NCBI GenBank assembly: GCA_028693395.1
Contig: JAQUVJ010000013.1
Coordinates: forward strand, 1 to 35,615
Source of the DNA: Candidatus Nanoarchaeia archaeon
GTDB lineage: Archaea > Nanobdellota > Nanobdellia > Woesearchaeales > JAQUVJ01
Length of the DNA: 35,615 nucleotides
Reading direction: 5' to 3'
Below, piece by piece: positions 1 through 35,615 of this stretch. Made by a program: the position numbers and the translations under genes. Within the stretch, counting starts at the first letter, position 1, and every line of letters begins with the position of its first letter. The notes under the pieces were generated by a model, which had not been told where the DNA came from, did not search any database, and worked only from the letters and a program-made list of their open reading frames with translations.

Positions 1-227
1 ACTTCACTAGTAGCTGCTGATTGTAATGAAGCACCAATATTAATTGCTCCTACAACATCTGCTACGCTTGCTCTTTCTCCTACAACTATCATTGTGTTAA
101 CCTTTCCGTCTTTTACGAAAGGGCTTGGATAGCTATCTAAACTAGCTGCTGCTAATGCACCGCTTGCTGTAATTGCGACACTAGCTCCAACAGCTAATAC
201 TTTTTTTAATACATTTTTCATATTCAT
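1..227 (-). CDS. S-layer protein, N-terminal part (truncated by the window edge)
   Basis: Reverse-strand reading from ATG at 227: MNMKNVLKKVLAVGASVAITASGALAAASLDSYPSPFVKDGKVNTMIVVGERASVADVVGAINIGASLQSAATSEV. Signal peptide followed by a YPxPFVKDGxV..IVVGE.A...DVVGAI motif typical of archaeal S-layer N domains. GGAGGT Shine-Dalgarno upstream. Not listed in the ORF track because it is open at the edge. Confidence 0.8.
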   Translation of the reverse strand, partial: MNMKNVLKKVLAVGASVAITASGALAAASLDSYPSPFVKDGKVNTMIVVGERASVADVVGAINIGASLQSAATSE

Positions 228-279
228 TGTATTCAACCTCCAATTGGATATAATTATTAATCCATTCTTTTGTTCGATA

Positions 280-302
280 TCTCAATATATAAATGTTTCG
301 CC
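280..302 (-). promoter_or_regulatory. Archaeal BRE/TATA promoter of the S-layer gene
   Basis: Minus strand reads GCGAAACATTTATATATTG, about 60 nt before the ATG; a start about 25 nt downstream would give a short leader containing GGAGGT. Confidence 0.6.
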
Positions 303-630
303 TCTCTTCGTTACTGCTTTTCCTTAATCAAATGAGTTAGACGCTCAAACCTTAAAAATCATCAAGAGTAGTGCGTCACCACTACGACGTTATACATCGA
401 TTATCGACACTTTTTCACAAACATACATATTCCATACTGGTAAATAAAATAATGAAATTAGTATAGGAAAACGTATATTTATGCGATTACAAATTATATT
501 TTATATATAAATCTTTCCATACTAAAAAACTTGTTACACATTATGAAACTTTAAATAAATAAAATATAAAGATGTGTAACAAAAAAAAACAAACAATTAT
601 ATAAACATTGAGATATAATTAAAATCGAAA

Positions 631-1443
631 ATGAAACACACCATTTGTTATATGGTCGCAGGAATGTCAAGTCGTTTTAATGGAAAAATAAAACAATTTG
701 CACAAGTAGGACCAAACAAAGAAACATTAATTGAATTTTCTATGAATCAAGCAATAAAAGCAGGATTTAATGAAATAGTTTTCATAGTAGGAGAAAAAAC
801 CAAAGAACCATTTAAAGAAAAATTTCAAAACTCCTATAATAATATACCTATAAAATACGCAGAACAATCTTTCAATAAAGACTTAAGAGATAAACCTTGG
901 GGAACAGTTGATGCACTACTTAGTGCAAAAGATGTTTTAGATTCATCATTTGTAGTTTGTAACGGAGATGATATATACGGAGAAGAAACATTAAAAATAT
1001 TATGCAATTATCTAACAAATAATAAATCAAATGCAACAATAGGATATATATTAGAAAACTCTATACCACAACAAGGAACAGTAAATAGAGGAATATTTCA
1101 AATAAAAGATAACAAAGTAACACAAATAGAAGAAACATTCAACATATCAAAAGATAATCTAAAAGAAAGAAATATAGATCCTAAATCATATTGTAGTATG
1201 AATATATTTGCAATGCAAAAAGAAACATTAGATCTACTAAATGAAAAACTAACAGATTTCAAAGAAACAAACAAAGATAGTAGAAGCGCAGAATGTTTAT
1301 TACCTGTAGAAATCTCAAATCTAATAAAAGAAGGAAAAATAGAAATGGATATATTTGAAACCACAGATAAATGTTTAGGAGTAACAAATCCAGAAGATGA
1401 ATTTAAACTAAGAGAATTACTTAAATTCATTGATCTTATTTAA
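631..1443 (+). CDS. Nucleotidyltransferase (sugar-phosphate NTP_transferase family)
   Basis: 270 aa; MVAGMSSRF (G-x-G/A-S-R motif), ...VCNGDDIYG...; overall NTP_transferase layout. TATA-like aattatataaac about 30 nt upstream. Confidence 0.75.
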   Translation: MKHTICYMVAGMSSRFNGKIKQFAQVGPNKETLIEFSMNQAIKAGFNEIVFIVGEKTKEPFKEKFQNSYNNIPIKYAEQSFNKDLRDKPWGTVDALLSAKDVLDSSFVVCNGDDIYGEETLKILCNYLTNNKSNATIGYILENSIPQQGTVNRGIFQIKDNKVTQIEETFNISKDNLKERNIDPKSYCSMNIFAMQKETLDLLNEKLTDFKETNKDSRSAECLLPVEISNLIKEGKIEMDIFETTDKCLGVTNPEDEFKLRELLKFIDLI

Positions 1444-2031
1444 AACTTCATAAACTAAAGTTAGAGGAGTTGATTCTCTACTAATCAACTCCACATTATT
1501 TTTTAAATGAAATTCTTTAATTTTTTTTGCATTTTTTTTTGCTAATTCAATTCTATCCTTAGTTTTTTCATAAAGTTCTTTCTCAGATTTAGTATCTAAG
1601 TTAAATTTAGTTTTAACAAGTTCATAAACTTGATTTTGATCATAAGAAACATCTGGATAATATCCATGATGACATAATATCCAATATTCAAAAGAAGGAT
1701 TAGAATAACCCAAAATTATTTTATCTCTTGCCTTTTTTTTAGCTGCTAACAAAATTTCATTACTATTTTGTGTTTTGTCATCTCTATCAAAAAAACAAGC
1801 AACAATATCTCTATTTTTATCAAATTCACCACGATTTGACATAAATTTTAATGCTTCATCAACAATTTGTTCTGATGGTTTATATGAAGAAAGTATTGGT
1901 TTAATTTTTAATCTAAGACGTTCTGTAACTCGTAAATTTTCTAAATACCTTGTTTCTGTTAATCCTTCACAAAAAATCCACAAAGTACTCGTTTGCTTTT
2001 TTTCTTCACGAATCTTTCTTACCATTTTCAC
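1417..2031 (-). CDS. RloB/AbiLii-like protein (Toprim-like fold)
   Basis: WIFCEGLTETRYLENL near the N-terminus, DRDD, and NPSFEYWILCHHGYY are hallmarks of the RloB family. GTG start at 2031 (ATG alternative at 2025) overlaps the stop of the upstream ATPase. Confidence 0.8.
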   Translation of the reverse strand: MKMVRKIREEKKQTSTLWIFCEGLTETRYLENLRVTERLRLKIKPILSSYKPSEQIVDEALKFMSNRGEFDKNRDIVACFFDRDDKTQNSNEILLAAKKKARDKIILGYSNPSFEYWILCHHGYYPDVSYDQNQVYELVKTKFNLDTKSEKELYEKTKDRIELAKKNAKKIKEFHLKNNVELISRESTPLTLVYEVLNKINEFK

Positions 2032-3281
2032 TACTCAAAAAAATTTTCATCAATAAAAGGTAATCCACCAACTCTTCCATTTAAATAAGCATTTTCAAAA
2101 CTTAAAGACTCCCTTAAATCAAAATTATCCAAAGAATTTAATTCAGTTGCTTTATTTGGATCTTTAGAACAAATGTATACCTGATCTCTTCTAAACAAAC
2201 CTTTATTTTTCAACAAAGTCGTATCATGAGTTGTAACAACCAATTGTCCATTTTTTTTATTGTGTTTACTTTGAAATAATCTAATTATAAATTCAGTAAT
2301 ATTTGGATGTAAATATAATTCAAATTCATCAATAAACAAAGTTTTTCCTGTTTGCAAAATATTATAAATTTGACCTAAAATATCTAAAGTTTTTCTTGTT
2401 CCTGAAGATTCTAAATTTTCTTTAAATTCAACAAATTTTCCATCTTCATCTTTATGAATAAAACTTAAATCAAAAATTTCTCTTTGTTCATCAGGCAATG
2501 CTCTAAAAAGCAATTGTCCTAATTCATTTTTTAATTCAATCGGTGGAACTTTCTTTTTCTCGATCTTCAAATCAAGAATTCCACCAAAATCAGCTTTTTT
2601 CATAATTTCAAGAACCCAAGATTTAAATTCAACATCCTGAATTAATTTATCTCTTGTATAATCTCTCCATTGAGAAAGAATTCCAAAAACGATTATAATA
2701 TCATTTAAAAAATAATCATATACATCTTTTAATGCTTCATAATTTCTATCATTAACAGCAACAGGAAGATACAATCTTTTTAATATAGTTTCCTTACCCC
2801 AATTAGTTTGAAGCTTTGAATCTACATAAAACTTGAATCTTTCTTCTTTATTCTCATCTCTAATATAATATGTCTTTAAATTTTCTCCTTTTGGTTTATA
2901 TTTTAAATACTCTTCAACAAAACCTCTTTTGTCACATGAAAATCCATAAATATATCTTACTTCATTTTTTATGAAAGTGAATTCAAAATTTGTCGGTTTT
3001 AATTTAGTATCATTATTTAAAAGAAAAGGAACTCTTGGAATTTCTGTATCAACTTTAAAATTTACTGATTCTTTAATCATTTGACATGCGAAAAATAATG
3101 CTTTCATTATATTTGATTTACCTGAAGCATTTGCACCATAAATAACAATAGTCTTTAAAAGAGAATAATCTAATTCTTGAAATGTATTTTCTTTTAAATT
3201 AGAAATTGAAGCTGAATCTAAACTTAATACAACTTCATCTTTTATTGAAAGAAAATTTGAAACTTTAAATTCAATTAACAT
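2031..3281 (-). CDS. AAA ATPase (AAA_15/AAA_21, RloA/AbiLi-like)
   Basis: MLIEFKVSNFLSIKDEVVLSL, Walker A YGANASGKSNIMKALF, Walker B LFIDEFELYLHP, VVTTHDTTLL. GGTGG Shine-Dalgarno before the ATG. Confidence 0.85.
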   Translation of the reverse strand: MLIEFKVSNFLSIKDEVVLSLDSASISNLKENTFQELDYSLLKTIVIYGANASGKSNIMKALFFACQMIKESVNFKVDTEIPRVPFLLNNDTKLKPTNFEFTFIKNEVRYIYGFSCDKRGFVEEYLKYKPKGENLKTYYIRDENKEERFKFYVDSKLQTNWGKETILKRLYLPVAVNDRNYEALKDVYDYFLNDIIIVFGILSQWRDYTRDKLIQDVEFKSWVLEIMKKADFGGILDLKIEKKKVPPIELKNELGQLLFRALPDEQREIFDLSFIHKDEDGKFVEFKENLESSGTRKTLDILGQIYNILQTGKTLFIDEFELYLHPNITEFIIRLFQSKHNKKNGQLVVTTHDTTLLKNKGLFRRDQVYICSKDPNKATELNSLDNFDLRESLSFENAYLNGRVGGLPFIDENFFE

Positions 3282-3374
3282 TTTTCCACCTAATAAATAA
3301 AAATACCTAATTATTTATATATTTTTCTATAAATATGCAAATTATTTGCGGATTTCGTGAAAATATATGAATAA

Positions 3375-4619
3375 TTACTTAAATTCAAGTAGGAATTTAA
3401 ATAAAGGAATAATATCAATATCATCTCTTGAAAAATCTTGAGAAAAATTAATTATTAATCCTTTCTTTAAATCAAATCTTTCTTTTACTTTTTTTATTCC
3501 TTTTATTTCTCTATCTATGTCATTTTCGTTTAATTCATAACATACTTGAATTGCATTAACAACTACATTGTTCTTTTTTATAATAAAATCACATTCAAAA
3601 CCATTTTTATCATAAAATATATCATATCCTAATCTTTTTAAATGTAAAAAAACTAAATTTTCAATCATTCTACCAATATCCTTAGATAATTTCAATGACA
3701 TTATACTATTAAATCCTAAATCAATACTATAAAATTTTGAATTATAACCTCCATCTATTTTATTTAATCTAAATCCCATAAAAACATCTTCAATATAATC
3801 CATATAATTATACAAAGAATCTTTTGAAACACTAAGTCCGTTTGAATTCATATCATTATATATTCTATTAATAGAAATCTCATTTGACAAATTATTATAT
3901 AATATATTAATAAATCTCCTTAATACATTACTATTAGAAATAGAATATCTTTCAACAATATCTCTAAACATCATTGTATTCATATAACTTTTAAGCATAG
4001 CTTCTCTAATATTTTCATCATCTTCATTTACAATAACACCAGGAAATCCTCCTGTTTCTATATATTTATTTAAAGAATTTAGAATATTTGCTCTACCTTG
4101 TGTTGAAATAATATCAATTTCAATATCTTTAAAAGATAAATATTCTTTAAAAGACAAAGGTAATATTTCATAAGATAAAGCTCTACCACGAAGACTTGTA
4201 GAAATTTCTTTACTTAACATTTTTGATGAAGAACCAGTTATAAAAATATTCTTTGATAAAGACGAATGAATTCTTCTTACAAATTTTTCCCAATTATTAG
4301 TTTCTTGAATTTCATCAAAAAAGAAATACACATTAGACAAATCTTTTGTTGGATATAATTCTAAATAAGCATCTATTATTTCTTGAAATTCCCAATTATA
4401 TCCAAGCCTTTCATCTTCAAAATCAATATAAATTACATTAGTTATATCTTCTATTTGTGTTATTAAATAATACATCAAATATGTTTTACCTGATCTTCTT
4501 GGACCTATTAATGCAATAATTTGTTCAGATTTTAAAGGAATGTTTACTTCTCTTTTTTTTACTCCTTTAAATTTTTTTAAATGAAAATCTTTTATAATTT
4601 GTTTAAATAATTCTTTCAT
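3375..4619 (-). CDS. AAA_14/DUF4143 family ATPase
   Basis: GPRRSGKTYLMYYLI, IYIDFEDERL, FFFDEIQE.NNWEKFVRRI, ITGSSSKMLSKEISTSLRGRALSYEILPLSFKEYL. Start moved to ATG 4619 because a TATA box (TTTATATAAA, about 4638-4647) lies about 24 nt upstream of it, inside the longer ORF call. Confidence 0.85.
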   Translation of the reverse strand: MKELFKQIIKDFHLKKFKGVKKREVNIPLKSEQIIALIGPRRSGKTYLMYYLITQIEDITNVIYIDFEDERLGYNWEFQEIIDAYLELYPTKDLSNVYFFFDEIQETNNWEKFVRRIHSSLSKNIFITGSSSKMLSKEISTSLRGRALSYEILPLSFKEYLSFKDIEIDIISTQGRANILNSLNKYIETGGFPGVIVNEDDENIREAMLKSYMNTMMFRDIVERYSISNSNVLRRFINILYNNLSNEISINRIYNDMNSNGLSVSKDSLYNYMDYIEDVFMGFRLNKIDGGYNSKFYSIDLGFNSIMSLKLSKDIGRMIENLVFLHLKRLGYDIFYDKNGFECDFIIKKNNVVVNAIQVCYELNENDIDREIKGIKKVKERFDLKKGLIINFSQDFSRDDIDIIPLFKFLLEFK

Positions 4620-4636
4620 ATTATTATACCAATTAA

Positions 4637-4651
4637 CTTTTATATAAATTC
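4637..4651 (-). promoter_or_regulatory. TATA box of the DUF4143 ATPase gene (leaderless or near-leaderless)
   Basis: Minus strand GAATTTATATAAAAG about 24 nt from the ATG at 4619. Confidence 0.5.
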
Positions 4652-4706
4652 TTCCTTCTAAAAAGGAAAAATAAGAAAAATTCTTCCTTCTAAAAAGGAA
4701 AAATAA
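4649..4706. repeat. Two 26-nt direct repeats, 32-bp period, each with a TTCCTT-CTAAA-AAGGAA palindrome
   Basis: ttcttccttctaaaaaggaaaaataa at 4649-4674 and 4681-4706. Confidence 0.85.
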
Positions 4707-4830
4707 AAAAAATAAGATATAATATATCACATAAATAATAATATATATAATAAAAAAGACAACAAATTAAAATAAAGAAATAAGGAAAAATAAATTAAAT
4801 ATAAAATGAAAAATAAATCAAATATAAAAT

Positions 4831-4915
4831 AAAAAAATAAAAGAATATAAAAAATAAAAAATAAAAAAATAAAAGAATATAAAAAATAAAATAAAATAAA
4901 ATAAAACAGAATAAA
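4831..4915. repeat. A-rich low-complexity repeats
   Basis: aaaaaaataaaagaatataaaaaataaaa occurs twice, followed by (aaaat)n. Confidence 0.7.
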
Positions 4916-4980
4916 TTGAATAAAAGACATTAGTCATGCATTAATAAAATTTATATAAAAAACAATAGATTAAATAACAT

Positions 4981-5979
4981 ATGATTGAAAGCTTAAAATT
5001 TATTGATTTATTTGCAGGAATTGGTGGATTTAGAATTGCCTTAGAAAATAATCAAGCAAAATGTGTTTTTTCTTCGGAAATAGATAAATTTGCCAAAATA
5101 ACCTATAAAGAAAATTTTAATGAAATACCTTACGGAGATATAACACAAATAGATGAATCTAAAATACCAAAACACGATATTTTATGTGCTGGATTTCCAT
5201 GTCAACCATTTAGTATATCTGGAAAACAAAAAGGATTTTATGATACAAAAGGAACTTTATTTTTTGAAATTGTTAGAATAGTTAACTATCACAAACCAAA
5301 AATTATTTTTCTAGAAAATGTAAAAAACCTAATAAATCACTCTAATGGAAAAACTTTCAAAACAATACTAAAAACCTTAAAATTATTAAATTACAATGTT
5401 TTTTATGATATTTTAAGTTCAAGTCATTATGGAGTCCCACAATCAAGACAAAGAATTTACATTGTATGTTTTAGAAAAGATTTAGAAATAAATAACTTTA
5501 ATTTTCCTAATCCAACAAACAAAGAAATCTACTTAAAAGATATATTAGAAAAAAACAATGAAACAAAAAATTATATCATTAAAAGAAACGATGTTAAATT
5601 TTGGGAAAAAGATGAAACCCCAATATTAAAACCAATTCAAATAGGAGAAATAAATAAAGGAGGCCAAGGAGAAAGAATTTATAGTACAAATGGTCACGCA
5701 ATTACCCTAAGTGCCTATGGAGGAGGTGTTGGTGGAAAGACTGGCGTATACTTAATTAATGAAGAAATTAGAAAATTAACACCTAGAGAATGTGCAAGAG
5801 TCCAAGGTTTTCCAGAATGGTTCAAAATTCCAGTAAGCAAAGCTCAAGCATACAAACAATTTGGAAATAGCGTATCAATTCCTGTTATTGAATATATTTT
5901 TAAGGAAATATTAAACGCACTAGATAAAAAAACAAAAGAACAAAGCCTTTCAAAGCAAATACAATCTATAAAAATATAA
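4981..5979 (+). CDS. DNA (cytosine-5-)-methyltransferase, M.HhaI-like (predicted GCGC)
   Basis: FIDLFAGIGGF, AGFPCQPFSISGKQKGF, ENVKNL motifs. The segment GGQGERIYSTNGHAITLSAYGGGVGGKTGVYL...RKLTPRECARVQGFPEW...SQ/KAQAYKQFGNSV closely resembles the M.HhaI target-recognition and C-terminal region. Confidence 0.93.
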   Translation: MIESLKFIDLFAGIGGFRIALENNQAKCVFSSEIDKFAKITYKENFNEIPYGDITQIDESKIPKHDILCAGFPCQPFSISGKQKGFYDTKGTLFFEIVRIVNYHKPKIIFLENVKNLINHSNGKTFKTILKTLKLLNYNVFYDILSSSHYGVPQSRQRIYIVCFRKDLEINNFNFPNPTNKEIYLKDILEKNNETKNYIIKRNDVKFWEKDETPILKPIQIGEINKGGQGERIYSTNGHAITLSAYGGGVGGKTGVYLINEEIRKLTPRECARVQGFPEWFKIPVSKAQAYKQFGNSVSIPVIEYIFKEILNALDKKTKEQSLSKQIQSIKI

Positions 5980-5980
5980 A

Positions 5981-6766
<786 letters not shown>

Positions 6767-6966
6767 TAAACAAAAAAAAACATAAGAAAAAATATAAAGA
6801 GAACTATAAAAAAAGTAATAAAAAACAAAAAATTATAATAAAATAAAAATAATAAAAATAAATTAAAAAATTAAATTAAAATTGAAGATAAATTAAAAAA
6901 TTAAATATAAAATGTAAATAAATTAAAAAATTAAAAAAAAAAAAAAAAAAATAAATAAAGAATCAA

Positions 6967-8727
6967 TTACTCCAAGATAGCCTTAATTCTCCTAATCCCT
7001 GAAGCACTTGATTCTTCCTTTAATATCCTAAAATGTCCTAACTTTGAAACATTATCTACATGAGGTCCCATACAAATCTCCTTTGAATAATCTCCCATGC
7101 TATAAACACTAACAACTTCTGGATATCTATTTCCAAATTCTGCCTGAGCTCCACTATTTAATGCCTCATCTAATTTCATTTCCTTTTTATCAACTTCTAA
7201 ACCTAAAGAAATAACTCTATTTACTTCATCTTCAATAGCTTTCTTTTCTTCATCAGTCAATTTTCTATTAAAATTAAAATCAAATCTTAATCTCTCAGGT
7301 GTAATATTTGAACCTTTTTGAACAATATTTTTATCTAAAACCCTTCTCAAAGCTTCACCTAAAATATGAGTTGCACTATGATATTTTGTAGTAATCTCAG
7401 AACTATCACTAAGTCCTCCTTTAAACTTTTTTTCTGCTCCAACTCTTGACAATTCTTGATGTTTTTCCATCTCCTTATTAAATTTATCAACATCAACCTC
7501 CAATCCTTTTTCCATTGCCATCTCCTTTGTCATTTCCAATGGAAAACCATAAGTTGAAAATAATAAAAACGCTTTAGTAAAAACCTTTTGATTGAATTTT
7601 ATCATATTTTCAGCAATTCTTTCAAATTCCCTTGTTCCAACAACCAAAGTTTTACTAAATTTTTCCTCTTCCAATTTAATTTCATTTAAAATAAACTCTT
7701 TTCTCTCATTTAATTCAGGATATTCAACTCCATAAATGTCAATAACCTTTGATGCAAGCAAACTTAAAACACTATCCTTTACATCTAACAAATAAAGAAC
7801 TCTAATTACTCTTCTAATAAACCTTCTAAGAATATATCCTTGATCAACATTTGATGGACTAATTCCCCTTGGATCCCCCAAGACAAAAACCGAAGACCTA
7901 ATATGATCTGCAACAATTCTCATTTCTTTTTTATAATCTTCATATTTCTTATTAGATAAATCACAAACTAAATCAATTATAGGTTTAAATCTTTCAGTTA
8001 AATAATTATCAGAAAATCCTTGCAAAAGAGCAGAAACTCTTTCAACACCAAGACCAGTATCAACATTTTTTTGTTGAAGCAAAGTAAAAACACCATCTTT
8101 ACTTTTATTATATTGCATAAAAACATTATTCCAAATTTCAACCCATCTTTTATCCTTTGGATCATAAACTTTTGGAACATCTAAACTACTAGCCCAATAA
8201 AAAATTTCAGTATCAGGACCACAAGGACCACTATCTCCAGCAGGTCCCCACCAATTATCCTTTTTTGGCAAAAAAGCAATTCTATCTTCACTTATTCCTA
8301 AAGATTTCCAAGCATTAAAAGCCTCCATGTCCTTTTGAGCATCCTCATCTCCTTCAAAACAAGTAACAGCAAGTCTTGAAATATCAATTTTTAAAACCTT
8401 AGTTAGAAACTCAAAACTAAATTCAATAGATTCCTTCTTAAAATAATCACCAAGTGACCAATTTCCAAGCATTTCAAAGAAAGTATGATGAACCTCATCT
8501 CCAACTTCATCAATATCCCCTGTTCTCAAACATTTCTGCACACTAGTAAGTCTAGTTCCAAGCGGATGTTTTTCCCCCATTAAAAAAGGAACCAAAGGAT
8601 GCATTCCCGCAGTTGTAAACAAAACAGTCGGATCATTTTCAGGTATAAGAGAAGAAGACGGTATTCTTTTATGTCCCTTGCTTTCAAAAAACTTCAAATA
8701 AACTTCCTTTAAATCTATTGCTTTCAT
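6967..8727 (-). CDS. alaS: Alanyl-tRNA synthetase, short form lacking the C-terminal (DHHA1/C-Ala) region
   Basis: DPTVLFTTAGMHPLVPFLMGEKHPLGTRLTSVQKCLRTGDIDEVGDEVHHTFFEMLGNWSLGDYFKKE, and the editing site HSATHILGEAL...ICMGPHVDNVSKLGHF. Ends just after the tRNA_SAD domain. Likely start MKAIDLKE at 8727 (the ORF extends to 8745). Confidence 0.93.
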   Translation of the reverse strand: MKAIDLKEVYLKFFESKGHKRIPSSSLIPENDPTVLFTTAGMHPLVPFLMGEKHPLGTRLTSVQKCLRTGDIDEVGDEVHHTFFEMLGNWSLGDYFKKESIEFSFEFLTKVLKIDISRLAVTCFEGDEDAQKDMEAFNAWKSLGISEDRIAFLPKKDNWWGPAGDSGPCGPDTEIFYWASSLDVPKVYDPKDKRWVEIWNNVFMQYNKSKDGVFTLLQQKNVDTGLGVERVSALLQGFSDNYLTERFKPIIDLVCDLSNKKYEDYKKEMRIVADHIRSSVFVLGDPRGISPSNVDQGYILRRFIRRVIRVLYLLDVKDSVLSLLASKVIDIYGVEYPELNERKEFILNEIKLEEEKFSKTLVVGTREFERIAENMIKFNQKVFTKAFLLFSTYGFPLEMTKEMAMEKGLEVDVDKFNKEMEKHQELSRVGAEKKFKGGLSDSSEITTKYHSATHILGEALRRVLDKNIVQKGSNITPERLRFDFNFNRKLTDEEKKAIEDEVNRVISLGLEVDKKEMKLDEALNSGAQAEFGNRYPEVVSVYSMGDYSKEICMGPHVDNVSKLGHFRILKEESSASGIRRIKAILE

Positions 8728-8779
8728 GATTATAGTAAAAAACAACTATTATTTAAATTTTATATTTAATATTTAGATG

Positions 8780-8881
8780 AAATATAAAATAAATAAAAAT
8801 ATAAAATAAATAAAAATATAAAATAAATAAAAATATAAAATAAATAAAAATATAAAATAAATAAAAATATAAAATAAATAA
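8780..8881. repeat. 17-bp tandem repeat, about 6 copies (aaatataaaataaataa)
   Basis: Read directly between divergent alaS and the Sua5-family gene. Confidence 0.9.
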
Positions 8882-8972
8882 AAATAATGGGATAAATTAG
8901 AAAAACAAATAAATTCTTCATTAAAGAATAAACCATAATCATTATAAAGAAAAAAAAATCCAACTAATAAAA

Positions 8973-9539
8973 ATGGATACTTATTACATAAAAGACTTTG
9001 AAACAAAATCTCAAGAAATAATTGATAGAATTAACAAAGGAGATGTTTTTGTTTACCCAACAGATACAATTTATGGAATAGGTTGTGATGCAACAAACCC
9101 ACAATCCGTAGAACGAATCAGAGAAATAAAACAAAGATTTCAAGGACCTTTTTCAGTAATAGCACCAAACAAAGAATGGATAAAAAACAATTGCAAAACC
9201 GACACAAAAATAAACTTCTGGATAAAAAAATTACCAGGTCCATACACCTTTATATTAAATCTAAAAAACGAAAACACAGTCACAAAAGGTGTAGAAAAAG
9301 ATATGAAATTAGGAATAAGAATCCTCAATCACAAAATAATGGAAATATTTGAAAAAACAAAAAAACCAATCATAACAACATCAGTAAACATTTCAACAAT
9401 GCCACCATTAAAAGATCCAAAAAAAATAAGTCAATTCATAGAAAAAAACATAGATTTCATAATTAACCAAGGATTAATAAACTCAGAACCATCAAACATC
9501 ATAGATTTAACCCAAGAAAAACCAAATATAATAAGGTAA
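8973..9539 (+). CDS. Threonylcarbamoyl-AMP synthase (Sua5/YciO/YrdC family)
   Basis: INKGDVFVYPTDTIYGIGCDATNPQSVERIREIKQR, PGPYTFIL, TSVNISTMPP, and ..PSNIIDLT. Confidence 0.92.
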   Translation: MDTYYIKDFETKSQEIIDRINKGDVFVYPTDTIYGIGCDATNPQSVERIREIKQRFQGPFSVIAPNKEWIKNNCKTDTKINFWIKKLPGPYTFILNLKNENTVTKGVEKDMKLGIRILNHKIMEIFEKTKKPIITTSVNISTMPPLKDPKKISQFIEKNIDFIINQGLINSEPSNIIDLTQEKPNIIR

Positions 9540-9576
9540 AAATACAATAATATACAAATAACATTCTTTCTCTCTA

Positions 9577-9607
9577 TTAAAATAATAATAATAATAATAA
9601 TAATAAT
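9577..9607. repeat. (AAT)n microsatellite, intergenic
   Basis: aaaataataataataataataataataattg. Confidence 0.9.
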
Positions 9608-10028
9608 TGAAAATATAATAATTGAAAAATGAAAAAAATAAAATAAAAAAAAGTAAGGATAAAAAGTAAAAAAAGTAAGAATAAAAAGTAAAAAAAATAA
9701 AAGTAAAAAGTAAAAAAAATAAAAGTAAAAATAGAAATAAAAAGTAAGAATAAAAAATCAAAAGACAATAGACAAATATTCTTAGTATTTATATAAAAAA
9801 AGATATTATTATATTATCTAAGATAAAAAAATAAATAGAAAAATATTAAAATACAAATACTATATGAAAAATACAAAATAAAAAATATAAAAAAATAATT
9901 ATAATAATAATTATAACAAATTATAAAACATGTAATAACAAATCAAAATAATAATAAATAAATCAAAATAATAATAATGATAACTAAAATAACAGATAAA
10001 ACACAAAAGATAAAAATGGAAGAAAAAA

Positions 10029-12680
10029 ATGGAAGAAAAAAAAATGATATTTAACGGAATCATTCACAAAATAAATCCAATAAATCACTCAAATAACACA
10101 TACATCGAATTATTATGTCAAGATACAAATGGAAAAAAAATAAAAATTGTAGACAAATCATATTCACCATATTTTAGAATTATACTAAATGACGATAATA
10201 ATAAAATTCTTAATAATAACAACGATAATGATATTAATAATAAATCTAAAACAGAATTAATAAATGAATCCAATATAGAATATGAAAGTGAAAATAAAAA
10301 AGAAAATACCAAAGAAGAAATAAATAAAGAAATAGAAAAAGACGAAACTAAAGAATCTGAAAAATTCATAGAAGAATTCATAGAAAAAATAAATACAAAA
10401 CTAGAAAACATACTATCTAAAGCACAAATAACAAAAATAGAAAAAGAAGAAAACAAAAAATACTTCTCGAAAAATGTAAAAACACTAAAAGTATATTACA
10501 ACGATTATACAAAAACAAAAGAAATCGTAGAAGAAATAGAAAAAGAATTGAAAAACTATAAAAATCTAAAAGAAATCGTAGAAGACGATCTTTACATTGG
10601 ATTAAAATATATGGTTGACAAACAATTACTATACAATCACGATATTGAATTAGAAATTAAAGATTACACAACAATCTCACAAACAATCTTTGCAAAAAAT
10701 CTAAAAAAAAACAATATGAAAGACTTAAACACAAACTTTTACAATAAAATTTGTGCATTTGACATAGAAACAGAAATGACAACAAAAGAAATTAATATAG
10801 AAAAAAATGAAATTGTAAGCATATCATTTTACAATGAAAATTTCAACAAAGTTCTAATAAACAATAAAAAAACTAATAAAAACATAGAAGAAATCTCAAA
10901 AAAAAACGAAAAATTAGAAATCTTCGAAAATGAAAAAAATATGCTTCTTAGATTCTGGGAAATAATTAATGAATATTTCATTTTAATTGGATACAATTCT
11001 TTTAATTTCGATATAAAATACATTGTTGAAAGATCATTAATAAATGAAATCAACTTAGAAAACTTAGCAATAAGATATAAAAAATATGAAAATTCCTATA
11101 AAATAGAAAATATACTTCATCTTGATATGTATCAATATTTCAGATACTTCTTATCAAGAGGTGGAGGATTAAAACTAGATTCTTATTCATTAAATAATGT
11201 TTCAAAAAAATTTCTAAACAAATCAAAAATAGAAATTCAAACAAACTTTATATTAGAAAAAATGAATAAAGAAGAAATTGAAAAACTAATTCAATACAAT
11301 CTACATGATAGTCTTTTAACATACGAATTGTTCAAAAAATTCGAATTATCAATTTTTGATTTACTTAATTTAGTAGCACTAAATCTAGAAGATATCACAA
11401 AATCAAGTTCTTCACAAATAATTGAAGCATTTTTAATTTACAATGGAAATCAAGACAATTATTTAGTTCCAAGAAAACCAACAAATGAAGTTAGAAGTTT
11501 TAGAAGCACAAAATACACAATAGGAGCATTCGTTTTCCAACCAGAAAAAGGATTATTCAAGGACGTTTATGTATACGATTTTAGAAGTCTTTATCCAAGC
11601 ATAATAAGTGCATATAACATCTGTCCAACAACAATTTTAAAATCAATAAAAGGAATAGATGAAAAAGATTACAACAAAGTTACCATGGAAAAAGAATTAG
11701 AACTACAAATAGGAAAAATTTATTTTTTAAACAAAGAAAAAGGATTAATACCAAAAAACATAGAAAAAATTCTTACAGAAAGATTTGAAATTAAAGATCA
11801 AATGAAAAAAGCAAATGGATTAGAAAAAGAAATCTTAAAAGCAAGATCAACATCATTAAAAATAATTGCAAACTCAATATATGGATATCTAGGTTTTGCA
11901 CTTTCAAGATGGTATTCTCACGATGCATCACAAGCAATTACAGCCTACGCAAGAAATCTAATAAAACAAGTCATAGAAGACATTTCAAATTTTGGATGTA
12001 AAATCATTTATTCAGATACCGACTCAGTTTTCTTTCAAAAAAATAATAAATCAGAAAAAGAAATAGATGAATTCATTTTAAACTTAAATAAAAATTTTAA
12101 AAATCCAATATTTTTAGAAAAAGATGGTTTTTTTGATAACTCCCTTTTTGTTGGAGTAAAAAAAAGATATGCAATGTATTCAAAATCAAAAGATGAATTC
12201 AAGATAACAGGATTTGAAACAATAAGAAGTGATTCAACACAAATTGTAAGAGAAACACAAAAAGAAATAATAAATCTATTACTAAAAGAAAACAACATAG
12301 AATCAGCAAAAGAATATTTCAAAAAAGTTGTTGAAGATTTAAGACAAAAAAAGATAGAAAAAGAAAAATTAATCATAACCTATAAATTATCAAAAAATGT
12401 TTCAGATTATGTACAAAATGCCCCACACGTAGTACTTGCTAAAAGTATGATAGAAAAAGGAATGAATGTAAAAAAAGGATTATTATTAAAATACATAATA
12501 GAACAAGGAGATTCAAACATTGCAAATAGAGCAAAACTATTAGAAGATAGTGAAAATTATGATTCTGAATATTACATTAATAAACATTTAGTTCCAAGTT
12601 GTGAAGATTTTTTCTCAATTTTTAACATTGACATAAGCAAATTAATTTCAAAGCAAAATGATCTAAGTAGTTTTTGGTGA
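10029..12680 (+). CDS. Family B DNA polymerase with N/E/K-rich insertion
   Basis: Exo I ICAFDIETEM, motif A DFRSLYPSII, motif B KIIANSIYGYLGF, motif C YSDTDSVF. Start may be M at 10029 or MIFNGII at 10044. Confidence 0.95.
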   Translation: MEEKKMIFNGIIHKINPINHSNNTYIELLCQDTNGKKIKIVDKSYSPYFRIILNDDNNKILNNNNDNDINNKSKTELINESNIEYESENKKENTKEEINKEIEKDETKESEKFIEEFIEKINTKLENILSKAQITKIEKEENKKYFSKNVKTLKVYYNDYTKTKEIVEEIEKELKNYKNLKEIVEDDLYIGLKYMVDKQLLYNHDIELEIKDYTTISQTIFAKNLKKNNMKDLNTNFYNKICAFDIETEMTTKEINIEKNEIVSISFYNENFNKVLINNKKTNKNIEEISKKNEKLEIFENEKNMLLRFWEIINEYFILIGYNSFNFDIKYIVERSLINEINLENLAIRYKKYENSYKIENILHLDMYQYFRYFLSRGGGLKLDSYSLNNVSKKFLNKSKIEIQTNFILEKMNKEEIEKLIQYNLHDSLLTYELFKKFELSIFDLLNLVALNLEDITKSSSSQIIEAFLIYNGNQDNYLVPRKPTNEVRSFRSTKYTIGAFVFQPEKGLFKDVYVYDFRSLYPSIISAYNICPTTILKSIKGIDEKDYNKVTMEKELELQIGKIYFLNKEKGLIPKNIEKILTERFEIKDQMKKANGLEKEILKARSTSLKIIANSIYGYLGFALSRWYSHDASQAITAYARNLIKQVIEDISNFGCKIIYSDTDSVFFQKNNKSEKEIDEFILNLNKNFKNPIFLEKDGFFDNSLFVGVKKRYAMYSKSKDEFKITGFETIRSDSTQIVRETQKEIINLLLKENNIESAKEYFKKVVEDLRQKKIEKEKLIITYKLSKNVSDYVQNAPHVVLAKSMIEKGMNVKKGLLLKYIIEQGDSNIANRAKLLEDSENYDSEYYINKHLVPSCEDFFSIFNIDISKLISKQNDLSSFW

Positions 12681-12733
12681 TATTGTATAATAATAAATTA
12701 AAAGAATAAAAATTAAAAAAAATAAAGAAAAAA

Positions 12734-15349
12734 TTAAGAAATGATGATTGCTGGTTTTCCAGGCATTGATTGTTTTGCCTTTTGTTCTTTTGAATCATCA
12801 GATTTTATTATTTCCACTTTACAATCGAATTCTTTTTCTATATTTTCCTTAATTTCTTCTATTAATTCGAATTCTTTTTCAAATGAAATATATTCTGGTA
12901 GAGATCCTGTTTTTATTATCTTTGGTAATATTTTCATAACCTCTTGTCCATGAACTTTTAAATCAGATTGCATAATTTTTGGAATTATTTCATTTGGATT
13001 TTTATGTATTAAAAGTAATTCTTTTATTTTGTCATATAAATCATATTTCCATTTTTGTGCTACAAATAACTCTATTTTATTTATTTTTTCTATTTTTACT
13101 AATTTTTGAACTTGTAATATATCTAATCTTGTATTTTCTATGTATTTGTCGGCAAAATCAAAATCTGGATTTATTTTAGATTCATCTAATATAGGCCATG
13201 ATTCCTTTGAAATATATGTTTTATTTCCTAAATTATTCCACATTTCTTCTGCTATGTGTGGACAAAATAATGAAAACATTTTTAAAAATATTTCTAAGTT
13301 TTCTTTACTTTCTTTTGTTTCAAATGATTCAAAAAGTTCTCTTAATTTTATAATTGCTATGTTGTATTTCATTTGTTCTATTAATTCATCAACTTGTTTT
13401 AGTGTTGTATGAATTCTACTATCAGTTCTTTCATTTGATTTTCCTATTTCTACAGATTCAAAATATGATTTTACTTTGTTAACAAATCTTGCAGTACTAT
13501 CAAGTCCTTTATCGTCCCAATTAAAATTAGATTCTGGTCCTGCAACTGAAACTACATATAATCTTAAAACATCTGCTCCAAATTTATCAATAATTTCTGT
13601 TACGTCAACTGTATTTCCTAAAGATTTTGACATTTTATTTCCGTCATTTCCATGAACCATTCCTTGATTAAAAAGTTTTAATGCTGGTTCATCAAAATTT
13701 ACTAATCCTAAATCTCTTAGAAATTTTGTATAAAATCTAAAATAAATTAAATGCATGCAAGCGTGTTCTTTTCCTCCAATATACAAATCTATTGGATTCC
13801 AGTAATTTGCTAATTCTTTGTTAAATATTTCTTTATCATTTTGTGGATCAGCATATCTTAGATTATACCATGAAGAATTTACAAAAGTATCCATTGTATC
13901 TGTTACTCTTTTAGCTGGTGCTCCACATTTTGGGCATATTGTATTTACAAAAGATTTACTTGTTTCAAGTGGATTACCTTTTCCAAATTCAACATCAGTT
14001 GGTAGTCTTAATGGTAAATCCTTTTCTTCTAAACAAACATCTCCACATTTTGGACATGTAATTACAGGAATTGGAGTTCCCCAATATCTTTGTCTTGAAA
14101 TTAACCAATCTCTAAGTCTATAATTAACTGTATCTTTACCTTTTCCTAATTCTTTTAATTTATTAGTAATTATTTTTATTGCTTTTCTATTTTCAAGTCC
14201 GTCAAATTCATTAGAATTTATTAAAATTCCATCTTCAATAAATGCATCTTCTAAATCTTCAACCTTTAAAATCTTATTTTTAGGGGTAATAACTACTTTC
14301 ATTGGTATATTATATTTTTTTGCAAATTCAAAATCTCTTTTATCATGTGTTGGAACTCCCATAACAACTCCACTTCCATAATCTGCTAAAACAAAATTTC
14401 CTGCATAAACTGGCACTTTTTCATTAGTTAATGGATGTATTGCATAAGATCCTGTAAAAATTCCTTCTTTTTCTAATTTATCGATGTCTTCAGAACTAAC
14501 TGAATTTTGTTTTTTTACAAATTTTTTAACATTTTCAAGATTTTCTTTTGTTGTTAATTCTAAAAGTCTTGAATGTTGAGCAGAAATTACTAAAAAAGTA
14601 ACTCCCATTAATGTATCTGGTCTTGTTGTGAAAACTTCCCAATCTTCATTATTAATATTGAATTTTACAAGTGTACCTGTACTTTTTCCTATCCAATTAT
14701 TTTGTAATTTTGTAATAAAAGAAGGCCATCCTTCAAGTTTTGAAAAATCACTTAATTCTTCAGCATATTGTGTTGTTTTAAAATACCATTGTTCTAAATG
14801 TTTTATTTCTACATCAGTATCTTCATGTCTCCAACATTTTCCATTATGAACTTGTTCGTTTGCAAGTACAGTATTACATTTTGGACACCAATTTACAGCT
14901 GATTTTTTTTTATAAGCAAGACCTTTTTTAAACATTTGAATAAATATCCATTGATCCCATTTAAAGAATTTTTCATCAGATGTACTAAGTACTCTTGACC
15001 AATCATAAGTTATTCCTAATCTTTTTTGTTGTCTAATAAAATTAGCAATAGAATTTGTAGTATAATCTTTTGGATTGACATTTGCTTTAATTGCAGCATT
15101 TTCCGCAGGAAGTCCAAATGAATCATATCCCATAGGATGTAATACATTAAAACCTTTTAATTTTTTATATCTAGCATAAACATCTCCAATAGTGTAATTG
15201 AATGCATGTCCTACGTGTAAACCAGCAGAACTTGGATATGGAAACATTTCGAGAACATAGTATTTTGGTTTGTCATTTTTTTCTACTTTAAAGACTTCAT
15301 CTTTTTCCCATTTTTCTTGCCATTTTGTTTCTATTTCTTTTGTTTCCAT
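12734..15349 (-). CDS. leuS: Leucyl-tRNA synthetase, bacterial-type
   Basis: MFPYPSSAGLHVGHAFNYTIGDVYARYKKLKGFNVLHPMGYDSFGLPAENAAI; TTRPDTLMGVTFLVI; DTMDTFVNSSWYNLRYADP; YIGGKEHACMHLIYFRFYTKFLRD; KMSKSLGN. Confidence 0.95.
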   Translation of the reverse strand: METKEIETKWQEKWEKDEVFKVEKNDKPKYYVLEMFPYPSSAGLHVGHAFNYTIGDVYARYKKLKGFNVLHPMGYDSFGLPAENAAIKANVNPKDYTTNSIANFIRQQKRLGITYDWSRVLSTSDEKFFKWDQWIFIQMFKKGLAYKKKSAVNWCPKCNTVLANEQVHNGKCWRHEDTDVEIKHLEQWYFKTTQYAEELSDFSKLEGWPSFITKLQNNWIGKSTGTLVKFNINNEDWEVFTTRPDTLMGVTFLVISAQHSRLLELTTKENLENVKKFVKKQNSVSSEDIDKLEKEGIFTGSYAIHPLTNEKVPVYAGNFVLADYGSGVVMGVPTHDKRDFEFAKKYNIPMKVVITPKNKILKVEDLEDAFIEDGILINSNEFDGLENRKAIKIITNKLKELGKGKDTVNYRLRDWLISRQRYWGTPIPVITCPKCGDVCLEEKDLPLRLPTDVEFGKGNPLETSKSFVNTICPKCGAPAKRVTDTMDTFVNSSWYNLRYADPQNDKEIFNKELANYWNPIDLYIGGKEHACMHLIYFRFYTKFLRDLGLVNFDEPALKLFNQGMVHGNDGNKMSKSLGNTVDVTEIIDKFGADVLRLYVVSVAGPESNFNWDDKGLDSTARFVNKVKSYFESVEIGKSNERTDSRIHTTLKQVDELIEQMKYNIAIIKLRELFESFETKESKENLEIFLKMFSLFCPHIAEEMWNNLGNKTYISKESWPILDESKINPDFDFADKYIENTRLDILQVQKLVKIEKINKIELFVAQKWKYDLYDKIKELLLIHKNPNEIIPKIMQSDLKVHGQEVMKILPKIIKTGSLPEYISFEKEFELIEEIKENIEKEFDCKVEIIKSDDSKEQKAKQSMPGKPAIIIS

Positions 15350-15440
15350 TTTATTTACCTTGTTTTTTATGTTTATTATTATTTTTATTGTTTTTATTTA
15401 TTATCTTTATATATTTTTTTGTTTTTTTATATATTATTGT

Positions 15441-15490
15441 TTTTCATGTTTTCCATGTTTTCCATGTTTTTCATGTTTTTCATATTTTTC
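15441..15490. repeat. Short tandem repeat, about 11-bp units (ttttccatgtt)
   Basis: ttttcatgttttccatgttttccatgtttttcatgtttttcat. Confidence 0.8.
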
Positions 15491-15517
15491 TTCTTTTTTT
15501 TACTTTATTTTTTACTC

Positions 15518-15838
15518 TTATTTTTTTAAGGAATCTTTTTCTTTAAAATTGTTTAGATGTGGTTTAGTTCTATAATTAAATCTTGTTATCTTATTACAAT
15601 TTAAGCAAGTGTAAGTGACTTTATGATTATTAATTCTTATTCTTACATTTTCAGGTTTAAAAAATGTATTACAATATTTACAATATTCATTCTTTTTTTT
15701 TTGCAATTTTATATTATGTTTCATTGCCATCTTTTTTGCCAAAATAATATTTTCTTTTTCAACTTCAGGATATTTTCTGGCAATTGAAAAAATATTATCA
15801 ATTATTTCCATAACTTTTCTTTTTGAAATTTTTATCAT
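15518..15838 (-). CDS. rnp4: RNase P protein component 4 (Rpp21/Rpr2)
   Basis: Basic 106-aa protein with CKYCNTFFKPENVRIRINNHKVTYTCLNCNKITRFNYR (two CxxC zinc-ribbon halves). Confidence 0.85.
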   Translation of the reverse strand: MIKISKRKVMEIIDNIFSIARKYPEVEKENIILAKKMAMKHNIKLQKKKNEYCKYCNTFFKPENVRIRINNHKVTYTCLNCNKITRFNYRTKPHLNNFKEKDSLKK

Positions 15839-16021
15839 AGATTATAGAAAAATCTTTTATTAATTTAAATTTAATGTTATTTTATTATTATTTTAATCTA
15901 GTCATGCTGTTTTATATTATTTATAATAACAATAAAAAAATAAAAAATTAAAAATAAGAGATGAAAAATAAAATTGATATCAAACAATAAATCTTTTATA
16001 TTAGAAAGTTAATCAATCCCC

Positions 16022-16696
16022 ATGGTTATTAAAGAAAACGATTTAAAATTATCGGATTTTATAAAAATAAATTCTAAAAAAGTTGCTATTTTTGACATAG
16101 ATGATACTTTATTAAAAACATCAGAATCTCTTCATGAATATATTCAAGATTTATTTGGAATACAAATGCCAATAAGCTCTTGTTGGGACTATAGTGATAT
16201 AATTGATTATTTGAAAAAAAGTATATCAGTTGAAGATGAAATGTATAAAGAAATTCAAAGACTTGGAACTGATGAATGGTTTACAAGTTTTTTTTATTCT
16301 GAACATGGTCAAAATATTCCTTTGGAATCTGAAAACATTTATAGAATTTTAAATTATCTAAAAAATAATGAATATAATATTGTTTTTTTAACAAGTCGTC
16401 CAATGGATAAAGAAATTGCAACACTTAATAATCTTGCAAAACATGATTTACAAGATTATAGCGTAATTCATTGGTATGGAAGTAAGATCAATTTTTTAGA
16501 TAATAATTATGAATATGTAATTTTTGAAGATGCACCACATCATATAAAAGATTACTTAACAAATGATAAAGTAAAAAAAATTTTTTACATTCCGAAATCA
16601 TTTAATTTAGAATTAAGAGATTTAAAAGATGATAAATTAATTGAAAATATAAATTATGAAAACATAATAGATTATTTAGAAAATATTGATATTTAA
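16022..16696 (+). CDS. HAD superfamily hydrolase (5'-nucleotidase-like)
   Basis: VAIFDIDDTLLKT (DxDxT), FLTSRPMDKE, EYVIFEDAPHHI. Confidence 0.75.
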   Translation: MVIKENDLKLSDFIKINSKKVAIFDIDDTLLKTSESLHEYIQDLFGIQMPISSCWDYSDIIDYLKKSISVEDEMYKEIQRLGTDEWFTSFFYSEHGQNIPLESENIYRILNYLKNNEYNIVFLTSRPMDKEIATLNNLAKHDLQDYSVIHWYGSKINFLDNNYEYVIFEDAPHHIKDYLTNDKVKKIFYIPKSFNLELRDLKDDKLIENINYENIIDYLENIDI

Positions 16697-16804
16697 ATAA
16701 AAATAATGTTAAAATATAAATAAAATATAAATAAAAGTATAACAAAAAATAGTGAAAAATTAAATAAAGAATATAAAATATAATAAAAAGAATTAAAAAA
16801 AAAG

Positions 16805-17746
16805 ATGATTTTCATGGAAAAAAGAAAAGAAATGAAAGAAAATTTAGTTGATAAAAAAAATACAACTAAAAAAGATGTAAAGCAATCAAAAAAAAATGAA
16901 ACATCAAAAACATTAAAATCAAAAACATCAGAAACAGAATCGAAAAAAAAATCGACAAATACAACTAAAAAATCTACTTTTAAATATGATAAAAATGATG
17001 TTTATATTGTTGTTCCAGCATATAATCAAGAAAAAACTATTGTTCCAGTTATTAATTCATTAAGAAAAGAAGATTACAATAACATAATTGTTATAGATGA
17101 TGGATCTAGTGATAATACATATAAACTTGCACTAAAAGAAAAAGTTTTCACATTAATTCATAAATTAAATTTAGGACAAGGTGCTGCTTTACAAACTGGT
17201 TTTGAATTTGCATTGAAACAAAAAGCAAAAGTAATTGTTACATTTGATTCAGATGGACAACATAGAGCAAAAGATATCGATAAAATCGTCAAACCTATTT
17301 TTGAAGGATTTGATGTTAGTTTAGGAACAAGATTTAATCAAAATTCACAAGCAATAAATATGCCATTTAGTAGAAAAGTTATATTAAAAGGTGGTCTTTT
17401 GTTTACTAAAATTGTTTCAAGAATTGATGTAACAGATACTCATAATGGTTTTAGAGCATTTTCTTATGATGCATTAAAAAAAATAAAAATAACTTTTAAT
17501 AGAATGGAACATGCATCAGAGATATTAGATTTAATTACTAAATATAAATTAAAATATAAAGAAGTTCCTGTAATAATTGAATATTCAGAGGAATCATTAA
17601 AAGCAGGTCAGTCATCATTGAATGCTATAAATATTGCTTCTAAAATCATTTATAGAAAGCTTTTTGGTTTTACAAAAAATGAAAAAGAGTTATTAAAACA
17701 TACAAAATTAATAAGGAAAGATTCCATAGAAAATGCTAAGAGATAA
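16805..17746 (+). CDS. Family 2 glycosyltransferase (dolichol-phosphate mannosyltransferase-like) with K/T/S-rich N-terminal tail
   Basis: VYIVVPAYNQEKTI, IVIDDGSSDNTY, LGQGAALQTGFEFAL, VTFDSDGQH, DTHNGFRAFS. Confidence 0.9.
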   Translation: MIFMEKRKEMKENLVDKKNTTKKDVKQSKKNETSKTLKSKTSETESKKKSTNTTKKSTFKYDKNDVYIVVPAYNQEKTIVPVINSLRKEDYNNIIVIDDGSSDNTYKLALKEKVFTLIHKLNLGQGAALQTGFEFALKQKAKVIVTFDSDGQHRAKDIDKIVKPIFEGFDVSLGTRFNQNSQAINMPFSRKVILKGGLLFTKIVSRIDVTDTHNGFRAFSYDALKKIKITFNRMEHASEILDLITKYKLKYKEVPVIIEYSEESLKAGQSSLNAINIASKIIYRKLFGFTKNEKELLKHTKLIRKDSIENAKR

Positions 17747-17958
17747 ATTATTTTAGTTTATTGTTTTTTATGATTATTTTTTTGATTTTATTAATTTTTA
17801 ATTTTTATTTTGTTTTTATTTATTTATATTTTAATTTTTTTGTTTTATTTTTTTATTATCATAATATTTATTATTTTAAATCAATTTCTAAAATCTTATT
17901 TTTGAATTTCATCTTAAATCTTCTTTTTAACTCCATCTTAATATTTTATCTTTGAATT

Positions 17959-19737
17959 TTACTTTTGAACTGGAGGTCTATTATTGTTGTTATTATTACT
18001 AAAATGATTATTATTTCCTATTATGTTATTTTTCTTTTTTAATCTATTTAATTTGTTTTTTTTGTTTTTTTTATTTGATTTTTTATTCCTATTTATCATT
18101 TCTTTTCTTATTCTTTTATATGTTTCTAATTCTTTTGTGAAATATTCTTTTATTTTTTCATATTGATATATGTTGAAATTTATTTGTTGTAAAATTGTTC
18201 TAATTAGAAATCTTATTGGCTGATAATCTTCTATTATATAATGAATCGCTAATTGTGTATTGTTACACATTCTTATGTAATCAATGTGTTTGTTATAAAA
18301 CACTTGATTTGTTTTTAGTTGATTTATATCCATTTCTTTTGAATTTTGTAATTCATAAACTAATTTATTATAATTTTCAGACATTAATTTATATTTTGAT
18401 AAGATCTTTGATAATTTTTCTTTGTTAATATTTTTTAAAATATCTTGAACATCTTTTTGTTTTAAAAAACTTACAATTTCTTTTTCGTAAAAATCTAGAT
18501 TTGAGATGTTAAAGAAGAAATTTTTTATAATATATTCTATGTTATCAATAGGCCATACTTCATTTAATATTTCCTCGATACTCATTATTTCATAATTTAT
18601 TGTATCAATGATTTCACTTAAATAATTATTTATTTCTTCTTCTAAAAATTTTATGATTTCATCAAAGTTTTTTACTTTTGAATTTAATAAATTTAAAATT
18701 GATAATTCCTGAAGTGCATATCCTAATTTCTTTATAGGTTCTTTTTGTATTTTTTTATCAAATCTTTTGTGATCTTTTTCTATAACTTCATTTATATAAT
18801 TTTTTAATACATCATAAAGATGAGGATTTTGTTCTTTTATTTCTTCCATTAATGCTAATAATAATTTTTCAAATTTTTTATGATTTTTAAATGTGTTTTT
18901 CTTTTCTTTTTCAATTATTTTTTTTAATTTGTTTTTTCTTTTTTCAAATATTTTAATTTTATTATTATTTTCTTTTTCTTTTTTGATTTCTTCTTTATTA
19001 TTTTTTCTTTCTTCTTTAATGTTAATTTTATTTTTTTCTTTTTTGTTTCTTTCTTTTTTAATTTTTTCTTTGTATACTTTTTCTTTTCTAATTGGTCTTG
19101 CATTACCTTTATTTGATTTAAAAACTTCGAATTCTGCAAATCTAGATCTGAAAAATTTATTATATATTGTCGCAAAAACTCCAAAAAATAAAAATATTTG
19201 ATAGATCCAAATAAAAATATTTAGATAATTTAATGTTTCTCTTGGAATTGTAATGTTTCTTGATTGACTAAGTATTATTCTTATAATTATGTAAAATGGT
19301 AATATAACAAGGATTGCTGTTATAAAACTAAATGATTCTTCGTTTTTTTCAAATCTACTTCTTATTCCTTTATATAACATTATGCAAACAGGTATTGCAA
19401 AGATAAAAAATAAGATTAATCCTAATTCGTATAAATTTTTAAATTTTCCAAAAATTCCAAGACTTAAAGAATATGCACTTGATATTCCAAAGATTAAACC
19501 AAGAGCATATGATATTGAGTAACTACCATTACCATCACTACCCTGTAAATATTCACTCAAGATATTTGATAATATTGATATAAAGAAAAAAGATAAGAAA
19601 AATGAATCAATAAAAAAGGAGTATTTTAAATAAAAATTCATAAAAGAATGTGAGGAAGGAAGGAAATTTAGTCCTATAATTAATAGTGATAAAAAAGAAA
19701 AAATTGTTGTGAATATTTTGTTGATATTTTGATCCAT
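17959..19737 (-). CDS. Hypothetical multi-pass membrane protein with long K/E/N-rich C-terminal domain
   Basis: 592 aa; about five hydrophobic segments in residues 1-195, then a charged KE-rich linker and helical region ending NHFSNNNNNNRPPVQK. Confidence 0.7.
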   Translation of the reverse strand: MDQNINKIFTTIFSFLSLLIIGLNFLPSSHSFMNFYLKYSFFIDSFFLSFFFISILSNILSEYLQGSDGNGSYSISYALGLIFGISSAYSLSLGIFGKFKNLYELGLILFFIFAIPVCIMLYKGIRSRFEKNEESFSFITAILVILPFYIIIRIILSQSRNITIPRETLNYLNIFIWIYQIFLFFGVFATIYNKFFRSRFAEFEVFKSNKGNARPIRKEKVYKEKIKKERNKKEKNKINIKEERKNNKEEIKKEKENNNKIKIFEKRKNKLKKIIEKEKKNTFKNHKKFEKLLLALMEEIKEQNPHLYDVLKNYINEVIEKDHKRFDKKIQKEPIKKLGYALQELSILNLLNSKVKNFDEIIKFLEEEINNYLSEIIDTINYEIMSIEEILNEVWPIDNIEYIIKNFFFNISNLDFYEKEIVSFLKQKDVQDILKNINKEKLSKILSKYKLMSENYNKLVYELQNSKEMDINQLKTNQVFYNKHIDYIRMCNNTQLAIHYIIEDYQPIRFLIRTILQQINFNIYQYEKIKEYFTKELETYKRIRKEMINRNKKSNKKNKKNKLNRLKKKNNIIGNNNHFSNNNNNNRPPVQK

Positions 19738-19984
19738 GTCTTTATAATAAAGAATTGGTTTATAAGATTTTTTATTATTTTTTCTATAATTTATAATTTC
19801 TTTATTTTTTTGATTAATTTTTTAATTTCTATGATGTTTATTTTTTATTTTTTAATATTGTTTTTTAATATTTATTTTAAATCTTTATAATATTCTTTTG
19901 TTTTATAATATCATTTATTATATCTTATATTTTATTTTTATATATTATGATATTATTACAATTTAACACGTAATTCTATATAAT

Positions 19985-20260
19985 TATAAGAAATTAAAAG
20001 AAATAAAAAAATAAAAATAAATAATAAACAAAAATAAAAAAATAAAAATAAATAATAAATAAAAAATAAATAAAAAACAAAAATAAAAAAAACAAAAATA
20101 AAAAAATATAAAAAACAAAAATAAAAAAATATAAAAAAGATAAAAAAGATAAAGAGAAATTATAAAAGTAAAAAGTAAAAATATAAATTAAAAATATAAA
20201 TTAAAAATATAAATTAAAAATTAAAAAAAGTAAAAAAAATAAATTAAAATAAATTAAAAC
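19985..20260. repeat. A-rich low-complexity block, including a 13-bp tandem (aaaaatataaatt x3 at 20177-20215)
   Basis: Direct reading. Confidence 0.8.
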
Positions 20261-20263
20261 AAA

Positions 20264-21640
20264 TTAACTATTTCGTCTTAATAATGGAGTATCCTCAAAA
20301 ATCTGTAACAAGAAATAACCATAAGGAGTACTCTTAATCTTCAAATTAAATTTTTCAAAAAAAACATCAATTTTTGTTATTAATGCATATTTATTATTTT
20401 TCTTAGCATCAATATATTCGTCAATTAAAGATTGTTGTTCATTTACAATCTTATAAAATTCCATTTTCTCATCCTTTGGAAATAATTTAAAAAAAGCATT
20501 TGTTTCTCTTAAAAAATTAGTAATTTCATAAATTACTTGTTTTGAATGAATTTCATTTTGGTTTATGTAAGAATAAATATCTCCTATTATTTTTTTTAAT
20601 ATAACAACACTTTTTGAATAATTTAATTCTTCTGTAGCAAAATATTTTGAAAAGTAAATTGATTGTTTTAATTTTCTTATTACTTTTTCTTCTTCCATTG
20701 TTATATATTTTGGTTTTGTATGATTATAAATAAAGGAAGTTTCATAATAAGTTTCCTTAAATAAAAATATTAATTTTGCAAATAATTCATTAGATGTTTT
20801 GTCTAATTTTGCTGTTTTTTCTGGATTTGAATGTAATAATATCAATCTAAGTCTATTGTAATTTCTTTGGTCTACATCATCTATTGTTAATCTTTTCTTC
20901 TTATTTGGTGATGCAACAGGACTAAACATAATTTCTTTTGAAATTGACAATTTTAAAGATTCTTGAATTATCTCTAAATTTTTTTTTAATTTATAACTAT
21001 ATTGACTATAAACAAAAATATTTTTTTCATCTTTGTGATTGTGAAACAGATAAGATAAAACTAATGATGTGGTTGGATAAAAATTATTTATTTCATTTGA
21101 ACTATTTGATGTTCTATCAAAAATTGCAAGAGAAAAATCTCTAGGATTTGTTCTTTTGTTATTATTTTCTAATTTATCGTTTTTAATTAATGGCTTAAAT
21201 TGAATCTGAGAAGTATCAATATAATAATATTCGTTATAATTGTATTTTACAGAATATAATTTTTTAAAATTTTTTATATAAAAATAATAAAGTTTGTCTT
21301 TTATTTCAGAAGAAAAAATTAATTCATAATTAAAACTAACATCAATTCTTTTTAATAAATCTTCAAATTCTTTTTTGTTTTTTTCTTTTAATTCATCTAT
21401 ACTCTCTACAGATTTTAATGAATGATATAAATCGTTAATTACTATCTTAAATTTAATATTAACAAAATTTTCCTTGGAGAACTCATCTATCAAATCTAAG
21501 AAAAATAAAATTCTTATATATGATAATTCTTTGAATTTTTCATAGTTTGGTAAGGTAAAAACTATACTAAAATCTTCACCATCAAAGAAACTTAGTCTTT
21601 TTTTATTAAGTTCGACCTTTAAATCATCATAGTAAGACAT
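20264..21640 (-). CDS. Hypothetical protein, 458 aa
   Basis: Long ORF starting 1 nt after the stop of the upstream wHTH gene; no recognised motif. Confidence 0.75.
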   Translation of the reverse strand: MSYYDDLKVELNKKRLSFFDGEDFSIVFTLPNYEKFKELSYIRILFFLDLIDEFSKENFVNIKFKIVINDLYHSLKSVESIDELKEKNKKEFEDLLKRIDVSFNYELIFSSEIKDKLYYFYIKNFKKLYSVKYNYNEYYYIDTSQIQFKPLIKNDKLENNNKRTNPRDFSLAIFDRTSNSSNEINNFYPTTSLVLSYLFHNHKDEKNIFVYSQYSYKLKKNLEIIQESLKLSISKEIMFSPVASPNKKKRLTIDDVDQRNYNRLRLILLHSNPEKTAKLDKTSNELFAKLIFLFKETYYETSFIYNHTKPKYITMEEEKVIRKLKQSIYFSKYFATEELNYSKSVVILKKIIGDIYSYINQNEIHSKQVIYEITNFLRETNAFFKLFPKDEKMEFYKIVNEQQSLIDEYIDAKKNNKYALITKIDVFFEKFNLKIKSTPYGYFLLQIFEDTPLLRRNS

Positions 21641-21641
21641 C

Positions 21642-21914
21642 TTAGTTGTTAATTATTGTGATTAATTTTTCAAATTCAAAAGCTATTTCCTTACCTTTAT
21701 CTTCTAGTTTAATGTATTTTAAACGTCCATCACTTTTAAAACTTATAAGGTCATTTTTTTCAAATTCTTTTAGAACTTTTACTACATGAGAATACGTGCA
21801 ATCAACTTCTTTACTTATAAGAGACGCGTACATTTTGTTTGTTTTTGAATTTTTCAAACTTAATAAAATCATTATCGGTTTTTCTCTAAAAAATATGTCT
21901 ATTAACTCATTCAT
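21642..21914 (-). CDS. Winged-helix DNA-binding regulator (MarR/ArsR-like fold)
   Basis: 90 aa: KMYASLISKEVDCTYSHVVKVLKEFEKNDLISFKSDGRLKYIKLEDKGKEIA; wHTH with a wing-like beta hairpin. Confidence 0.8.
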   Translation of the reverse strand: MNELIDIFFREKPIMILLSLKNSKTNKMYASLISKEVDCTYSHVVKVLKEFEKNDLISFKSDGRLKYIKLEDKGKEIAFEFEKLITIINN

Positions 21915-22229
21915 TTTACTAACCCCATACTATATTATTTAATTATTATATATATAAATTATTGTATTATTTATAAAAAATATTTGGATATTATATATAA
22001 AAAATTATCCCATTTACTTATCTTTAAATATATATTTTGCTATATATATTTTTCTGTTTATTTTATTATTTATTATTTTATTATCTTTTTATTATTTTAT
22101 GATTTATTCTGTTTATTTAATCTTTTTATTATTTTATGATTTAATTATTATTTTTATTGTTTTTATTTATTGTTTTTATTGTTTTTATTATTTTTATTAT
22201 TTATTGTTTTACTATATAAATTAAAGAAA

Positions 22230-23393
22230 TCACAAAAACTTTTCATTCCACATTTTAATCGCAAGCTTACCCTTATACATGTATTTCTCTAATAAATTTT
22301 CATCAATAACTTTTTGTTTGTTTTTTTGATGATTTTCGATAAAAAGTGTTAATTTATCTATCAATATTTTCTTTAATTCTCCTGTTAATAAAATTCCTTT
22401 TTCATAATCATTTTTAATTTTTTCAATTGCTTTATCATCTTCTTCAAATAGATAATATAACCATTGATAACAAACATCTATTTTAGTATTTCCTCCAAGT
22501 TTTCTATGCTCTTCGATTGTTGGTTGTCCTCCTGAAAAAGCATATTTATTTATCTTATTTTTTATTTCTTTAGCACAATCATCTAATAATATTGCCTTAT
22601 TTGCATTCGTTGCTGACATTTTACCTTCAGTTCCTGTTAATGGAGGTATAAATTTAGATAAAATTGTTGAATTCTTTTTATAACCTAAAGAATTTGCAAT
22701 ATCTCTTTGTAATCTAAAATAAGGATCTTGATCGATTGCACAAGGAATTAAACATTGTCCTTTTTCAAAAAAAGTTGGAACAATTTGAAGTGCTGGATAA
22801 TTAATCATACCAATGTTTGATTGATTATTAAAACCAAAAATCGCACTTGTTTGTGATAATAAAATTTTTTTTGCTGTTTTCAAATATAAAGGATACATAT
22901 TTCTTATATATTCTGAATTTCTAAAAATAAATGTTTTATCTGGATTAAATCCAATTGCTGCAATATTTAACAAATCTTTTTGAGTCATTTCTTCAATTGT
23001 TTCTAGATTCAAATCTTTTTTGAATAAAAATTTTTCATCATCTGGTATTTGTATATATAAATTACAATCAAAAACATCTTGTAAATATTTTGTAAAAAGA
23101 AAAGAAACTAAATGTCCAATATGCATTGAACCTCCTGGACTTCTTCCTGTGTATAAAAAAATATTTTCATTCTTTTTAAAAGATTCAATTACCTTATCAA
23201 AATCTCTATGAGAAAAATATAAGTTTCTCTTTAAGAAAAGATGAAATGGAATATTTTTTTTAGCAGATAAATCCTTTAAAAATTTTAAATTATCTTCTGA
23301 TAAATGTTTTACTCCAAATTCCTCGATTAATTTCTCATAATCGACAATTCCTTCAACCAACCATGGAGTAACATTATTCTTTGTTATTACCAT
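22230..23393 (-). CDS. trpS: Tryptophanyl-tRNA synthetase (archaeal/eukaryotic type)
   Basis: FLYTGRSPGGSMHIGHLVSFLFTKYLQ, IQIPDDEKFLFK, QVVPT-type IVPTFFEKGQCLIPCAIDQDPYFRLQRDIA, TEGKMSAT signature (KMSxS variant). Confidence 0.95.
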   Translation of the reverse strand: MVITKNNVTPWLVEGIVDYEKLIEEFGVKHLSEDNLKFLKDLSAKKNIPFHLFLKRNLYFSHRDFDKVIESFKKNENIFLYTGRSPGGSMHIGHLVSFLFTKYLQDVFDCNLYIQIPDDEKFLFKKDLNLETIEEMTQKDLLNIAAIGFNPDKTFIFRNSEYIRNMYPLYLKTAKKILLSQTSAIFGFNNQSNIGMINYPALQIVPTFFEKGQCLIPCAIDQDPYFRLQRDIANSLGYKKNSTILSKFIPPLTGTEGKMSATNANKAILLDDCAKEIKNKINKYAFSGGQPTIEEHRKLGGNTKIDVCYQWLYYLFEEDDKAIEKIKNDYEKGILLTGELKKILIDKLTLFIENHQKNKQKVIDENLLEKYMYKGKLAIKMWNEKFL

Positions 23394-24804
23394 CACCTTT
23401 ATTTTTTATTTTTATCATTATTGAGTTAGATTGAATTTCTCTTTTTAATCCTAAAAATAAAAACTTAAGTTTTGTTGATGGAATTTTTAATCTTCCAATA
23501 ATATCAAATCTTGCTACAACATCAAAAGTAATAATTCTTTCTTCGTAAGGTTCAAAAATTTTAAATTCCCAAACCATATCAAAATCATTTTCTTTTTCAT
23601 TAATATATTTTGGTTTTAAAACACCAAATTCTTTAGAAGGAATATATTCTATTAAATTTGGTAAATTTTCAACGATTCTTAAATTATGTATTTTTGTTCC
23701 TGTATTATTTTTAATATACAATAAAAATCTAATATTTTTTATTCCTGATGATTCATATATCTTTTTTACTTCTTTTTTAATTGTAATTGGTTTTTTGAAA
23801 AATATATAAACTCCTGTTGATATTGCTAAAACTATTATTAACAATAATAAAATAACATAATTATATTTTACTTCTAAACTATATTCTTTAAAAGGTTCAA
23901 CATTAATTAACAATTTATTATCTTTTATTTCTGATTTTGTATCGATAACATAACTTCTAAATAATTTATTAAAGAAATTATCTTTAAAATCAAATTCTTT
24001 TGTATCATTAATGTTTCCATTAAAAGAAACATTGTAATATTCGATTTTTTTTAAAAAACCTAAATCAGAATCATAAACATAATCTAATTCTGGACTATAT
24101 TCTGGAATAATTAAATCCAATGTATTTTTTGCTTCTGTTTTATTACCATCAATTACTTCAATAGTTAATTTTGAATTCAAAGGTAATTGTTTTTCTGAAA
24201 TTTTAAATTGAAAATTTGTTGAATATTCACTAATATCTTCCATTTTAAAACTTATTTGCTTATTGTAAATATCAGAAGAAATCTTAAGAGTTAAATTATT
24301 CAATTTTTTTGGATTTAATTTTGACAATTTAATATTTAAAAAAACATCATCATTTGGTATAAATTTTTCTTTATTTAATATAGAATTTAAAACTAAAAAA
24401 GTTACATAATCCATTTTAACTTCGTCTTTTGTGTAAATATACAAAGATGAATTATATTCTTCATTATTTGGTTGTGTTGTAAATCTTAAAGAAACTCTTG
24501 ATAATCCTACTTTTTGATCTTTTTGTTCTAAATATAATAAAAAATTGATTTTTTCATTTTTTCCAACATTTAAAAAATATGGTTCAGTGTAATAATTCCA
24601 ACTTGGAGAATTTAAGATTAAACCTAAACTTTTTTCCATACTATCTGTATTTTGATAAGTAACATTGAAAACTGCTTTTTCATCTTTGAAAACATCTATT
24701 TCTGTTTTTTCAATATTCAATGAACTTGATAAAACCATAGGAGTAATCAATAATATAAATACTAACAATAAAATAACTTTTTGAATAGGTTTCTTTTTTT
24801 CCAT
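23374..24804 (-). CDS. Secreted/membrane-anchored protein with Ig-like repeats flanking one TM helix
   Basis: Signal peptide VILLLVFILLITPMVLSS, TM YVILLLLIIVLAISTGVYIFF, post-TM DUF11-like beta region (ENLPNLIEYIPSKEFG...). Overlaps the trpS start by about 20 nt. GGTG Shine-Dalgarno. Confidence 0.65.
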   Translation of the reverse strand: MEKKKPIQKVILLLVFILLITPMVLSSSLNIEKTEIDVFKDEKAVFNVTYQNTDSMEKSLGLILNSPSWNYYTEPYFLNVGKNEKINFLLYLEQKDQKVGLSRVSLRFTTQPNNEEYNSSLYIYTKDEVKMDYVTFLVLNSILNKEKFIPNDDVFLNIKLSKLNPKKLNNLTLKISSDIYNKQISFKMEDISEYSTNFQFKISEKQLPLNSKLTIEVIDGNKTEAKNTLDLIIPEYSPELDYVYDSDLGFLKKIEYYNVSFNGNINDTKEFDFKDNFFNKLFRSYVIDTKSEIKDNKLLINVEPFKEYSLEVKYNYVILLLLIIVLAISTGVYIFFKKPITIKKEVKKIYESSGIKNIRFLLYIKNNTGTKIHNLRIVENLPNLIEYIPSKEFGVLKPKYINEKENDFDMVWEFKIFEPYEERIITFDVVARFDIIGRLKIPSTKLKFLFLGLKREIQSNSIMIKIKNKGDGNNKE

Positions 24805-25164
24805 AACACCACTTAAAATATTATATCTAATTCTTTTTTTAAATATTTCTATTATTACTATTTTTTTTTGTTTTTTTGTTTAGATTTTTTGCTTTTGTTT
24901 TAAAAAATATTCTATATTTATTATCAAATTTAATATTATTAATTTGATATTATTAATATTAAATATTTTAAAAATACAATAAAATATAATAAAATATAAT
25001 GAAATCAAAATATAACATATTTTAAATAATATCCTTAAAATAATATCTTAAAATGTTATATAATAAATATAAATATTACAATATTAATATAATATTGATA
25101 TTATACTGATATTATATTAATTGAAAATATATTAATTGAAAATTTTGATATTTCTTAAACTAAT

Positions 25165-26385
25165 TTACTCTAATAAAACTCCATATCCTATTAATCTAAA
25201 TTTTGCACCAATTCTTCTAGAAATTGCAATCTTAGAATTAAAATTAGCACACAATGGAAGTTTTAATGAACAATAAATCTTTTTACCCTCTAATTTTGTA
25301 ACAATTCCTACAGTTGATGTTGAATTACAATTAAGCATTAAAATTTCTCCTTTTTTTATTGGTTCAACTTTTTCATTTTTATATTTAATCATTCTTTCAA
25401 CAATATTTACTTCCAATTTTACTTCATTATGAACTGGAGGTAGTTTTCCAACTTTTCCAACAATATTTCCAACCAAAGAATCCGCTTTTACGATTGAAGG
25501 ATCAAGTGTAGTAAGTAAAGCAATTGAACCACCTGGTAAAGCATGTTCCAATTCTTCTTTGTCTGATTTTATTTGAATTATTTTTGTTTTTAATGGTTTA
25601 TTTACAAATTTATTATTTTCTTTTGCAATTAAACCTGGTGCAATTTCAATTTCATCATTTAATTCTAATTTTCCATCAAGTAACGCTCCACCTAAAATTC
25701 CACCAATCATTTTATCAAGTTTAGTTCCAGGTCTATTTATATCAAAACTTCTTGCTATAACAAAGAAAGGATCTTTTGATTCATCTCTTTTTGGTGTTGG
25801 TATTTTTTCTTGAATTGTTTTTACTAAAACATCTAGATTTGCTCCATGTTGAGCTGACATTGGTATTATTGGTGCATCTTTATAATCAGTATCTTTTAGA
25901 AATTCTTTAATCTTATTATAATTTTCAACAGCTCCTTCTTTTCCAACCAAATCTATTTTATTTTGAACAAAAATAACATTTTTTATACCCATAATTTGAA
26001 GAGCCATAACATGCTCAACTGTTTGTGGTTGTGGACATTCTTCATTTGCAGCAACTAAAACAATTGCTCCATCAAAGATAGCTGAACCTGAAAGCATAAT
26101 CGCAATTAAACTTTCATGACCTGGTGCATCAACAAATGAAATTCTTCTTTTTAGTGAACCAGAAAATCCACACTTAGGACATTTTTCTTGAGAAAAATAA
26201 AGATCACAATTATCACAATATTTTACATCAGCATTTGCATATCCTAATTTAATAGTAATTCCTTTTTTTAATTCTTCTGAATGCGTATCTGTCCATTTTC
26301 CTGATAATTTTGATATTAATGTTGTTTTTCCATGATCAACATGTCCTACTAATCCAATATTTATTTCTGGTTGTTTATTATTCAT
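25165..26385 (-). CDS. eif2g: Translation initiation factor aIF2 subunit gamma
   Basis: INIGLVGHVDHGKTTLISKLSGKWTDTHSEELKKGITIKLGYA, zinc knuckle CDNCDLYFSQEKCPKCG, DAPGHESLIAIMLSGSAIFDGAIVL, QNKIDLV. GGTGA Shine-Dalgarno. Confidence 0.97.
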   Translation of the reverse strand: MNNKQPEINIGLVGHVDHGKTTLISKLSGKWTDTHSEELKKGITIKLGYANADVKYCDNCDLYFSQEKCPKCGFSGSLKRRISFVDAPGHESLIAIMLSGSAIFDGAIVLVAANEECPQPQTVEHVMALQIMGIKNVIFVQNKIDLVGKEGAVENYNKIKEFLKDTDYKDAPIIPMSAQHGANLDVLVKTIQEKIPTPKRDESKDPFFVIARSFDINRPGTKLDKMIGGILGGALLDGKLELNDEIEIAPGLIAKENNKFVNKPLKTKIIQIKSDKEELEHALPGGSIALLTTLDPSIVKADSLVGNIVGKVGKLPPVHNEVKLEVNIVERMIKYKNEKVEPIKKGEILMLNCNSTSTVGIVTKLEGKKIYCSLKLPLCANFNSKIAISRRIGAKFRLIGYGVLLE

Positions 26386-26541
26386 TTTTTCACCACATGA
26401 GTTTTTTGTTTAATTGTTTGATTATTTTTTTTGTTTATTTTTTTTTGTTTTTTAATTAATTAAAATTTTTATAAAGATATAAGAAAACTAAAAATAAAAA
26501 ATTGAAAATTAAAATTTAATTAATAAAATATTATTAAAAAA

Positions 26542-27132
26542 TCAAAATCTTCTTCTGAAATTATTATTAGGTTTTCTTTCTTGAGTAATTTCCTTTTTTG
26601 GAATAAACAAGTTATGTTTTGATTCTCCTTTTATTTCTTCGATTATTTTTTTTACTATAGGTGCAACAGGATCTAACTTAACTCTATTTTGGAAATCGAC
26701 ATAACTTTCAAATTTATTCATTTTTCTTTCATCAATAATTGTCCACATATTCTTTTTTCCAATTCCTGCTAATAACTCAAAAACATGCATTCTAGATGTC
26801 ATAGGTTGAGCTAAATTATAAAATTTAATATATTTTTCCTCATCGTTTTTTACAACAGTTTCTATAACAAATTCCAGTTCTGTTTTTGCAGTTGTAGTTA
26901 ATTTATCATATGGAATCCTTTTTATTCTTTCAACAACATCATTTGTTTTATAATTAATATCAAATTTTTCTTGACTTTGCATAGGTTTATCTTCTTTCAA
27001 GCAAGCCTCTATTAATGAAAAATCCGTTGTATTAATTGTCAAAACAACTGGTTTTGCCTTTTTAAAAGACATAAATTCGTCTGGATAACCGTCTTTTAAG
27101 TAATCCAACACTAAAACAAAATTTGGTTCCAT
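26542..27132 (-). CDS. DUF655 family protein
   Basis: VLDYLKDGYP..., PMTSRMHVFELLAGIGKKNMWTIIDERKMNKFESYVDFQNRVKLDPV. GGTGA Shine-Dalgarno before MEPNF at 27132 (the ORF extends to 27183). Confidence 0.8.
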   Translation of the reverse strand: MEPNFVLVLDYLKDGYPDEFMSFKKAKPVVLTINTTDFSLIEACLKEDKPMQSQEKFDINYKTNDVVERIKRIPYDKLTTTAKTELEFVIETVVKNDEEKYIKFYNLAQPMTSRMHVFELLAGIGKKNMWTIIDERKMNKFESYVDFQNRVKLDPVAPIVKKIIEEIKGESKHNLFIPKKEITQERKPNNNFRRRF

Positions 27133-27714
27133 ATATATCACCTTATATTTTGAAAATATAATAACTATAAAAATGTTAACCAATATTAATGTATTTATAT
27201 CTTTTTTGTTTTTTGTTTATATCTTTGTTTTTTCTTTTTTTTTAATATTATTGTTTTTTTATTTTTTATCTCTTTAATCTAAATATACCATTGAATTAAA
27301 ATATATTAATGATAATGATAACAATAATGATAATAAATAATAATAATAGTAATAAAATATAATGATAATAAAATATAATGATAATGACAACAAAAAAAAA
27401 TATTTTGATAAAAATGGGAGAAACAAGTTGGAAAAAAATAAAAAAAAATAAAAAAAATACTAAATATGTACAAAAAAAATAAAAAAAATTCAACAAAATA
27501 AAAAAAACCAATGGACAAACCAACATTAAATTTAAAAACAATTTGAATGTATTATTATTTTATCAAACTTAAAATTAAAAAATAAAATAATAAATATATA
27601 TTAAAAAATAAAATAACAAAACAATTATTAAAATAATAATAATAAAAAAAAAATGTAATAATAATATGTAATAATAATATAATATAACTTAATAAAACTA
27701 TAAAATAGATAAAA

Positions 27715-30318
27715 ATGGAAAATAAAGATAACAAAAATAATAAAAATAAAACAAATAATTTTACCTTAGAAAACTTTTCTTTAAATGAAAATAATTCAAT
27801 TGGAGAAAAAACAAATATAAAAAAAACAAATGTAACAAACACAAAAAAGATTTCCAATGAAATAAATAATAATAACAATAATAATAATTTTGATATTAAT
27901 AATAATAATAATAATAACTATAATATTAATGATAATAAAAAGAATAATATTTATGATAACAATAATTACATTAATAATAATGATTACAAAATTGAAAAAG
28001 AAATAAATAAAACAAAAATAATCAATCAAAAAAAAACTTTAAATAAAGAAGAAATAAATAATATAGAAATAAAACAAGATAATGAAAAAACAAAAGAAAA
28101 TAATGAAACAATTTTTAAAAATAATAAATTAGATTTCATGAAAAAAGAACTAAAACCTAGATTATATCAAGAAGTAATATTTGCAACAACATATACAAAA
28201 GATCCATTAATTGTTCTTCCTACAGGACTTGGAAAAACATTAATTGCAATGCAATTTATTCAATATCATATAACAAAAAATGATAAAAAAATCTTATTAC
28301 TTGCACCAACAAAACCACTTTGTATGCAACACGAAAAATCTATACAAGATCATTTTAATATAACTACAATGCTTTCAACAGGACAAGTCTCTCCTGAAAA
28401 AAGACAAGAAGAATATAATAAATCACAAATAATAATTTCAACTCCACAAACTATCGAAAACGATCTTATAACAAAAAGAATTAATCCTGAAGATTTTTCA
28501 CTTGTTATATTTGATGAAGCTCACAGAGCAATGGGAAATTATGCATATACTACAATTGCAAAATTATTTAAATTGAAAAATAAAAAAATTAAATATTTAT
28601 CACTAACAGCATCACCTGGAACTGATTATGAATCAATAAAACTAATAACAAAAAACCTATATATAAATTACATCGAATTTAGAACAGAATCTGATCCTGA
28701 TGTTAGACCATATGTACAAGATAAAAATATAAAATATTTGGAAATTGATTTACCACCAATTTTTGAAGATATAATAAAAAAAATAAATAAGTTTTTGAAT
28801 TCAATAATTCAACAACTAAATACTATTGGAGTATTAGATTCAAAATCAAATTCATCTATTAATAAAACAAAAATATTAATGTTACAAAACTACATTCATA
28901 AAGATTTATTAAAAAACAAATCAACAGAAAATTTTAAAGCAATTTCACTTTGTGCTCAATATTTAAAAATCGATTATGCAAAAGAATTAATAGAATCACA
29001 AGGAATTGCCTCTTTTGTTCATTATCTTGAAAAAATATGGATAGACTCTGAAACAACTAAAACAAAAGCACTAAAAGAAATCGCATCAAACACAGAAATG
29101 AAACAAGCATTTTTCTTAGCAAAAAGTCTTTATTCAAAAAACATTGAACATCCTAAATTAGATTACATAAAAGAATTAGTTTCAAAGATACTAAAAAAAG
29201 ATAAAAATACAAAATTAATCATTTTTAATCAATACAGAGAATCAATAAAAAGAATTATAGAGACACTTGAAGATGTTGAAGATGCAAAACCAATAGCATT
29301 TTTTGGACAATCAACAAAATCAGATAAAGGTCTTTCTCAAAAACAACAAAAAGAAATCATAGAAAATTTTAGAGAAGGTAAATTTAACATTTTAATTGCA
29401 ACAAGTGTTGCAGAAGAAGGATTAGACATTCCAACTGTTGATAATATTATATTTTATGAACCTGTTCCAAGTGCAATAAGACAAATTCAAAGAAGAGGAA
29501 GAACAGCTAGACATAATACAGGAAATATTTTTATTTTAATATCAAAAAACACAAAAGATGTTGCATATAAATGGGCAACAAAAAACAAAGAATCAAATAT
29601 GTGGACAAATTTATCAAAAATAAAAAAAGAATTTGAATCTAAAACAACAATTCAAGAAGAATTATCTGAAATCTTATATTCAGATATAAAGATAATTGTT
29701 GATCAAAGAGAAAAAAATTCAAATATAACAAAATTACTTGCCTCATTTACCAAAGACATTGAATTAAAAACATTAGAAATAGGAGATTATATTTTAAGTA
29801 ATGATGTTTGCATAGAAAGAAAAAGTGTTATTGATTTTGTAAATTCATTAATAGATTCAAGATTATTTGAACAATTAAAAAAAATAAAAAAATACTCAAA
29901 ACCAATATTAATAATAGAAGGAGAAGATGATTTATATTCTGTTAGAAAAGTTCATGCAAATGCAATTAGAGGATTTATTAGTTCTATTACGCTTGATTAT
30001 AATATTCCTATAATAAGAACAAGAAATGAAGAAGATACTGTTAATTATCTAATTCAAATTGCAAAAAGAGAACAATTAGAAAGAAAAACTATATCATTAA
30101 AACATTGGAATAATTCTTCATCAATTGAAGAACAAATAAAAAATATCATATGCACATTTCCAAATGTTGGAGAAAATAATTCAAAAAGACTTATTAAATA
30201 TTTTAAATCAATAAAAAATCTATCAAATGCTAAAATAGAAGAATTAAAAGAAATAGAAGGAATTGGAGATAAACTTGCAAAAAAAATATATGAAACAATA
30301 AATTACGAAATAAAATAA
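27715..30318 (+). CDS. hef: Hef-like helicase/nuclease (SF2 helicase + ERCC4 nuclease + HhH) with N-rich N-terminal extension
   Basis: PTGLGKTLIAMQ, FDEAHRAMG, LSLTASPG, RRGRTARHNTG; nuclease DQREKN..GDYILSNDVCIERKSVIDFVNSLID; HhH FPNVGENNSKRLIKYF...EIEGIGDKLAKKI. Alternative start MKKELKPRLYQ at 28138. Confidence 0.93.
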   Translation: MENKDNKNNKNKTNNFTLENFSLNENNSIGEKTNIKKTNVTNTKKISNEINNNNNNNNFDINNNNNNNYNINDNKKNNIYDNNNYINNNDYKIEKEINKTKIINQKKTLNKEEINNIEIKQDNEKTKENNETIFKNNKLDFMKKELKPRLYQEVIFATTYTKDPLIVLPTGLGKTLIAMQFIQYHITKNDKKILLLAPTKPLCMQHEKSIQDHFNITTMLSTGQVSPEKRQEEYNKSQIIISTPQTIENDLITKRINPEDFSLVIFDEAHRAMGNYAYTTIAKLFKLKNKKIKYLSLTASPGTDYESIKLITKNLYINYIEFRTESDPDVRPYVQDKNIKYLEIDLPPIFEDIIKKINKFLNSIIQQLNTIGVLDSKSNSSINKTKILMLQNYIHKDLLKNKSTENFKAISLCAQYLKIDYAKELIESQGIASFVHYLEKIWIDSETTKTKALKEIASNTEMKQAFFLAKSLYSKNIEHPKLDYIKELVSKILKKDKNTKLIIFNQYRESIKRIIETLEDVEDAKPIAFFGQSTKSDKGLSQKQQKEIIENFREGKFNILIATSVAEEGLDIPTVDNIIFYEPVPSAIRQIQRRGRTARHNTGNIFILISKNTKDVAYKWATKNKESNMWTNLSKIKKEFESKTTIQEELSEILYSDIKIIVDQREKNSNITKLLASFTKDIELKTLEIGDYILSNDVCIERKSVIDFVNSLIDSRLFEQLKKIKKYSKPILIIEGEDDLYSVRKVHANAIRGFISSITLDYNIPIIRTRNEEDTVNYLIQIAKREQLERKTISLKHWNNSSSIEEQIKNIICTFPNVGENNSKRLIKYFKSIKNLSNAKIEELKEIEGIGDKLAKKIYETINYEIK

Positions 30319-30488
30319 TATAATAAAATATATGATAATAAAAATAAAATAAATAAAAAATAATAAATAAATATAGTCTTTAAATAATTTTTTCATTATT
30401 CTATATCTAAATAAACAAAAAAAATATAAAGAAACAAGACAAAACTATTTTAATCTATATATAATCGATAAAAATTAATTAAAGATAA

Positions 30489-30527
30489 TTTAAATTAAAA
30501 ACATTTATATATATCTTTTAATTTAAA
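30489..30527. promoter_or_regulatory. TATA promoter centred in a perfect 12-bp inverted repeat
   Basis: tttaaattaaaa (30489-30500) - acatttatatatatc - ttttaatttaaa (30516-30527); TATA box in the spacer, 40-65 nt before the first operon gene. Confidence 0.6.
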
Positions 30528-30567
30528 AAGTATAGATTAATTTACAAAAAGATATACTGGTGTTTAA

Positions 30568-31155
30568 ATGGCTAGCTTTGAAGGTATGCTTGTTTTATTA
30601 GATAAAATTGGATTTTTTTCGGTAATTGTACCATTTATTCTTGTTTATGTAATTATTTTTGCATTACTTGAAAAAACAAAAGTTTTAGGTACAATAGATA
30701 TTAAAGTTGGAAACAACACAGAAACTCTTACTAGAAGCAATTTTAATGCAATTGTTGCATTTTCAATTTCAATATTATTTGTTGTTGCAAAAAATCTTGT
30801 TTTTGCAATGCAAGAATTTATGAATTGGGTTGTTATATTAATTATATTATCAATGTCAATCGTTCTAGCTTTTGGATTTTTAGGAGGAGATATTGGAGAA
30901 TTTTTTAAATCAGAAGAAAATAAAAAATTTATGAAAGTATTTAAACCTATTTTATTATTAATAATAATACTTATAATGGTAATTGCATTAATAAAATCAT
31001 TTACTGGAGTTAATGTAATTCAATCATTTTTTGAATGGATAAAAGGAAGTGCAGATGGAACAAATAGTGATTCAATCACTGCTTTATTATTCTTTTTAGT
31101 ATTAATAGGAGTTGTCGCTTTTATCACAAAAAAACCAAATCATAATAATAGTTAA
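30568..31155 (+). CDS. Membrane protein (operon gene 1; paralogue A)
   Basis: 195 aa, several TM helices; VPFILVYVIIFALLEKTKVLG and C-terminal LLFFLVLIGVVAFITKKP. GGTG Shine-Dalgarno. Confidence 0.8.
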   Translation: MASFEGMLVLLDKIGFFSVIVPFILVYVIIFALLEKTKVLGTIDIKVGNNTETLTRSNFNAIVAFSISILFVVAKNLVFAMQEFMNWVVILIILSMSIVLAFGFLGGDIGEFFKSEENKKFMKVFKPILLLIIILIMVIALIKSFTGVNVIQSFFEWIKGSADGTNSDSITALLFFLVLIGVVAFITKKPNHNNS

Positions 31156-31186
31156 TAAAAAATAATGAAAAAAAGAAGTGAAAAAA

Positions 31187-31864
31187 ATGGATAAAAAAAA
31201 TAAAATGATGATATTTTTATTTTCAATAATAATATTTTCAAGTTTTGGATTGTCAGCAAAAGAAGCTTTAGATACTAAATTAGGAGGAGTTTTAGAAACT
31301 TGGAAAGACTGGGGTCTTTTTGATATTGTTTTTCCTTTAATTCTAATATATTTAATAGTATTTCTTGCATTTTATAAAGCAAAAATATTTAGTTCCATTA
31401 CTGGTGAAGAAAGAAAATTTAGTGCAATAACAGCATTTGTTGTTTCTGCAATTGCATTAGTTCCTCATATTGCTTATCCTGCTTCAAGATATGATGTAAT
31501 TTATATTATTAATAATGCTTTACCTAAAATAACTTTAAGTTTAACCATGATTATATTCATCTTAGTAATGTATGGAATATTATTTGGTCCAATGGGAGAT
31601 GATGAAAAACCATTTAAAAAAAAAACAATGGCTTGGATTTCTATAATATTAGTTTCATTTATATTTATAGATTCAGCAGTTGGAGAAGAAGGTTGGATGT
31701 TAGGAGGTATTTTTGCTTACATCAAGAATTTCTTTGGAAGTGAAGATCTACTTGCTTTTACATTTTTTGTAATACTTGGAGTAATCATGTGGTTTATTAC
31801 AAAACCAGTTGAAAAATCAGCTGAGAAAAAAAAAGATAAAGAATTTAAATTAGTAGAGAAATAG
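31187..31864 (+). CDS. Membrane protein (operon gene 2; paralogue B)
   Basis: FPLILIYLIVFLAFYKAKIFSS...AITAFVVSAIA...TFFVILGVIMWFITKPVE. ATG at 31187 follows a GTGA motif; the ORF track starts at GTG 31178. Confidence 0.8.
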   Translation: MDKKNKMMIFLFSIIIFSSFGLSAKEALDTKLGGVLETWKDWGLFDIVFPLILIYLIVFLAFYKAKIFSSITGEERKFSAITAFVVSAIALVPHIAYPASRYDVIYIINNALPKITLSLTMIIFILVMYGILFGPMGDDEKPFKKKTMAWISIILVSFIFIDSAVGEEGWMLGGIFAYIKNFFGSEDLLAFTFFVILGVIMWFITKPVEKSAEKKKDKEFKLVEK

Positions 31865-31871
31865 ATTAAAA

Positions 31872-32540
31872 ATGTTTTTTGATAATATATTTGGAAGTTT
31901 TTATACAATCGTTATAGTTTTATTTGCAGGTTCAATTTTTTTTGCATTACTTGAAAAATCAAAATTATTTTCAAACTCTGATGGAAAATCAATTGGATGG
32001 TTAAATGCATTACTTGCATTTTCTGCAGCTTTTTTTGTTGCAATAAGTCCATTTGTACAAAATCTTTTAAGAATTATGACAAGTTATATGACAATTTTAA
32101 TTGTATTAGGTTTTTTTATTCTATTTGTTTTTTATATCTTTAATTATAATGACAATGATGTAAAAATGGCTTTAGGTGAAGATGAAAAAGCTTTATCTAC
32201 CATTTTATTTATAATAATATTAGTAATCTTAATAATTTCACTAGCAAGTTCAATGGGAAGTGATTTACTTAATAAAGAGGTAGAAACGTCTACAATGTCA
32301 GGAATTGATTTATCAACTACCACTCAAACAAGCAATCCTTCAAATTACAACTCAAGTGAATATCTTAGTGCTTATGAAGAATCAAATAAAGAAGTATTTT
32401 ACGAAACAAATTCAAACAATCAATTTGAAGAAAATGTTTTTAATGCATTATTTGATTCAAAAGTATTAGCAATAATTTTATTTTTTTTATTTGCAATAAT
32501 TTTCGTTAGTCAAATAAATAATAATAAACCAATAAATTAA
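31872..32540 (+). CDS. Membrane protein (operon gene 3; paralogue C)
   Basis: IVIVLFAGSIFFALLEKSKLFS...LNALLAFSAAFF...LAIILFFLFAIIFVSQINNNKP. Confidence 0.8.
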   Translation: MFFDNIFGSFYTIVIVLFAGSIFFALLEKSKLFSNSDGKSIGWLNALLAFSAAFFVAISPFVQNLLRIMTSYMTILIVLGFFILFVFYIFNYNDNDVKMALGEDEKALSTILFIIILVILIISLASSMGSDLLNKEVETSTMSGIDLSTTTQTSNPSNYNSSEYLSAYEESNKEVFYETNSNNQFEENVFNALFDSKVLAIILFFLFAIIFVSQINNNKPIN

Positions 32541-32604
32541 AAATAATCAATAAATTAATGAAAAGAAATAAAAAAAACAAATAATAATAATATAGGTGAA
32601 AAAA

Positions 32605-33606
32605 ATGAAAAAAAAAATACAAATGGTTTTTTTACTTTTTTTAGTAACAACTTTATTTATAGGTTGTGATAAACAACAAACTCAAGGAGAAGTACAAAAC
32701 TTAGGTAATTTTAAATCTACAATAAAAGATTTAGATGTAAAGATAAGCGATTATACTAGTTTTTTTGATTCAGGAAAATATACAATATACACAAGAAGTG
32801 ATACAATTGGAAACGATATTAATGAAGAAATTTATTTTACTGTAACAAATAATGGAGAAAAATTTGCTGAAAATGTAAAAATTGGATTAACAGGAGATGT
32901 TAAAGCTGATGAAAATATTATTATTAATCCAAATACATACAAAACATTAGAATCACAACTTAGAATAGGAAGTGATTATTCAAGAGAAGAATATTTTGTA
33001 ATAAAACAAATAAACACTAGATTTTCAAGAAATATTAATCTAGGATATTATTATTTATATGATTACAAAACAGATTTAAATACAATCATTTGCCTTGAAA
33101 GTCCTTACATTAGAACAGAATTACAAAAATGTAATCCAAGAGGAGATCTTGAATTTGAATATAGTTCTGGACCTTTAGGAATTGTTTCTGTTAATCAAGA
33201 TGCAGTAAGACAAGACAATAGTTTCAAATATACATACAGAATAACATTAGACAACTCTGTAGGAGGAAAATTTGGAATAAATAAAAATGATGACAGTGGA
33301 TTTAAAACTGATGTAAACACAGGAAGATTTGAAAATGAAATAAAAATGAAAATCAATAAACCATTAAGTCAAGCTTCATTAACATGTAAAAATGGAAGAA
33401 GAACAACTGTTACAAGTTTAGGAAGTGATGAATATTCAATAAAATTCTTTAACACTGAATTAAATCCTACCATTGAATGTGAATTAATAATTTCAGAAAA
33501 TCTAGCTAATGGAAAAAATTTCTTAACAACAAGTTTTAGTTATATTTTTTATAATGAAAAATCAATTGTTGTAAGAAATGAATATGAAGACTTAGATATG
33601 ATTTAA
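32605..33606 (+). CDS. Lipoprotein-like secreted protein (operon gene 4)
   Basis: Signal peptide + lipobox: MKKKIQMVFLLFLVTTLFIGCDKQQ. ATG 32605 preceded by AGGTGA; the ORF track starts at GTG 32596. Confidence 0.8.
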   Translation: MKKKIQMVFLLFLVTTLFIGCDKQQTQGEVQNLGNFKSTIKDLDVKISDYTSFFDSGKYTIYTRSDTIGNDINEEIYFTVTNNGEKFAENVKIGLTGDVKADENIIINPNTYKTLESQLRIGSDYSREEYFVIKQINTRFSRNINLGYYYLYDYKTDLNTIICLESPYIRTELQKCNPRGDLEFEYSSGPLGIVSVNQDAVRQDNSFKYTYRITLDNSVGGKFGINKNDDSGFKTDVNTGRFENEIKMKINKPLSQASLTCKNGRRTTVTSLGSDEYSIKFFNTELNPTIECELIISENLANGKNFLTTSFSYIFYNEKSIVVRNEYEDLDMI

Positions 33607-33615
33607 GGGTTTGCA

Positions 33616-34545
33616 ATGAATAAATCAATCCATTTGTTTTTTTCTTTTTTTTTATTATTATTTTTTTTAAGTTGTGATGTAATTCCTTCTAATACACTAA
33701 ATAATAAAAATACAAATGATCTATTAAATATTAATATAATTAATGATAAATCTTATGAAAATTCTATATTAATTCATAATAAAATAAGAAATTATTTATC
33801 TTTTGAAATTAAAAATAATAATGAAATAACTCCTGAATATTTTACTCTTGAAATGTTTGGACATAGTTTTGGACCTAATTATATAATGATAGAACCTTTA
33901 AATTTTTATTTGTCTAAAGAAGAATTAAAATATGAAAAATCTTTTGAAAACAAAAATTATATGGATTTTACAATTGAAACAAATCTAAAAGAAACATCAC
34001 AGAAAAATATTTTATTACCATATAGATATTCTTTCAATTATTTTTCAATAAATAATCTTGATATATGTTTTTCATATGCAAACAATTATGAAAAAAATTG
34101 TCCTAAAAATTTAAATGTTGCACAAAGTAAATCTCCATTAAAATTAATTTCAATAGTTGCTGATAAATATTATCAAGAAGATAATAAATTTATAACTGAA
34201 TATATTTTTAAAATTGAAATGCCTAAAGATTATATTTTATCATCTGATTTAAAAACTAATTATAATAATATAGATTTATCAAATGAAACAAAAAATTCTT
34301 TTATTATTAGTTTTATTGATAATAACAATATAGAAATTAATTGTAAAAATTATGAAGGTTTAAAAATATCAAAAATAAATGAAAAAAAATATAATGCTGA
34401 ATTTAATAGTAGAATTGATTCGATAGCACTTTCATGTAGTTTTTCATCAGATCAAAGAACAGATTTTTTTAATTTACCTATTCAATTAAAATTTGAATAT
34501 GTTTATTTTAAAACAAATTCTTTAAAATTATTTATTGACAAATAA
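33616..34545 (+). CDS. Lipoprotein-like secreted protein (operon gene 5)
   Basis: Signal peptide + lipobox: FFSFFLLLFFLSCDVIPS. Beta-rich extracellular domain with paired Cys, similar in layout to gene 4. Confidence 0.75.
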   Translation: MNKSIHLFFSFFLLLFFLSCDVIPSNTLNNKNTNDLLNINIINDKSYENSILIHNKIRNYLSFEIKNNNEITPEYFTLEMFGHSFGPNYIMIEPLNFYLSKEELKYEKSFENKNYMDFTIETNLKETSQKNILLPYRYSFNYFSINNLDICFSYANNYEKNCPKNLNVAQSKSPLKLISIVADKYYQEDNKFITEYIFKIEMPKDYILSSDLKTNYNNIDLSNETKNSFIISFIDNNNIEINCKNYEGLKISKINEKKYNAEFNSRIDSIALSCSFSSDQRTDFFNLPIQLKFEYVYFKTNSLKLFIDK

Positions 34546-34578
34546 TCTTTTATCTTTTAATATACTAAAAAAATAATA

Positions 34579-35253
34579 TTAAATTAAATCATTATCTTTA
34601 AAACTATAATATGAATCTTTTGTCAATATCAAATGATCTAACAAAGGAATTCCTAACATTTTTCCTGCTTCATAAATTATATTTGTTATTCTTTTATCTT
34701 CTTCTGATGGTTCATTTTGATTGGAAGGGTGATTATGAGCAATTATTATTGAACATGAATTATTTTGTATTGCATGATTAAATATTTCTCTTGGGTGTAT
34801 TATACATTCATTTAAAGAACCTTTAAAAATAGTTTTCAATGATATAATATTACTTGCTGTATTTAGACACATTAAGATTAATCTTTCTTGATTTATATCA
34901 TCTATTTCTTTTATGAAAATATTATAAGCATCATCTGAATTCTTTATCTTAGTAATATCTTTATGAGATTTTATTTTATTTAGTCTTCTATGAATCTCAA
35001 TCATTGCTAAAATCTCACAAGCTTTCACTTCACCTATTCCTTTAAATTCTTTTAATTTTTTTAAATTTAGATTTTCAAATTCTGTTTCAGGATATTTTGT
35101 TAGAATTTTTTGTGAAACATCTATAACATTTTCTTTTTTTGTACCTGTCTTTATTATTATTGCTAAAAGCTCTTGAAAAGATAATTCTTTTAATCCGAAT
35201 TTAATTAATTTTTCTCTTGGTCTTAATATAAAATCAATATCTTTTATTTTCAT
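34579..35253 (-). CDS. radC: RadC-like JAB-domain protein
   Basis: HhH LKEFKGIGEVKACEILAMIEIHRRL, then HPREIFNHAIQNNSCSIIIAHNHPSNQNEPSEEDKRIT (JAB HxH..S metal site). Confidence 0.92.
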   Translation of the reverse strand: MKIKDIDFILRPREKLIKFGLKELSFQELLAIIIKTGTKKENVIDVSQKILTKYPETEFENLNLKKLKEFKGIGEVKACEILAMIEIHRRLNKIKSHKDITKIKNSDDAYNIFIKEIDDINQERLILMCLNTASNIISLKTIFKGSLNECIIHPREIFNHAIQNNSCSIIIAHNHPSNQNEPSEEDKRITNIIYEAGKMLGIPLLDHLILTKDSYYSFKDNDLI

Positions 35254-35347
35254 ACACTAAAAATGTTTTACTAATATATAATAAAAACTTAGATTTGTTG
35301 CAATTTTTAATAATTGTTACATTTAATAATATATAACATAACAATAG

Positions 35348-35615
35348 AATAATAGAATAATAAGCACTCAGAGGGATTATCACCAAACTTTTTTATGCGA
35401 AAAAGTTTGAACAAAACGCATTTACTTTAGAAAAGTAAACAAAGAAAACCGGTAAACAGTAAGCTGTAATTAAAATATAGGAAATTTAAATAATAGAATA
35501 ATAAGCACTCAGAGGGATTATCACCAAACTTTTTTATGCGAAAAAGTTTGAACAAAACGCATTTACTTTAGAAAAGTAAACAAAGAAAACCGGTAAACAG
35601 TAAGCTGTAATTAAA
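35348..35615. repeat. 141-bp tandem repeat, 1.9 copies visible, truncated by the window edge
   Basis: 35348-35488 repeated at 35489-35615 with no mismatch seen over 127 nt. The unit contains a CAAACTTTTT/AAAAAGTTTG hairpin, a TTTACTTT/AAAGTAAA hairpin, ACCGGT, and ACAG-TAAG-CTGT. Confidence 0.95.

Follow-up and report, generated by a model that had tools for sequence, protein, structure and literature searches.

We propose that the 141-bp unit repeated at the end of the DNA stretch analyzed here (the window; 35,615 nucleotides, contig JAQUVJ010000013.1 of a Candidatus Nanoarchaeia archaeon) is a non-autonomous, double-hairpin mini-element that duplicates its target, inserts at gene ends and was amplified in tandem behind a tRNA-Thr gene, and we put the probability of this reading at roughly three in four. 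On the best reading of the data, the element prefers gene ends, above all those of tRNA genes. The proposal is built on features seen in the sequence, that is, the array, its junction with the tRNA gene, the direct repeats and the dispersed homologs that carry direct repeats of their own.

Two units are found at the window end: unit A (35348 to 35488) and unit B (35489 to 35615), the second of which is cut by the contig end. Their sense strand, taken as that of the tRNA gene, is the minus strand in the window. All 127 visible nucleotides of the second unit equal those of the first (35348 to 35474 versus 35489 to 35615, 100% identity at a spacing of 141), which confirms the tandem repeat described in an earlier note made from the letters of this DNA; the unit is also less AT-biased than the preceding spacer, as that note had said (27% versus 15% GC). 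The final 127 nucleotides of the contig are an exact copy of an earlier 127-mer, and the match ends before 128. This is the pattern expected of a short-read assembler that halts at a repeated k-mer; at least four copies are seen on two contigs. The only other place with the unit in the organism's own genome (1.12 Mb, 48 contigs) is the start of contig C42 (L002, 1 to 317). The opening 21 bases of C42 are exactly the last 21 bases of the window, and joining the contigs at this overlap makes unit B exactly 141 bp long; its last 14 bp lie on C42 (L002, 22 to 35) if the overlap is a true join. The array, which had been suspected of running past the window, continues on C42 with two further units (C and D) of about 138 bp, in a stretch 94% like that of the window. 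There, the units directly abut a tRNA-Thr(CGT) gene that is oriented with its 3′ end toward the array. On one side, the array is flanked by a radC-like gene (34579 to 35253, minus strand; Pfam RadC, E = 3.4e-41), which lies outside the element, and beyond the tRNA-Thr gene follow genes for an archease and an Lhr-type helicase.

What the earlier note missed is a copy of the tRNA-Thr(CGT) 3′ end at every unit boundary. Each unit in the window contains GCACTCAGAGGGATT (35364 to 35378 and 35505 to 35519), the reverse complement of the tRNA 3′ end; read on the minus strand, the copy in unit A is AATCCCTCTGAGTGC, compared to AATCCCTCTGACAGC in the host tRNA, and the copies look like the direct repeats of a target duplication. 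On the plus strand, GCTGTCAGAGGGATT is shared by unit D and the tRNA, and GCACTCAGAGGGATT is found in units A to C. Since no tRNA ending in GAGTGC was found in the 88%-complete assembly of the own genome, the variant end in units A to C is, as far as this assembly shows, probably the result of drift and not the mark of another tRNA. The own genome also has a second tRNA-Leu(TAA) gene (L025; contig C5, 18551 to 18634) that encodes its CCA end and looks bacterial, and the contig that carries it is possibly contaminating or mobile.

Next to the tRNA-end copy lies hairpin H2 (35384 to 35409 in unit A and 35525 to 35550 in unit B), which reads CAAACTTTTT-TATGCG-AAAAAGTTTG on the plus strand and CAAACTTTTT-CGCATA-AAAAAGTTTG in the sense direction and has homologous hairpins in relatives. 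Hairpin H1 (35421 to 35439 and 35562 to 35580) reads TTTACTTT-AGA-AAAGTAAA on the plus strand and TTTACTTT-TCT-AAAGTAAA in the sense direction, and it is followed on the plus strand by ACCGGT and ACAGTAAGCTGT. The two hairpins and both motifs stand in each unit where they had been described before. The H-type pseudoknot that had been predicted from the loop of H2 found little support: on both strands, the unit folds no better than shuffled sequence (z = −0.5 and −0.6), a complement of the 5-nucleotide loop occurs within 25 nucleotides in 7% of shuffled flanks, and the pseudoknot is absent from the homologous hairpins, in which the loop bases lengthen the stem instead. The reading as a pseudoknotted noncoding RNA is likewise not supported, and the Rfam families matched nothing but tRNA in the window and L002. 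Covariation of the hairpin is not demonstrable; the hairpin is conserved in sequence. Tandem repeats with a possible pseudoknot had also suggested the antitoxin array of a type III toxin-antitoxin system. However, the toxin gene that defines such systems is missing, as no toxin ORF adjoins the array (the neighbors are radC, archease and the Lhr-type helicase), and the pseudoknot is not conserved per repeat, so that an antitoxin array can practically be dismissed. GNA-type triloops, known from very stable DNA hairpins, are frequent in hairpins of the element (units of the complete genome G082, L094, L240 and L257), with examples such as GCGAAGC, CCGGAGG and ACGTAGT.

The whole unit is specific to its own genome, and what is common to relatives is the hairpin core and the architecture. 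No second copy of the 141-nucleotide unit was found by BLASTN in 100 relatives, by a covariance model (R1) in 359 genomes or in phage and plasmid records. A hairpin pattern scan of genome contigs gave 19 bacterial matches, which looked unrelated and were rejected, and a marginal hairpin match in the own genome (C8:2037) was dropped because it sits in apparent coding sequence.

In relatives, all of the same order, the layout recurs with other sequences: a tRNA gene is followed by a short unit, often with a hairpin, and then by an exact copy of the 3′ end of that tRNA. In a mechanical scan, 33 of 241 distinct tRNA genes had at least 11 nucleotides of their own 3′ end again within 500 bp downstream, in a set partly chosen by similarity to tRNA-Thr and tRNA-Lys; the control directions, upstream and antisense, gave 0 each. 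Own-end copies were found for tRNAs of the types Lys, Thr, Arg, Val, Cys, Leu, Met, Gln, Ile, Ala, Ser, Tyr and Gly. Since the copies match each host tRNA, they derive from the target. Counted per genome, a downstream copy was present at 17 of 40 tRNA genes in G082, which was included because units were already known there, at 4 of 35 in G054, 2 of 29 in G020, 2 of 16 in G039, 1 of 10 in G010, 0 of 31 in G014 and 1 of 31 in the own genome, and both control directions again gave 0. At six tRNA genes (in G082, G054 and G020), copies of the 5′ end lie upstream. The richest case found is G082, a complete archaeal genome (e.g., L066 and L207 to L230). Its units form a family, most of which end in CAAGCTTTTTTGC..GCAAAAAAGATTG, followed by 3 to 12 nucleotides and then the copy of the host tRNA. 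The tRNA-Thr(CGT) genes of several relatives have no unit. In G051, units of 66 bp stand in tandem, and there, too, the contig ends inside the units. At another locus (L095; G071:C35, 1573 to 1705), the 3′ half of a tRNA-Lys that has an intron is repeated exactly in tandem over 67 bp, intron sequence included, and a hairpin unit follows. No report of such an arrangement in archaea was found in the literature searched.

The 3′ end of a tRNA gene is the classic att position, and its recurrence at every unit boundary would also fit tandem integration by a tyrosine integrase with the tRNA 3′ end as attB. An attP, however, fits one tRNA, whereas here the matching ends that one family bears belong to a dozen kinds of tRNA and also to protein genes. 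In view of the duplications, the target-matched copies and the insertions in unrelated genes, we give an array of att sites next to no credence.

Dispersed copies were searched for with a covariance model (R2) of the G082 unit hairpin, which was built partly from units found through their direct repeats. Below an E value of 1e-3, R2 has about 38 matches in G082; its four matches in the own genome all lie in the array, on the minus strand, and include unit A. Direct repeats of at least 12 bp are present at 22 of 33 examined places in G082, compared to 1.1% of random positions, and at 7 of the 16 places that had been left out of model building. The most informative sites are those other than tRNA 3′ ends, protein genes among them: in G082, the element lies just past the stop codon of a ferredoxin gene with a 14-bp direct repeat, and in other genomes two genes have it at their starts, namely a ribosomal S15-like gene, where it lies ahead of the start codon and the direct repeat is a perfect 26 bp, and a zinc-ribbon-like gene, where the direct repeat is 17 bp (the latter two names were assigned by eye from the protein sequences). 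At two tRNA-Ser genes of G082, the element is inverted at the 5′ end and accompanied by a copy of that end. The direct repeats measure 14 to 26 bp at clean insertions and about 12 to 29 bp overall, and they look like the target-site duplications of a mobile element, whose minimal body would be the about 60 to 80 bp that hold the two hairpins. Hence, relatives have dispersed copies at unrelated sites with direct repeats, and the own genome has a single site. The role as a satellite or mobile repeat, one of several entertained in the earlier note, is thereby supported in the more specific form of a double-hairpin mini-element with target duplication.

Which enzyme might move the element? No Y1 transposase was found in G082 and no RVT_1 reverse transcriptase in G082 or the own genome; Cas1 is absent from both and present in 1 of 16 genomes. 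All three are missing from the richest genome. The own genome has a single Y1 (IS200/IS605-type) transposase ORF, which is without stops (L341; C35:870-1220). Small dispersed palindromic elements with two hairpins are known as REP/REPIN palindromes, which are associated with a Y1 transposase (RAYT); the element described here differs from them in its direct repeats and in the lack of a Y1 enzyme in G082. Similar in size and form are the double-hairpin elements of fungal and sponge mitochondria, which are short, noncoding, probably mobile and intergenic, often near tRNA genes (PMC2800124), but those of fungi are reported without flanking duplications (PMC2800124), whereas direct repeats are common in the archaeal element. 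In their targets, casposons come close: family 2 enters tRNA genes, family 1 enters protein genes at the 3′ end, and the duplications are 14 bp long (PMC6614799). The targets seen here resemble these, as do duplications near 14 to 16 bp. The units could thus be miniature casposons, short DNA placed at tRNA 3′ ends by a Cas1-type casposase with duplications of about 14 bp. The element, however, has neither Cas1 nor a large coding body, Cas1 is lacking even in the element-rich G082, and the duplications often exceed 14 bp, which makes this origin highly improbable.

The hairpin is not confined to sites with direct repeats. When the whole order was scanned, the hairpin was present below an E value of 1e-3 in 82 of 341 genomes, and many of the best matches, in other families, sit within tRNA introns and have no direct repeat; therefore, the hairpin may be common to intron structures. 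Cutting out a stretch around the hairpin restored a predicted tRNA across the junction in 10 of 28 loci, compared to 0 of 28 control positions. In families such as f10 and f38 (L308 to L335), the hairpin stands antisense in tRNA introns, several of them at the T loop, and it is apparently also present in 16S rRNA genes (L308 and L309). There may thus be a connection between the element and mobile introns. In the archaeal order Thermoproteales, similar short sequences have spread among tRNA genes as introns by unknown means (reviewed in PMC4090602); unlike these, the element leaves the tRNA intact alongside and also hits the ends of protein genes. It is imaginable that the units are relics of T-loop introns, in which the intron end and the second exon remain after the tRNA has regained an intact 3′ end. 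The intron matches, some at the T loop, agree with this, as does the unit end in the window, GTTTGGTGATA-ATCCC, which resembles intron ends such as GGTTGGTGAAAG-TCCC. Yet relics would leave the clean direct repeats of 17 to 26 bp at protein genes unexplained, and the unit starts, judged by eye, seem unpaired with the unit ends where a splice motif requires pairing. We therefore regard the intron relic as improbable.

By architecture, the closest known thing is the 178-bp (rtT) repeats behind tyrT of Escherichia coli. In the tyrT-tyrV locus of E. coli K-12 (NC_000913, L307), examined as a control, copies of the tRNA-Tyr 3′ end recur at 178-bp spacings, each beginning with AATCC a few bases past a GC-rich hairpin. 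As in the archaeal units, there is a tandem behind a tRNA, with a hairpin, a few nucleotides and an exact 3′-end copy that starts with AATCC, and the array in question likewise consists of tandem units downstream of a tRNA gene, each ending in the tRNA 3′ end. The differences are that rtT is bacterial, was seen at one locus, has an unrelated sequence and a 178-bp unit, and that a dispersed family at other genes is not part of the rtT picture obtained here. The tyrT-tyrV spacer also ends in the hairpin-forming GGAGCGAAGCGACG and a tRNA-Tyr 3′-end copy, a diverged extra unit.

Bosl and Kersten (1991, cited in PMC4986893) described RtT as an RNA that is released from a tRNA operon and affects the stringent response. 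By analogy, the archaeal units could be functional RNAs cotranscribed with the tRNA, with the tRNA-end copies serving as processing aids or decoys. Consistent with such a role, the E. coli units share the layout and give an RNA, the unit lies on the tRNA strand in every 3′ case, and the hairpin that precedes the copy exceeds shuffled sequence in stability (mean z = −1.3, compared to −0.26 for control windows). Furthermore, copies A, C and D do not differ in the hairpin core: a post hoc comparison gave 16 variable columns, 0 of them in columns 6 to 77, which hold both hairpins and most of the tRNA-end copy. Gene conversion could also have produced this invariant core. Against a functional RNA, copies are also found inverted at tRNA 5′ ends and at the ends of protein genes, the same-type tRNA genes of relatives are mostly without the element, and the Rfam RtT model gave no match at its gathering score in the window and L002, where only tRNA was matched. 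On balance, a functional RNA seems unlikely as the explanation of the units.

We therefore favor the mobile mini-element. In our model, the element would consist of a noncoding core (H1, linker and H2) with variable flanks. A single copy would have inserted at the 3′ end of tRNA-Thr(CGT) and duplicated about 15 to 17 bp of the target, so that the tRNA retained an intact 3′ end and the end that was displaced turned into the copy on the far side. The direct repeats would thus originate from insertion. The element presumably moves as DNA, with an RNA intermediate as an alternative. The insertion would then have multiplied into the tandem array of at least four units, and we infer that tandem growth, here and in G051, arose most simply through slippage at the identical repeats or unequal recombination among them. 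Several findings count against the model: the length of the direct repeats varies (about 12 to 29 bp), unlike that left by a transposase with a fixed stagger, the searches found no enzyme that would move the element, the own genome holds the element at one place only, and the intron matches of the hairpin are often free of direct repeats.

More tentatively, and with the odds somewhat against it, the element may represent an undescribed class of archaeal mobile mini-elements that are not moved by Cas1, RVT_1 or Y1 and that target tRNA and protein genes at their ends, in either orientation, duplicating the gene end. The tyrT (rtT) repeats of E. coli would then be what such a process has left behind in a bacterium, and some of the spread of archaeal tRNA introns may belong to it as well. 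Arrays of this type interrupt short-read assemblies and can be mistaken for arrays of noncoding RNAs. The question posed is how short pieces of hairpin DNA, or RNA copies, come to be inserted at gene ends when a known candidate enzyme is lacking. If the wider proposal is true, the tRNA-end repeats behind tyrT, a bacterial puzzle for decades, would be one case of a more general process, and the tRNA genes of these tiny archaeal genomes would hold a natural record of insertions.
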